Positions 1 to 64,000 of a DNA stretch of 64,000 nucleotides are shown in pieces. The stretch comes from Gammaproteobacteria bacterium. GTDB lineage: Bacteria > Pseudomonadota > Gammaproteobacteria > HTCC5015. The stretch lies in contig JACDDA010000002.1 in the NCBI GenBank assembly GCA_013817245.1, positions 62,001-126,000 on the forward strand, in the 5' to 3' direction. Made by a program: the position numbers and the translations under genes. Under the pieces are notes generated by a model. It saw nothing but the letters and a program-made list of their open reading frames with translations. It was not told the origin of the DNA and did no database searches. The stretch's first letter is position 1, and each line of letters opens with the position of its first letter.

Positions 1-412
1 AGACACCCAGATCTAAACCAACGCGACCGGTGTAATCAAAAGCCACTGCGGTATAAGGATTGCCGTGTTGTTGTAACCAAGCCAAACCATCACTTCGCTC
101 GTCTTTATAATTAAAGCCATAAATTGGTATGACTCCATATTGCGATAACTGTAAGAAAAAAGGATGCTCAACTAAACATTGCTGACACCAACTCGCCCAG
201 ACGTTGAGCAAATAAATTTGGCCTTTTAAATAATCTGGCGAAATAACTTCGTCAGCTTGTTCTAAATGCAAGGTTGGCAACGTAAATGCGGGCACCGGTT
301 TATCAATCAACGGCGACGGCACTTCTCTGGGATCAAGAAATAAACCTTGCGCTAAAAATCCAACTACAACAAAAAAAATAAGGAGCGGGATTAAAAATAT
401 CCAGCGCCGCAT
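1..412 (-). CDS. ccmG: Thiol:disulfide interchange protein CcmG/DsbE (3' end beyond window)
   Basis: Periplasmic membrane-anchored thioredoxin that reduces apocytochrome c or CcmH during System I cytochrome c maturation. It was translated from the minus strand starting at the ATG at 412, two bases after the ccmF stop. Residues 5-22 form a single membrane anchor, followed by a DPREVPSPLIDKPVPAF segment typical of the family and the thioredoxin motif WASWCQQC near residues 68-75, then VEHPFF. The family usually has a Pro in the CxxC (for example WCPTC), so the Gln-Gln pair is a variant. The frame is still open at base 1, so about 45 C-terminal residues are missing. Position last in ccmABCDEFG supports the call. 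Confidence 0.93.
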   Translation of the reverse strand, partial: MRRWIFLIPLLIFFVVVGFLAQGLFLDPREVPSPLIDKPVPAFTLPTLHLEQADEVISPDYLKGQIYLLNVWASWCQQCLVEHPFFLQLSQYGVIPIYGFNYKDERSDGLAWLQQHGNPYTAVAFDYTGRVGLDLGV

Positions 413-414
413 GA

Positions 415-2400
415 TTATGCATCTCCTGTAGCGATTTTATTATCATTCGCGGCAAGATCTTTTTTCTCAGTAGGACGCACACGATAACGACGATCCGATG
501 CAGCCAAAATACCACCCAGCACCATTAATAATGGGCCGTACCAGGTCCATCGTTGGAACGGTTTAAAATGCAAGCGCATTGCCCATGCACCACCATTGCC
601 CACAGGATCCGCTAAAGACACATATAGATCACGGAAAAATCCCGCGCCAATGCCAGCTTCTGTCATATGTTTATCTTGTACTGGGTAATGCCGTTTTTCA
701 GGATGCAATACCATTACTTGTTTATTATTTTTAAAAATAGTCATGGTGGCGTAGTCGACCGAATAATTTGGCCCTTCGCGTTGATCCATACCATCAAAAC
801 GAAATAAATAACCGGCTAATAAATACGTATCACCAGGATACATTTTAACGTCTTCTTCGACTTTGTACGTGGTCGCTGCCATCGCACCAATAATAAATAC
901 GCCAACACCAAAATGCGCTAAACACATGCCAACAAAACCGCGCGGCAATTTGCGTAAACTGCCCCAAATATCTTGCCGAGAAATGCGCAGTGCAATATTT
1001 TGTAAAGTACTAAACATTACCCACAATGCAATTATCGTCGCCAACACAATCATAAAGCGTAATTCATGCGTCAAAATATAAACCATTGCTACGCCTAAAA
1101 GAATACTCAAGACGGCGGAGATACGTAAACGCGCCGCTAACACTAAGGGGTCATCTTTGCCCCAGCGCGCCATCGGTCCAAAACCTAATAAAAATGCTAG
1201 TGGTAACATTAACGGCACAAACACAGCATTAAAATACGGCACACCTACTGAAATTTTACCCATGCCTAAAGCATCAACAAACAAAGGATAAAGCGTGCCA
1301 AAAAATACCGTGCCGCATACCACTACTAACAACACATTATTTAATAACAATAATAATTCTTTAGAGAACAAAGAAAATTGTCCGCCACTTGAAACAGCGG
1401 TTGAACGCCACGCAAATAAAATTAACGCGCCGCCAATAACCACAGCAAGGAAGGCGAGAATAAATACACCGCGCTCAGGATCAGTAGCAAACGCATGCAC
1501 TGATACCAATACACCGGAACGCACTAAAAACGTTCCTAACAAACTAAACGAAAATGCAAAAATAGATAACAAAATAGTCCACGCTTTAAACGCGCCGCGT
1601 TGTTCTGTTACCGCTAACGAGTGAATTAATGCAGTAGCAATTAACCACGGCATAAACGATGCGTTTTCAACAGGATCCCAGAACCACCAACCGCCCCAAC
1701 CTAATTCGTAATACGCCCACCAACTACCTAAGGCAATACCGGCTGTTAGAAATACCCATGCAACCGTCGTCCAAGGTCGTGTCCAACGAATCCATGCGGC
1801 ATCAATTTTCCCTTCAAGCAATGCAGCAATTGCAAATGCAAATGGCACTACCATGCCAACATAACCCATGTACAACATCGGCGGATGAATAATTAAACCA
1901 ATGTCTTGTAATTGTGGATTTAAATCATTGCCATCGAGTGGCATTGGAATTAAACGTTCGAACGGATTCGACGTGAATAAAGTAAATGCAATGAAACCGG
2001 TGCTGGCAAAACCTAATGCGCCTAATACGCGCGCAGAAAAACTAAGTGGCAAGGTTCGGGTAAAATGCGATACCGCAAAAGTCCAACCACCCATGATGGC
2101 GGCCCATAGTAATAACGAGCCTTCATGCGCACCCCACACAGCAGAAATGCGGTAATACCATGGCAACAAACTATTTGAGTTGCTTGCCACATACATAATC
2201 GAAAAATCGAATTTTATAAATGAATAAGTTAACGCAAGAAGTGAAATAATTAAAAAAGCAAACTGCAAACGCGCGGCTGGAATAGCGACTTGCATCCAAC
2301 GCACATTGCCACGCCATGCGCCTGTAATCGGCACGAGGAACTGCACCAACGCCATTGTGAATGCCATGATCAAGGCAAAATGGCCAATTTCTGGAATCAT
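415..2400 (-). CDS. ccmF: Cytochrome c heme lyase subunit CcmF
   Basis: Large inner-membrane protein (661 aa) that, with CcmH, ligates heme delivered by CcmE to apocytochrome c. The tryptophan-rich heme-handling WWD signature is visible as WGGWWFWDPVENASF around residues 235-250, with many hydrophobic segments and conserved His-containing loops. The length matches the family (about 650 aa). The ATG start is preceded by a G-rich stretch (GGGGGTTGTATG). It follows ccmE by 38 bases and is followed by ccmG after 2 bases, so the genes are cotranscribed. Confidence 0.97.
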   Translation of the reverse strand: MIPEIGHFALIMAFTMALVQFLVPITGAWRGNVRWMQVAIPAARLQFAFLIISLLALTYSFIKFDFSIMYVASNSNSLLPWYYRISAVWGAHEGSLLLWAAIMGGWTFAVSHFTRTLPLSFSARVLGALGFASTGFIAFTLFTSNPFERLIPMPLDGNDLNPQLQDIGLIIHPPMLYMGYVGMVVPFAFAIAALLEGKIDAAWIRWTRPWTTVAWVFLTAGIALGSWWAYYELGWGGWWFWDPVENASFMPWLIATALIHSLAVTEQRGAFKAWTILLSIFAFSFSLLGTFLVRSGVLVSVHAFATDPERGVFILAFLAVVIGGALILFAWRSTAVSSGGQFSLFSKELLLLLNNVLLVVVCGTVFFGTLYPLFVDALGMGKISVGVPYFNAVFVPLMLPLAFLLGFGPMARWGKDDPLVLAARLRISAVLSILLGVAMVYILTHELRFMIVLATIIALWVMFSTLQNIALRISRQDIWGSLRKLPRGFVGMCLAHFGVGVFIIGAMAATTYKVEEDVKMYPGDTYLLAGYLFRFDGMDQREGPNYSVDYATMTIFKNNKQVMVLHPEKRHYPVQDKHMTEAGIGAGFFRDLYVSLADPVGNGGAWAMRLHFKPFQRWTWYGPLLMVLGGILAASDRRYRVRPTEKKDLAANDNKIATGDA

Positions 2401-2438
2401 ACAACCCCCAAAGAATATTCTTTAACTAACGTGTGTTA

Positions 2439-2912
2439 TTACGGTTTTTTTACTTCGTGCGGATTAGCCATATTGATAGGCTTGCCTTCGGCTGCTGCTT
2501 TTTCTAAAGCATCAGCAACATCAGGTGGCATATATTTTTCATCATGCTTCGCTAATACTTCTTCGGCTTGCACCGTATTGCCATTGATTAATTTGCCAAT
2601 CGCAATAATGCTCTGACCTTCACGAAACAAGTCGGGCAAAATGCCTTTGAATTGTACGGTGATAATTTTTGCAGTGTCCGTTAGACCAAATTCAACCGTT
2701 AAACCATCTTCTTGACGACGCACGCTGCCTTTTTCGACTAAACCACCAACACGAATGGTCCGATTCATCGGCGCTTCGCCGGCCAATATCTGCGAAGAAC
2801 TATAAAAAAATGTTTTGTTTTCTTCAACCGCCATCAAGGCTAAAGCCGTCGCGGCTGCAACGCCCAACACAATCACAGCTACAAAAACCATACGAGTTTG
2901 TTTTGGGCTCAT
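2439..2912 (-). CDS. ccmE: Periplasmic heme chaperone CcmE
   Basis: Membrane-anchored heme chaperone (157 aa) that carries heme covalently from CcmC to CcmF. One N-terminal membrane segment (about residues 8-28) is followed by an OB-fold domain with RVGGLVEKGSV and the conserved heme-attachment motif VLAKHDEKYMPP, whose His123 is the expected covalent ligand. The flexible C-terminal tail is normal. The start codon overlaps the ccmD stop (ATGA), which indicates translational coupling. Confidence 0.97.
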   Translation of the reverse strand: MSPKQTRMVFVAVIVLGVAAATALALMAVEENKTFFYSSSQILAGEAPMNRTIRVGGLVEKGSVRRQEDGLTVEFGLTDTAKIITVQFKGILPDLFREGQSIIAIGKLINGNTVQAEEVLAKHDEKYMPPDVADALEKAAAEGKPINMANPHEVKKP

Positions 2913-3085
2913 GCTTGGCGTCTCGCGAGTTTATCTTTACGGGTTTGCGCAGATTTCAATGTTTGGAGTAGCTTGCGCCGATAAAGTGCCGGCCAAACTA
3001 AATTAGCGACTAATAAAATTAGCGCGATGCCATAAGAAGTCCAAATATAAAAACCGTGGCCATTCATTGCAAAAAATTCTGTCAT
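2909..3085 (-). CDS. ccmD: Heme exporter accessory protein CcmD
   Basis: Small membrane protein of 58 aa found by reading the gap between ccmC and ccmE. It begins MTEFFAMNGHGFYIWTSYG, which is the typical CcmD pattern (MNGHG.YVW.SYG), has one transmembrane helix at about residues 16-34 and a basic tail ending KLARRQA. CcmD stabilises the CcmABC-CcmE complex and is needed to release holo-CcmE. The stop codon overlaps the ccmE start by two bases (ATGA). Its place between ccmC and ccmE matches the canonical operon. Confidence 0.92.
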   Translation of the reverse strand: MTEFFAMNGHGFYIWTSYGIALILLVANLVWPALYRRKLLQTLKSAQTRKDKLARRQA

Positions 3086-3117
3086 GTTTAATTCCTCTTT
3101 AATTCTTTAAACAATGA

Positions 3118-3894
3118 TTAACGAGGTCCATTGCTTTGAGTACTTTGAGTGCCGTGAATAACATCTTGCGCCCATTGACTCGCTTGTTCTCGTTGCAGCA
3201 ATACGGTACGAGCACGCATCAATAAACTGGTGAAAAAATAAAATTGAAAACCTATCGCGCTAATCAACAATGGAATCAGCATGCTGACATCCACTGACGG
3301 TTTACCGAATTTCATAATCGAGGCCGGTTGATGCAAGGTGTTCCACCACTCTACTGAATAGTGAATGATCGGCAAAATAACCACGCCCACTACACTTAAC
3401 ACACACGCCGCACTGGAAGAATTACGCGGATCTTCGATCGCATTACGCAACGCGATAACGCCTAGATATATAAAGAGTAAAATAAGTTCTGACGTTAGAC
3501 GTGCATCCCACATCCAATACGTGCCCCATGTTGGCTTGCCCCACAAAGAGCCCGTTACTAATGCAATAACGGTAAAAACAGCGCCAATCGGCGCGCAGCT
3601 AGTGGCAATAACATCGGCTAATTTAATCCGCCAAATCAAACTAATGCCTGCCGCCAATGCCATCAAGGCATAGGCAAACATGGAAATCCACGCGGCCGGA
3701 ACATGTATATAGATAATACGGACGCTTTCGCCTTGTTGATAATCGGGCGGCGCAATAAACAAACCTTGGCCTATGCCCCAAGTCAATAACACAATCGTGG
3801 CAAAACCTAACCAAGGAATTAATTTACCGGAGAAGTCATAAAAAAACTTCGGCGATGCTAGTAGATAAAACAGACGGGTAATCGCTTGCCACAT
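3118..3894 (-). CDS. ccmC: Heme exporter protein CcmC
   Basis: Inner-membrane protein of 258 aa with six predicted helices that loads heme onto CcmE. The periplasmic WWD domain is seen as WGTYWMWDARLTSELILLF around residues 118-138, and His residues sit in flanking loops (for example IYIHVPAAW). Length agrees with the family (about 245 aa). It lies 33 bases after ccmB and 32 bases before ccmD in the same orientation. Confidence 0.96.
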   Translation of the reverse strand: MWQAITRLFYLLASPKFFYDFSGKLIPWLGFATIVLLTWGIGQGLFIAPPDYQQGESVRIIYIHVPAAWISMFAYALMALAAGISLIWRIKLADVIATSCAPIGAVFTVIALVTGSLWGKPTWGTYWMWDARLTSELILLFIYLGVIALRNAIEDPRNSSSAACVLSVVGVVILPIIHYSVEWWNTLHQPASIMKFGKPSVDVSMLIPLLISAIGFQFYFFTSLLMRARTVLLQREQASQWAQDVIHGTQSTQSNGPR

Positions 3895-3927
3895 AATGGG
3901 AATGCTCGGGCTGATGATAACGACGGG

Positions 3928-4608
3928 CTAGTTTACACTGATTTTTACAGCGGCGGCGGTGGCAATCGGCGCCAAACTGATAGCCAGTACCAAAATAGCG
4001 GCGAGGAAATAAAGAGGGGACGCATAAGGCAAACCTTGATCCGCCAAATTCACCGCACCGGCCGCAAAAATTAGCACGGGAATATACAGCGGCAGAATCA
4101 CCAGCGATAACAAGGCGCCGCCATTACGTACGCTGAGCGTTAACGCAGCGCCAATTGCGCCGATCAAATTTAATACCGGCGTGCCTAAAGCCAAGGAGAT
4201 CATTAACACCATAATAGTGTCGGCGGGCAAACCCATAAACATGCCCAACAAGGGCGCTAACAATATCAAGGGCAAACCTGTTATCAGCCAATGGGCAAAT
4301 ATTTTGCCGCCAATTAACAAGATTAACGGATGACGGCTGAGCACTAATTGCTCCAAGGTGCCGTCTTCATGATCGCTGCGAAAAAGCTGATCTAACGCCA
4401 ACAAAGTTGCCAACAGGGCTGCAACCCAAATAACGCCGGGCGCAATCACGCGCAAAGTAGACGACTCAGGGCCAATGCCTAATGGGAATAACACCACTAC
4501 AATGGCATTAAATAACAATGGATTAAGTAATTGACTACGATTTCGAAACGCAATCAAAAGATCGCGACGCACAATAGCCCAGACGGGTTTAGTCGCAATT
4601 AACGTCAC
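3928..4608 (-). CDS. ccmB: Heme exporter ABC permease CcmB
   Basis: ABC-transporter membrane subunit (226 aa) that works with the CcmA ATPase to release holo-CcmE. Six hydrophobic helices are evident. The N-terminal WAIVRRDLLIAFRNRSQLLNPL and the FRSDHEDGTLEQLVLSRHPL loop are family hallmarks. It overlaps ccmA by 4 bases, so translation of the two is coupled. Confidence 0.96.
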   Translation of the reverse strand: MTLIATKPVWAIVRRDLLIAFRNRSQLLNPLLFNAIVVVLFPLGIGPESSTLRVIAPGVIWVAALLATLLALDQLFRSDHEDGTLEQLVLSRHPLILLIGGKIFAHWLITGLPLILLAPLLGMFMGLPADTIMVLMISLALGTPVLNLIGAIGAALTLSVRNGGALLSLVILPLYIPVLIFAAGAVNLADQGLPYASPLYFLAAILVLAISLAPIATAAAVKISVN

Positions 4609-5234
4609 GTTAACAACTCCACGCTGCGCAATGCACAGGATAATTGCACTTCTGTGTGGCTAGCAAAAATCACCATGCCGCCGCGCGCGGCTTGTTCAAC
4701 AATTAAACGCTCCACCAAACGGCAACCTGCGGTATCTAATGCGGTAAAAGGTTCGTCTAAAAACCAAATGGGTAACGGCGAAACTAATAAACGAGCTAAG
4801 GCGATGCGGCGTTTTTGACCTGCCGATAAATTCCGTGCGGGCTCATGTTCAAAACCAAACAACTGCACGGCATCTAAAGCTTCATTAATGGCTGTTTCGT
4901 GAGCGCCATTCGCTAAGGCAGCGGCAATGAGCAAGTTTTCCCACGGCGTTAAATCTAACTTCACGCCGGGCAAATGACCTAAATAATGTAATTGATGAGA
5001 AAAAAGACTGTCGGCATTTGTAATAGCCATGTTATCAAAAAGAATATTGCCACTATCCGGCTGCAACAAACCACTGAGAATCCGCATCAAGGTAGATTTA
5101 CCGCTGCCATTAGCGCCACGAACTTGCAGCACATCGCCGGCTCGCAACGCGAGTGTTAGATCTGCAAATAATGCGCGATCACCGCGAATACAGCTAAGAT
5201 CAGTGGCGAGAAATTGATGCTGGGGGAAAGTCAA
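4605..5234 (-). CDS. ccmA: Heme exporter ATP-binding protein CcmA
   Basis: Cytoplasmic ABC ATPase (209 aa) that powers CcmAB-dependent release of heme-loaded CcmE. Visible motifs are Walker A GANGSGKST, the ABC signature LSAGQKRR, Walker B PIWFLDEPF and the switch His in ASHTE. No in-frame ATG lies before the Walker A region, so the start is the TTG at 5234, just downstream of an in-frame TGA; AGG about 11 bases upstream may be the ribosome site. It is the first gene of ccmABCDEFG. A terminator-like hairpin sits only about 15 bases ahead of it (see separate entry). Confidence 0.95.
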   Translation of the reverse strand: MTFPQHQFLATDLSCIRGDRALFADLTLALRAGDVLQVRGANGSGKSTLMRILSGLLQPDSGNILFDNMAITNADSLFSHQLHYLGHLPGVKLDLTPWENLLIAAALANGAHETAINEALDAVQLFGFEHEPARNLSAGQKRRIALARLLVSPLPIWFLDEPFTALDTAGCRLVERLIVEQAARGGMVIFASHTEVQLSCALRSVELLT

Positions 5235-5248
5235 AATTCACAATACCT

Positions 5249-5286
5249 AAAAAAAGCGCTAAGTAATCGCAAAGTGATCTTAGCGC
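5249..5286 (-). terminator. Rho-independent terminator between the prepilin gene and ccmA
   Basis: On the minus strand an 8-bp stem (CTTAGCGC pairs with GCGCTAAG; arms 5279-5286 and 5256-5263) is followed at once by seven T residues (5249-5255). This is a textbook intrinsic terminator for the upstream prepilin gene. Only 14 bases separate the T run from the ccmA TTG, so any ccm promoter inside 5287-5353 would have to read through it, raising the possibility of attenuation. Confidence 0.8.
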
Positions 5287-5353
5287 AGATAATTTCTGAA
5301 GGCATGATTTTCCTGCGAGCCACTACTGATGCGATCGTTAAATCTTTTGGGGT

Positions 5354-5989
5354 TTACAATTCAATGCACACTATATAACGATTATCTGCTGCATACGCTG
5401 TCACACCCGCCGCCATATTCGCGGTCGCCGTGTCTAATACTGCTCGTACAGAACCCGTGGCGCTGCCAGTCAATGCGCCCGTTTCATCATCTAAACGTGT
5501 ATCAATAATCGTTGCCGCTTGAAAAGGCACATTGGACATACAAATCGCGACGCCATTAATACCCAAAGCATTTCGCTGAATACCAAAATCACCATCAAAA
5601 GGATTGCGCGGCGGCAAAAAAGCCTCGGCTGTATCCCTAGCACCTGGAATTAGGCCATCTGCTCGTAAATGCTGCCATAAAGCGCTTGTTTCCTGGGTTC
5701 CATCATCATTATTCCATGCACCTAAAAGTACTCGATCACCATCTGGGGCAGTAGAAGGATTGGTTAAACTATATCGCGCAGCCGCACCCGGATCATCCCC
5801 GGGAATTTGACGATATCGATCTATATAAAGGTAATACGCTGACGCAATATTTTTTTGTTCATTAATAGCGCTGCGTATTCTTGAATTTGTAACTAACTCT
5901 TGGCCACGCAAAATCGTGCCCAGCAATAAACCAATCACCACTAATACAATGGCAATTTCAATCAATGTAAAACCTGCTTGCTTACGCAT
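5354..5989 (-). CDS. Type IV prepilin-like protein, standalone
   Basis: Secreted pilin-like protein of about 211 aa. The N-terminus MRKQAGFTLIEIAIVLVVIG is a class III prepilin signal: a short basic leader, cleavage between Gly6 and Phe7, Glu at +5 of the mature protein, then a hydrophobic helix. The ATG at 5989 is chosen because GGGGA lies about 6 bases upstream; an in-frame ATG at 6001 would add four residues. The globular part has only two well-spaced Cys residues (one near AICM and one in IVCIEL), compatible with a C-terminal disulfide loop. It is monocistronic, between ccm and a divergent kinase gene. It could be a major or minor pilin of the adjacent MSHA-like system; that is inference. 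Confidence 0.8.
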   Translation of the reverse strand: MRKQAGFTLIEIAIVLVVIGLLLGTILRGQELVTNSRIRSAINEQKNIASAYYLYIDRYRQIPGDDPGAAARYSLTNPSTAPDGDRVLLGAWNNDDGTQETSALWQHLRADGLIPGARDTAEAFLPPRNPFDGDFGIQRNALGINGVAICMSNVPFQAATIIDTRLDDETGALTGSATGSVRAVLDTATANMAAGVTAYAADNRYIVCIEL

Positions 5990-6305
5990 CTCATTCCCCA
6001 TTTACGGTTTCGCCCTTCGCCCATTGCGGAAATCTTCCGACCCCCTCCGCAATATAAATATTGCACCCCTACAATATAGCAAGTTCCAGCACCTAGCTAA
6101 ATGCCTGAATACCGGCAAAATTCAACAGCTTAGCCTGAATGTTTGGCGAAATTTCATCGGCCGAGTGCCGAGTCTATAACGAATGAATTTAGAGCTATAG
6201 GCGCTCAATAACAAATGAATATTGTGCAAGCTTAGTCAATTTATATCTTCAGCTTGTATCATGCGATTATACTTTTATTGAACAATAAACAATCGAGGCC
6301 TTGCG
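5990..6305. other. Divergent intergenic region between prepilin and sensor kinase genes
   Basis: About 300 bases with no convincing gene; the short frames here lack ribosome sites. It must hold the promoters of both flanking genes. An inverted repeat GCAATAT-AA-ATATTGC lies at 6049-6064, about 60 bases ahead of the prepilin start, and could bind a regulator. The T/A-rich stretch at 6250-6295 next to the kinase gene is a plausible promoter zone, but no strong -35/-10 pair stands out. Confidence 0.4.
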
Positions 6306-7979
6306 GTGTTTGCACGATTTGAACAGCTGATCGAACAACACTCACAACGTGCGCTGGCGCTGGTGTTTGTGCCTTTGCATTTTTCTATTTGGCAGCCAAG
6401 CAACAGCAACTGGGCCAATATTTTATTTATTGTGCATCTCGGTTTGTTTTTATTATGGCAACCTTTTATTAATCGCCATACGCGCGTACACACGCGCCCC
6501 GCCATTATTGTTTTGCTCGCTGTTGTCGGTGTTGTTTATTTAGGTGCAGGCTGGGCACAAACTTTATGGTGTGTTTTATTAAGCGGAATTTTTGCAAGTT
6601 ATCGCGGCGCACATTGGACAGATAAATCATTGCTCGCAGCCGTCATGGGATTTTTATTATGGGGTTTGTTTGCAGGCTTATTACCGACGCTTATTCCTAG
6701 CGCGCGCATAGAAGAGCCCTTGTTACGCAGTGCTTTGCAATGGGGACATTTAAGTTTGTTGTTATTGCCGATTTTATTACCCGCACGCTTAAGCACCTTA
6801 CGAAATTATTCTGCTGATTTACTGTATTCCACGCTGGCGATCGCGGTAGTCGTGTTACTTACTTTGTTAACTTTATTAGGCGTATTAGTCGCGCAATGGC
6901 CTTATCTTAATTCTTTAATTTATGCCTTATTAAGTTTAGCTGGCGTTATTTTAGTATTTAATTTTATTTTCAAACCAGATACCGAACATGGTTTATTAGC
7001 GCAACTTAAACAACGTTATCTGCTCAACATAGGCACGCCTTTAGACCAATGGTTAAGCGAAACTTCATTGATCGCCGAGCAAGAAACCACGCCCGCCGGT
7101 TTTCTCGATGCTATTTCAGCACGCTTATTAAATATGCCGTGGTTAGGTGGCTTGTATTGGGAAATCAATCGGCAAAATGAATTACAAAAAACACTTAGCT
7201 ATGGCAACACTAGCAATAGTGTTTTAAATTTTACTTTTGCCCATTTGCGCGCCCGCTTATATTTAAATGAAACCGCCAGTCCTGCAGTCCAAGCTCATGC
7301 GCATATGTTGATGGGCTTAGTTAATACGCTGTATGAAAGCAAATGGCGCGAACAAGCATTAGCGGAACGCGCGCATATGCAGGCCATTTATGAAACCGGT
7401 GCGCGCCTCACTCATGATGTAAAAAACTTGATTCATTCTTTGGGCTTAATTATTACTGTTACTCAACAAAAAACTACCGACATTGGTTTGTTGCGCAGTC
7501 TAGAAGTTTTACATCAACGCTTACAACAAACCTTGGTTAAATTACGCAATCCCGAAGAGACCTCTGCACAACGTGTATCTTTAGAAGAATGGTGGCAAGC
7601 TTTTTGTGGTGCGTATAAACAGGAAGATTTAATTTTTAGTGAAGACTTGCAACAAGACCGCGATGTGGTCGCGGAAGTATTTGATACTGTTGCGGAAAAT
7701 TTGGTCAATAATGCATTAGCCAAACGCCGTGAAACGCCGGCCTTACAAATTCACGTTAATCTACGCTGTGATGCGGCTGGCATTCAATTAAGCGTTAAAG
7801 ACAATGGCAATGCTGTACCTGTCGCCATTGCCGAACAATTATTAAAAAAACCCATCGACTCTAAACGTGGATATGGAATTGGGCTTTATCAAGCGGCTAA
7901 ACAAGCACAAGCGCACGGTTATCATTTAGTGTTAGAAAAAAATCTTGCTGACAATGTAACGTTTTGTTTACGCGAATAA
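6306..7979 (+). CDS. Membrane sensor histidine kinase, PrsK-like
   Basis: Sensor kinase of 557 aa. Residues 15-220 are a multi-helix membrane region, residues about 240-345 look GAF-like, and the catalytic core follows: phospho-acceptor His370 in GARLTHDVKNLIHSL, N box ENLVNNALAK near residue 465, G1 VKDNGNAVP and G2 GYGIGLYQAAK. The H-box form HDVKN and the domain order resemble PrsK kinases paired with PEP-CTERM/exosortase-type regulators. The GTG start at 6306 has GAGG seven bases upstream. It is convergent (4-base gap) with the last gene of the pilus operon, whose first gene is a PrsR-like regulator, so the two are the likely two-component pair. The pairing is inference. Confidence 0.85.
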   Translation: MFARFEQLIEQHSQRALALVFVPLHFSIWQPSNSNWANILFIVHLGLFLLWQPFINRHTRVHTRPAIIVLLAVVGVVYLGAGWAQTLWCVLLSGIFASYRGAHWTDKSLLAAVMGFLLWGLFAGLLPTLIPSARIEEPLLRSALQWGHLSLLLLPILLPARLSTLRNYSADLLYSTLAIAVVVLLTLLTLLGVLVAQWPYLNSLIYALLSLAGVILVFNFIFKPDTEHGLLAQLKQRYLLNIGTPLDQWLSETSLIAEQETTPAGFLDAISARLLNMPWLGGLYWEINRQNELQKTLSYGNTSNSVLNFTFAHLRARLYLNETASPAVQAHAHMLMGLVNTLYESKWREQALAERAHMQAIYETGARLTHDVKNLIHSLGLIITVTQQKTTDIGLLRSLEVLHQRLQQTLVKLRNPEETSAQRVSLEEWWQAFCGAYKQEDLIFSEDLQQDRDVVAEVFDTVAENLVNNALAKRRETPALQIHVNLRCDAAGIQLSVKDNGNAVPVAIAEQLLKKPIDSKRGYGIGLYQAAKQAQAHGYHLVLEKNLADNVTFCLRE

Positions 7980-7983
7980 TTTT

Positions 7984-8673
7984 TTAAAAACCTTCCGGCA
8001 ACACACGTGCTTCTACCATCCGCGCCCGTAATTCAAACGGCGACAACCAAACAACAATATCATCGAAACGTGTTGCATTACTGCCATTCGGCGAATATTC
8101 GGCTTGTACATAAATTCGGTTAGCATCAATATTTTGATCTTCTATATCCGAAGCAGTCGCAAGTGTATCTGCTGTATTCGGTCCCAAACTATAAATAATC
8201 GCCGGCAAATCGGTTGCTAAAGGATTATCTGCCGCGTCTCGCACTTCAATAGTGGCTGATGGATCTTCTAAAGTGAAACTCATTTGTCCGGCATTATCAT
8301 CTGCATACGCTGCCTGCACCATGTAACGATAAGGTTGCCCCCAAGGATCTAAACGACTCACACCCAACGTTACTGAAGGGAAAAATCCTTTTTCTCCAAC
8401 ACACGCGCCTGCGACGCGATCTTCTTGACCATCAGGAGGTCCTGCAACACCGCTGCCGGGAAAACCATTCGCATCGGGACAAGGCAACCGTTTTTCAATA
8501 ATCGCAAACGCCATTATTATTTGTTTCATTTGTTGCGTGGTTTTACGCGCTTCATTGATGCTGCTTTGTATCCAATAAGTGCGGGCGCTTGCAATAAGTC
8601 CGGTCGCTAAAATGCTCAGAATAATCATGACCAGCGATAACTCAATCAAGGTAAAACCTTGGTGTTTTTTCAT
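7984..8673 (-). CDS. Type IV prepilin-like minor pilin, last gene of the MSHA-like operon
   Basis: Prepilin of 229 aa with class III signal MKKHQGFTLIELSLVMIILS, cleaved after Gly6. After the helix comes RLPCPDANG, then a Cys-Val-Gly, GFFPSVTLGVSRLDPWGQPYRY, a Cys-containing module also present in the preceding gene product (LPCPD...GWFPWRR). The two Cys residues may form a disulfide. It overlaps the upstream gene by 4 bases, so it is the last member of the pilus operon. Likely a minor pilin or pseudopilin exported by the MshE/G/L machinery; precise role unknown. Confidence 0.85.
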   Translation of the reverse strand: MKKHQGFTLIELSLVMIILSILATGLIASARTYWIQSSINEARKTTQQMKQIIMAFAIIEKRLPCPDANGFPGSGVAGPPDGQEDRVAGACVGEKGFFPSVTLGVSRLDPWGQPYRYMVQAAYADDNAGQMSFTLEDPSATIEVRDAADNPLATDLPAIIYSLGPNTADTLATASDIEDQNIDANRIYVQAEYSPNGSNATRFDDIVVWLSPFELRARMVEARVLPEGF

Positions 8674-9866
8674 GGAGTGAAACTCATAAAGCGATCATTG
8701 TTGTGCGCATCAATTTTCATATTTTGATAAACAGCATCTGCATTGGTGTTTTCCACGCTATCAAAATAACCGCAAATATCTTGAGTAAGGCGCAAAGAAA
8801 CTTGATTACCAGTTGCAGTATTACAGATGTTATTACCGTTACTTAAGGGCGCACCCCAAAATCCTAAAACCACTGCTTGCTGCGTTTTTGTATTTAACGT
8901 TAAGTAACTACCGCTGCCATCGCAGTTTTGACCATTAACGCAATCAGCTGCAACTGCGTAATAAATGTGTTTTGCCCACTCATCATCCAGCCACCATTGC
9001 TGTTTATTATTTTGTAATACCGCCGCTTGTAATACTGACGCACATAAGCGGCCAGTTAGTTGTGTATCGCTTATTCCACAATTTATCGCTGTTAATGCAG
9101 AAGCGGATGGAAAATAATTGCCTTCGGTTGTTATCGCTGGATTTGGGTCTGCATAAAATCGCAACAAAATATCACGCGTAGTCATAGCGACTTTCGGCCA
9201 AATAGCCGCAAAATATTCTTCTTTGCTAATTCCAATTAATACATCATTACCATCACCATTATAAAAACTTAATGTCGTAATCGGCAGACTAGCGTCGTAC
9301 ATTGCATTGCGCGTATCAAGATAATGGCTAACATTTGCATCGGCTTGACTGTCATTAACGGTACGTTGTTGTCCCGTTAATGGCGCGCCCGGTGCAATTA
9401 AAATGGCTACAACGGGTTTATTATCTAAGGTTAAAGTTGGTACAACATCGGGGTTAAGCCCGTTCGGTGCTTCTATTTGAAACGCAGGATCTACCACATA
9501 CCATAAGCGTTCATTACTCGCGTCTCTAATATCATCTAAACGTACGCGTCGCCATGGAAACCAACCGCGATAGGTTTTGCAATTATTACCATTAGTATCG
9601 ATAGGGGGGGCGTAATTACCATCATTATTAAAATCGGGACAAGGCAAACCTGGGCGAGTAGTTGCACTACTGTTTTTTTCGATCAACACACCTTTTAAAG
9701 CGGTCTTCGCAGTTTGCAATACGATCATGCTATTTTGTTGTCGCAACAAATTAACTTCATGTTCGTCATACAGACTTGTTAACCAAATACTCGCGGTCAC
9801 GCTGATCATTAATAGCAATACTAATAAAGCTTGTCCCTGTTGTTTATTCTGCGGCGGCATTGCCAT
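8670..9866 (-). CDS. PilX/GspK-like membrane-anchored pilus accessory protein
   Basis: Protein of 398 aa from the ATG at 9866 (an upstream in-frame start at 9887 would extend further into the previous gene). QQGQALLVLLLMISVTASIWL is one N-terminal helix resembling PilX/GspK-type proteins, which lack the usual FTLIE. It is followed by LPCPDFNNDG and GWFPWRR, a module shared with the next gene product, then a Cys-rich globular part (CGISD, LCASV, CVNGQNCDGSG, CNTATG, CGYFDS). Likely an extracellular or periplasmic minor pilus component. Overlaps both neighbours. No specific function can be assigned. Confidence 0.75.
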   Translation of the reverse strand: MAMPPQNKQQGQALLVLLLMISVTASIWLTSLYDEHEVNLLRQQNSMIVLQTAKTALKGVLIEKNSSATTRPGLPCPDFNNDGNYAPPIDTNGNNCKTYRGWFPWRRVRLDDIRDASNERLWYVVDPAFQIEAPNGLNPDVVPTLTLDNKPVVAILIAPGAPLTGQQRTVNDSQADANVSHYLDTRNAMYDASLPITTLSFYNGDGNDVLIGISKEEYFAAIWPKVAMTTRDILLRFYADPNPAITTEGNYFPSASALTAINCGISDTQLTGRLCASVLQAAVLQNNKQQWWLDDEWAKHIYYAVAADCVNGQNCDGSGSYLTLNTKTQQAVVLGFWGAPLSNGNNICNTATGNQVSLRLTQDICGYFDSVENTNADAVYQNMKIDAHNNDRFMSFTP

Positions 9867-10284
9867 TATCAACCGAAGCATCATCAATCGAAGGCACTAC
9901 GTAATTTTGACCCGGCTCTACTTTTATTTGGCGGCCGTCATCAAATTGAATTTTAATATGCGTTTGATCGGCATGCTGCGGCAATGTGCTTTCTTGCGTT
10001 TTCCGGCCGTTAATCCACACTTCGCGACGGCCATCGGGATGCACGATGATGCCGTTAACTTTTACATGACGTGTTTGCGCGTTGATTGGCACGACGCTCG
10101 TTTTATTAGGTGCTTCGACTACATTATTTAATTTTCTGGCGCGTGCGTTATCTAGCGCATTGCGCTGTTCTGCGCTGATAAATAAACGCGCTAAATCTTT
10201 TGAGGTTGCAGCCGTTTCTACTGCGCTCACAAAAGGCTGCCCCACAAAAAATAAAGCAATAATCGCAATCAAGTAATTAGGCAT
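9844..10284 (-). CDS. MshK-like periplasmic pilus biogenesis protein
   Basis: Small exported protein of 146 aa with a signal peptide (residues 1-21, MPNYLIAIIALFFVGQPFVSA) and the segment LARLFISAEQRNALDNARARK, a pattern common in small MSHA/type IV assembly proteins. A beta-rich part follows (VKVNGIIVHPDGRREVWINGRKT, then FDDGRQIKVEPGQNYVVP). It overlaps the MshJ-like gene by 8 bases. Position after the I and J-like genes matches MshK; sequence evidence alone is modest. Confidence 0.65.
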   Translation of the reverse strand: MPNYLIAIIALFFVGQPFVSAVETAATSKDLARLFISAEQRNALDNARARKLNNVVEAPNKTSVVPINAQTRHVKVNGIIVHPDGRREVWINGRKTQESTLPQHADQTHIKIQFDDGRQIKVEPGQNYVVPSIDDASVDNGNAAAE

Positions 10285-10912
10285 GGTTTATTTTCACCGT
10301 ATACCATTTCAACTTGCAGTTCATTAGCACATTGGGCGCTGAGATCCCAGCTAGCGCCAACGTTGCTCCGAGAGGAAAATGATTGTCTAACTTGCAGCTT
10401 ATTATTTCGTAATAACCTAAACGTGGATTTTTCAACTTATTTAGAATAGTTAGCAAATCGCCTTCATGTAACAAGCTCGCTTCAATTTGCATATTGGTAA
10501 TATATAAACCAATATTGCCGCCGACATTAATACGCTGTGATTCCGCGATCTCTGCTATGCGACGCGGTTCAAAACTGTATTTTAAACTAGGTAATATTAA
10601 GTCCCGGCGTAATTCTTCTAACGCTTCTATCCAGCTCAAACGTGCTTCATCGCCGACTAATCCATTCGCAAGATAACGCTGATAAAGTTGTATATTATTT
10701 TCGTATAAGGATTTATTTTGCTGCGCTTCTTGCAAACGATTAACTACATCATCGCGTTGCTCTACTGCTTGCTGATAAATTTTATTTTGGACTTTGTGCA
10801 AATGTAAGCCAATGCCAATAATAATACTTGCCATTAATAAACATAGTAAAAAAACCACGGCAGGTCTCTGTAAAGCATGCCATTCAAATTGATGTTCATT
10901 AAATTTATTCAT
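10277..10912 (-). CDS. MshJ/PilO-like pilus assembly inner-membrane protein
   Basis: Bitopic membrane protein of 211 aa: short cytoplasmic N-terminus, one helix at about residues 16-35, a coiled coil (about 40-75, rich in Gln and Glu), and a periplasmic ferredoxin-like domain. This architecture is that of PilO, MshJ and GspM, which connect the inner-membrane platform to the secretin. It overlaps the MshI-like gene (8 bases) and the MshK-like gene (8 bases). Confidence 0.75.
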   Translation of the reverse strand: MNKFNEHQFEWHALQRPAVVFLLCLLMASIIIGIGLHLHKVQNKIYQQAVEQRDDVVNRLQEAQQNKSLYENNIQLYQRYLANGLVGDEARLSWIEALEELRRDLILPSLKYSFEPRRIAEIAESQRINVGGNIGLYITNMQIEASLLHEGDLLTILNKLKNPRLGYYEIISCKLDNHFPLGATLALAGISAPNVLMNCKLKWYTVKINHA

Positions 10913-12395
10913 CGGCTGCGCCTTTGAAAATCAATACGCTAAATTGTGCGCTGGCACTGCGGTTGTTACCGTCGCTAGAAAAGCGCGTGTCTGGCGCAAT
11001 ATCAAACGGCATTTTAATTATTTGTACGCGCTTAACGTTTTTTATATCGCTCAACTGCTGGGTGAATTGTTGTACTTTAGCAATGGCAATACGCGGGTTG
11101 TTTTTAAAATCCGTAATTTCAGCTTCAACTGTTAGCTGCTCTTGAGAATTTTCTGCTGCATTATTTGCGCTGGTAGTGCTGCTCCACTCTATGCTTTTTA
11201 GTTGAATATCTGGCCACGCTGTCATAACCATGGAAAGATCAGTGAAGGTTTTTATAGGATCCAATGGTTTGTATTTAATTAAATCATTAACCGCCGATAC
11301 TGCATTTTTGACGTCATTGACGTCTAACTTCAAATCAGAAACGTCATTCACCATCGATTGATATGCATGTTCTGCTGCTTGCGTTTCTGTCGCAATAGTA
11401 GGCAACTGGCTTTTTAACCAATATCCATGCGCAATTAAGGCTGCGCAAAGTAGCGTGGCTAAAATCATAAACGCTAAGCTCAGGCCCAATAATGTCCGTC
11501 GCGCTAAATATAAATAATATAAACGCCGCTGTTTGCTGATTCGGTAATGCGGTTTTGCATATCGATCTTGCATTAACCAATAGGCCAGGAGCGTTTCAAA
11601 ATTTGGCGACAACGCAGGAATATTTAAACGTTGCGCTATTTCATTAACATGCAAGGCACTAACGTTAATGTCCGGTACTTGAGCAAGCGCGATCGCCCAT
11701 TGCTCGGCAACCGCTGATTCCGCGATGACATACACCGCTAAGTTGGTGTCGCGATTAATATAACGTTGATTTTCTAAGAATCGCCGACTACGTTCCATTT
11801 CAAAACGTACATCTGTGCCTGAACTACTTTCAGTACCGAGCGCAGCAATTCTAGATAATTTTAAATGGCCGTTAAGATAAAATGATTGGCGTACCGCTTG
11901 TGTTCCAAACGGTGATAACAACAAAAATGTAGTGGAAAATATTTCCAAGGATTTCACTAAACGCGGAACCAATAATGGCAATGAATATAAACCTTGAATC
12001 GGTTTATTTTCTGCTTCTATTATCGTCAACCAATATTCTATTTTTTGCGTTTGCGTTAATGCGGATACCAATACTATATCGTCACGTCGTCCATCGAGCT
12101 GACGATCTTGAATGTGTAATTGCCGTAATTGGGTATCACGAAAATGTTTGTCTAATAAACGTCGCTGTACATCTTCTCGATCACGACCCGACACATGGGG
12201 CATGGTATCAACACGAATATCTTCATCGCTGATGTCTAATAAAATGCGTAATGGTTTGCGGACTTCTGCGCGCAACAAAGCACGAAACGCCGCTTCGCCC
12301 GTTTCATCTGAAGCATAAACACGCCGTTGCAATGTGTTGTCTTGCCAAGACAACACCTGCATTTCTTGTCCATTAAAATAAAATAGTTGGCGCAT
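10905..12395 (-). CDS. MshI-like protein, PilM-type actin fold fused to PilN-like part
   Basis: Protein of 496 aa. Residues 1-290 form a cytoplasmic domain resembling the PilM/GspL actin-like fold (LRILLDISDEDIRVDTMPHV, later ALAQVPDINVSAL). A single membrane helix at about 305-330 (LLGLSLAFMILATLLCAALI) leads into a periplasmic coiled coil and PilN-like domain. It would couple the MshE ATPase to the periplasmic alignment complex. The ATG at 12395 starts one base after the mshG stop and gives MRQLFYFNGQEMQV; the upstream alternative at 12425 overlaps mshG. Confidence 0.75.
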   Translation of the reverse strand: MRQLFYFNGQEMQVLSWQDNTLQRRVYASDETGEAAFRALLRAEVRKPLRILLDISDEDIRVDTMPHVSGRDREDVQRRLLDKHFRDTQLRQLHIQDRQLDGRRDDIVLVSALTQTQKIEYWLTIIEAENKPIQGLYSLPLLVPRLVKSLEIFSTTFLLLSPFGTQAVRQSFYLNGHLKLSRIAALGTESSSGTDVRFEMERSRRFLENQRYINRDTNLAVYVIAESAVAEQWAIALAQVPDINVSALHVNEIAQRLNIPALSPNFETLLAYWLMQDRYAKPHYRISKQRRLYYLYLARRTLLGLSLAFMILATLLCAALIAHGYWLKSQLPTIATETQAAEHAYQSMVNDVSDLKLDVNDVKNAVSAVNDLIKYKPLDPIKTFTDLSMVMTAWPDIQLKSIEWSSTTSANNAAENSQEQLTVEAEITDFKNNPRIAIAKVQQFTQQLSDIKNVKRVQIIKMPFDIAPDTRFSSDGNNRSASAQFSVLIFKGAADE

Positions 12396-12396
12396 A

Positions 12397-13605
12397 TCAC
12401 ATCGCTGAAATACTGATGACGGCATCCATAATCGGACTCAACATAGACAACAACACCCATAATATTATGCTGGCCAGCAAGACGGTAATCAGCGGCATTA
12501 ATAATGGTTGCACGCGACCAATGGCATCTTGCACTTCACGATTATAATAATGACTCACGTTGTCCAAAGATTCATCCAAAGAACCTGCGCTTTCGCCTAT
12601 GCGCAACATGCGCACCACCATATTGGGAAACACGCCGGTGTGCGCAAAGGCATCACTTAGTCGTTTGCCTTCGGCTATTTTTTCTTGTGCGCGTAACAAC
12701 GCTTCTTCAAGCACTACGTTAGCAAGTACGGGGCGAATTAGCCGCATCGCATCAATTAAATTAATGCCGGATTTATACGTCAGCGCAAAATAATGACAAA
12801 ATCTCGCTAATTTTATTTTATATAACACATTACCCAAAATAGGCGCACGTAATTTCCATTCATCAATTTTATAACGAAACGCCGGATATCGCTTTAAGCA
12901 CCATGGATATAAGGCGATGGCCAAACCAACAATAGTAAATATTAACCACCAATATTTGACCGTCCATTTAGAGACACTAATCAATAACAAAGTATGCCAC
13001 GGCATAACTTGCCCGGACATTTTCATAAACGGAATTAACTGCGGCACTAAGTAAGTCATGATTAATAATATGCCGCATAACACCGCTATTAATACAAACA
13101 AAGGATAAATTAACATGCGTTTGGATTGCGCAATCAATTCATCTTGCCATTCCAACATGCCGTGAATTTCTTTCATTACTTCGGCGAGCCGGCCACTGGC
13201 TTCACCCACGCGCACCATGTTTACCATCACAACATCAAAAACATCGGGATGTTGACTCAACGCTTCTGAGAAAGTTTTACCGGATCGAATCGCTTCAATT
13301 AAATCGGTGGTCACGTCTTTTAAATACGGATGCTCGATGCTTTCACGCAAATCTTGTAAGGCTTCCACAATCGGTACTTTTGCATTTATAAGCTGTTGTT
13401 GATGATAAATAAAATTAATAATGTCGCGCTGCCCAATCTTCCGTTTGCCAAACGTTAACAAAGAACGGCTGACAGGTTTAGCGCGGATTAAATCAAAGCC
13501 CATTTGCTTGACGCGTAACTCCACATCCGATTCATTAGCCGCTTCGATTTCGCCTTGAACGCGAAGGCCATCAGCATCCATTGCTTTATAAACGAATCGC
13601 GTCAT
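12397..13605 (-). CDS. mshG: MSHA biogenesis platform protein MshG (PilC/GspF family)
   Basis: Inner-membrane platform protein of 402 aa with duplicated GspF domains (about 70-195 and 270-395). Signatures include INAKVPIVEALQDLRE, MVRVGEASGRLAEVM and MLRIGESAGSLDESL, plus three membrane segments (about 165-190, 215-235, 370-395). It anchors pilus or pseudopilus assembly and interacts with the MshE ATPase. It overlaps mshE by 4 bases. The choice of MshG over PilC/GspF rests on the neighbouring MshL/M/N-like genes. Confidence 0.88.
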   Translation of the reverse strand: MTRFVYKAMDADGLRVQGEIEAANESDVELRVKQMGFDLIRAKPVSRSLLTFGKRKIGQRDIINFIYHQQQLINAKVPIVEALQDLRESIEHPYLKDVTTDLIEAIRSGKTFSEALSQHPDVFDVVMVNMVRVGEASGRLAEVMKEIHGMLEWQDELIAQSKRMLIYPLFVLIAVLCGILLIMTYLVPQLIPFMKMSGQVMPWHTLLLISVSKWTVKYWWLIFTIVGLAIALYPWCLKRYPAFRYKIDEWKLRAPILGNVLYKIKLARFCHYFALTYKSGINLIDAMRLIRPVLANVVLEEALLRAQEKIAEGKRLSDAFAHTGVFPNMVVRMLRIGESAGSLDESLDNVSHYYNREVQDAIGRVQPLLMPLITVLLASIILWVLLSMLSPIMDAVISISAM

Positions 13606-15302
13606 GCTTGTAAGGCTGTTAAATCCACAACACGCGCAACTTCTTCTAGCGTAGTAATGCCATTGCGTACTTTTTCCAAACCTTGTTCTACCAAGGGTCG
13701 ATAACCTTTGGTTAATGCCAGCTGCATTAATTCTCGACGGGTTGCGCGATGCGCAACCATTTCTTCTAAATCACCATCAAAACGCAAAACTTCGGCCATC
13801 GCTTCACGACCGCGATAACCTTGATGATCGCAATGTCGACAACCTTTAGCGCGATAAACAGTGAATGTTTCTGATAAAGGTAATTTCAATAAATGTTTTT
13901 CGGCATCGGTCGCGTTATCCGGTGTTTTGCATTCTTTGCATAAACGCCGCACTAATCGTTGCGCAACCACACCAATAATATTGCCCGCTAAAATATCCGG
14001 TAACACGCCTATGTCTAATAAACGCGGAATCGCGCCCGGCGCTGAATTAGTATGCAACGTAGAATAAACTTGATGGCCCGTCATCGCCGCACGAAACGCC
14101 ATGTCAGCAGTATCACGATCACGAATTTCGCCGACTAAAATAATATCTGGATCTTGGCGCATAATGGAACGAATGCCATTAGCAAAATCTAAACGCGCGG
14201 CTTCATTAACGGAAGACTGACGAATCATCGGCATCGGATATTCCACCGGGTCTTCTAACGTCATGATGTTTACCCGTTCAGAATTTAAATTATTTAATAT
14301 GGAATACAAGGTTGTTGTTTTACCCGAACCGGTCGGCCCGGTAATTAAAATAATGCCTTCGGGTCTCGCCATCATTAATTTCATCGTCGCCAATGCGTCT
14401 TCGCTATAACCTAAATCGGTCAACGGCACGATCGCTTTTTGTCTATCTAAAACACGCAACACAATATTTTCACCGTGCGTCGTTAATTGTGTTGATACTC
14501 GAAAGTCTACATGTCTGCCCGCAATCGTTAACGAAACATGGCCATCTTGTGGTGCGCGTGTTTCCGCAATATTTAATGCGGCAATGACTTTAATGCGCAC
14601 CGCAATCGCAGAATAATAATGTTTATGCAAAGAACGAACTTGACGTAACACACCATCGATTCGATAACGAATTCGCAAGAAACCATCTTCTGGTTCAAAG
14701 TGAACGTCTGATGCACCGCGTTTTACGGCATCGGACAACATCGCATCTACCAAACGCACCATCGGATGACTGTATTGACCGCTGTGCGCTTGCAAACTGT
14801 CGTAATCAATTTCGCCGGTTTCAACTTCTTGCAAAATACCATCCATGGATAATTCATGGCCGTAAAATTGATCTATCGCATTTTCGATTTCAGCTTCGCC
14901 AGCCAGCACGGTACGAATTTGTATATGCGCGCCAATGTGTGCGCGCAATCTATCTAACTTTGGCAAATCATAAGTATCGACGGTTGCTAAACTTAACTCA
15001 CGCGCTGCCAGATCATATGACAAGGGAATTAATTTCAAACTGCGCGCCATTTCTTTTGGGATCAGTCGCAAGGCATCAGGATCGGGAATCGTGCTCGCTA
15101 ATTCAATACTTTCTTGTCCGAGCGCTTCACCTAAGACATCACGCATCACCGCTTCGGTAACAAAGCCTAATCCAACAATTAATTTACCTATAGGACTGGG
15201 TGTGCGTTTTTGTTCGGTTAATGCGATGCGTAATTGATCTTCCGTGATCACACGCTTTTCTAGCAGCACTTCACCTAAGCGTTTGCGTTTTGTGCTAATC
15301 AT
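13602..15302 (-). CDS. mshE: Pilus assembly ATPase MshE (PilB/GspE family)
   Basis: Cytoplasmic extension ATPase of 566 aa. The N-terminal MshEN-like domains (KRLGEVLLEKRVITEDQLR) can bind c-di-GMP in MshE relatives; this is known for the family, not shown here. The core has Walker A GPTGSGKTTT near residue 326, the Asp box, Walker B IILVGEIRDRDTADMAF, the His box STLHTNSAPGAI and a zinc tetracysteine site (CKEC...CRHC). It overlaps mshN and mshG by 4 bases each. Confidence 0.92.
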   Translation of the reverse strand: MISTKRKRLGEVLLEKRVITEDQLRIALTEQKRTPSPIGKLIVGLGFVTEAVMRDVLGEALGQESIELASTIPDPDALRLIPKEMARSLKLIPLSYDLAARELSLATVDTYDLPKLDRLRAHIGAHIQIRTVLAGEAEIENAIDQFYGHELSMDGILQEVETGEIDYDSLQAHSGQYSHPMVRLVDAMLSDAVKRGASDVHFEPEDGFLRIRYRIDGVLRQVRSLHKHYYSAIAVRIKVIAALNIAETRAPQDGHVSLTIAGRHVDFRVSTQLTTHGENIVLRVLDRQKAIVPLTDLGYSEDALATMKLMMARPEGIILITGPTGSGKTTTLYSILNNLNSERVNIMTLEDPVEYPMPMIRQSSVNEAARLDFANGIRSIMRQDPDIILVGEIRDRDTADMAFRAAMTGHQVYSTLHTNSAPGAIPRLLDIGVLPDILAGNIIGVVAQRLVRRLCKECKTPDNATDAEKHLLKLPLSETFTVYRAKGCRHCDHQGYRGREAMAEVLRFDGDLEEMVAHRATRRELMQLALTKGYRPLVEQGLEKVRNGITTLEEVARVVDLTALQA

Positions 15303-16375
15303 GGTGCGCGTTCACTCGTCAGTTCGCTAGCAAGTTGTTGGATACGATTTTCTACGGCGCTACTTGCAAAAGTCGCGGGGCGTTGTTTTGCGAGTTCTAA
15401 AGCGCTGCGATAAAACTGGAGCGCGTTAGTTTTTTGATTTAGTTGATCGTAACTAATCGCTAAATTATATGCGTAGTCAGGATTATTATTAGCTACTGAA
15501 AATGCGCGGTTATAAGCTTGTTGAGCTAACAACCATTGCCCGTCGCGGGCGTAATAATGGCCTACTGCAATTTGTAAATTGGCTTGTTGTGGATATTTAG
15601 CGAGCAACTCGCGTGCTTGATTATTATCCAAGGCTTGCGGCAAGCGATTTATGCTAATTAAACCGGCTAATGCTTCGATGTCATTTTTGTCTTTACGCCA
15701 AACGTGTAAATAATGCGTTTCAGCTAACTCTATTTGATTGCGCGTCGTGGCCAGCGCGGCCAAACCTAAATGCGCATCGCGATTTTGTGGCGCTTGTTTT
15801 AAAACAGCTGCATATGAATTTTCAGCATCTGCCCAATCGCCTCGTTGATATGCCGCATACGCATTAAGCAAATTATCGGCTACGCTGTTGCTAGCAGCTA
15901 TTAACGTGGGTGCCGCAGGATTGGATGCTATATTTTGCCGAGGGTTTTTTAGGGCTGGCTTGGGCGCAGCGTCTTTAGTGAATCGCGGTTTTTCTACTAC
16001 ATCAGTTTTTTTATTTTGCGAAACTGTTTCTGCTTCGTATAAATATTCGTTGTAATTAATTTGTTCATAATTGCCAGTATCTGTATCGGTAGCGGACTCA
16101 CGCGCTTCACTTAGGCTAGATAACTCAGATCGCGGTAAACGCTCAATAGCCAAATCATCCAGACTAGGTTGCCAGCCAAATAATAAATACACAGCTGCCG
16201 CCGCACCTACGCTCACCAACGCCCATGCTAAATAATTAGTGTTTTTATTTTTCGCGGTGTAACTGATGCGTTGCGCCCGCGCTCTTTCCGGATTTAGATC
16301 TTCATTATAAGTAGGCGCATTATTAACGCCGCGTTCTTGCGCAGCCCGTCGTAATGCATTTAGCAAGACGCTCAC
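15299..16375 (-). CDS. mshN: MshN-like TPR protein
   Basis: Bitopic protein of 358 aa: MSVLLNALRRAAQERG at the N-terminus (a pattern seen in MshN proteins), one membrane helix at about residues 48-66, a low-complexity periplasmic linker, and tetratricopeptide repeats from about 170 to 340 (AYAAYQRGDWADAENSYAAVL, then GHYYARDGQWLLAQQAYNRAF and NLAISYDQLNQKTNALQFY). TPR proteins in this position help secretin or pilus assembly. It overlaps mshL and mshE by 4 bases. Confidence 0.85.
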   Translation of the reverse strand: MSVLLNALRRAAQERGVNNAPTYNEDLNPERARAQRISYTAKNKNTNYLAWALVSVGAAAAVYLLFGWQPSLDDLAIERLPRSELSSLSEARESATDTDTGNYEQINYNEYLYEAETVSQNKKTDVVEKPRFTKDAAPKPALKNPRQNIASNPAAPTLIAASNSVADNLLNAYAAYQRGDWADAENSYAAVLKQAPQNRDAHLGLAALATTRNQIELAETHYLHVWRKDKNDIEALAGLISINRLPQALDNNQARELLAKYPQQANLQIAVGHYYARDGQWLLAQQAYNRAFSVANNNPDYAYNLAISYDQLNQKTNALQFYRSALELAKQRPATFASSAVENRIQQLASELTSERAP

Positions 16376-18027
16376 TGCTGCGCTGCTTTTGCAGGCATTA
16401 CGTTGGCAGGCAACTGATGACGAAATTCTTTTAACTCGCCATTAATGCTGGCTTGTTGCACAACGATTGGTTTAAGAAAAATAACTAATTCTGTTTTAGT
16501 ATTTTTTTCACTGCGGTGTTGAAAAAAACGTCCAATCACCGGCCAATTTGAAATCCACGGAATGCCTTGGGTAGTCGTGCTAACCGTGTCTTGCATTAAA
16601 CCACCAATAACACCAATCTCACCATTGGTTAAACGCAGCACCGATTCCATTTCACGTACTTGTACTTCTGGCACCAAATTTTCAACATTTTGTTTAGCTA
16701 AATCTGGGTTAGGATCTTTTACAAAACCTAAAATTCGTGAAATCGTCGGACGTATATTTAAAACCACTTCATCTTTTTCACTAATAAAAGGTGTCATCGA
16801 CATCACCAAACCCACCGGCACTACATGTGGGGTCGTCGTGAAAGTAGACACAGCGGGGCCATTGCTTTGTGTAACGGTTTCGGCTTCGATAGTAAAATAA
16901 ACGCGGTTATCTGCTACTTTCAAAATCGCAGTTTGATTATTCAACGTCATAATTTTAGGGCTAGATAAAACGCGCGCATCACCAAATTCTTCTAACAAAC
17001 TTACCGTCGCAGCCACATCGCCTACGCGCGAATTAGGATTGTCATAACCCGCTACAAATATCGGTGGAACGTTATTCGGTGCAATGGCATTTTTAGTAAA
17101 TACTTGCTGATAGCTTAATCCATTCGCGCTTTGCGCAAGACGTTCCCAATTAACGCCGGCCTCGTATTCATTATTCAAATTTACTTCTACTACCGTCGCT
17201 TCGATCAGTACTTGCCGCTGTACGCTCGTTAAAATATTTTCAATAAGCACACGAATTTGTTCTTGTTGTTTCGCATTAGCGCGTACTGACAATAAACCTG
17301 CTTCGCGATTGACTAAAATATTGTCGCTGCTTAGCGGTCTTGCTGCATTTTGCGTAATATTTTTTTCATTAATAATTACTGCAATATTAGAAAACAACGT
17401 TTCCCAAAATTGATTGCTAGAACGATTCGTTAATCGCAGCATGGAATTATTGCCGCCTTGTGAATTGCTAACGCCGCCGACCCCTCCTTGACTCGCTGCT
17501 GCAATTTCGGTGGACACTTCTATACGACTTTCAGTTTCACGCGAGGTATTTAAATACGGGATTTTATACGTTTCAAAATAAGGAGCGTCTGCAGAAATAA
17601 TAATCGTGTCATCATTAATACGGTAACGAATATTAGACTGCTGCGCTATGCGGCTTAAAATCTGTGGCAAGGTTTGTTCAATAGCATTTAAGGTAATACG
17701 CCCACGAATATCGTCATGCACATCTAAATTCATCTGGCTATTGCGCGCCAATGAAAACAATAAATCACGCACCGGTACATCCGTTACTGTCACGGTATAA
17801 ACACCAGGCTTATTGCCCAACTGCGGCGCGGCTAATGTTGGCGTAATCACTAATGGCAGCGCGGTATTATTTTCTTTAGCAGAAGCCGCCGTTAATCCAA
17901 CATGGCCTTCAGTAGGTGGATCAATGCGATTCGCACCGCACGCCGTTAATATCAGCAACAGTCCATAGATAATGACATTCAATGCATACCGCTGAACACG
18001 CCCAATAAAATAGCATCCGCTTTTCAT
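16372..18027 (-). CDS. mshL: MSHA-type outer-membrane secretin MshL
   Basis: Secretin lipoprotein of 551 aa. The ATG at 18027 is preferred over 18057 because GGAG lies 7 bases upstream. A lipoprotein signal ends in LILTACGAN. An STN domain follows (VPVRDLLFSLARNSQMNLDV), then an N1-type region (RQVLIEATVVEVNLNNEYEAGVNW) and the secretin core with VPVG...PFISEKDEVVLNIRP and GEIGVIGGLMQDT, ending with WPVIGRFFQHRSEKNTKTELVIFLKP. It forms the outer-membrane gate for the pilus. Confidence 0.92.
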   Translation of the reverse strand: MKSGCYFIGRVQRYALNVIIYGLLLILTACGANRIDPPTEGHVGLTAASAKENNTALPLVITPTLAAPQLGNKPGVYTVTVTDVPVRDLLFSLARNSQMNLDVHDDIRGRITLNAIEQTLPQILSRIAQQSNIRYRINDDTIIISADAPYFETYKIPYLNTSRETESRIEVSTEIAAASQGGVGGVSNSQGGNNSMLRLTNRSSNQFWETLFSNIAVIINEKNITQNAARPLSSDNILVNREAGLLSVRANAKQQEQIRVLIENILTSVQRQVLIEATVVEVNLNNEYEAGVNWERLAQSANGLSYQQVFTKNAIAPNNVPPIFVAGYDNPNSRVGDVAATVSLLEEFGDARVLSSPKIMTLNNQTAILKVADNRVYFTIEAETVTQSNGPAVSTFTTTPHVVPVGLVMSMTPFISEKDEVVLNIRPTISRILGFVKDPNPDLAKQNVENLVPEVQVREMESVLRLTNGEIGVIGGLMQDTVSTTTQGIPWISNWPVIGRFFQHRSEKNTKTELVIFLKPIVVQQASINGELKEFRHQLPANVMPAKAAQQ

Positions 18028-18078
18028 TATATTTCTCCGCAAAATCTTATTGATCAATACTGACTAACAAAAATTAGA

Positions 18079-18975
18079 TTATTTTAATAATAAGGAAACG
18101 GTTATTAAGGTAAGCGCAACGCCGGCACTAAGCCCTAACAATAACCAGCGCCATTGTAATATTTGTACGCGGCCTTGTTCGCTATCGCGTGCCGCTAGTT
18201 GTAAATGTTTAGGCGTTAATTGAGTGGTGCCGTCCGCGTACGCCGCTAATAACATTTTATCGGCCATGATATTAATGCGTCGAATTAAGCCGCGACTACC
18301 ACGACCCAATTTTCGCGCTAGCTTAGCTTGAAATAAATCAGGCCCGCGATAACCTGCGCTGCGCAAACGAAAATTTAAATACGCTTGTACTGAAGACACA
18401 TCCAGCGGATGCAAATAAAAGTGATGAGTAATGCGTTCGCGAAATTGTCGAATAGAGGGATTATTTAATTTATCGTCTAATTCTGGCTGACCAAATAAAA
18501 CAATTTGTAATAACTTATGTTCATCGGTTTCTAAATTATTGAGTAACCGAATTTCTTCTAAGGTTTCTAGCGGCATGCTTTGCGCTTCTTCGATTAACAA
18601 CACGACGGGCTTATTAAGTCGATACTGATCTAATAACCAAGCATGCAAACGTCGCATGACCGTTAATTTATCTTGCGGCACGTCGATTAATTCGGCTTCC
18701 AGCGCTATCGTATTTAAAATGTTTTCAGGGCTTACGCTAGGATTGTGTATATATATAGTGTGTACAGGTTCTGGCAAGGTAGTTTCTAACATACGGCACA
18801 ACATGGTTTTGCCCGTGCCTACTTCACCGACGACTTTAATAATGCCTTCGCCATTCACGATGGCGTATTGCAATGCTTCTAATACGGCGCCACGTTCAGC
18901 GCCTGCGAAAAACGAGCGCGTGTCCGGCGTAATACGGAATGGCGGATAATTTAAGCCGAAGTGCTCTAAATACAT
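18079..18975 (-). CDS. mshM: MSHA biogenesis AAA ATPase MshM (ExeA/GspA family)
   Basis: AAA ATPase of 298 aa. It begins MYLEHFGLNYPPFRITPDT, the standard start of ExeA/MshM proteins, with Walker A GEVGTGKTML near residue 42, Walker B PVVLLIEEAQSM, and a C-terminal membrane helix at about 277-297. ExeA-type proteins help place the secretin in the envelope. It begins 3 bases after the response regulator stop, so it is probably cotranscribed with it. Confidence 0.92.
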   Translation of the reverse strand: MYLEHFGLNYPPFRITPDTRSFFAGAERGAVLEALQYAIVNGEGIIKVVGEVGTGKTMLCRMLETTLPEPVHTIYIHNPSVSPENILNTIALEAELIDVPQDKLTVMRRLHAWLLDQYRLNKPVVLLIEEAQSMPLETLEEIRLLNNLETDEHKLLQIVLFGQPELDDKLNNPSIRQFRERITHHFYLHPLDVSSVQAYLNFRLRSAGYRGPDLFQAKLARKLGRGSRGLIRRINIMADKMLLAAYADGTTQLTPKHLQLAARDSEQGRVQILQWRWLLLGLSAGVALTLITVSLLLK

Positions 18976-18978
18976 TGA

Positions 18979-20388
18979 TTACTTTAAACCCAGTTTTTGT
19001 AAACGGCTGTATAAAGTAGTGCGGTTAATTTTTAATAATTTAGACGCATGACTTAAATTACCGTCGGCTTTACGCAAGGCAACGCTGACGTATTGCTGCT
19101 CGAGTTTTTGCAAATGATGCTCTAATTGAAAGTCGTCGCGATCCATGACGCGCAAAATATCGTCTTCCGATAAATCCAGTTGCGGCAAATGATGAACGTC
19201 TTCGCCCATTTCTACTTCGCCCAACATTTGTTCAATCGTAATCGATTGACCAGGATATTTGGTACCTAAACGAATCACAACATTGCGTAGTTCGCGCACA
19301 TTGCCCGGAAAATCATAGTCACGCCAAACATTCGCGGCCGCTTCGCTTAAACTAAATGGCGGTACGCTACCGGCATATACTTTACGAAAATAATCTAACA
19401 ACTCGAAACGATCATCACCGCGCACCGATAAGGGCGGAACTTTAATCGTTAAGATACTTAAACGATGATAAAGATCGTGACGGAAACGCCCTGCGCGCAC
19501 TTCGTCGATCATATGTTTATTGGTTGCAGCAATAATACGGGCACGAGATAAACGCGGGCGCGTTTCGCCTAAACGATAAAACTCACCGTTTTCTAAGACG
19601 CGTAATAATTTAGCTTGTAGTTCTAAAGGCAGCTCACCAATTTCATCGAGAAACAAACTACCATCACCGGCTTCTTCAAAAAAGCCCGCATGGTCGCGCG
19701 CAGCGCCAGTGAAAGAACCTTTTGCATAACCGAACAATTGTGCTTCTAATAAATCTTTAGTAAATGCGGCGCAATTAATAATTAAATACGGTTTACCGGC
19801 GCGCTGACCTGCATCATGTAAACGTTGCGCAACTAATTCTTTACCCGCGCCTGATTCGCCTTCGATTAATACTGGAAACGGCGCATCAGAAAATTGTTGG
19901 ATTTGTTGAACGAGTAATTGCATCACTTTAGAAGAACCCACCCATTCATTGGTAGGCTGTATATGATTTTTATTTTCGGCTTCTAGCAACATCAACTGAT
20001 GCTGTAAACGCGCTTTTAATAACGCGGCATCCGAAGGTTTAGGAATAAAATCAACCGCGCCTAAAGTAAGCGCATGACGAATGTTGGCGTGCTCGTCTTG
20101 TCCTGACAGCACTAAAATTTTCATATGAGAATTATGCGCCAGCAATTCTGGAATCAACGCAAAGCCTTCATCAGGACTGTGTTGCACCGGCGGTAAACCT
20201 AAATCAACCAAGGCCAATTGCGGAATGCGCGGCGATAGCTCTACTACTTCCCGCGCCGATTCACGATCACCCGCGGTGATGACGTCATAATCACCGCGTA
20301 ATAAATAATCCATGGTTTCAGCGATCAGCGGATCGTCGTCTACCAATAAAAGTACGGGTTTATGTTTTGGTTTTATCTGTGCTGTCAT
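18979..20388 (-). CDS. Sigma-54 dependent response regulator, PrsR-like
   Basis: NtrC-type regulator of about 469 aa. The receiver domain has acidic triad VDDDP, phospho-acceptor Asp62 in LALVDLGLPP, the insertion SPDEGFALIPELL typical of PrsR proteins, and conserved Lys in DFIPKPSD. The AAA+ domain has Walker A GESGAGKE and the sigma-54 contact loop as GSFTGA rather than GAFTGA. The Fis-type HTH is at the C-terminus (GNLSHASKLLKINRTTLYSRLQ would span about 445-465). The start used is ATG 20388; a TTG at 20406 would add six residues. As first gene of the pilus operon it probably activates pilus genes. Confidence 0.9.
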   Translation of the reverse strand: MTAQIKPKHKPVLLLVDDDPLIAETMDYLLRGDYDVITAGDRESAREVVELSPRIPQLALVDLGLPPVQHSPDEGFALIPELLAHNSHMKILVLSGQDEHANIRHALTLGAVDFIPKPSDAALLKARLQHQLMLLEAENKNHIQPTNEWVGSSKVMQLLVQQIQQFSDAPFPVLIEGESGAGKELVAQRLHDAGQRAGKPYLIINCAAFTKDLLEAQLFGYAKGSFTGAARDHAGFFEEAGDGSLFLDEIGELPLELQAKLLRVLENGEFYRLGETRPRLSRARIIAATNKHMIDEVRAGRFRHDLYHRLSILTIKVPPLSVRGDDRFELLDYFRKVYAGSVPPFSLSEAAANVWRDYDFPGNVRELRNVVIRLGTKYPGQSITIEQMLGEVEMGEDVHHLPQLDLSEDDILRVMDRDDFQLEHHLQKLEQQYVSVALRKADGNLSHASKLLKINRTTLYSRLQKLGLK

Positions 20389-20455
20389 TGTGTGATGCCG
20401 CCCCAACGGTGGCCTATGATAGACTCAAGCTTCTACGAATGCACCCCGGCCAGCT

Positions 20456-20920
20456 ATGCTCCATATCGTTTTATACCAACCTGAAATACCACCGAACACC
20501 GGCAATATTATTCGCCTTGCGAGTAATACCGGCATGCAACTGCATTTGATCGAACCGCTGGGTTTTGAACTGGACGACACCCGCTTACGCCGCGCTGGAT
20601 TAGACTATTTAGAATGGGCCTCGGTTAAAACCTATGCCGATTTAGCGCAGTTTCAGCAGCAAGTCCAACCCGCGCGATTATTTGGTTTCACTACCAAAGG
20701 CAGTCATTCATTGTATGACGTCGCTTTTCAAGCGGGAGATGCCCTGTTATTTGGCCCCGAAACCCGTGGCTTGCCGGAAGATGTGCGCGAATCTTTGCCC
20801 GCGTCGCAGCGTTTACGGATTCCGATGCAAGCTAACAATCGGAGCCTCAATTTGTCCAATTCGGTCGCGATTGCCGTATATGAAGCATGGCGCCAATTAG
20901 ACTTTAAGGGTGCTGGCTAA
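20456..20920 (+). CDS. trmL: tRNA (cytidine(34)-2'-O)-methyltransferase TrmL
   Basis: SPOUT methyltransferase of 154 aa that 2'-O-methylates position 34 of two tRNA-Leu species. Diagnostic segments are [20 protein letters not shown] at the start, [31 protein letters not shown] and RIPMQ...[18 protein letters not shown], which make the trefoil-knot SAM site. Full length. Divergent from the response regulator, 67 bases apart. Confidence 0.96.
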
Positions 20921-21043
20921 CGGTGCAGCTGAGCAAATCCGCTGCTAGAAAAAAATCGGCCAGCTATACTGTGCAGGCCACCCATTAAAAATGTGGTCAC
21001 TGTAAAAGTTACTCGTTTCCACCATTAAAGAGGCGCCGCACGC

Positions 21044-22198
21044 ATGCAACGACGTTTGTCCTTTTCTATCTTAACCGCGACACTCGCAACCAGCTTGTTA
21101 TTAAGCGGTTGTAATAAAGATAATTCTCCCCCAGCACCATCGCCATCACCTCCCGCAACACGTAGTTTTTATATGGGATTTACGCCTTGGCCTTATGAAG
21201 CAACAATTACCGCTATTGATGATACTTATATACGTATTCAACAACGTGGCGATATAGTGAAACATCATTTAGACAGCGGCATTCCGTGGCAAGCCGCTTA
21301 TGACAAAACGACTTATCCCAGCGAAGTAGAAAATGGTATTGCGGCACGTTTAGTCCGCACGCAATCTAATAAAATTATTTATCTGGCGATCGATCCTCTA
21401 AATGGCGCGCGCGATGATCTTGCTGGTGATTGGAATAGTAGCGGCACCAATCAACCACGCAGCGGTGCATGGGCAACGCGTAACTTAGATGATCCAGAAG
21501 TGATTGAAGCCTATACCAACTTTGCTTTAAATATGATTACGCGCTTTCAACCAAAATATTTTGATTACGGCACAGAAGTGAGTGTATTGATGCTTACGGA
21601 GCCGGCAAAATTTACTCAATTCGTCACTTTCGCCGCCGCCGTTTATAGCAATATAAAAGCAGTTCACCCACAACTACCATTGATTGCTTCTATTTCATTA
21701 AATGCACCTGGTTCAACCGAAATGCAGCAAGTAACTACAGATTTTGCACGCATTACCAATTATGTAGATATCGTCGGCATTAGCGCTTATCCCTATATCT
21801 TATATGACCCGGCTTATACTGCTAATCCGAACAGCTTACCCAGCAATTGGTTAACTCAAATTAAATCCATTGTCGGCAACAATAAGCGCCTCGCTATTTC
21901 GGAAACGGGTTGGATCGCACAGCCATTAACGATTACTAATTACAGTTACAGCGAATACAGTGACGCTAATTATCAAGCGGCTTATATAGAACGTGTGCTC
22001 ACCGAAGCACAAAGTTTGGGTGCTGAATTCGTTATTTGGTTTGCGTTGACCGACTATGATGCATTATGGAATACCACCCTCGGTCAAAGCGATATTGGCG
22101 CTATCTGGCGAGATACGGGTTTATACGATGAAAATATTTTGCCGCGCACGGGTTTAAATAATTGGTCAGCCTGGTTAGCTAAAACCTATGCACGCTAA
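21044..22198 (+). CDS. Lipoprotein with glycoside hydrolase-like TIM-barrel domain
   Basis: Exported lipoprotein of 384 aa. The signal ends in the lipobox LLLSGC with Cys23, then a Pro/Ser-rich linker (SPPAPSPSPPATR). The rest resembles clan A glycosidases such as endo-galactanases: a YGTEVSVL strand with Glu178 as possible acid/base, DIVGISAYPY, and AISETGW with Glu287 as possible nucleophile. Substrate unknown; neighbours (trmL, slyD) give no clue. A cell-wall or exopolysaccharide target is possible given the envelope location. Confidence 0.65.
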   Translation: MQRRLSFSILTATLATSLLLSGCNKDNSPPAPSPSPPATRSFYMGFTPWPYEATITAIDDTYIRIQQRGDIVKHHLDSGIPWQAAYDKTTYPSEVENGIAARLVRTQSNKIIYLAIDPLNGARDDLAGDWNSSGTNQPRSGAWATRNLDDPEVIEAYTNFALNMITRFQPKYFDYGTEVSVLMLTEPAKFTQFVTFAAAVYSNIKAVHPQLPLIASISLNAPGSTEMQQVTTDFARITNYVDIVGISAYPYILYDPAYTANPNSLPSNWLTQIKSIVGNNKRLAISETGWIAQPLTITNYSYSEYSDANYQAAYIERVLTEAQSLGAEFVIWFALTDYDALWNTTLGQSDIGAIWRDTGLYDENILPRTGLNNWSAWLAKTYAR

Positions 22199-22208
22199 AT
22201 ATTTAATT

Positions 22209-22237
22209 TTGTTAAAATCCGCCGATAAAATTTATAC
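22209..22237 (+). promoter_or_regulatory. Possible sigma-70 promoter for slyD-like gene
   Basis: TTGTTA (22209-22214) and TTATAC (22232-22237) are separated by 17 bases and lie about 45 bases ahead of the FKBP-type isomerase ATG. Spacing is optimal; the hexamers are only partial matches. Confidence 0.35.
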
Positions 22238-22281
22238 GCTGCTTAAATAACATTCCTTTACCTCACCTCGGTTTTTACATT

Positions 22282-22761
22282 ATGCAAATCAGCAAAAATA
22301 CCGTCGTTAGCATTCACTACCGCTTAAGCGATGAACACGGCGAAATAGAAAACTCTCATAACGCTAGCCCTATGGCGTATTTGCACGGCCAAAATAATAT
22401 TCTTCCTTCGCTCGAAAAAGCCTTAGAAGGCAAAACCAAAGGCGAACAACTCAGCATCACATTAGCCCCTGAAGATGCTTATGGTTTGCGTAACCCACAA
22501 TCTCAACAACGAGTGCCTATTAAACATTTGGTTACTAAAGGTAAATTAACGCCGGGCAAAGCCGTCAAAGTGAATACACAACAAGGCGTTATTAATGCCA
22601 CCGTTGTCAAAGTGGGAAAATTTAATGTCGACCTCGACACCAATCATCCATTAGCGGGCAAACAATTAACTTTTAATATCGAAATCGTTGACGTGCGCGG
22701 GGCTAGTGAAGAAGAACTTTCACATGGTCATGCACATGGCGTGGGCGGGCATGCGCATTAG
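22282..22761 (+). CDS. slyD: FKBP-type peptidyl-prolyl isomerase, SlyD-like
   Basis: Cytosolic prolyl isomerase and chaperone of 159 aa. It begins MQISKNTVVSIHYRLSDEHG and has SPMAYLHGQNNILPSLEKAL, the substrate-binding FKBP core interrupted by the insert-in-flap chaperone domain (about 70-120). The C-terminus is His-rich (HGHAHGVGGHAH), a likely metal-binding tail as in SlyD, though shorter. SlyD helps nickel enzyme maturation in some bacteria; no nickel genes are visible here. Confidence 0.88.
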   Translation: MQISKNTVVSIHYRLSDEHGEIENSHNASPMAYLHGQNNILPSLEKALEGKTKGEQLSITLAPEDAYGLRNPQSQQRVPIKHLVTKGKLTPGKAVKVNTQQGVINATVVKVGKFNVDLDTNHPLAGKQLTFNIEIVDVRGASEEELSHGHAHGVGGHAH

Positions 22762-22895
22762 TTAAACCTACGCTGTATTGCGTAACAGTATTTTTAAAAT
22801 TCAAAAGCATTTCGCCCACTGCTACGCAGCTACGGCGAGTAACTTTTTGTCGTAACAAAAAGTCACCAAAAAGTACTCACCCGAATATTATGCAC

Positions 22896-22920
22896 TTGAA
22901 TGAAATACAATTTCATTCAA
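22896..22920. repeat. Perfect hairpin inside the inverted-repeat element
   Basis: TTGAATGAAAT (22896-22906), three-base spacer, ATTTCATTCAA (22910-22920): an 11-bp perfect stem with loop ACA. There is no T run on either side, so it is not an intrinsic terminator. Confidence 0.75.
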
Positions 22921-22933
22921 GCATTCCCTCGTC

Positions 22934-23027
22934 GTGTTTAAGGGCTAACGCGTCGCCTCAACGCAACATCCTGTTGCGCTCGGCTCACATGAACATCCCT
23001 GTTCATGTGTCGCTATCCCTTAAACAC
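22934..23027. repeat. Nested three-way-junction-like palindrome inside the element
   Basis: An outer 11-bp stem (GTGTTTAAGGG at 22934-22944 with CCCTTAAACAC at 23017-23027) encloses two hairpins: CGCAACA-TCC-TGTTGCG (22962-22978) and CACATGAACA-TCCC-TGTTCATGTG (22986-23009). All three stems are perfect. The shared TCC/TCCC loops suggest the two hairpins are related units. Confidence 0.75.
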
Positions 23028-23398
23028 TGCTCGGCACACTATAACGGGCATTATCCCTTCGTTTAATGCCTTATAACTTACAATACTTCTGTACATTAAT
23101 TTATTTCAAAAACCGAACAAAGCAAATACCCCTTATGGCTCGCCGAATGCTGCAAGACTTGTCGGGGAAAACAAACAGGGAGTTTGTTTTAGTTCCGCCG
23201 CGACAAGGACGTCGCGTCGGAACGACCCGTTACAAATCGTGCAATATGAGGGCACTGCGCGTGTGGTTTACGCGCAGCGAGACATTGGGGGAGAGTATTT
23301 TTTGGTAACTTTTTGTTACGACAAAAAGTTACTCGCTGTAGTCGCGTAGCGACGAGCGAAACGCTTTTAAAAGCTAAAGAATATCGCTGAACAAATTA

Positions 23399-24085
23399 TC
23401 ACAGCTTAATATCATCCGTTGTTCTTAACGCGGATTTGGCAGCCGCTAATAAAAGCTCTGGATCCAAGCGCGACTTGTAATTCGGATTAACATAAGCAAA
23501 ACGAATTAAACCCGTTTGATCAATAATCCACACAGCCGGCACCGGTAATAAATGATGCGTATAACCCGACGTTGCTTCTAGATCAATGCCGTATTCTTTA
23601 TATTTAGCATTCGTTTCATCGTCTAAACGAAACGCAATGCCCAACGCTTGTGCTGCTTCCATGCTGCTGTCTGATAACAATTGATATTGCAGGCTTTGTT
23701 TAGTCTTAGACTCGTTTTGCTTTTCAGGTTTATCAGGACTAACAGCAAGTACTTGATAACCCAATGCAACTAATTGTGATTCTATCGATTGCAATTGGCC
23801 TAATTGAAAATTGCAATAAGGGCACCAACCACCACGATAAAAAACCAGCACCGTGGGTTTTTCTGTCACTAAATTATTTAAACTAACGGCCGTGCCATCC
23901 ATGTTGTTTAACTGGATCGCTGGCAATTTTTCTCCCACTAACAAAGGACGCACATCTTCTGCGTTATTAGGAATAGTTGACGTTGTTGTCGCAACATCAG
24001 CTGCGGGTTCTGCAGGTTTATTGCAGCTAATCGCGATCATGCTCAATACAATCAGTGATATAACAATATAAAGTTTCTTTAACAT
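23399..24085 (-). CDS. Peroxiredoxin-like (AhpC/TSA family) lipoprotein
   Basis: Exported thioredoxin-fold lipoprotein of 228 aa. The signal peptide ends at the lipobox IAISC with Cys21. The active site VLVFYRGGWCPYCNFQLGQL has Cys88 and Cys91, as in peroxiredoxin-like proteins with an added resolving Cys; VLAVSPDKPEK and VPAVWIIDQTGLIRFAYVNPNYKSR complete the fold. It would reduce peroxides or act as a thiol oxidoreductase in the periplasm. RBS AGGAG lies 7 bases before the ATG. Downstream of ubiD in the same orientation, 59 bases apart. Confidence 0.82.
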   Translation of the reverse strand: MLKKLYIVISLIVLSMIAISCNKPAEPAADVATTTSTIPNNAEDVRPLLVGEKLPAIQLNNMDGTAVSLNNLVTEKPTVLVFYRGGWCPYCNFQLGQLQSIESQLVALGYQVLAVSPDKPEKQNESKTKQSLQYQLLSDSSMEAAQALGIAFRLDDETNAKYKEYGIDLEATSGYTHHLLPVPAVWIIDQTGLIRFAYVNPNYKSRLDPELLLAAAKSALRTTDDIKL

Positions 24086-24144
24086 AGTATGTCTCCTGTA
24101 AATTTCATCTTATTTAACATCTTTAATATGACTGTTTTATTCGT

Positions 24145-25611
24145 TCACTCAATGCCCAATTTATCCCACAGCTCATCAACCCGTTTTTTCACATTCACAT
24201 CCATGCTGATCGGTTTGCCCCATTCACGCTGGGTTTCACCTGGCCATTTATTGGTTGCGTCCATACCCATTTTTGAACCAAGGCCTGCAACGGGTGATGC
24301 AAAATCTAAATAATCAATTGGCGTGTTTTCGATGATAACAGTATCGCGTGCAGGATCCATGCGTGTGCTAATCGCCCAAATCACGTCTTGCCAATCGCGT
24401 GGATTCACATCCTCATCGACGACGATGACAAATTTGGTATACATAAATTGTCGCAAGAATGACCAGACACCCATCATGACGCGTTTAGCATGGCCGGGAT
24501 ATTCTTTACGCATGCTGACAACAGCAACGCGATACGAACAACCTTCTGGCGGTAAATAAAAATCAATAATTTCTGGAAATTGTTTTTGCAAAATCGGCAC
24601 AAACACTTCATTTAATGCAACGCCAAGCACCGCAGGTTCATCGGGTGGTCGTCCGGTGTAGGTAGAATGATAAATAGGATTTTTACGCATCGTAATGCGC
24701 TCAATAGTGAATACGGGAAATTGTTCGACTTCGTTGTAATACCCCGTGTGATCGCCGAAAGGTCCTTCTGCAGCAAGATCATCTGGATAAATAAAACCTT
24801 CTAAAACAATTTCGGCACTGGCCGGTATTTCTAAATCATGCGTTATACATTTAACTAATTCTGTACGCGAACCACGCAATAAACCTGCGAACGCTTGTTC
24901 AGGTAAATTATCAGGTACCGGTGTAACCGCTGCTAATATAGTTGCAGGATCTGCACCGAGCACAACGGCAACGGGAAACGGTTGACCAGGATGATGGCGT
25001 TGCCAACTTTGAAAATCTAATGCGCCGCCACGATGTGATAACCAACGCATGATGACGCGATTGCGCGCGATCACTTGTTGACGATAGATGCCCATATTTT
25101 GGCGCGGTTTTTCCGGACCTTTAGTCACCGTTAAACCCCAAGTAATTAACGGCGCTGCGTCTTCAGGCCAACAGGTTTGAATCGGCAATTTATTTAAATC
25201 AACTTCATCACCTTGCCAAACTATTTCTTGGCAAGGTGCGCTACGAATTTTTTTCGGCGCCATGTCCATTACTTTTTTAAACATCGGCAATGCATTCCAC
25301 GCGTCTTTCATTCCTTGCGGCGGATCCGGTTGACGTAACCACGCTAACAAACGGCCTACTTCGCGCAACGCTGTTAAATTTTCCGCGCCCATGCCCCACG
25401 CGACGCGCTCAGGTGTACCAAATAAATTTCCTAAAACTGGAATGGTTGAGCCTTTGACGTTTTCAAATAGCAAAGCAGGCCCGCCGGCGCGCAAGGTGCG
25501 ATCACAGATTTCTGTCATTTCTAAATAAGGATCAATCTCGATGCTGATGCGTTTCAACGCACCGCGTTTTTCGAGTTGAGCAATAAAATCGCGTAGATCG
25601 TTATATTTCAT
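24145..25611 (-). CDS. ubiD: 3-polyprenyl-4-hydroxybenzoate decarboxylase UbiD
   Basis: Prenylated-FMN dependent decarboxylase of ubiquinone synthesis, 488 aa. It begins [22 protein letters not shown]; the ATG at 25611 is chosen over an upstream in-frame start inside xthA. Typical segments are GMGIYR-type [65 protein letters not shown] and [20 protein letters not shown]. It needs the UbiX cofactor synthase, which is not in this window. It begins 8 bases after xthA. Confidence 0.95.
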
Positions 25612-25619
25612 ATCTGTTT

Positions 25620-26387
25620 TTATAGAGCAAACTCTGCCCATACCGGTGTGTGATCTGAAGGTCGTTCCCAGGTGCGCGGTTCTTGGTCAATGCCGGCCGC
25701 AATACATTTCTGCGCTAACGCTGGGCTCGCTAATATTAAATCTATTCGTAGTCCTTGATTACGACGAAAACCACCCGCACGATAATCCCACCAGCTGTAA
25801 ACACCGGCTTGCTCATGATGAATGCGAAAAGTATCAACTAAACCACAATTCATTATTTTTTGCAGTGCTTCGCGTTCGGGAACGCTGCATAGAATTTGAT
25901 CTTTCCACGCCAGCGGATCATGTACGTCGCGATCTTCTGGTGCGATATTAAAATCACCGAGAATCACTACATTTTCATATTGTTTAATTTCGCTAGCAAT
26001 ATGCGCGGTTACGCGTTTTAACCAAAATAATTTGTGTTCATATTTTTCATCGCCAACCGCTTTGCCATTAACAACATAGAGATTGAGCACGCGCACACCA
26101 TTGATGGTTGCGCTTAAAATACGTCGTTGTGGATCTTCTAAATCATCGACGTCGACGATCACATCCGTCATCGGGCTTTTACTTAAGATCGCCACGCCGT
26201 TGTAGGTTTTTTGTCCTGAGTAGACAACGTGATAACCGGCAGCTTCAATTTCGGCAACGGGAAATTTTTCATCGGTGAGTTTGGTTTCTTGCAACACCAA
26301 AACATCGGGTTGCGCATATTCTAAATAACTAAACATATGCGGCAGACGGACATTGAGCGAATTAACATTCCAGCTAACGATTTTCAT
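25620..26387 (-). CDS. xthA: Exodeoxyribonuclease III XthA
   Basis: AP endonuclease/3'-exonuclease of base-excision repair, 255 aa. Motifs of the EEP fold are [15 protein letters not shown] at the start, [15 protein letters not shown] with catalytic Glu, [32 protein letters not shown] and the C-terminal [12 protein letters not shown] with catalytic Asp-His. Full length. It lies 12 bases downstream of the SH3 gene. Confidence 0.95.
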
Positions 26388-26399
26388 ATTAATAATCCA

Positions 26400-27083
26400 T
26401 TACCAGACTTTGTAGCCGCCAAATCTATCTTGCATGCGTTTAGCCATTTTTTTATAGCCCAACAAAAAACCAAATCCTGCGCATGAAAATAAGGCAACTA
26501 TTAACCACACTATTTGATAACGGTTTAATCCGCCGCCGCGATACGATAAGCGCTGTTGGTATTCCTTGTTTTCTTCTTGTGTTTCATTTAACGCTTGTTG
26601 TAAGTCATCACGTTCTTTTTCGATTACTTGTAATTCTTCCGTTACATCATTTTGACCATTGCCCAAAGCAGTTAAGCGTTCTTTCAGCTGAATGATTTCT
26701 CGATTCGCTTGCTGTAGGGCTTGCGCTGATTGTTCATCGGGTACGCCGCTGATCACGCTCTCTTCGGTGTTAGCGAGTTGTTCACGCAAAGTATCGCGTT
26801 CTATTTGCACTTCGCGTAATACCGCCGCAGTCGGTTTTTTATTCGTAATAAACGCGGCTCTGGTCCAACCTTCGGTGCCATCCGGCAGGCGAATTTTTGC
26901 GTGCATTTCATCGCGTTCTAATACTTCTACAATAGTGCCGCTTGCGATGGTTTTTACGGAATTTTGTTCTTGGTCTCTTTCTGCAAAAATATTAACTAAT
27001 AAGCGATCACTGATGTAATTCGTTTGTTGCGCACTTGCGATATTGGCTAAACAAAAAACCATCAATGACATTAAATATTTCAT
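26400..27083 (-). CDS. SH3-domain membrane protein (YgiM/TIGR04211 type)
   Basis: Protein of 227 aa: signal peptide at residues 1-18 (MKYLMSLMVFCLANIASA), bacterial SH3 domain at about 20-82 (YISDRLLVNIFAERDQEQN...TEGWTRAAFI), a long coiled coil at about 88-180, then a transmembrane helix at 190-208 (IVWLIVALFSCAGFGFLLGY). This is the layout of E. coli YgiM. SH3 would face the periplasm and may bind cell wall. It overlaps prlC by 4 bases. Confidence 0.85.
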   Translation of the reverse strand: MKYLMSLMVFCLANIASAQQTNYISDRLLVNIFAERDQEQNSVKTIASGTIVEVLERDEMHAKIRLPDGTEGWTRAAFITNKKPTAAVLREVQIERDTLREQLANTEESVISGVPDEQSAQALQQANREIIQLKERLTALGNGQNDVTEELQVIEKERDDLQQALNETQEENKEYQQRLSYRGGGLNRYQIVWLIVALFSCAGFGFLLGYKKMAKRMQDRFGGYKVW

Positions 27084-29104
27084 GCGGCCAATCCTGTGTG
27101 ACGCAGCAATGGTTCAATAGAAGGTTTGCGACCACGAAACATTTCAAATAATTCCATGGCTTTGCGTGAACCGCCGCGTTCGAGAATATTTTGCATAAAC
27201 GCAGTGCCGGTAGCGCGATCAAAAATGCCATTTTCTTCAAATTTAGAAAACGCATCGGCCGATAACACTTCTGCCCATTTATAACTGTAATAACCTGCAG
27301 CGTAGCCGCCCGCAAAAATATGACCGAAACTATTTTGAAACCGCACAAAAACCGGCGGAATATTTACCGCTACTTGCTGACGTATTTCATCTAGCAATAC
27401 TTGCACAGACTTAAGATTTTTCTCGGTGTACTCACCATGTATACGCAAATCGAATAAAGAAAATTCAATTTGTCGCATGGTTTGCATCGCCGCTTGAAAA
27501 TTTCGTGCGTCGCGGAGTTTCTGAATAACATCGGCGCTTAAAGGTTCGCCAGTTTCATAATGACCACTAATGAACGCTAGCGCTTCTATTTCCCAACACC
27601 AGTTTTCCATGAATTGACTGGGTAATTCGACCGCATCCCATTCAACACCATGAATACCGGACACTGACGGATAATCAATTTGCGTTAACATATGATGCAA
27701 GCCATGACCAAACTCATGGAACAACGTTGTAACTTCATCATGGGTAAACATGGCGGGTTGTTTACCAATCGGCGCGGTTAAATTGCAGGTTAAATACGCA
27801 ACTGGTAATTGCAAACCATTGTGTTGCAAATAGCGATTTTGGCATTCGTCCATCCACGCGCCGCCGCGTTTAAATTGGCGCGCATATAAATCCAAATAAA
27901 ATTGTCCGCGCACAACACCGGCTGCATCACGAATTTCATAAAAACGCACATCGGCATGCCATGTGTCAGCAACGGCGGCTTGTATCGTTAAACCATATAA
28001 GCGTTGCACTACTTCAAACATGCCAGCAATTACACGTTCAGCAGGGAACCAAGGTTTTAAAGCTTCATCTGAAATACCAAATAATTCTTCACGCAATTTT
28101 TCGCTGTAATAAGAAACATCCCACGACTGCAATGCTTCGCCTTTTAACTCAGCCTCGGCATAGTCTTGTAAAGTTTTCCATTCTTGTTGTGCTTGTGGTT
28201 TAGCACGCTCCGCTAATTCCATTAAAAACTGAATGACTTCTGTGGGTGATTCCGCCATTTTAGTCACTACCGATTTTTCAGCATAATTGGCGTAGCCCAA
28301 CAATTGCGCAAGCTCGTGGCGTAACGCTAAAATTTCATCAATGTTCGAACTATTATCATAGGGTTCTGTGCTGGCGCGCGTATTGTAGGCGGTATAAAAC
28401 AGTTTTCTTAATTCGCGATTATCTGCATACGTCATCACCGCGATATAGCTCGGAAACTGCAAATCAAACAGATAACCGATTTTATTCGCTTGCTGCGCTT
28501 TTTGTGCCGCCATCGCTAACGCGGATTCCGGCAATCCTTTTAACAATTTAATATCGCGTTCATGATGTTGCCACGCGAGCGTTGCATCTAAAACATTTTG
28601 TTCAAATTTCGATTGCAGCTGCGACAATTTTTGTTGAATCGTTTTGAAACGTTGCTTTTTATCTGTCGGCAAATGCACGCCAGATAATTCAAATCCCAAC
28701 AACGCATCTTGCAGAATTTTTTCTTGGGTTGAATCTAATTTTTCTATGCGCGCGTTTTGCGCTAATTGTTTAAACAATTGATACAGCAATTCGTTTTGGC
28801 CAATTTCAGTGTGATAGTCCGAGAGCTTATCCAAACACTGATCATGAACGTCGCGCAACGCTTCGGTGTTCATCACAGAATTTAAATGCCTCACTGGCGA
28901 CCAAACTTTATCCAAGCGGTTTTCTAAGGCATCTAACGGATCCATTAAGTTTTGCCAGCTCGGCTGTTTGATATTCGCGATCAGCGCGGTTAATGCTTGG
29001 CGATTTTCCTGCAGCACGATTTCGATCGCGGGCAGTACCTGTTCTGGACGAATCTCCGAGAATATGGGCAAGCCATCAATTTTTAACAAAGGATTTGAGT
29101 TCAT
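27080..29104 (-). CDS. prlC: Oligopeptidase A PrlC
   Basis: Zinc M3 metallopeptidase of 674 aa that degrades cytosolic oligopeptides and cleaved signal peptides. The zinc site HEFGHGLHH is near residues 461-469 with the downstream third ligand Glu in the ENWCWE region. The N-terminus (MNSNPLLKIDGLPIFSEIRPE) and C-terminus (ALLRHTGL type, here PLLRHTGLAA) match the family. Length is as expected (680 aa). Confidence 0.95.
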   Translation of the reverse strand: MNSNPLLKIDGLPIFSEIRPEQVLPAIEIVLQENRQALTALIANIKQPSWQNLMDPLDALENRLDKVWSPVRHLNSVMNTEALRDVHDQCLDKLSDYHTEIGQNELLYQLFKQLAQNARIEKLDSTQEKILQDALLGFELSGVHLPTDKKQRFKTIQQKLSQLQSKFEQNVLDATLAWQHHERDIKLLKGLPESALAMAAQKAQQANKIGYLFDLQFPSYIAVMTYADNRELRKLFYTAYNTRASTEPYDNSSNIDEILALRHELAQLLGYANYAEKSVVTKMAESPTEVIQFLMELAERAKPQAQQEWKTLQDYAEAELKGEALQSWDVSYYSEKLREELFGISDEALKPWFPAERVIAGMFEVVQRLYGLTIQAAVADTWHADVRFYEIRDAAGVVRGQFYLDLYARQFKRGGAWMDECQNRYLQHNGLQLPVAYLTCNLTAPIGKQPAMFTHDEVTTLFHEFGHGLHHMLTQIDYPSVSGIHGVEWDAVELPSQFMENWCWEIEALAFISGHYETGEPLSADVIQKLRDARNFQAAMQTMRQIEFSLFDLRIHGEYTEKNLKSVQVLLDEIRQQVAVNIPPVFVRFQNSFGHIFAGGYAAGYYSYKWAEVLSADAFSKFEENGIFDRATGTAFMQNILERGGSRKAMELFEMFRGRKPSIEPLLRHTGLAA

Positions 29105-29167
29105 AAAAACACGCTACCGTTGGATCGTATATTAGTATATGGGCTGCGATGCTAACACGCTTCTGCG

Positions 29168-30106
29168 TTAAGCCAATATGCGCATTTGCACCAAATACGC
29201 CCCTGCGGTCGCTGCAAATATCGCCAGCAGCACCAGCGGCCAAGCACGGAGACGATAACGCTGAATTAAATAATCAGGGTCTCGATTAGATAATAAATAC
29301 GGCAACTTTGCGCGCTCAGGTTTTTGTAAGACATGCACCGCCGCGATCGTTTGATGCTGATGCGCATCGATAATTTCTTGGTGCGCAGCTTTCCGAAGTT
29401 TTTGCCATTCTTGCAAATCGAGCTGCCCGTCGTGATTGCTATCAAATCGAGTCCATTCGCGAGGATCTTGTTTCCATTTGATGATGAGCTCACGAACCTC
29501 ATCTTCAAGATTCAAAATGTCTTCACCCGTACCCAGCGTTTTAAATTCACCGATCGCATATAAAGGCTCATGTTCGAGCAATAAATATTCGGTATAACGA
29601 AATCCGCCGCCGCCGGCAAACAAAGCCGCGCGTTTGGCAGTATTCGGTTTTATGCCTTTTTGTGGATACAGGCTATCGCCATACCAGCAGTTTTTTTCTA
29701 GCACGATAACTTCCGCGCCTTCAGGATCAATAACGCAGCAACCGGTTTCGTCTTCTAGCAAAAATAGGTTGTCGCTGGTCCGCGCTTGATTCGTGTTCCA
29801 GCGACCTTCTTTAGCATTGTTTTGATATTCTTCAATCGTGTATCGATACCATACACAGGGCGTGTCGGTGAGCGGCGAAACAATTGGCAAGCCGTCCATT
29901 AATTTTGTGTGGCCAATCAACTCTACATAACCTTGCGCAGCCGAACGAACTTTCGCGGTAGCGGCATCTTGAATAATGTGCCCTTTCCGAATTCGCCAAA
30001 AACCTTTCATGGCAAAATAAAAACTGCCCGCAAATAATATGATCACGACCATGAAGAATTCAATGCGCGTACTGTTTACCGCAAAATCATGTAGCCCGGC
30101 TAGCAC
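29168..30106 (-). CDS. GIDE-domain membrane protein with an EF-hand motif
   Basis: Protein of 312 aa with two membrane helices (about 15-33 and 288-308). The region between them resembles the GIDE domain of mitochondrial MULAN-type proteins: VRSAAQGYVELIGHTKLMDG, SPLTDTPCVWYRYTIEE, and EHEPLYAIGEFKTLG. Residues 222-233 (DSNHDGQLDLQE) are a canonical EF-hand calcium loop. GIDE proteins often sit next to LemA, as here (6-base gap). Start is GTG at 30106 with a weak ribosome site. Function unknown; a role in envelope stress or membrane remodelling is inference. Confidence 0.75.
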   Translation of the reverse strand: MLAGLHDFAVNSTRIEFFMVVIILFAGSFYFAMKGFWRIRKGHIIQDAATAKVRSAAQGYVELIGHTKLMDGLPIVSPLTDTPCVWYRYTIEEYQNNAKEGRWNTNQARTSDNLFLLEDETGCCVIDPEGAEVIVLEKNCWYGDSLYPQKGIKPNTAKRAALFAGGGGFRYTEYLLLEHEPLYAIGEFKTLGTGEDILNLEDEVRELIIKWKQDPREWTRFDSNHDGQLDLQEWQKLRKAAHQEIIDAHQHQTIAAVHVLQKPERAKLPYLLSNRDPDYLIQRYRLRAWPLVLLAIFAATAGAYLVQMRILA

Positions 30107-30112
30107 AAAAAA

Positions 30113-30703
30113 TTAATTCTCTGAAAATATTTTTTTGATGTCGACATCGGACAATTCACTTTGCTCAAACTCCAGCAAAGGTTTTTCTCGAAAGCCCGTC
30201 AGGCGCGCAATGATGATATCGGGGAATTGTTCAATCCGAACATTATTAAGATTAACGCTGTCGTTATAGTATTCACGGCGATCAGCAATTTGATTTTCTA
30301 ACGCAGAAATTCTTTGGCTTAAGTTGCGAAAAAGTTGGTCGGCTTTGAGCTCCGGATAATTTTCTGCAACCGCAAATAATTGACCAACACTTGTGCGCAA
30401 AGCTGCTTCTGCCGAACCAAACGCATTAATGTTTTTTTCTTCGCTGGCTTTAAATGATTGTGCGCGTGCTTGCATAACACTGTCTAAAGTTTGACGTTCG
30501 TGCTGCATATAACGTTTACACACTTCGACTAATTTGGGTAATTCGTCGTGGCGCTGCTTTAACAAAATATCAATGTTTGCCCACGCTTTAGCAACATTGT
30601 GTTTCAACATAACTAAATGGTTATAAAGCACGACGGCATATATAAACACCGCCAACATTAAACTCCAGAAAAAATATTTCGTTATTGCTATCTCCATTTC
30701 CAT
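30113..30703 (-). CDS. lemA: LemA family protein
   Basis: Protein of 196 aa with an N-terminal membrane helix (about residues 11-30) and a helical-bundle LemA domain. Diagnostic text includes YNHLVMLKHNVAKAWANIDILLKQRHDELPKLVE, AVAENYPELKADQLFRNLSQ and NRRE-type DRREYYNDSVNLNNVRIEQFPDIIIA. LemA function is unclear; it partners with GIDE or TPM-domain proteins in many bacteria. It begins 20 bases after gyrB, so it may be cotranscribed with it. Confidence 0.93.
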   Translation of the reverse strand: MEMEIAITKYFFWSLMLAVFIYAVVLYNHLVMLKHNVAKAWANIDILLKQRHDELPKLVEVCKRYMQHERQTLDSVMQARAQSFKASEEKNINAFGSAEAALRTSVGQLFAVAENYPELKADQLFRNLSQRISALENQIADRREYYNDSVNLNNVRIEQFPDIIIARLTGFREKPLLEFEQSELSDVDIKKIFSEN

Positions 30704-30723
30704 CTGGCTTTAGCTCATGTTTA

Positions 30724-33153
<2,430 letters not shown>

Positions 33154-33227
33154 TTATTTCCGCAATATTTATATTAGCAACAGCGCTCCTCACCCTAAAG
33201 CAAGAAGGGCAGCATTATAGCACTGAT

Positions 33228-34307
33228 TCAAGATTGCTCGACCGCAACCCCTTGTTCCACGTGAAACACTTTGACTCCCGTCCATCCCTCAACAGAAACA
33301 CTCGCTTGTTCTACGCAGCTTATAAAAACTTGGCTGCCCAAGCTCTTTAGCGTAGCTAATAAATATTGCCGATGCCCTTCATCGAGCTCAGCAGCCAAAT
33401 CATCTATTAACACTACAGGCGATTGTTGCGTTTTATTGAGGTGTAACTCTGTTTGAGCCAAAACCAGCGCAGCCACCAGCATTTTTTGTTGTCCTCGTGA
33501 TGCCGTTTCTTCCGCGCGGCGCCCGTCGAGCTTTATTGAAAAATCGGCTCGGTGTGGGCCAGAAACGGTAAAACCTCTGGCGCGATCACGAACATAAGAT
33601 GCATCAAAGACTTCTACTAACGTTTTCCCGCTATCCCAGCCTGGAAGATAGGTGATTTCCACCGTGCTAACGCCCGAAATATGGCTTGTGTATTTATTCA
33701 GGCTTTCTTGTAGTTCTTTTATGTAGGTTTTCCGTACGGAATTGATGCTTTGAGCGCCTTCTGATAAAACGCCATCCCATATTTTTAAGTCTTTAAGCGC
33801 CGCGCCTTGGCGCAAAGCCGCATTTCTTTGTTTCAATGCTCTTTCGTAATTTTGCCATGCGGGTAAAAAAGAAGGTTCCACGTGAAACAATCCCCAATCT
33901 AGATACTTCCGTCTTAGTTTTGGCCCGCCGGCGATCATTAAATAACTTTCCGGATGTATAAGTTGCGTGGGCAGCCAATGAGCCAGGTCAGATGCTTTTT
34001 GAATCTTTTGCCCTGCTACCTTTATTTGGATTTTCTCGCCTTCTCGCTCTATTCCCAAAGGAATCTCTCGACCTTCGTGAAATATTCTGCCGGTGACTCG
34101 AAAAAGCGTTTTGCCGTGTTGGATAAGCTCTTTGGGATTGCGCGTTCGAAAAGATCGTGTGGTTGAAAGAATATGAATAGCTTCAAGAAAAGAGGTTTTA
34201 CCTGCGGCGTTATTACCAACAATAAGATTTAAACTCGGCGAAGGCGTAATCTTCGCCGCTGTTATATTTCTTAGTTGTGAAATTTCTAATTGGCAAAGAC
34301 GCGCCAT
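33228..34307 (-). CDS. recF: DNA replication and repair protein RecF
   Basis: SMC-like ATPase of 359 aa that loads RecA at gaps. Walker A GNNAAGKTSFLEA, ABC signature region ASRGQQK and Walker B VVLIDDLAAELDEGHRQ are present. It begins 14 bases downstream of dnaN. Unusually, two parS-like sites are embedded in the coding sequence and encode the repeated peptide FHVE (near residues 137-140 and 345-348). Confidence 0.96.
   Translation of the reverse strand: MARLCQLEISQLRNITAAKITPSPSLNLIVGNNAAGKTSFLEAIHILSTTRSFRTRNPKELIQHGKTLFRVTGRIFHEGREIPLGIEREGEKIQIKVAGQKIQKASDLAHWLPTQLIHPESYLMIAGGPKLRRKYLDWGLFHVEPSFLPAWQNYERALKQRNAALRQGAALKDLKIWDGVLSEGAQSINSVRKTYIKELQESLNKYTSHISGVSTVEITYLPGWDSGKTLVEVFDASYVRDRARGFTVSGPHRADFSIKLDGRRAEETASRGQQKMLVAALVLAQTELHLNKTQQSPVVLIDDLAAELDEGHRQYLLATLKSLGSQVFISCVEQASVSVEGWTGVKVFHVEQGVAVEQS
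33253..33268. promoter_or_regulatory. parS: parS centromere site 1 (inside recF)
   Basis: TGTTCCACGTGAAACA matches the widely conserved ParB-binding palindrome TGTTTCACGTGAAACA at 15 of 16 positions. ParA and ParB are encoded at 47.7-49.3 kb. It lies near the 3' end of recF, about 3.7 kb from dnaA's start. Confidence 0.85.
33874..33889. promoter_or_regulatory. parS: parS centromere site 2 (inside recF)
   Basis: GGTTCCACGTGAAACA matches the parS consensus at 14 of 16 positions, with the core CCACGTGAAAC identical to site 1, 605 bases away. Its close spacing to site 1 supports both as real ParB nucleation sites. Confidence 0.75.
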
Positions 34308-34321
34308 TACAAATAATAAAA

Positions 34322-35422
34322 CTATAGACGCATAGGCATAATGACATAACGACCATGTTCGTTAGTCGGATCTTGAATTAAACAGCTGCTGTTGGCGTCT
34401 TTCAGTAAAATATTGACGTTGTCGGTCACTAAAACATTTAACACGTCTAATAAATAATTTACGTTAAAGCCTATTTCTAAAGACTCTCCGTCATAATCTA
34501 CTTCAACTTGTTCTTCTGCTTCTTCTTTATCGGGGTTGTGAGTTTGAATTTTCAGTAACCCACTTTCCAAAACCAGACGTACGCCTTTGTATTTTTCATT
34601 CGATAAAATAGCCGTTAACGTTAACGATTGTTTTAATTTCAACCGGTTTGCAACTAATAATTTATCACTGCCTTGTGGCATGACGCGTTCATAATCAGGA
34701 AAACGACCGTCAATTAATTTTGAGGTGAAACGTAAATCACCAAATTCAACGCGGACATGATTGCTACTAAAACCCAACGTTACCGGTTCATCCTTGTCTT
34801 GCAACAAACGTTGTAATTCCATAATTCCTTTACGAGGCACAATAACTTGTTTATTGCTTGGTAAAGATTGTTCATTTACTGCTTCTGCCATAGCTAAGCG
34901 ATGACCATCGGTTGCGACAGCGCGTAATAGGCCATCGGCATTTTCTAACATCAAGCCATTTAAATAATAACGCACGTCTTGTTGAGCCATTGCGAAGGCG
35001 GTTTTTTCAATCAGTTGTTTCAAACTCTTTTGCGCTACGCTTAATTGCGAATCTAAACGAATGTCTTCTAAGCTCGGGAACTCTCCCGCAGGCAAGGTTG
35101 CTAAAACAAAACGACTGCGCCCAGCTTTTACTGTTAAGCGATCTTCAGCAGCGTCTAAAATTAATTCCGTACCTTCCGGCAAGTTTTTACAAATATCCAG
35201 TAGCTTTCTTGCGGGTGCAGTGGTTTCACCGTCTTTTTCACCCATGATATTTATTTGTGCAACTAGTTCGATTTCTAAGTCGGTTCCCGTGATGGATAAA
35301 ACACCTTTTTCCAAACGCATTAACACATTTGAAAGGATGGGCATTGTTTGACGTTTTTCAACAGCACCAATAACGTTTTGCAAAGGGCTGAGTAATTGTT
35401 CACGAGTTATATTGAGTTTCAT
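34322..35422 (-). CDS. dnaN: DNA polymerase III beta sliding clamp
   Basis: Processivity clamp of 366 aa with three clamp domains. Family text includes MKLNITREQLLSPLQNVIGAVE, PILSNVLMRLEKG, ATDGHRLAMAE and the C-terminal YVIMPMRL that ends all DnaN proteins. It is 224 bases downstream of dnaA and 14 bases upstream of recF. Confidence 0.98.
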   Translation of the reverse strand: MKLNITREQLLSPLQNVIGAVEKRQTMPILSNVLMRLEKGVLSITGTDLEIELVAQINIMGEKDGETTAPARKLLDICKNLPEGTELILDAAEDRLTVKAGRSRFVLATLPAGEFPSLEDIRLDSQLSVAQKSLKQLIEKTAFAMAQQDVRYYLNGLMLENADGLLRAVATDGHRLAMAEAVNEQSLPSNKQVIVPRKGIMELQRLLQDKDEPVTLGFSSNHVRVEFGDLRFTSKLIDGRFPDYERVMPQGSDKLLVANRLKLKQSLTLTAILSNEKYKGVRLVLESGLLKIQTHNPDKEEAEEQVEVDYDGESLEIGFNVNYLLDVLNVLVTDNVNILLKDANSSCLIQDPTNEHGRYVIMPMRL

Positions 35423-35490
35423 GCGTTTCTCTATTATTTAATTAATTAAAGATATAAGAGCTTATTATTACTATTAGAGCAGACTCTTTT

Positions 35491-35499
35491 TGTGGATAA
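35491..35499 (-). promoter_or_regulatory. DnaA box
   Basis: TGTGGATAA, the exact reverse complement of the consensus TTATCCACA, next to the AT-rich tract. Confidence 0.75.
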
Positions 35500-35589
35500 C
35501 TTTTTAAATCCTTTATATTTCATAACCTTACGAGCTTTTTTGGCTGTTATCTAACGCTTAATTCAGCACCTGTTCGTCTGTGCGCGACC

Positions 35590-35598
35590 TGTGGATAA
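35590..35598 (-). promoter_or_regulatory. DnaA box
   Basis: Perfect consensus TGTGGATAA, followed by an A run. Confidence 0.75.
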
Positions 35599-35635
35599 AA
35601 AAAGACGTTGATTTAGCAAAGGCTAAATACTTTAT

Positions 35636-35644
35636 TTATCCACA
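35636..35644 (+). promoter_or_regulatory. DnaA box
   Basis: Perfect consensus TTATCCACA, two bases past the dnaA stop and oriented opposite to the other two. Confidence 0.75.
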
Positions 35645-35646
35645 GC

Positions 35647-36984
35647 TTATGTACTTAATATACGCAACAAATTCTCAAAATCTTCAGCAATTCTAAAGTC
35701 GGTTTCTTTCAATTCGATCACTTTTCGACAAGCGTGCAAGGCCGTTGTGTGGTCGCGTCCCCCAAAAGCATTACCAATTTCTGGCAAACTGTGGTTAGTT
35801 AATTCTTTCGCTAAGCTCATCGCTATTTGACGGGGTCGTGTAATTGAACGACTGCGACGTGGTGAAAGCAAATCTGCGACGCGGATTTTATAATATTCCG
35901 CAACGGTCTTTTGAATATTTTCAATGGTTATCAATTTATCGTGCAAGGCCAATAAATCGCGCAAAGCATCGCGCGCAAAATCCATGGTTATCGGTTGACC
36001 GGTAAATTGAGCATTCGCAATGACTCGACGTAATGCGCCTTCAAGTTCTCGAACATTGGACCGAATTCGTTTAGCAATAAAAAAAGCGACTTCGCTTTTT
36101 AGATCAACGCCGACTTGTTCCGCTTTATTTTGCAAAATGGCAACCCGTGTTTCTAATTCGGGCGGCTCAATTGCAACCGTTAAACCCCAACCAAAACGCG
36201 ATTTTAAACGTTCTTCTAAACCATCTACTTCTTTAGGGAAGCGATCACAAGTCAAAATAACTTGCTGCTGACCTTCTAATAAAGCATTAAAAGTATGAAA
36301 AAACTCTTCTTGTGAGCGTTCTTTGCCGGCAAAAAACTGAATATCGTCAATAAGCAAAGCGTCAACCGAGCGATAAACTCGTTTAAATTCATTCATCGCA
36401 TTATGTTGTAGCGCTTTCACCATGTCAGCGACAAAACGCTCGGAGTGCATATAAACAATGCGTGCTTTAGGGTTGCGCGCCAACATGGCATTACCCACAG
36501 CATGCATTAAATGAGTTTTACCTAAACCCACACCCCCGTATAAAAACAAAGGGTTATAAGCGCCACCGGGATTTTCGCTAATTTGCAAAGACGCGGCTTT
36601 AGCCAGTTGGTTTGATTTACCTTCGACAAAAGTGTCAAAGGTGTAATCATGCTTTAAATTATGCGGGATATCCGGTAAACGAGCTTCAACCAATCTTTCA
36701 GAACTGCGTTGAATAGCAGGTTCTACTATTGTCGCCGTACGTGAAGAGCCAATTTCAAAAATGGCTTGATTAGCTTCGGCGCTATTAAATTCACTTAATA
36801 AAGCATTAATTCGACTGGAAAAATGTTCTTTTACCCAGTCCAAAACAAAACGATTAGGTGCGAATAAGCGTAAAACCCCATGATTAAGCTCAGCTTGAAG
36901 TGGCCGAATCCAAGTATTGAGCTGTTGTTCACTCAATTCTGATTCAAGCTTTTCCAAACAACGGCTCCAAAGCGGTACGCTCAA
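35647..36984 (-). CDS. dnaA: Chromosomal replication initiator protein DnaA
   Basis: Replication initiator of 445 aa. Domain I (about 1-80), then AAA+ with Walker [14 protein letters not shown], Walker [21 protein letters not shown], and the DNA-binding domain IV with [21 protein letters not shown] and [14 protein letters not shown]. Start is TTG at 36984, with a strong ribosome site AAGGAG six bases upstream; rare start codons are common for dnaA. Divergent from rpmH. Perfect DnaA boxes on both sides suggest autoregulation. Confidence 0.98.
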
Positions 36985-37086
36985 TGCCGGCTCCTTATTG
37001 AATGGGCACTATTTTCAAACATTTAAAATATTTGAAGTGTTAGGGGGTGGACAGGAAAGGCGCAAGTCTAACGTGCAGCAAAGGAC

Positions 37087-37095
37087 TTATCCACA
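37087..37095 (+). promoter_or_regulatory. DnaA box upstream of dnaA
   Basis: Perfect TTATCCACA, about 105 bases ahead of dnaA's start; likely an autoregulatory or origin site. Confidence 0.75.
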
Positions 37096-37158
37096 GTTAT
37101 TCGGCCGTATTTTTAAGAACAAATCAGCATTAGAAATAGAACAAAATATTCAATTTGG

Positions 37159-37187
37159 TTGACAGCGTGCCAGGACCTCGGTATGTT
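37159..37187 (+). promoter_or_regulatory. Sigma-70 promoter for rpmH-rnpA-yidD-yidC
   Basis: TTGACA (37159-37164, exact consensus) and TATGTT (37182-37187) are 17 bases apart. The rpmH ATG follows about 68 bases later. A strong promoter is expected for ribosomal protein L34. Confidence 0.75.
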
Positions 37188-37254
37188 TCGCGTCCTTTTC
37201 GTGCGCCTATATAGGTTGTGCGAACGATAGCCTGAATTCCGATGGATTTTTATC

Positions 37255-37389
37255 ATGAAACGTACATTTCAACCCAGCAATGTCAGCCGTAAACGCACCC
37301 ATGGATTTCGTGCTCGCATGAAAACTCGCGGTGGCCGTGCTGTGATACGCGCACGTCGCGCAAAAGGCCGCGCACGTTTAACGGTTTAG
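37255..37389 (+). CDS. rpmH: 50S ribosomal protein L34
   Basis: Small basic protein of 44 aa read directly: it begins [20 protein letters not shown] and ends GRARLTV, the universal L34 sequence. It sits 67 bases upstream of rnpA and is divergent from dnaA, the conserved arrangement. Confidence 0.98.
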
Positions 37390-37456
37390 TCTTATTGGTG
37401 GCTTTGCCGCCAAGAGACTAATTGATGATTGATCCGATTGATTGGGGACTTGAGCC

Positions 37457-37822
37457 ATGGCCGCTTTCCCCCGTCAAGCAAGATTGTTAACAGCAAAAGA
37501 CTATCAGACTGTTTTTGCCAATGCGCAACGCTTTAGCACACAAACATTGATCGTATTATATAGTCCGACCGAAGCTTTACAGCCACGCGTTGGATTAGCT
37601 ATTTCAAAGAAAGTGGCACGTCTTGCCGTTCAGCGAAATATAATAAAACGCTATGTTCGTGAATTTTTCCGACAAAACCAGTTCCATATAGGATCCTACG
37701 ATTTAGTGTTTTTGGGTAAGCCCTCAGCAGGCCAAGCCAGCCGCACCGAAATTCGTCAATCACTGGATTATTTGTGGCGCAAACTAAAAATAACATGCGG
37801 CAACTCATTACCTTCCCAATAA
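37457..37822 (+). CDS. rnpA: Ribonuclease P protein component
   Basis: Basic protein of 121 aa that binds the RNase P RNA for tRNA 5' maturation. The RNR motif is visible as VQRNIIKRYVREFFRQ, preceded by VGLAISKKVARLA. The predicted start ATG at 37457 is preceded by a GGGGACTTGAGCC leader. It overlaps yidD by 28 bases. Confidence 0.96.
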   Translation: MAAFPRQARLLTAKDYQTVFANAQRFSTQTLIVLYSPTEALQPRVGLAISKKVARLAVQRNIIKRYVREFFRQNQFHIGSYDLVFLGKPSAGQASRTEIRQSLDYLWRKLKITCGNSLPSQ

Positions 37823-38064
37823 AAGTTTATCGGCTTTTTATCAGCCCCTTTTTGCCACAAGCGTGTCGTTTTTATCCTAGCTGTTCTCAATATGTCCAAG
37901 AAGCGGTAGAGTGCCACGGCATTTGGCGCGGTGGTTTATTAGGCATAAAACGACTGTGTTCTTGTCACCCTTGGCATGTCGGCGGTTTTGATCCGGTGCC
38001 GGAGAAAGCAACCAACGCGCAAGATCAACAAGAAACAAATGAACACCACCCAACGAACTCGTAA
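37795..38064 (+). CDS. yidD: Membrane protein insertion efficiency factor YidD
   Basis: Protein of 89 aa with the hallmark ACRFYPSCSQYVQEAVECHG and CHPWHVGGFDPVP. The start MRQLITFPIKVYRLFISPF at 37795 is preferred to one 21 bases upstream that reads deeper into rnpA. YidD assists YidC in inserting membrane proteins. Between rnpA and yidC as usual. Confidence 0.95.
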   Translation: MRQLITFPIKVYRLFISPFLPQACRFYPSCSQYVQEAVECHGIWRGGLLGIKRLCSCHPWHVGGFDPVPEKATNAQDQQETNEHHPTNS

Positions 38065-38085
38065 CTTACAAAGAACAACGACATC

Positions 38086-39798
38086 ATGATGGACACTCGC
38101 TTATTTGGTTATTTAACTTTTGCTTTTATCATGATGCTGATTTATCAGGCGTGGATGCAAGATTATGTAGTGCCTGCTCAAACCGCAGCAAGTGTTACGC
38201 AAGTAAACACGGATAAAGCATCTGCATCACCAGCAGAAGATTTACCACAAGCAAGTATCGCATCTGCGGCAACTACAAATACAAATTCAGTGGCGCAAGT
38301 AAACGCAGCGACTGTTCCTGTTATCGCAAGTGAGCCAAGCAATAATGCAGATGTTGTTAGTAGCGCAAGCCAACAGATTCATGTGCGCACCGATACATTA
38401 GACGTATTAATTGATACGCGCGGTGGCACCATCGTACAAGCCGATTTATTAAATTATCCGCAAGAAGTAAATAAACCCGAATTACCTGTGCGTTTATTTA
38501 ACACCGAAGAAAGTACTTATTATGTTGCACAATCTGGATTAATTGGCACACAACAAAATGGTAATAACCGCGCACCCACGCATCACGCAGTTTATCAAGC
38601 ACCATTATTAGATTACCGCTTAGAAAATGAAAAATTAGAAGTACCATTAACTTGGCGCAGCGAAGACGGCATTGAAATTACCAAAACGTATATTTTTCAT
38701 AAAAATAGTCATGTTATTGAAATTGCTTACTCAATAAAAAATAACAGTACACAAGCATGGCAAGGCCAAGCGTATACACAATTACAACGCCGTCATGTTG
38801 AGCAAGGCTATAGTCTGTTTGGTATTTATACCTATACCGGCGGCGTTATTTATAGCGCTGAAAAAAAATACGAAAAAAGAGCGTTTTCTAAATTACACGA
38901 AGAGCCGATTGATAGAGATGTAACGAATGGCTGGGTTGCGGTTATAGAACATTATTTCTTATCCGCATGGCTGCCCACTAAAGACCAACCGCAACACGCT
39001 TATAGCAAAGTTATTGGTGATACCAATCCTTTGTTTGTGGTTGGTATGAAAACCAACATACAAGAAATTGCAGCAGGCGCTAGTGCACAAATCGAATCGC
39101 GTTTATATGTAGGCCCCAAAGAACACGAACGCCTAGAAGTTATCGCGCCATTTTTAGATTTAACCGTAGATTATGGTTGGCTAACCTTTGTTTCTAAACC
39201 GTTGTTTTTAGCATTAAATTGGATAGAGAATTATGTAGGTAATTGGGGTTGGGCGATTGTGATATTAACTATCGTCATCAAACTCGCATTTTATAAGCTC
39301 TCTGAAGCGCAATATCGCTCGATGGCGAAAATGCGCAAAGTACAACCTAAGCTGATGGCGATACGTGATCGTTATAAAGACGATCGTCAGCGCCAAGGTG
39401 TAGAAATGATGGAGCTATATAAAAAAGAAAAAATAAATCCTTTAGGCGGTTGTTTGCCTATGATTATACAAATCCCGGTATTCATCGCTTTGTATTGGGT
39501 GTTGCTGGAAAGCGTAGAACTTCGTCAAGCGCCGTTTATGTTGTGGATTAAAGATATGTCTGCAAAAGATCCGTATTTCATCTTGCCTTTAATTATGGGC
39601 GTGACGATGTATATTCAGCAAAAACTAAATCCAGCACCGCTAGATCCAATCCAAGCAAAAGTATTTATGGTGTTGCCGTTTGTATTTACCGTGATGTTCG
39701 CGTTTTTCCCGGCTGGTTTGGTTTTATATTGGGTGACCAATAATACGATCACCATTATTCAGCAGTGGTATATCACTAATCGCGTTTTAAAAGATTAA
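38086..39798 (+). CDS. yidC: Membrane protein insertase YidC
   Basis: Inner-membrane insertase of 570 aa. An N-terminal helix (about 7-24) is followed by a Ser/Ala/Asn-rich linker and a large periplasmic domain (about 60-340), then the five-helix core with GWLTFVSKPLFLALNWIENYVGNWGWAI, MAKMRKVQPKLMAIRDRYKDD, PLGGCLPMIIQIPVFIALYWVL and WVTNNTITIIQQWYI. The next ATG is at 38089, so the start may be three bases later. Confidence 0.97.
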   Translation: MMDTRLFGYLTFAFIMMLIYQAWMQDYVVPAQTAASVTQVNTDKASASPAEDLPQASIASAATTNTNSVAQVNAATVPVIASEPSNNADVVSSASQQIHVRTDTLDVLIDTRGGTIVQADLLNYPQEVNKPELPVRLFNTEESTYYVAQSGLIGTQQNGNNRAPTHHAVYQAPLLDYRLENEKLEVPLTWRSEDGIEITKTYIFHKNSHVIEIAYSIKNNSTQAWQGQAYTQLQRRHVEQGYSLFGIYTYTGGVIYSAEKKYEKRAFSKLHEEPIDRDVTNGWVAVIEHYFLSAWLPTKDQPQHAYSKVIGDTNPLFVVGMKTNIQEIAAGASAQIESRLYVGPKEHERLEVIAPFLDLTVDYGWLTFVSKPLFLALNWIENYVGNWGWAIVILTIVIKLAFYKLSEAQYRSMAKMRKVQPKLMAIRDRYKDDRQRQGVEMMELYKKEKINPLGGCLPMIIQIPVFIALYWVLLESVELRQAPFMLWIKDMSAKDPYFILPLIMGVTMYIQQKLNPAPLDPIQAKVFMVLPFVFTVMFAFFPAGLVLYWVTNNTITIIQQWYITNRVLKD

Positions 39799-39855
39799 TT
39801 TTCCTTTAGCGCATTTAACAAAATACATAAAGAGAAAAGCTCGCGCGTATAAACA

Positions 39856-41208
39856 ATGAGCACACAAGATACCATTGCAGCAATTGCGAGCGCACCCGGC
39901 AAAGGCGGCATTGGTATTGTGCGAATCTCTGGGCCCGCTGTGCCGATGATTATGCAGCGCTTATTTGCTGAACAACTCAAACCACGGTTTGCAGAATACA
40001 AACCCTTTCTTGATACCCATGGTCAAATAATTGATCGCGGTATCGTAATTTATTTTGTTGCGCCACATTCATACACGGGCGAAGACGTCTTAGAACTACA
40101 AGGTCATGGCGGCCCAGTCGTACTCAATTTATTACTTAAACAAATTTTAGCCTATGGTGTGCGCCAAGCGCGGCCTGGTGAATTTACCGAACGCGCATTC
40201 TTAAATGAAAAACTCGATTTGATTCAAGCCGAAGCAGTCATTGATTTAATTGAGAGCAGCTCAGAACAAGCAGCCAAAGCCGCGGCACAAAGTTTAGAAG
40301 GCGTTTTTTCTGAAGTGCTGCGCGCATTACTGCAAAAATTAATTGAACTGCGCATGTATATAGAAGCAGCTTTGGATTTTCCCGAGGAAGAAATAGATTT
40401 TTTAAGCGATAACGAAATTCAACTGCGCATGGATGGTTTAGTAAAAGCATTAGACGCTATTCGTCAACGCGTAAAACAAGGCCGTTTATTAAAAGACGGT
40501 ATGAGCGTGGTTATTCTCGGCCAACCCAATGCAGGCAAAAGCAGTTTATTAAATCAGTTGGCGGGACGCGATACGGCGATTGTCACCGAAATTGCCGGCA
40601 CCACGCGCGACGTGTTGCGTGAACATATTCATATCGATGGCATACCTTTGCATATAATTGACACCGCAGGTTTGCGTGACACTCAAGACGTGGTTGAAAA
40701 AGAAGGTGTACGTCGAGCGTGGTTAGCTGCGAATCAAGCGGACAGGATCTTATTATTAGTTGATGCGCGTACTGGCATTAGTGAATATGAAACTACAGTG
40801 TTACAACAAATTCCTCCGCATTTACCTGTTGATATTATTTATAACAAAATAGACTTATTGAGTTCGCCCGTAGACCTAGCAGTGATCAGCCATGCACGTG
40901 GTGCCGTTATTTTATTATCTGCAAAAACAGGTACTGGTTTAGAGAACTTAATTGAACATTTAAAACAAAGCATTGGCATTGAACAAACCAGCGAAAGTTT
41001 ATTTTCCGCACGTCAACGTCACGTTGATGCATTAAATGTGGTTAATGAGCGTGTGGCCAATGCACAAGAATGTTTAAACTTAGGCCAGGGTGAATTAGCC
41101 GCTGAGGAGTTGCGCATGGCGCAACTGGTAATGAGCAGCATCACCGGTGAATTTTCTAGCGATGACTTATTAGGCGAAATTTTTTCACGGTTTTGTATTG
41201 GTAAATAA
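39856..41208 (+). CDS. mnmE: tRNA modification GTPase MnmE
   Basis: GTPase of 450 aa that with MnmG makes the 5-carboxymethylaminomethyl group at U34 of tRNAs. It begins MSTQDTIAAIASAPGKGGIGIVRISG; the G domain has GQPNAGKSSLLNQLAG (G1), DTAGLRDTQD (G3) and NKIDLL (G4). It ends in FCIGK, containing the essential C-terminal Cys. It is 57 bases downstream of yidC. Confidence 0.98.
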   Translation: MSTQDTIAAIASAPGKGGIGIVRISGPAVPMIMQRLFAEQLKPRFAEYKPFLDTHGQIIDRGIVIYFVAPHSYTGEDVLELQGHGGPVVLNLLLKQILAYGVRQARPGEFTERAFLNEKLDLIQAEAVIDLIESSSEQAAKAAAQSLEGVFSEVLRALLQKLIELRMYIEAALDFPEEEIDFLSDNEIQLRMDGLVKALDAIRQRVKQGRLLKDGMSVVILGQPNAGKSSLLNQLAGRDTAIVTEIAGTTRDVLREHIHIDGIPLHIIDTAGLRDTQDVVEKEGVRRAWLAANQADRILLLVDARTGISEYETTVLQQIPPHLPVDIIYNKIDLLSSPVDLAVISHARGAVILLSAKTGTGLENLIEHLKQSIGIEQTSESLFSARQRHVDALNVVNERVANAQECLNLGQGELAAEELRMAQLVMSSITGEFSSDDLLGEIFSRFCIGK

Positions 41209-41242
41209 ATAATCTTCTTAGCGCATACAAGAGGTTTGTCAG

Positions 41243-41614
41243 ATGAAAAAAGCAGTTAATTGGGTAATCGGCATAAGCCTTATTTTGGCCGTAGTTATTG
41301 TTTGCGGTTATTTATTAGCCAAACAAGGCCCAGGCATCGGCCGTTACGGTGAAACGCATCAACAGGTCATTATGTACAGCACCACTAGTTGTGAGCCGTG
41401 CATGATTAAACGTCACGAATTAGCGCAAGAAGGCATTCCTTATATTGAATATGCAATGGATCGTGAGCCGGAGCGTCGTGATGAAATGCATGCAAAATTA
41501 ACCGCAGCAGGTTTTCCGCAACAAACGTACGGCACTCCGATCATGGATGTGCATGGCGTTATGATGCCGAATAATCCTTCTATCGCCACAGTTAAGCGTT
41601 ATATGCAGGAATAG
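41243..41614 (+). CDS. Membrane-anchored glutaredoxin-like protein
   Basis: Protein of 123 aa with one N-terminal helix (about residues 8-26), then a glutaredoxin/thioredoxin-like fold: QVIMYSTTSCEPCMIKRHEL holds the CxxC (CEPC, near 51-54), followed by GIPYIEYAMDREPERRDEM and the cis-Pro segment YGTPIMDVHGV. It probably acts in the periplasm on disulfides. It lies between mnmE and mnmG, but there is no known functional link. Short for the family because of the compact core. Confidence 0.75.
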   Translation: MKKAVNWVIGISLILAVVIVCGYLLAKQGPGIGRYGETHQQVIMYSTTSCEPCMIKRHELAQEGIPYIEYAMDREPERRDEMHAKLTAAGFPQQTYGTPIMDVHGVMMPNNPSIATVKRYMQE

Positions 41615-41750
41615 TCTGCATAAAAGCGGTTTTTTAAAAGCTATTCGCTAGAGCTTTAAGGCCGAAGTTGGGTAGAATCCGCTCCCAATGAGCAAAGTTT
41701 GACCAGCTGTTTTTTTACAGCAGGTCGTTCCATCACAGAGTTATTAAGCA

Positions 41751-43658
41751 ATGTCACAAAGTATGGGTCATTACGACGTTATTGTTATTGGCGGCGGACA
41801 TGCCGGCACCGAAGCTGCGTTAGCCGCGGCGCGTGCGGGTGTGCGGACGTTATTGTTGACCCATAATGTCGAAACCTTAGGTCAAATGAGCTGTAATCCG
41901 GCGATTGGTGGCATTGGCAAAGGTCATTTAGTTAAAGAAATTGATGCTTTAGGTGGTGCGATGGCGTACGCGGCCGATTTGGCCGGTATTCAATTTCGGA
42001 TTTTGAACGCAAGCAAAGGGCCAGCGGTACGCGCTACGCGCTGCCAAGCGGATCGTGCGTTATATAAACAAGCCATTCGTAATCTGCTCGAAAACCAAGT
42101 CAATCTGGAAATTTTTCAGCAAGCCGCTGATGATTTGATTGTTGAAGGTGACGCGATCAAAGGTGTGATCACCCAATCGGGATTACGTTTTAGCGCTACA
42201 ACCGTGGTATTAACGACCGGCACATTTCTAGATGGCCGCATTCATATTGGTTTATCTAATCACAGTGGCGGTCGCGCCGGTGACCCGCCTTCTATTGCGT
42301 TAGCCAAACGGCTGCGCGAATTACCGTTTAATGTAGGACGTTTAAAAACCGGTACTCCGCCACGCATTGATAGACGCAGTATTAATTTTGCTGGCTTAGT
42401 TGAACAAGCGGGCGACATGCCCACGCCTGTGTTTTCATTTTTAGGTAATGCCGCGCAACATCCGCAACAAATCAGTTGTTACATTACTTATACGAATGCA
42501 AAAACGCATGAGATTATTAAAGCAGGTTTAGATGAATCGCCGATGTTCACCGGTGTCATCGAAGGCGTAGGTCCGCGTTATTGCCCGTCGATTGAAGATA
42601 AGGTTCATCGCTTTGCGGAAAAAGATCGACATCAAATATTTATTGAACCCGAAGGTTTAAATACCAACGAAATTTATCCGAATGGTATTTCCACTAGTTT
42701 GTCATTTGCCACACAAGTTGCGTTTGTGCGTTCTATGCAAGGTTTTGAAAATGCGCATATCACGCGACCAGGTTATGCGATTGAATATGATTATTTTGAT
42801 CCGCGTGATCTAACGGCATCATTAGAAACTAAATTCATTCGTGGATTATTTTTTGCCGGTCAAATTAATGGCACCACTGGTTATGAAGAAGCCGCTGCGC
42901 AGGGTTTGTTAGCCGGCATTAATGCGGCCTTACAAGTTCAAGAAAAATCTGCTTTAACTTTGCGTCGTGATCAAGCGTATCTCGGCGTGTTAGTCGATGA
43001 TTTAATTACACGCGGCACGACAGAACCTTATCGCATGTTTACTTCGCGTGCGGAACATCGTTTATTGTTGCGCGAAGATAATGCTGATTTACGTTTAACC
43101 GAATTAGGTCATCAAGTGGGCTTGGTTAATGAAACGCGTTGGCAAGCGTTTTGTGAAAAACGCGCAGCAATTGAGCGCGAACAAGCGCGTTTAAAAAGCA
43201 CTTGGGTGCATCCTAATACCGCAGCAGCAGAACAGATTCAAACCATTACCGGCCAGGCATTTGCCCGCGATGTGAATGCACACGATTTATTACGTAGACC
43301 CACATTAAGTTATCAACAAATCACCCTGCTTGAAGGTGTGGGCGTTATTGAACCTACAACATCGGCGTATGATCAAGTGGTTGAGCAAGTAGAAATACAA
43401 GCAAAATATTCTGGTTATGTAGAACGCCAACATCAAGAAGTAGAAAAAAATCTGGCAAATGAAAACACGCGTTTGCCTTTAAATATAGATTATAAGCAGG
43501 TCAAAGGCTTGTCGATGGAAGTGCAACAAAAACTGGTGCAGCATCAGCCGCAAACATTAGGACAAGCATCGCGCATTCCTGGCATGACGCCAGCAGCGAT
43601 TTCTATTTTGCGTGTACATTTAAAGAAAGGGCAGTTGCCCATTTTAAAAACCGCATAA
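41751..43658 (+). CDS. mnmG: tRNA uridine-5-carboxymethylaminomethyl modification enzyme MnmG (GidA)
   Basis: FAD-dependent partner of MnmE, 635 aa. The FAD-binding [20 protein letters not shown], the [23 protein letters not shown] loop (about 45-67), LKTGTPPRI and [18 protein letters not shown] are characteristic. In most gammaproteobacteria rsmG follows directly; here four other genes intervene. Confidence 0.98.
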
Positions 43659-43678
43659 ATATATTTGTGATAAATCGC

Positions 43679-43719
43679 ATCTATAAAAAAGGCCGCAGAT
43701 AGCGGCCTTTTTTATAGAT
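43679..43719. terminator. Bidirectional intrinsic terminator between mnmG and the NmrA-like gene
   Basis: An 18-bp perfect stem (arms 43679-43696 and 43702-43719) with loop AGATA has a GC-rich core GGCCGC/GCGGCC flanked by A6 and T6 tracts, so it can act on both strands. It lies between the convergent mnmG and NmrA-like genes. Confidence 0.9.
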
Positions 43720-43738
43720 CAAAAATAAAGCTAAAGGA

Positions 43739-44623
43739 CTAGGTCCACTCGCTTTGTTCCCAGCGCCATTTATTTTCTGCTAAGAATTGACGCATCTTAG
43801 TGGGCGGACGACCCAACAGTTGTTCGAGGTCGTTGCTCATTTGTTTGTTATTGCCAGAACGCGTCAGCATGTACACCATCGTCATGAAGAAAATAATGTC
43901 CCACTTAACACCGCGACGCAACATGCGCCACCAGAAATGTGGCATTGATGGATTGGTGTAACGAATGGGTTTTTGAAACACTTCGGTCATTTGTTCGGCG
44001 ACTTGATAAAAATCTAAATTTTCAGGGCCCGTCAGCAAATAAGATTTGTTTTTATGCGGCGCTGGATTTTTCAGAATGTCGAGTACGACTTGTGCAACAT
44101 CGCGTGAATCGATGAACGTGGTCGTACCGTTTTTAGCGGGTATAAATATTTGACCAAACTGCCACGTATCAACACCGTGAGTGGTAATGCCGCGACACAA
44201 GTTTTGCATAAAGAAAGTAGCGCGTAGGAAGGTGTAATCTAAACCGGATGCTTCAATGTGACGTTCTACTTTGTAATGCGGCACGATGGTTTTGGTATCA
44301 GAACCTGGAACCGAGACATAGATGATACGTTTTGCGCCGGCTTTAACCGCGGCGTCAATAAAAGGTTTCATCCATGTGTGTACGGTGCGCGGATGAGGTA
44401 AGGGAAATAATAAAAATAAAGTTTCAACGTTTTGTAATACGGCATCCCAGGTACTGCGATCGCCGTAATCAAATTTAACAACAGGCTGATGTTCACCGTA
44501 TTTCTTTTTTAAGCGAGCTGGATTATGTGCCGCAACACGAAAAGGAATATTGTGACTCTCGGTCATCAATCGGTCAGCAACTTGAGCGCCGACATTACCC
44601 GTGGGTCCAGTAACAACTAACAT
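43739..44623 (-). CDS. NmrA-like NAD(P)-binding SDR family protein
   Basis: Atypical short-chain dehydrogenase of 294 aa. The Rossmann motif MLVVTGPTGNVGAQVADRL is at the N-terminus, with IIYVSVPGSDT and the PHYKVERHIEASGLDYTFLRATFFMQNL segment typical of NmrA-like proteins. These often sense redox state or reduce small substrates; no substrate can be assigned. It is the only minus-strand gene in the 37-60 kb stretch, which suggests later insertion. Confidence 0.82.
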   Translation of the reverse strand: MLVVTGPTGNVGAQVADRLMTESHNIPFRVAAHNPARLKKKYGEHQPVVKFDYGDRSTWDAVLQNVETLFLLFPLPHPRTVHTWMKPFIDAAVKAGAKRIIYVSVPGSDTKTIVPHYKVERHIEASGLDYTFLRATFFMQNLCRGITTHGVDTWQFGQIFIPAKNGTTTFIDSRDVAQVVLDILKNPAPHKNKSYLLTGPENLDFYQVAEQMTEVFQKPIRYTNPSMPHFWWRMLRRGVKWDIIFFMTMVYMLTRSGNNKQMSNDLEQLLGRPPTKMRQFLAENKWRWEQSEWT

Positions 44624-44880
44624 GTTATTTCCTCTTTCTGTAGTAGTGCAGGCATTTAACCCGTTAAAGGTTAAAGACCATGACAGGGATCAGGGCGCAA
44701 TTTTATATGGCTATGGGAATAAATACAGCGAAAAATGCCCTGAATGTATCCATCAAAGCCATTCTTCTCATTGCCAAGGTAATAGACAAAGGGAATAGAG
44801 CGGCACAAAATTGCGTTTAGTAACGAATCGCAATATAACAAGCAACGCTTGCTGTTAGCGAATTCAAATTTTACAGGGAT
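44624..44880. other. Divergent intergenic region (NmrA-like / cytochrome c)
   Basis: About 257 bases with no credible gene. A short imperfect hairpin AGCAA-CGC-TTGCT is at about 44842-44854. Promoters for both flanking genes must be here but no clear consensus pair was found. Confidence 0.4.
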
Positions 44881-45759
44881 ATGATAATGATTTTTTTACG
44901 TCGTGCGGCGGTCGTGGTAATTGCATTGCTGCTCTTAGTAAGCGGCATTATTTTGTTTTTAGGCCGTACTTCACCGTTAGATACGCATTTTACGATAGAA
45001 GTCGTACCCATCATTATTCCTAACGATGCTGTAGCCGTTGAGCGCGGTCGTTATTTAGCCAATGGCGTGGCCGTCTGCGTGGTGTGTCATGGCGGGGATT
45101 TTGGCGGACGAGAAATGGTGGATCATCCTATTTACGGATTTATCCACACGCCGAATTTGACCACGGGCGTTGGCGGAGTTGGGCGTTATTACTCTGATGA
45201 AGACTGGGTGCGAGCGATTCGCCATGGCGTCAATCCGCAAGGTCGAGGCATCGCGTTTATGCCCACCGATCATTATTGGCACTTAAGTGACGCCGATTTG
45301 GGCGCCATCATCGCGTATTTAAAACAATTGCCACCGTTTGATAACGATAAAGCCGGCACGCGTTTGAATATTTTTACGCGTGCGCTGATTAATAGTGGTG
45401 CGAAAGGCAATCTGGTACGCGCTTCTTTTATTCCGCACCAAGGCCCTCGGCCTGCAACATCCAACAACCAAGCGGCTTATTTATTACAAATTGGTGGCTG
45501 TGATTTTTGTCATGGCGCAGATTTGCGCGGCGGCCAAGGCCCCGAACCTGGCGCGCCACCGGCGCCATCATTAGCAAATGATGGTCCCTTAGCCGATTGG
45601 GTGGTAGAAGATTTTGTGCGCGTGATGCGCACCGGCCAAACGCCCGATGGCCGCGTGATTGTGCCGGCGTATATGCCGTGGGTGGGTTATATGCACATGT
45701 CAGATGCAGATTTAGTTTTGATTTGGGATTATTTGCGCCAGCTTCCACCTACGTCGTGA
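44881..45759 (+). CDS. Membrane-anchored diheme c-type cytochrome
   Basis: Protein of 292 aa with an uncleaved N-terminal anchor (residues 5-27) and two cytochrome c domains with heme-binding motifs CVVCH (Cys66, Cys69, His70) and CDFCH (Cys207, Cys210, His211). Met residues in GIAFMPTD and PAYMPWVGYM are candidate axial ligands. It resembles the diheme gamma subunits of alcohol or gluconate dehydrogenases, but no dehydrogenase is nearby. It would need the ccm system at 0-5 kb for heme attachment. Confidence 0.85.
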   Translation: MIMIFLRRAAVVVIALLLLVSGIILFLGRTSPLDTHFTIEVVPIIIPNDAVAVERGRYLANGVAVCVVCHGGDFGGREMVDHPIYGFIHTPNLTTGVGGVGRYYSDEDWVRAIRHGVNPQGRGIAFMPTDHYWHLSDADLGAIIAYLKQLPPFDNDKAGTRLNIFTRALINSGAKGNLVRASFIPHQGPRPATSNNQAAYLLQIGGCDFCHGADLRGGQGPEPGAPPAPSLANDGPLADWVVEDFVRVMRTGQTPDGRVIVPAYMPWVGYMHMSDADLVLIWDYLRQLPPTS

Positions 45760-45845
45760 TGTTAAGTTGACCGAATATTAAATCTCGCCATAATGCGGGC
45801 CAGCCCAATGGCGAATTTCTTGTTTCATAACCTGTGCGTGAACTC

Positions 45846-46226
45846 ATGCCTATCATTCAGATAAAAGCTTTACCTTTTGCTCAAAAACCCAACATGACGA
45901 ATGTTTTGGAACAATTAACCACCGATTTTGAAACATCATTAGGCATTGGTCGCGAACAAATTAATATTGTGTGGCAATGGATAGAGCCTAATCACTATGC
46001 GGCAAAAGGCGTGGTAGCCGCGCAACAAGCTCACGATTCACATCCTTTACTGGTTGAAATCATTGCGCCCGATTTCAGTAAAAAAACTAAAATCGCACAA
46101 ATGTTGATTTGTGTAGTGAATAGCTTGGCTGCGTCGACGGGTTTGCCGCGTGAAAATGTTTATGCAATGTTTCGTGAAATTCATACGGGTTGCAGTTATC
46201 ACCGTGGTGAAATTGTTAAGTGGTAA
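45846..46226 (+). CDS. Tautomerase-like / DUF1904-type protein
   Basis: Small protein of 126 aa. The ATG at 45846 is preferred over an upstream GTG because it gives MPIIQIKALPF, with Pro as second residue, which is the catalytic base in tautomerase-superfamily proteins. The rest (FETSLGIGREQINIVWQWI, LLVEIIAPDFSKKTKIAQ) fits a duplicated beta-alpha-beta fold as in DUF1904-like proteins. Catalytic activity and substrate are unknown. Confidence 0.6.
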   Translation: MPIIQIKALPFAQKPNMTNVLEQLTTDFETSLGIGREQINIVWQWIEPNHYAAKGVVAAQQAHDSHPLLVEIIAPDFSKKTKIAQMLICVVNSLAASTGLPRENVYAMFREIHTGCSYHRGEIVKW

Positions 46227-46234
46227 ATTCTGGC

Positions 46235-46954
46235 ATGCCATCTGCACTCACTCCGTGGCAACAAACGCGATTTGCTTTAGCGCAAGCCGGCCAATTTTTT
46301 AAAAATTATTGGGGCGCATTATTGTGGCTAAGCGCGCCTATTATTTTATTAGATAAAATTTCTTTATATATTATTTCGCGGTATTACACGATTGAACAAT
46401 CCACCGTTGCTATTATTGTAATAACCTCGTTGTGGATGGCGTGGTTAGCCGGCGCACAAATTTTATTTATTCGTGATATTGCTATGGGTACACCTAAACC
46501 CTATAGCCATTATTGGCGTGCGGCTGCGGCTATTTGGGCGCGTTTATTTTTCTTGCGGCTGCTTTGCGGTTTGTTAATTGGTTTAGGTTTTGTGTTATTG
46601 ATCGTTCCCGGCATTATTGTTGGCGTGCGTTTGGTTTATGCGGAATTTATTTTGGTTTTAGAAGACCGCATGATTAATGATTCCATTCAACAAAGTTGGC
46701 ATCGTAGTCAGTTGCAATTTGCGGCATTGTTGTTTGGTTTATTAGTTCTTTATGGTGTGTTGATTTCATTGGCAGTATCGGCAAGCTATTTTACAGCGGC
46801 TGCGGAAACCATGAATGTGTTGTCTTTAGCTGCCGATGCAGTGGTAGATTTTCTCACCGTCATACCGATGATTTTTTTATATCGTTTATTTTCACAAGCA
46901 GCTATCCCATCGTCACAAGATGCCAATGGTAATTCTAATGGCAGCGCGTCATGA
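46235..46954 (+). CDS. Polytopic inner-membrane protein of unknown function
   Basis: Hydrophobic protein of about 239 aa with five to six predicted helices (about 23-45, 55-80, 95-135, 155-180, 195-215). LCGLLIGLGFVLLIVPGIIVGVR and EFILVLEDRMINDSIQQSW resemble YciC-type membrane proteins. The ATG at 46235 is used; a GTG at 46220 overlaps the preceding stop. A role in the envelope is likely but not defined. Confidence 0.65.
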   Translation: MPSALTPWQQTRFALAQAGQFFKNYWGALLWLSAPIILLDKISLYIISRYYTIEQSTVAIIVITSLWMAWLAGAQILFIRDIAMGTPKPYSHYWRAAAAIWARLFFLRLLCGLLIGLGFVLLIVPGIIVGVRLVYAEFILVLEDRMINDSIQQSWHRSQLQFAALLFGLLVLYGVLISLAVSASYFTAAAETMNVLSLAADAVVDFLTVIPMIFLYRLFSQAAIPSSQDANGNSNGSAS

Positions 46955-46992
46955 ATGTGTTTTCTTTTTTATTCGTTTTGTTCTAGTTAAAC

Positions 46993-47619
46993 GTGCCTGT
47001 TACTGCGATTAATAATGGTTTGCGCGCCATGTCGCTTGAGGCATCGTTGTCGCAAGTGGAACAATTAGCGCAGTATTTAAAATTATTATTAAAGTGGAAT
47101 CGGCATTACAACTTAATTGCGGATACGGACAGTGAATCTGCGGTTGTTGTACATATTCTCGATAGCGTAAGTATTTTGTCATTGCTACACGGCGAGCGCA
47201 TCGTTGATGTTGGCACTGGCGCCGGTTTGCCGGGTATTCCCTTAGCCATTTTGTGTCCGCAATGGCGGTTTACGTTGGTGGATAGCAACGGTAAAAAAAT
47301 CCGTTTTATCCAACAAGTCATCATTGAGCTCGGTTTAAAGAATGTTGAAGCGATCCAAAGCCGCATTGAAGAGTACCGTCCGCCTCAGCCCTTTGATACA
47401 GTGACGGCTCGCGCCTTGGCGAGCGTGAGTGAGATTTTGCGCCAAGCTGGCCATTTATCTGCGCCGCAGGGTCGATGCTTGTTGATGAAGGGCAAATTGC
47501 CCACGCCAGAATTAGCGGATTTACCCGCTTCTTGGCAGCTGATAGCGACGCATTCGTTGACCGTGCCGGGCTTACAAGCCGAGCGCCATGTCATTGATTT
47601 ACGAAAGGCTTTGGATTAA
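46993..47619 (+). CDS. rsmG: 16S rRNA (guanine(527)-N7)-methyltransferase RsmG (GidB)
   Basis: SAM-dependent methyltransferase of 208 aa that modifies G527 of 16S rRNA. Key features are LKWNRHYNLIADTD, the SAM motif VDVGTGAGLPGIPLAI, SRIEEYRP and VTARALASV. It starts at a GTG. It lies 34 bases ahead of parA, the common gidB-parA order. Confidence 0.97.
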   Translation: MPVTAINNGLRAMSLEASLSQVEQLAQYLKLLLKWNRHYNLIADTDSESAVVVHILDSVSILSLLHGERIVDVGTGAGLPGIPLAILCPQWRFTLVDSNGKKIRFIQQVIIELGLKNVEAIQSRIEEYRPPQPFDTVTARALASVSEILRQAGHLSAPQGRCLLMKGKLPTPELADLPASWQLIATHSLTVPGLQAERHVIDLRKALD

Positions 47620-47653
47620 ATACGAATAACTTGGATAGCATTCTGGCAACACC

Positions 47654-48445
47654 ATGAAAACAATCGCAGTCACTAATCAAAAAGGTGGTGTGGGTAAAAC
47701 CACCACCAGCGTTAATTTAGCCGCGTCGCTTGCGACCACGCGCCGCAAAGTGTTGTTGATTGATATTGATCCGCAAGGCAATGCGACCATGGCGTGTGGC
47801 GTGGATAAAAATGCCGTGCCGGCGACCATCTGTGAAGTGTTATTGGGTGAGTCATCGTTAAGCGATGCGCGTTGTACCTTAAGCGAATACGGTTTTGATT
47901 TAATCGCGTCGAATAGTGATCTGACCGCTGCCGAAGTTGATTTGATGCAAGTGACGCAACGCGAACAGCGCTTGCGCCAAGCGTTAGATACCGTGCGTGA
48001 TCAGTATGAATACGTGATTATCGACTGTCCGCCCTCATTAAATATGCTGACTTTGAACGCATTAGTCGCCGCGAACAGCGTTTTAATCCCCATGCAGTGC
48101 GAATATTTTGCGTTGGAAGGTCTAACCGCGTTGTTACAAACCGTAGAAAAAGTAAAAGCCACGGTGAATCCGGAATTACATATAGAAGGTTTGTTGCGCA
48201 CTATGTTCGATCCGCGTAATAATTTAGCGCAAGACGTTTCCGAGCAACTTAAAATTCATTTTCAAGACCGTTTATATCGCACGATTATCCCGCGCAATGT
48301 GCGGCTGGCCGAAGCGCCTAGCCACGGAATCCCGGTCATTCAATATGACAAAACCTCACGCGGGGCTTTGGCCTACTTGGCTTTGGCCGGTGAAATTTTA
48401 CGTCGTGATGCGAAGTTACGACATGATCAAGAATTAAGCGTTTAA
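47654..48445 (+). CDS. parA: Chromosome partitioning ATPase ParA (Soj)
   Basis: Walker-type ATPase of 263 aa that drives ParB-parS complexes over the nucleoid. The deviant Walker A KGGVGKTTTSVNLA is at residues 10-23, followed by DIDPQGNAT and YVIIDCPPSLNMLTLNAL. The short N-terminus marks it as chromosomal (Soj type), not plasmid ParA. It forms an operon with parB. Confidence 0.97.
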   Translation: MKTIAVTNQKGGVGKTTTSVNLAASLATTRRKVLLIDIDPQGNATMACGVDKNAVPATICEVLLGESSLSDARCTLSEYGFDLIASNSDLTAAEVDLMQVTQREQRLRQALDTVRDQYEYVIIDCPPSLNMLTLNALVAANSVLIPMQCEYFALEGLTALLQTVEKVKATVNPELHIEGLLRTMFDPRNNLAQDVSEQLKIHFQDRLYRTIIPRNVRLAEAPSHGIPVIQYDKTSRGALAYLALAGEILRRDAKLRHDQELSV

Positions 48446-48460
48446 CGGAGAAGATGAGCC

Positions 48461-49336
48461 ATGGCCATTAAAAGACGAGGATTGGGGCGCGGTTTAGATG
48501 CTTTGTTGGGCGATGCTAAAGCTGAAATTGCAGCCGAAATTGCGCCTATCAGCGCCGAAAAAGACGCGGAAAGGTTGCGTCGTTTACCTATAGAACAAAT
48601 TCAACGCGGTGTTTATCAGCCCCGTGTGCATTTTGACCCCGATGCTTTAGCTGACTTAGCGAGCTCTATCAAAGCCCAAGGCATATTGCAGCCTATTGTG
48701 GTGCGGCCGGTAGGTGCGGGCTATGAATTAATTGCGGGTGAGCGCCGTTGGCGCGCCGCGCAATTGGCCGGGTTGCATGAAATTCCAGCAATCGTGCGCG
48801 ATTTGCCCGAAGCGGCGGTTGCGGCAGTTGCGTTGATCGAAAATATTCAGCGCGAAGATTTAAATGCCTTGGAAGAAGCCAATGCTTTTCAGCGTTTAAT
48901 CGCCGAATTTGAGTTAACCCATCAAGAAGTTGCCGATGCCGTTGGGCGTTCTCGCGCCGCTGTGTCTAATTTGCTGCGTTTATTAGAATTAGCACCCGAA
49001 ATTAAAACTTTTATTGACGAAGGTAAATTGGACATGGGCCATGGCCGAGCTTTGTTGGCTTTATCGATGCCAGATCAATTACGAGTGGCTAAAGAAGCGG
49101 TGGCTAAACAGTTATCGGTACGAGAAGTAGAGCGCATGGTAAAACAAGGCACACTGATCAAGACTGCTAAAACCGCGCCTAAACAAGATCCCAATATTGC
49201 GCGTCTTGAACGCGATTTAGCCGATAAGTTAGGTGCGAGCGTGGAAATTCAGTATGCCGGTAAAGGCAAGGGCAAATTAGTCATCGCTTTTCGTAGCAAT
49301 GATGAGCTTGATGGCATCTTGAAGCATATTCGTTAA
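48461..49336 (+). CDS. parB: Chromosome partitioning CTPase ParB (Spo0J)
   Basis: Centromere-binding protein of 291 aa. The N-terminus KRRGLGRGLDALLGD is the ParA-interaction motif of ParB. The CTP-binding domain has QPRVHFDPDALADLASSIK and GERRWRAAQLAG, then ALIENIQREDLN and the HTH motif THQEVADAVGRSRAAVSNLLRLL. It would bind the two parS sites in recF. Confidence 0.97.
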   Translation: MAIKRRGLGRGLDALLGDAKAEIAAEIAPISAEKDAERLRRLPIEQIQRGVYQPRVHFDPDALADLASSIKAQGILQPIVVRPVGAGYELIAGERRWRAAQLAGLHEIPAIVRDLPEAAVAAVALIENIQREDLNALEEANAFQRLIAEFELTHQEVADAVGRSRAAVSNLLRLLELAPEIKTFIDEGKLDMGHGRALLALSMPDQLRVAKEAVAKQLSVREVERMVKQGTLIKTAKTAPKQDPNIARLERDLADKLGASVEIQYAGKGKGKLVIAFRSNDELDGILKHIR

Positions 49337-49385
49337 CTAGCGCTGCTTTAATAGCGTGCAAAAGCCAATTAATTGCAATGCTGCG

Positions 49386-49415
49386 TTGACCCATTTTCGC
49401 CCAGCTCTGTATAAT
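49386..49415 (+). promoter_or_regulatory. Sigma-70 promoter of the atp operon
   Basis: TTGACC (49386-49391) and TATAAT (49410-49415, exact consensus) are 18 bases apart. The atpI ATG is 83 bases further on. It follows the parB stop by 50 bases. Confidence 0.75.
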
Positions 49416-49497
49416 GCGCCGCCTTCACTAGCGCCGGCTCGGCAGGTTTTTGCGGTACGGCTTGTGGTAATGACCACACCCAGCGAGGCGATTGCGA

Positions 49498-50732
<1,235 letters not shown>

Positions 50733-50760
50733 TAGAGTGTGAAATAGAATTTATTTGTAA

Positions 50761-51093
<333 letters not shown>

Positions 51094-51141
51094 TTTACGT
51101 CAGTTTATCGAATCGCTTAAAGACGCATAGAGAGCAAAGCC

Positions 51142-51612
51142 GTGAATATTAATGCAACGCTACTAGTGCAAATGATCGTGTTCTTGTTATTGGTCATTTT
51201 CATGATGAAGTTTGTTTGGCCCGTTATCATTCAAGCGCTGGACGAACGCCGCAAAAAAATTGTGGACGGTTTGGCCGCTGCTGAAAAAGGCGCGCATGAA
51301 AAAGAATTGGCTGAACAACGCGCTAAAGACTTGTTGAAAGAAGCGAAAACGCAGGCGGCAGAAATTATTGCGCGCGCGCAAAAGCAAGGTGGTGATTTGG
51401 TTGAAGAAGCCAAAGAAACTGCTCGTACCGAAGGTGATCGCATTAAGACCGCGGCGCAAGCGGATATTCAACAAGAAGTGAATCGTGCAAAAGAAACCTT
51501 GCGCCAACAAGTAACCGTGATCGCTATTGCCGGTGCGGAACGTATTTTGAAGCGTGAAGTCGATGCCGCGAAACATAAAGATGTGCTCGACGATTTGGTC
51601 GGACAAGTATAA
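51142..51612 (+). CDS. atpF: F1Fo ATP synthase subunit b
   Basis: Peripheral stalk subunit of 156 aa: N-terminal membrane helix ([20 protein letters not shown]), then a long charged right-handed coiled coil ([20 protein letters not shown]...) ending with [16 protein letters not shown]. Starts at GTG. A long antisense frame over it is a shadow. Confidence 0.96.
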
Positions 51613-51661
51613 GCGCCGACATTAACCAGCCCAGCAAATTAGCGTAGCGACGAGAGACATC

Positions 51662-52210
51662 ATGGCAAGTTACACCACAATAGCGCGGCCTTATGCGAAA
51701 GCCATATTTGAGTTGGCGCAAGCGGGTAAAGCGTATGCTGCTTGGTCGGAAGCGCTAGCCTTACTCGCACAAGTAGTGAGTGATGAACGCGTTAAAGTGA
51801 TGTTGAAAAACCCGAATGCTGCACGCGCACAACGTGCCGAAATATTGTTAGCGATTATTGAAGGTAATGTTAATAAAAGCATTGTTACGCAAGTTAACAA
51901 CACCTTGAGTTTGTTGGCAGAAAATGGCCGTTTATTGGTTTTGCCTGCGATTGCCGAATCTTATGAAGCCTTACGTGCCGAAGCGGAAAGCAGCATTACG
52001 GCGATAGTGATTGCCGCGCAGCCGGTGGAAAGCCAGCAGTTAACTGCAATTGCCGATGCATTAGGTAAACGTTTAAGCAAGAAAGTAACGATTGAACAAG
52101 AAATAGACCCTTCCTTAATTGGAGGTGCCATTATCAAAGCCGGTGATTGGGTGATTGATGGCTCCGTGAAGGGACAATTAACCAAGCTCGCGCAAACGTT
52201 AATTCGTTAA
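51662..52210 (+). CDS. atpH: F1Fo ATP synthase subunit delta
   Basis: Connects the stalk to F1; 182 aa. ARPYAKAIFELAQAGKAY at the start and DPSLIGGAIIKAGDWVIDGSVKGQL at the end are diagnostic. It is 49 bases after atpF. Confidence 0.96.
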   Translation: MASYTTIARPYAKAIFELAQAGKAYAAWSEALALLAQVVSDERVKVMLKNPNAARAQRAEILLAIIEGNVNKSIVTQVNNTLSLLAENGRLLVLPAIAESYEALRAEAESSITAIVIAAQPVESQQLTAIADALGKRLSKKVTIEQEIDPSLIGGAIIKAGDWVIDGSVKGQLTKLAQTLIR

Positions 52211-52251
52211 GCGTAAGTTTAAAAATAGTTTAGTAACGAGGATATTCGCGC

Positions 52252-53793
52252 ATGCAACTCAACCCTTCTGAAATCAGTGAGCTGATTAAAAAACGGATCG
52301 AGAACTTCGATGTAAAAGCTGAAGCTCGCACAGAGGGCACGATCGTAAGTTTAGCGGACGGCGTGATTCGAATTCATGGTTTGGCTGATGTAATGTACGG
52401 CGAAATGTTGGAACTGCCGGGCAACACATTTGCGTTGGCGTTGAACTTAGAGCGTGACTCAGTCGGCGCGGTAGTATTAGGTCAATATGGACATTTAACC
52501 GAAGGCGCAGCCGTTAAATGTACCGGCCGTATTTTAGAAGTACCAACGGGTCGTAGTTTGTTAGGTCGTGTAGTGAATGCATTGGGCGAACCTATTGACG
52601 GCAAAGGCCCGCTTAAAGATCCTATTTATACTGCGATTGAAAGAATTGCGCCGGGCGTTATCGAGCGTCAATCAGTATCACAACCCGTGCAAACTGGTTT
52701 GAAGTCTATTGATGCGATGGTGCCAATCGGTCGCGGTCAACGCGAATTAATTATTGGTGATCGCCAAACCGGCAAAACCGCGGTTGCGATTGATACCATC
52801 ATTAATCAAAAATCTACCGGCGTTAAATGTATTTATGTTGCAACCGGTCAAAAGCAATCATCGATTGCTGCAACGGTGCGGAAATTAGAAGAACATGGCG
52901 CGATGGCGCATACCATTGTAGTTGCTGCATCCGCATCTGAATCTGCGGTTATGCAATACATCTCACCTTATTCCGGTTGTGCAATGGGCGAGTTTTTCCG
53001 TGATATCGGCGAAGACGCGTTAATTGTTTACGATGATTTATCAAAACAAGCCGTTGCTTATCGTCAAATTTCATTATTGCTACGTCGTCCACCGGGTCGT
53101 GAAGCGTATCCAGGCGATGTATTCTATTTGCATTCACGTTTGTTAGAACGCGCTTCGCGTATCAATGCCGCAGAAGTTGAACGTTTAACCGGTGGCAAAG
53201 TAAAAGGTCAAACCGGCTCATTAACCGCATTACCTATTATTGAAACGCAAGCAGGTGACGTGTCCGCATTCGTTCCCACTAACGTGATTTCAATTACTGA
53301 CGGCCAGATCTTTTTAGAAACCAATTTATTTAACTCTGGTTTCCGTCCCGCTATTAACGCAGGTTTATCAGTATCACGCGTCGGCGGTGCTGCGCAAACC
53401 AAAATTATTAAAAAATTAGGCGGTGGTGTGCGTTTGGCATTAGCGCAATATCGTGAATTGGCTGCATTCTCACAATTCGCATCGGATCTTGATGAGTTTA
53501 CGCGCAAGCAATTAGATCGCGGTCAACGCGTAATGGAATTGATGAAACAAAAACAATATGCGCCTTTATCTATTGCTGATATGGCTATTTCATTGTTTGC
53601 TGCGAACGAAGGTTTCTTAGACGACATCGAAGTGAAAAAAGTTGGCGCTTTTGAAAGCGCATTGCACAGTTATTTCCAAGCAAATGCTGCAGCATTGCGT
53701 ACCAAGATAAATGATTCAGGCGATCTTAATGCGGAGATTGAAGGCGCATTGAAAAAGTTACTGACTGAATTTAAAGCCAATGGCGTTTACTAA
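52252..53793 (+). CDS. atpA: F1Fo ATP synthase subunit alpha
   Basis: Noncatalytic nucleotide-binding subunit of F1, 513 aa. It begins [21 protein letters not shown]-loop [15 protein letters not shown] (near 169-183) and [22 protein letters not shown] are present. Full length. Confidence 0.98.
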
Positions 53794-53821
53794 AGTCCAC
53801 GGAACTCGAGTGATTTAACGA

Positions 53822-54688
53822 ATGGCAGCTGGTAAAGAAATTCGCGCAAAGATTGGCAGCGTAAAAAACACGCAGAAAATCACTAAAGCGATGGAGATGG
53901 TTGCGGCAAGCAAAATGCGCCGTGCGCAAGAACGTATGCAAGCGTCGCGTCCTTATGCACAAAAAATTCGTAATATTATTGGCCACATTGCGCATGCCAC
54001 TCCGGAATATCGCCATCCCTATATGGAAGTGCGCAAAACCGTAAAAGCCGTTGGCTATATTGTTGTTTCTTCTGATAAAGGTTTGTGTGGCGGTTTAAAC
54101 GTCAACGTCTTTAAAGCCCTTATTCAAGACATTAAAAAATGGCGCGACCAAGACGTTAACATTCAATTGTCTTTGGTTGGCCGCAAAGCCAATGCTTTTT
54201 TCCGTCGCGTCGGCGGCAAGGTTGTTTCTAGTGTTAGTGATTTAGGTGACGCGCCACGCTTGGAAGATGTAGTTGGCTCGGTAAAAGTTATGTTAGATGC
54301 TTATAAAAGCGGTGAAATTGATCGTTTGTTTATTGTGAATAGTCGTTTTATTAATACGATGACGCAGCGCCCCGAAGTAATGCAGTTATTGCCGTTGGCG
54401 TCTGATAACGAAGAAAAAGAATTGCAATATCACTGGGATTATATTTATGAACCTGATGCGCAAACAGTGCTCGAAGGTTTGTTAACCCGTTATATAGAAT
54501 CACAAACCTATCAAGGCGTAGTAGAAAGCGTGGCGTCTGAAATGGCAGCACGCATGGTCGCTATGAAAAGCGCGAGTGATAATGCCGGTACACTTATTAA
54601 AGAATTGCAATTGATGTACAACAAACAGCGTCAAGCAGCGATTACCCAAGAGCTGTCAGAAATTGTGGCAGGCGCGGCAGCCGTTTAA
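53822..54688 (+). CDS. atpG: F1Fo ATP synthase subunit gamma
   Basis: Central rotor shaft of F1, 288 aa. The N-terminal helix ([20 protein letters not shown]) and C-terminal ALIKELQ-type helix ([20 protein letters not shown]) pair as a coiled coil; [10 protein letters not shown] is conserved. Correct operon place. Confidence 0.97.
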
Positions 54689-54767
54689 ATTAGGTTAAGT
54701 TAAACCACACCTTATTAATAATGCACGTGTGATGCGTGCAGAAGAAACAGATTAAATTTACTGGTAG

Positions 54768-56156
<1,389 letters not shown>

Positions 56157-56225
56157 TGTGCAAAGGCTTGCTTGAGGCAAGCCTTGCAACATATAAAACA
56201 TTCAGCAAAAGGTTCACAAAGTAAT

Positions 56226-56645
56226 ATGGCAAGCACATTTCATGTTGATATCGTAAGCGCAGAACAAGCCGTATTTTCTGGCGTGGTGGAAATGTTAGTT
56301 GCGCCTGCGATCAACGGTGAGTTGGGCATTATGCCGCGCCATAATCAGTTAATTGCGCAGCTCAAGCCGGGCGAAATTCGGCTTACCTTGCCTAATCAAA
56401 CTGAAATTCAGTCTATCTATGTTTCGGGTGGCGTATTAGAAGTGCAGCCACATGTGGTCACAGTATTGTCCGATACGGCCGTGCGTGCGCATGATTTGGA
56501 CGAAGCCGCCGCGAGCGAAGCAAAACGTCACGCGGAAGATGCGTTGAATAATAACAATGCGGATATTGATTATGCGAAAGCGCGCGCCGAATTGGCTGAA
56601 GCGGTAGCGCAATTGGATTTAATCAAGAAATTTCGCGGCAAATAA
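56226..56645 (+). CDS. atpC: F1Fo ATP synthase subunit epsilon
   Basis: Regulatory rotor subunit of 139 aa from the ATG at 56226 ([19 protein letters not shown]); an upstream in-frame start at 56172 would add residues with no family match. The N-terminal beta sandwich ([19 protein letters not shown]) and C-terminal two-helix hairpin are present. Last gene of the operon. Confidence 0.95.
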
Positions 56646-56790
56646 AAACGTCATCAAGATATCCCCTGCTCTTACGCCTCTGCTTGGCGGAATTCCCTGT
56701 TAGAATCGACTCGCGTAAAATTGATATATTAAATTTACAAAGAACCTGCTGACGACATAAGCTGGTCGTTAATCAGATGAGGATATTCAT

Positions 56791-58176
56791 GTGAGTTTAG
56801 CCGTCGTAATTCTAGCTGCTGGCAAGGGCACGCGCATGCGTTCCCAGCAACCCAAAGTATTGCATAAACTGGCGGGTCAGCCATTATTGCGTCATGTGTT
56901 GACTACCGCGCAATTATTAAATCCTGAAAAAATCATTATTGTTATTGGTCATGGTGCTCCGCAGATTCGCGCAGCTTTTGCTGATGAGCCTAACATTCAA
57001 TGGGTAGAACAAACTCAACAATTAGGTACTGGCCACGCGGTGCAACAAGCGTTGCCGTTTATTTACGAGAGTCAAAAAACTTTAGTGTTATACGGCGACG
57101 TACCTCTGACGAATGTTGAAACCCTAAAAGCCTTAGTCGCAGATTGTAGTGAAAAACATCTGGCCTTATTAACCGCGGTTTTAGATGATGCAACCGGTTA
57201 TGGCCGCATCGTCCGAGATGCACAAAATCAAGTGCAACGTATTGTCGAACAAAAAGATGCGAGTGCCGCTGAATTAGAAATACGCGAAATTAACACGGGT
57301 ATATTAGTAGCGGCATCTACTTTATTAAAGCAACAACTCCCTTTATTAAAAAACAATAACGCGCAAGGCGAATATTATTTAACCGATTTAATTGCTGCAG
57401 CCGTTGTGCAAAATGTTGATATTAAAACCACCTTTGCTAAACGCCCACAAGAAATTACCGGCGTAAATTCGCGCAGTCAATTGGCGGCTTTAGAGCGCGT
57501 GCATCAGCGCGAATTAGCAGAAGCTTTAATGGACGCGGGCGTGACTTTGGCAGATCCTAATCGCATCGATATTCGCGGCGCATTAAGCAGTGGTGAAGAT
57601 AGTTTTATTGATGTTGATGTAGTGATTGAAGGTAACGTCACGTTAGGACGAAATGTTCGCATAGGGCCTTTTGTGCATCTTATTAATTGCAGTATTGCGG
57701 ACAATAGCGAAATAAAATCGCACAGCGTAATCGAATCTGCCGTGATTAGTGAGCATTGTACGGTCGGACCTTTCGCGCGCCTGCGGCCAGGCACACGCTT
57801 AGCGGATCATGCAAAAATTGGAAATTTTGTTGAAACCAAACAAGCCAATATTGGCGAGCATTCTAAAATTAATCATTTAAGTTATGTCGGCGATGCGTTG
57901 GTAGGGCGTGATGTGAATATCGGTGCAGGCACGATTACGTGCAATTACGATGGCGCAAATAAACATCAAACCATTATTGAAGATGGGGTTTTTGTTGGCT
58001 CGGATACGCAACTCATTGCACCCGTAAAAATTGGCCGCAATAGCACGATAGGTGCAGGTTCAACGATCAATAAAGATACAGCAGAAAATAGTTTAACGTT
58101 ATCTCGCGTCAAGCAACGTAGTATTGATGATTGGCAGCGTCCTCAAAAAAAACCTGACACAAACAAAAGCGATTAA
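56791..58176 (+). CDS. glmU: Bifunctional GlcNAc-1-phosphate uridyltransferase / glucosamine-1-phosphate acetyltransferase GlmU
   Basis: Makes UDP-GlcNAc for peptidoglycan and LPS, 461 aa. The N-terminal pyrophosphorylase has VILAAGKGTRMRSQQPKVLH, and the C-terminal left-handed beta helix shows hexapeptide repeats with GPFARLRPGTRLADHAKIGNFVE and NIGAGTITCNYDGANKH. GTG start with GAGG 8 bases upstream. It ends 2 bases before glmS, so the two are cotranscribed. Confidence 0.98.
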   Translation: MSLAVVILAAGKGTRMRSQQPKVLHKLAGQPLLRHVLTTAQLLNPEKIIIVIGHGAPQIRAAFADEPNIQWVEQTQQLGTGHAVQQALPFIYESQKTLVLYGDVPLTNVETLKALVADCSEKHLALLTAVLDDATGYGRIVRDAQNQVQRIVEQKDASAAELEIREINTGILVAASTLLKQQLPLLKNNNAQGEYYLTDLIAAAVVQNVDIKTTFAKRPQEITGVNSRSQLAALERVHQRELAEALMDAGVTLADPNRIDIRGALSSGEDSFIDVDVVIEGNVTLGRNVRIGPFVHLINCSIADNSEIKSHSVIESAVISEHCTVGPFARLRPGTRLADHAKIGNFVETKQANIGEHSKINHLSYVGDALVGRDVNIGAGTITCNYDGANKHQTIIEDGVFVGSDTQLIAPVKIGRNSTIGAGSTINKDTAENSLTLSRVKQRSIDDWQRPQKKPDTNKSD

Positions 58177-58178
58177 TT

Positions 58179-59999
58179 ATGTGCGGCATTATTGGTGCAA
58201 TAGCAGAACGTGACGTTACGCGAATCTTAATTGAAGGTTTAAAACGCCTTGAATATCGTGGTTATGATTCTGCGGGATTAGTCGTGTTAGATGACAGTAA
58301 TCAATTACAGCGCTTGCGCGCCACCGGTAAAGTATCAGTGTTAGCAGATTTGCTCGCCAACAATCCGGTGCGCGGTTCTATTGGCATTGCACATACACGT
58401 TGGGCAACCCATGGTGCACCGGCAGATCGTAACGCGCACCCCCATATGTCTGCTGGCCGAGTTGCGGTTGTGCATAACGGCATTATCGAAAATCATGAAG
58501 TCTTACGCGAACGCTTAATTAAAGACGGTTTTGTTTTTGAATCAGAAACTGACACCGAAGTGATTGTGCATTTAATTGAACAGCAGTTACGACAATCGGT
58601 AGATCTAGTAACAGCGATTAGAAAAACCATAGTTGAATTAAAAGGCGCTTATGCGATTGGCGTAGTTTCTAGTTTATTTCCTGAGCAATTAATTGCCGCC
58701 CGTAAAGGCAGCCCGCTCGGCATTGGATTAGGTATAGGCGAACATTTTATCGCGTCCGATGTAAATGCTTTATTGCCCGTCACCCGCCGTTTTATTCATC
58801 TAGAAGACGGCGACATTGCGATTTTGACGCGCAATGAAATTCAAATCCAAAACACGCAAGGTCAGCGCGTTGAGCGACGTATTAATGAATCGAGCTTAAA
58901 TAGTGACGCGGTTTCCAAAGGTGAATATCGTCACTTCATGGAAAAAGAAATTCACGAACAAGCAGAAGCGATTAGTTCTACGCTCGAAGGTCGTTTAGGT
59001 GAAACGCGAATCGATCCGGCTATTTTTGGTTTAAAAGCCAATGAATTACTTAAAGACGTGCAGCATGTCCACATAGTTGCATGCGGTACTAGTTATCACG
59101 CGGGCATGGTGGCTAAATATTGGATAGAAAAATTAGCTGGTTTGCCTTGCCAAGTAGAAGTCGCATCTGAATATCGTTACCGCGATGTGGTGGTGCCGAA
59201 AAATACTTTATACGTAACGATCTCGCAATCGGGTGAAACTGCGGACACATTGGCAGCTTTGCGCTTCGCAAAAACCTTAGGTTATCGCGCGCAGTTAGGT
59301 TTGTGTAATGTGCCGGAATCTTCCTTAATGCGCGAAGCAGACCTTAATTTATTAACGCGCGCCGGCCCGGAAATTGGCGTGGCTTCTACTAAAGCCTTTA
59401 CTACACAGTTAACCGCCTTATTATTATTGACCTGTGTGTTAGCGGATAAAAATCCCAAAATACATGAAATTATCGAACAGCTACGTGAGTTGCCAAGTTT
59501 AATTAATGCCACCTTAGCAGTTAATAAAACCATCGAAAAAGTCGCGGAACGTTTCGTACAGAAAAATAACGCACTATTTTTAGGTCGCGGCGTCATGTAT
59601 CCGATTGCGTTAGAAGGCGCATTAAAATTAAAAGAAATTTCCTATATTCATGCCGAAGCTTATCCCGCAGGCGAATTAAAACATGGACCACTAGCTCTGG
59701 TTGATGAAGAAATGCCGATAGTCGCCATTGCGCCGGCCGGTGATTTGTTGGAAAAATTAAAATCAAACTTACAAGAAGTTCGCGCACGTGGCGGTCAGTT
59801 ATTCGTGTTTGTTGATAGTGAAAGCGATTGGAAGGCAACCGAAGGTATTGAACTAACGGTTATACCGCATTGCGGTGAATGGATAGCGCCGATTATTTAT
59901 ACCTTACCGTTACAGTTATTGTCGTACCACGTTGCGGTATTGCGCGGCACCGATGTGGATCAACCGAGGAACTTAGCAAAGTCAGTAACAGTTGAATAA
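58179..59999 (+). CDS. glmS: Glutamine-fructose-6-phosphate aminotransferase GlmS
   Basis: First enzyme of amino-sugar synthesis, 606 aa. Catalytic Cys2 follows Met (MCGIIGAIAERDV), the glutaminase domain includes RWATHGAPADRNAHPH, and two SIS domains have TISQSGETADTLAAL and GRGVMYPIALEGALKLKEISYIHAE. Ends in AKSVTVE, the standard C-terminus. No glmS ribozyme is seen in the 2-base gap. Confidence 0.98.
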   Translation: MCGIIGAIAERDVTRILIEGLKRLEYRGYDSAGLVVLDDSNQLQRLRATGKVSVLADLLANNPVRGSIGIAHTRWATHGAPADRNAHPHMSAGRVAVVHNGIIENHEVLRERLIKDGFVFESETDTEVIVHLIEQQLRQSVDLVTAIRKTIVELKGAYAIGVVSSLFPEQLIAARKGSPLGIGLGIGEHFIASDVNALLPVTRRFIHLEDGDIAILTRNEIQIQNTQGQRVERRINESSLNSDAVSKGEYRHFMEKEIHEQAEAISSTLEGRLGETRIDPAIFGLKANELLKDVQHVHIVACGTSYHAGMVAKYWIEKLAGLPCQVEVASEYRYRDVVVPKNTLYVTISQSGETADTLAALRFAKTLGYRAQLGLCNVPESSLMREADLNLLTRAGPEIGVASTKAFTTQLTALLLLTCVLADKNPKIHEIIEQLRELPSLINATLAVNKTIEKVAERFVQKNNALFLGRGVMYPIALEGALKLKEISYIHAEAYPAGELKHGPLALVDEEMPIVAIAPAGDLLEKLKSNLQEVRARGGQLFVFVDSESDWKATEGIELTVIPHCGEWIAPIIYTLPLQLLSYHVAVLRGTDVDQPRNLAKSVTVE

Positions 60000-60054
60000 T
60001 TTTTACAGTGATAGCATTATGTTTTGATTGCATCAATCAACATTTAGGCTTTTT

Positions 60055-60798
60055 ATGGCAAAAGCAATTCCTGCCCCTCATGTTTCAGTATTTAATCTCC
60101 GTCCCGGCCGAAAAATTGGCCGCATCTATGAAGTAGTGAATAAATTAGGCGCTGGCTGGGAAGGAGAAGTTTACAGAATTCGAGAAATCAATACCGGCAT
60201 TGAGCGCGCCGCCAAATTATTTTATCCGCAACGCAATATTCGTAATAAAGCCTCGCGTTTTTACGCACAAAAACTTCATAAATTACGTCAATGCTCGATG
60301 TTGATTCAGTATCACACGGAAGAAGTATTTGCTTTTAAAGGGTTGCAAATCACAGCTTTAATATCCGAATATGTAGAAGGCGATTTATTGCTAGATTTTG
60401 TGCGTGCTGCGCCTGCGGGTCGTTTGTCAGCTTATCGAGGTTTGCATTTATTATATGCCATTGTTAAAGGCATTGAAGAAGTTCATGCAATGCATGAATA
60501 TCACGGTGATTTACATCCTAAAAACATTATTGTTAGTCGATTTGGTTTACGGTTTCATTTAAAGCTGCTGGATTTTTATCATTGGCATGGCTCTACTAAA
60601 AGTAATCGCCAAGATGACATGATTGATGTGATACGAATTTTTTACGAAGCGATTGGCGGCAAACGCTATTATGCAAAACAGCCCGACGCGGTAAAAAATA
60701 TTTGTTGTGGTTTAAAGCGCAGTTTAATCTTAAAAAAATTCCGTGACATTGCGCAGTTGCGTGAGCACTTAGAAATGTTGGAATGGGATACTTATTAG
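60055..60798 (+). CDS. Small protein kinase-like protein
   Basis: Cytosolic protein of 247 aa with a protein-kinase fold. The glycine loop LGAGWEGEVY (31-40), ATP-binding Lys54 in RAAKLFYP, and catalytic loop YHGDLHPKNIIV with Asp152 and Asn157 are present. The DFG motif is DFY (173-175), so Mg binding is retained through Asp173 while the Gly is lost. The start used is ATG 60055, with AGG eight bases upstream, not a TTG at 60028. No sensor or membrane domain. Substrate unknown. It follows glmS by 55 bases and converges with the nat gene. Confidence 0.75.
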   Translation: MAKAIPAPHVSVFNLRPGRKIGRIYEVVNKLGAGWEGEVYRIREINTGIERAAKLFYPQRNIRNKASRFYAQKLHKLRQCSMLIQYHTEEVFAFKGLQITALISEYVEGDLLLDFVRAAPAGRLSAYRGLHLLYAIVKGIEEVHAMHEYHGDLHPKNIIVSRFGLRFHLKLLDFYHWHGSTKSNRQDDMIDVIRIFYEAIGGKRYYAKQPDAVKNICCGLKRSLILKKFRDIAQLREHLEMLEWDTY

Positions 60799-60813
60799 TA
60801 TTTTTGACAGAAT

Positions 60814-61614
60814 TTAAAGTGACATAAAGTCTGAATATTGTGCGTCTAAGCGGATCCCGAAATATTGTTGTAATGCTTGAATATAATCTTCTCCGGGCGG
60901 CAAGATAATATTCTCTATGTTGCCGTCACGATAAATAGTCAAATTGAAATTGATTAACGTAATACGCCCCCAGCTTTGTGCTAACGCTAACCAACGACGT
61001 TTTCTAAAAGGTGAGTCAGGCCAAGTGGAAGTGAAATGATTAGCCATAATAAAATCAACCGGCAAAGTTGTCTCATCGGCAAAAGTATATAAGTCTAGCC
61101 ACTGACCGTGCGATTCTTTTTGTAATACCGTATTAACGCCGTCTTGCTGAAAACGAAAGCAGTCACCAAATTGTTCAAAAATTTGATCGACTATTAGAGG
61201 AATAGGTTTGCGCAAACCCGGACCACCAAAACCGACATCTGTTAACCAGCGCTGTCCGTCGATAGTGACAAATAAAATTTGATGCGTACGTGGACCAGAA
61301 GCACCCCATGGATTGTTATAAAGCACTCTGGCGATATGTCGCTGTACGATAAAACCAAAACTTTCTAATGCCAGTGCTAATAATTCATTGAGTTCAAAAC
61401 AATAACCGCCGCGTACTTGATAAATCAATTTATTAAATAAACTAAGCGGGTCAGTTTTAATTTCTCGGCTTAAATGAATATCTAAATTTTCAAAAGGCAA
61501 TTTATAAAGTTGACGTGTGTGCAGCGCAAACAAACGCTCATGAATGTCATCGGGCAATTCATCGAGACCAATCCGCGCTAAATAATCGATTTGTGGAAAA
61601 GAGACGGTGTTCAT
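60814..61614 (-). CDS. nat: Arylamine N-acetyltransferase
   Basis: Acetyl-CoA dependent transferase of 266 aa. The Cys-His-Asp triad is intact: Cys72 in RGGYCFELN, His111 in PRTHQILF and Asp126 in LTDVGFGG. Physiological substrates in bacteria vary. It begins 3 bases after ctpA, so it is probably cotranscribed with envC-ctpA. Confidence 0.93.
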   Translation of the reverse strand: MNTVSFPQIDYLARIGLDELPDDIHERLFALHTRQLYKLPFENLDIHLSREIKTDPLSLFNKLIYQVRGGYCFELNELLALALESFGFIVQRHIARVLYNNPWGASGPRTHQILFVTIDGQRWLTDVGFGGPGLRKPIPLIVDQIFEQFGDCFRFQQDGVNTVLQKESHGQWLDLYTFADETTLPVDFIMANHFTSTWPDSPFRKRRWLALAQSWGRITLINFNLTIYRDGNIENIILPPGEDYIQALQQYFGIRLDAQYSDFMSL

Positions 61615-61617
61615 ATT

Positions 61618-62919
61618 CTATGGGTTACGCGTATTAAGCGTCATGCCTTTAAGCACGGTAAGTGCTTGATATAAAGCAAAATCACTTTCTACCAAATCGG
61701 CATTAGTTTTAAGATCATCTTTAGATTTTTTATCGTCGAGATTCTCTAAATGCCGACTTAGATCGCCTTCATGCACAGAACCTAAGGTTTCATTCACTAC
61801 AGAAACATTCAGCTGTTTTAATTCAATATCCGGTTCAATGCCGTGAGCTTGTATGGAAACACCGGCTGGCGTGTAATAACGCGCGGTGGTTAATTTTACC
61901 GCAGTACCATTTCCTAAGGCTTCGATGGTTTGTACGGAGCCTTTGCCAAACGTGCGTTGACCCATAATGACTGCGCGTTTATGATCTTTGAGCGCGCCGG
62001 CAACAATTTCCGATGCGGATGCCGAGCCTTCGTTGACTAATAAAACAATAGGCGCGCCGTTGAGTAAGTCGCCAGCATGGGCTTGGTATTCTTCAATATT
62101 TTTATTAATGTTCCGACCTTTTAAACTAACAATCATGCCTTTGTCTAAAAAGAAATCGGAAATATCAATGGCTGCTTGCAGCACGCCGCCAGGATTGCTG
62201 CGCATATCTAATATTAAGCCTTTAATGGGCTGTTTATTTTCTTTAATTAATTGCGTTAAACCTTTTTCTAAATCTGCAGCGGTGTGCGATTGAAACTGCG
62301 CAACACGCACATAAGCAAAATCTTTTTCTATTAATTTAGTACGCACACTGCGTGATTTGATAATGGCGCGCTCTAAGGAAATTTTCTTAGGCTCGTCGCT
62401 GTTGGTGCGCAGAATAGTCAACGTCACGGTGGAGCCAGGTTTGCCGCGCAGTAATTCAATCGCTTCATTAAAATTTAAACCTTTAATAGGTTTATCATCG
62501 ATGCGAATAATAATATCGCCGGGAAGAATGCCGGCGCGTTTTGCAGGGGTATCATCAATCGGTGAAATAACTTTAATAAATCCGTCTTCCATACTGATTT
62601 CAATGCCGAGTCCGCCAAATTCACCGGTGGTTTCACTTTGTAATTCTTCAAAGTCTGCTTTATTAAGATACGCGGAGTGCGGATCTAAACCTGCCAACAT
62701 GCCGGCGATCGCATTTTCTAATAATGTTTTACTATCAACTTCGTCAACGTAATTATTTTTTACTAGACTCATGATATTGGCAAAGTCTTGTACTGATTCA
62801 TAAAGGCCGCTGTTGTTCTTAGTGGAAGCGACTGCTGCTGTATCCGCTAATACCATTTGCATACTGCCGACCAAAATAGTTATTAGCGCTAAACCAGAAA
62901 TGAGTCGTGAATGTTTCAT
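61618..62919 (-). CDS. ctpA: Carboxy-terminal processing protease CtpA (S41)
   Basis: Periplasmic serine protease of 433 aa. Signal peptide (1-25), PDZ domain (about 100-175, GLGIEISMEDGFIKVISPID), and S41 core with the catalytic dyad Ser301 in NEGSASASEIVAGAL and Lys326 in GQRTFGKGSVQ. It may process peptidoglycan hydrolase regulators. It follows envC by 14 bases. Confidence 0.95.
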   Translation of the reverse strand: MKHSRLISGLALITILVGSMQMVLADTAAVASTKNNSGLYESVQDFANIMSLVKNNYVDEVDSKTLLENAIAGMLAGLDPHSAYLNKADFEELQSETTGEFGGLGIEISMEDGFIKVISPIDDTPAKRAGILPGDIIIRIDDKPIKGLNFNEAIELLRGKPGSTVTLTILRTNSDEPKKISLERAIIKSRSVRTKLIEKDFAYVRVAQFQSHTAADLEKGLTQLIKENKQPIKGLILDMRSNPGGVLQAAIDISDFFLDKGMIVSLKGRNINKNIEEYQAHAGDLLNGAPIVLLVNEGSASASEIVAGALKDHKRAVIMGQRTFGKGSVQTIEALGNGTAVKLTTARYYTPAGVSIQAHGIEPDIELKQLNVSVVNETLGSVHEGDLSRHLENLDDKKSKDDLKTNADLVESDFALYQALTVLKGMTLNTRNP

Positions 62920-62933
62920 GCGGTACCTTTGCG

Positions 62934-64000
62934 TTAACGTTTTGTTTGACGATTAAGCCATTTAATAGGATCAGTGGGAACGCCATTGTGTCGGATCTCG
63001 AAATATAAAGCAGTTTGGTTTTGGCCGCCACTGTCGCCCACAGTGCCAACCGTTTCATTAACGTTGACCCAATCGCCACTTTGTTTTAACAGTTCACGGT
63101 TTTGTGCGTACAAAGACATATAACCATTTTGATGATCTAAAATCAGTAACAAACCAAAACCGGATAACCAATCTGCAAATACCACACGACCAGGAGAAAC
63201 AGCGCGTACCGTTTCACCGGCCGGCGCGGCAATGCGTAAACCGCGCCAGCGTAAATCACCAATGCCTTTTGCTTCGCCAAAACGATTTAACAATGTGCCT
63301 TTTACTGGCCAGCCGAGTTGACCTTTTTGTTTGGTAAAGTCGATTGGCTTGGTGTTAATGCTCGCTTTAGGCGGAATATCGGCAAACAATTTTTTTAATG
63401 AGCCCAGTAATTTTTGTAATTGCTGTTCATCTTGACGAAGTCGCGCGAGTTGATTTTTAGAAGTATTAATTTCTTTGCTTAAAGCGCTAACCGCCTGGTT
63501 ACGAATGGCTAATTGTTTTTCCAGCGCGAGCTTTTCTTTCTGTTGAGAAGTTTTGATGATAGTTAAATCAGCCAAAGTATGTTTAATCGCTAACTCATTA
63601 TTACGCAATGCGATTAAATTAGTTTCAGTGGTTTTAATCGCGCTTAAGCGCGCATTACTCAAATAATTGTAATACGTTAGTACGCGATTAACGGAAGCAG
63701 GATCTTGTAAATTAAGCAGTAGTTTTAATTGCTCATCATGTCCCGCCATATACGCCATGCGCAGCATATCGCCGAGTTGATTTTGATGTTGTTGGCGGAC
63801 AGCTTCTAATTGCCCACGTTCTTTCCGTAATTGTTGTAGTTTTTGTTCCGCGCGCTGGGATTGTTTTTCAAGGCCGCGTAGATTTTTACGAATGTTACTT
63901 AACGATAACTCCGTCGCGCGTACTTGTTTTGCTGCGTTGGAGCGTTGTGTTTGTTGTTGTGATAAATTTTGACTGAGCTGCTGAATTTCTTGCCGCACTT
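62934..64000 (-). CDS. envC: Murein hydrolase activator EnvC (5' end beyond window)
   Basis: M23/LytM-family protein, open at the right edge; the N-terminal signal lies outside. About 190 residues of coiled coil (QEIQQLSQNLSQQQTQRSN onward) precede the LytM domain: GEAKGIGDLRWRGLRIAAPAG, ILDHQNGYMSLYAQN and YFEIRHNGVPTDPIKWL. The zinc ligands of active LytM enzymes (HxxxD and HxH) are missing, as in EnvC, which activates amidases AmiA/B at division instead of cutting peptidoglycan. Cotranscribed with ctpA. Confidence 0.92.
   Translation of the reverse strand, partial: VRQEIQQLSQNLSQQQTQRSNAAKQVRATELSLSNIRKNLRGLEKQSQRAEQKLQQLRKERGQLEAVRQQHQNQLGDMLRMAYMAGHDEQLKLLLNLQDPASVNRVLTYYNYLSNARLSAIKTTETNLIALRNNELAIKHTLADLTIIKTSQQKEKLALEKQLAIRNQAVSALSKEINTSKNQLARLRQDEQQLQKLLGSLKKLFADIPPKASINTKPIDFTKQKGQLGWPVKGTLLNRFGEAKGIGDLRWRGLRIAAPAGETVRAVSPGRVVFADWLSGFGLLLILDHQNGYMSLYAQNRELLKQSGDWVNVNETVGTVGDSGGQNQTALYFEIRHNGVPTDPIKWLNRQTKR

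Follow-up and report, generated by a model that had tools for sequence, protein, structure and literature searches.

A dispersed palindromic repeat in a gammaproteobacterial genome with two divergent TwoAYGGAY RNAs, whose Csr-type hairpins may serve as CsrA-binding decoys

Background

The regulator CsrA acts on hundreds of mRNAs, and its activity is usually set by a single dedicated decoy RNA or a few of them; the decoys CsrB/CsrC and RsmX/Y/Z are single promoter-driven genes. As described for RsmZ with RsmE, what is recognised is an A(N)GGAX loop on a C-G closed stem, where N and X are looped out and where N is absent from 5-nt loops (PMC4005645). For example, the SL2 hairpin of RsmZ, a C-G closed AAGGAC loop (sequence in PMC12047976), is bound with a Kd of 16 nM (PMC4005645), while the SELEX consensus of CsrA is RUACARGGAUGU (PMC7652899).

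The TwoAYGGAY RNA of Rfam (RF01731, clan CL00106) bears a pair of GGA-loop hairpins on one outer stem. In the passage of Weinberg 2010 on this family it was regarded as "probably RNA" and probably not cis-regulatory (PMC2864571), and in the corresponding passage of a 2014 paper, where Clostridia are discussed, its binding by CsrA was predicted from motif matches (PMC4333381); neither of these two passages mentions repeats. CsrA binding by TwoAYGGAY is already proposed; in the literature searched, no paper places this RNA in multicopy palindromic elements or links it to repeats or MITEs.

Two classes of repeats also have to be compared. QMITE1 and QMITE2 of Coxiella burnetii are short gene-free inverted-repeat elements, present in tens of copies and transcribable to structured sRNAs, in the description of which CsrA is unmentioned (PMC5896051). 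REP/BIME sequences and the R178/R200 repeats of Pseudomonas fluorescens are palindromic intergenic repeats, and for the P. fluorescens repeats a tail-repeat-tail bias is known and has been ascribed to terminator-like structure (PMC2718517). The element described here resembles the former in its build and the latter in its placement, but it differs from QMITEs in that its internal hairpins have Csr-type loops conserved by covariation, and from REPs in that it is far longer, carries paired GGA hairpins and has no adjoining RAYT gene.

Results

The element was found in a window of 64,000 nucleotides, which is part of contig 2 of a gammaproteobacterial genome of 2.27 Mb in 20 contigs, and all positions below are those of the window. 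By blastn against its own genome it spans 22801-23371 (unstranded), with approximate ends, since the copies are conserved over about 22802-23368. Upstream, a plus-strand ORF (22282-22761), by eye putatively SlyD/FKBP-like, ends 40 bp before the element, and downstream lies a convergent minus-strand ORF (23399-24085), putatively redoxin-like by eye from its GWCPYC motif. The preliminary description had reported ungapped 62-bp inverted ends with about nine mismatches, and exactly 9 of 62 positions differ between 22806-22867 and the reverse complement of 23304-23365; the arms can be extended to 22793-22882 (plus strand) and 23289-23378 (minus strand), both with a terminus of type A, where 15 of 90 positions differ (83% identity). 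Within the arms lie the left terminal palindrome at 22839-22866, which reads GTAACTTTTTGT-CGTA-ACAAAAAGTCAC, and the right one at 23305-23332, neither being assigned to a strand. The earlier statement that no convincing gene is present also holds: an ORF of the right half was rejected as protein-coding, because in 4 of 13 copies it is interrupted by in-frame stops and the three codon positions show about the same variation (0.145/0.114/0.157).

Both halves of the element match RF01731, on opposite strands. The left RNA (22927-23034, minus strand) scores 44.2 bits, above the gathering score of 43 bits, and the right RNA (23133-23269, plus strand) scores 42.1 bits, just below it, with an E value of 2e-5 in a local search. 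The two RNAs face away from each other, i.e. they are fused head to head, and the left half aligns with the right half at a score of 103, against a mean of 61 and a maximum of 81.5 for shuffled controls, as expected if the element arose by an old inverted duplication. Folding gives -54.3 kcal/mol (z -9.0) for the minus-strand RNA 22927-23034 and -41.7 kcal/mol (z -4.2) for the plus-strand RNA 23144-23244. The own genome has 30 RF01731 matches, 21 of them above the cut-off, while no match was found in 14 control genomes.

In the left RNA, the outer stem (22934-23027, minus strand, with arms 22934-22950 and 23011-23027) is the 94-bp structure noted earlier, and the two inner hairpins lie where they had been placed. 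Their loops, described as TCC and TCCC on the plus strand, are GGA and GGGA on the minus strand: hairpin 2 (22962-22978) has the loop AGGAU and hairpin 1 (22986-23009) the loop AGGGAU, both closed by C-G, and the latter contains ACAGGGAUGU, the core of the SELEX consensus. Hairpin 3 (22895-22921, minus strand), taken before as a perfect 11-bp hairpin, is indeed a hairpin, only its stem has 12 bp around a 3-nt loop; since its stem covaries and its loop varies freely, it serves as an internal control. The counterpart in the right half (23144-23244, plus strand), which was absent from the preliminary description, adds two more GGA-loop hairpins. Here hairpin 1 (23168-23190) has the loop AGGGA, where 12 other copies have AGGAX (X any base), and hairpin 2 (23192-23223) has the loop AAGGAC closed by C-G, identical in loop and closing pair to the high-affinity RsmZ SL2 (CAAGGACG). 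It is followed by right hairpin 3 (23255-23277, plus strand), the counterpart of left hairpin 3 and likewise with a variable loop.

The structures were then compared among units gathered from the own genome by DNA similarity and conserved anchors, 17 for the left half and 13 for the right. Among the left ones, changes on both sides occur in 35 cells, spread over 10 pairs, and 96.8% of the cells are paired, versus 31-42% when the pairing partners are slid; the right ones show such changes in 37 cells, again over 10 pairs, with 94.7% paired, versus 29-47%. The stem of left hairpin 3 is among the covarying helices, and the stem changes of left hairpin 2 are compensated. Two of the checks named in the preliminary description, namely compensatory changes in the stems and further copies in the genome, came out positive, and its suggestion of a structured RNA is borne out by the compensated stems together with the two RF01731 matches. 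As a test of the strand, the comparison of G-U with A-C cells gave no clear answer, with 46 versus 16 in the own copies, where 16 of the 46 G-U cells fall at one pair, and 3 versus 5 in other genomes. Considering that G-U pairs are few and that DNA palindromes can be corrected arm from arm, these pair statistics cannot prove either the strand or RNA over DNA.

The loops are conserved in a different manner from the stems. Left hairpin 1 has ANGGAT in 17 of 17 copies, left hairpin 2 has AGGAY in 15 and ACGAT in 2 of 17, right hairpin 1 has AGGAX in 12 and AGGGA in 1 of 13, and right hairpin 2 has ARGGAX in 13 of 13. GGA is retained in 58 of 60 hairpins, a count slightly biased toward GGA copies as the collecting step also required one ACA(N)GGA per unit. 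The diversity of the A-GGA letters is 0.028 on the left and 0.019 on the right, while that of N and X in the loops is 0.18 and 0.61, i.e. 6-30 times higher; the stems have 0.12 and 0.14, and the control loops of hairpin 3 have 0.72 and 0.31, with 13 different triplets among the 17 left copies. In other families the hairpin 1 loop is ANGGAY with N being T, A, C or G, which is partly circular evidence because the RF01731 model selects AYGGAY, and hairpin 2 in many of their copies reads ACGAX and has lost the GGA.

Two GGA-loop hairpins on one outer stem are seen alike in the folds, the pair counts and the loops, and each RNA presents several A(N)GGAX loops closed by C-G, as do RNAs that sequester Csr/Rsm proteins. 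What is new here is the RNA identity, which on these grounds is predicted to be paired Csr/Rsm-type GGA-loop hairpins, one pair per strand, and from the loops we infer that a Csr/Rsm protein is their probable reader. The own genome encodes csrA; its product aligns with PDB chain 1y00_A along residues 1-60 (1.6e-28), and in residues 1-58 it hardly differs from CsrA proteins of solved structure. As to canonical decoys, neither RsmY nor RsmZ is found above the cut-off in the own genome; the sub-threshold matches were rejected, the best of each falling on the 3' end of a gene with a terminator.

A 591-bp query matches the own genome in 71 pieces, which fall at about 19 sites, so that the element is repetitive as had been supposed. 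Twelve long copies are 78-86% identical, and several partial copies occur besides. From the centre outwards the long copies share a common plan on both sides, which consists of a head box, the outer stem with its two hairpins, the third hairpin, a T-rich stretch and the terminal palindrome. At the termini, about 40-88 nt are 91-100% identical among most copies, while the cores are less alike, and the termini are of two types that are exchanged between copies. Some copies have an insert of about 50 nt in the loop of the terminal palindrome, containing two hairpins, CCATGGATGG and GCAGGAGC; in others there is a third module, GAACAGGATGTTC...TTGCAGGGATGCAA. These inserts and modules likewise hold GGA loops. 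Several local arrangements were also observed. In one copy a tandem GCCATTCAT run of about six units (G000:C3:264356-264500, i.e. L071:1357-1500) forms a microsatellite within the terminal hairpin loop. Solo terminal modules of about 110 bp, with the CCATGGATGG and GCAGGAGC hairpins, are lined up beside larger copies (L061:1486-2107 and L062:1244-1524), as if they were spreading or recombining independently. The centre of another copy is broken by a further palindromic repeat, GTAGCCTGGATGGAGCCCGTAG...CATCCGGGCTAC (L062:1810-1925).

The element has several features of a MITE, namely terminal inverted repeats, no transposase and many copies. Its dispersal and terminal repeats suggest mobility by transposition or template-driven spread. 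Of the earlier claim of a mobile non-autonomous element, the repetitive part stands, while the mobile part is inferred from the dispersal: no consistent target-site duplication was seen at the copy ends, which merge into several shared AT-rich sequence kinds, no empty site was found, no transposase-like ORF was recognised by eye between or beside the copies, and no full-length element with a transposase and matching ends was found. A REP driven by RAYT is unsupported, since the copies are not beside a RAYT gene and the element termini are absent from the loci of the three Y1_Tnp (RAYT-type) genes in the genome (L167, L168 and L169). Two of these three loci are flanked by palindromic repeats of their own, unrelated to the element. 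An origin from a phage or plasmid was rejected, with no match in the plasmid or phage collection; one match of the 20-nt palindrome in a viral contig (L095) lies in unrelated sequence and was taken as chance. The exact palindrome has no occurrence in the genome contigs collection, and a pattern search with the third module led to a single further MAG, JALSHZ01, Gammaproteobacteria bacterium.

The element is absent from the family's three other genomes, every one from another genus, although csrA is present in these sister genera. RF01731 itself occurs in 23 of 369 genomes in a class sample and in 34 of 398 in a phylum sample (33 within the class and 1 weak match outside), often in several copies, and several families share the two GGA hairpins, the T-rich stretch and the terminal palindrome, some of them also the third hairpin. 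All 23 and all 34 positive genomes (54 distinct ones) have csrA, compared with 313 of all 369 genomes of the class sample; for the 23 positives this gives a probability of about 0.02 by simple arithmetic ignoring phylogeny, and the association is weak because csrA is common in the class. Other arrangements were met among the matches. A second RF01731 architecture (L107, L114 and other matches in G292 and G188, with several copies in G292) lacks the terminal palindromes and has its two AYGGAY hairpins on an outer stem that is long and near-perfect. In family f139 (L178, L181) a GGGAGTCCAGAGGG...CCCTCTGG hairpin comes after the RF01731 RNAs, which makes yet another type of repeat, with several matches per genome in some members. 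Family f160 (L171, L173, L175, L177, L179, L180) has several RF01731 copies per genome of 4-7 Mb; in size and style of sequence these genomes resemble Pseudomonadaceae, a putative assignment, and their copies are possibly the R178/R200 repeats of P. fluorescens.

As to the gene context, judged from ORF orientation by eye, 12 of the 19 sites lie in convergent gene gaps, 7 in tandem ones and none in divergent ones. At least 12 convergent sites would have P = 5e-4 at a background rate of 25%, and for the window itself the figure is 4 of 56. No conserved internal promoter was found, the spacer being variable between copies; promoter-like matches in the element are at about chance level, and one weak promoter-like site on the minus strand of the spacer (23109-23080) is absent from the two further copies inspected by eye. 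Nor is an intrinsic terminator predicted within the element. In view of this lack of a conserved promoter and terminator, the RNA most likely arises by read-through.

Discussion

The explanation that we prefer, and to which we give about an even chance, is a dispersed non-autonomous palindromic repeat with two divergent TwoAYGGAY RNAs, the function of which would be to titrate or tether CsrA. The element would be transcribed mostly via read-through from flanking, often convergent genes, and, with the RNAs arranged head to head, transcription would yield one sense hairpin pair whichever side it came from. A CsrA dimer may bind this pair with its two sites, in which case the copies could jointly titrate CsrA, or tether it at the 3' ends of host transcripts, and the spread of the element, as judged from its dispersal, would be a spread of CsrA-binding sites. 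The proposal agrees with the CsrB/CsrC and RsmX/Y/Z decoys in the C-G closed A(N)GGAX hairpins, up to the RsmZ SL2 loop of right hairpin 2, and differs from them in that the element is dispersed as a repeat and lacks a conserved promoter. It also differs from plain TwoAYGGAY in the fusion of two such RNAs within a multicopy palindromic element that has a hairpin 3 and terminal palindromes.

The strongest alternative, which we consider unlikely though still to be taken seriously, is a selfish MITE/REP-like DNA element, where the hairpins act as DNA cruciforms or single-strand hairpins for a transposase in trans or another DNA-binding protein, the GGA loops are a recognition mark and the covariation comes from arm-templated (quasipalindrome) correction. 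Such a reading fits the stems, which are almost all Watson-Crick with few G-U pairs, the termini, which are more alike than the cores and swapped between two kinds, and the three Y1_Tnp genes; but no transposase gene is recognised beside the copies, the Y1_Tnp loci have no element termini, and templated correction leaves unexplained why A-GGA is fixed while N and X vary, as in the pattern read by Csr/Rsm proteins. The convergent placement could also belong to a 3'-end element, i.e. a bidirectional transcription barrier or a stabiliser of mRNA 3' ends with incidental GGA loops, as the 12 convergent and 0 divergent sites and the terminator-like structure invoked for P. fluorescens would allow. 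We find this rather improbable, for no intrinsic terminator is predicted within, termination needs no conservation of loops, and 7 of the 19 sites are in tandem intergenic regions. Finally, immobile paralogous cis-regulatory or sRNA genes duplicated through ordinary recombination, to which the Rfam class of RF01731 (Cis-reg) might point, are very improbable given copies in unrelated gene neighbourhoods with common terminal inverted repeats, and several copies in many carrier genomes.

Conclusions

To conclude from the comparisons above, the element is best explained as a dispersed, MITE/REP-like repeat with Csr-type hairpins, which may scatter predicted CsrA-binding decoys through genomes. More tentatively, and with the balance somewhat against it, there could be a widespread mobile lineage in Gammaproteobacteria which multiplies CsrA sites as head-to-head decoys, acting as a sponge from whichever side it is transcribed and coupling its copy number to the global post-transcriptional regulation of the host. 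Matches to RF01731 can be copies of a repeat rather than single cis-regulatory genes, and should be read with this caution. Should dispersed repeats contribute tens of CsrA-binding hairpins to each genome, a global regulator would be reset by mobile elements, and an Rfam family of unknown function would acquire a genomic context as well as a direct test.
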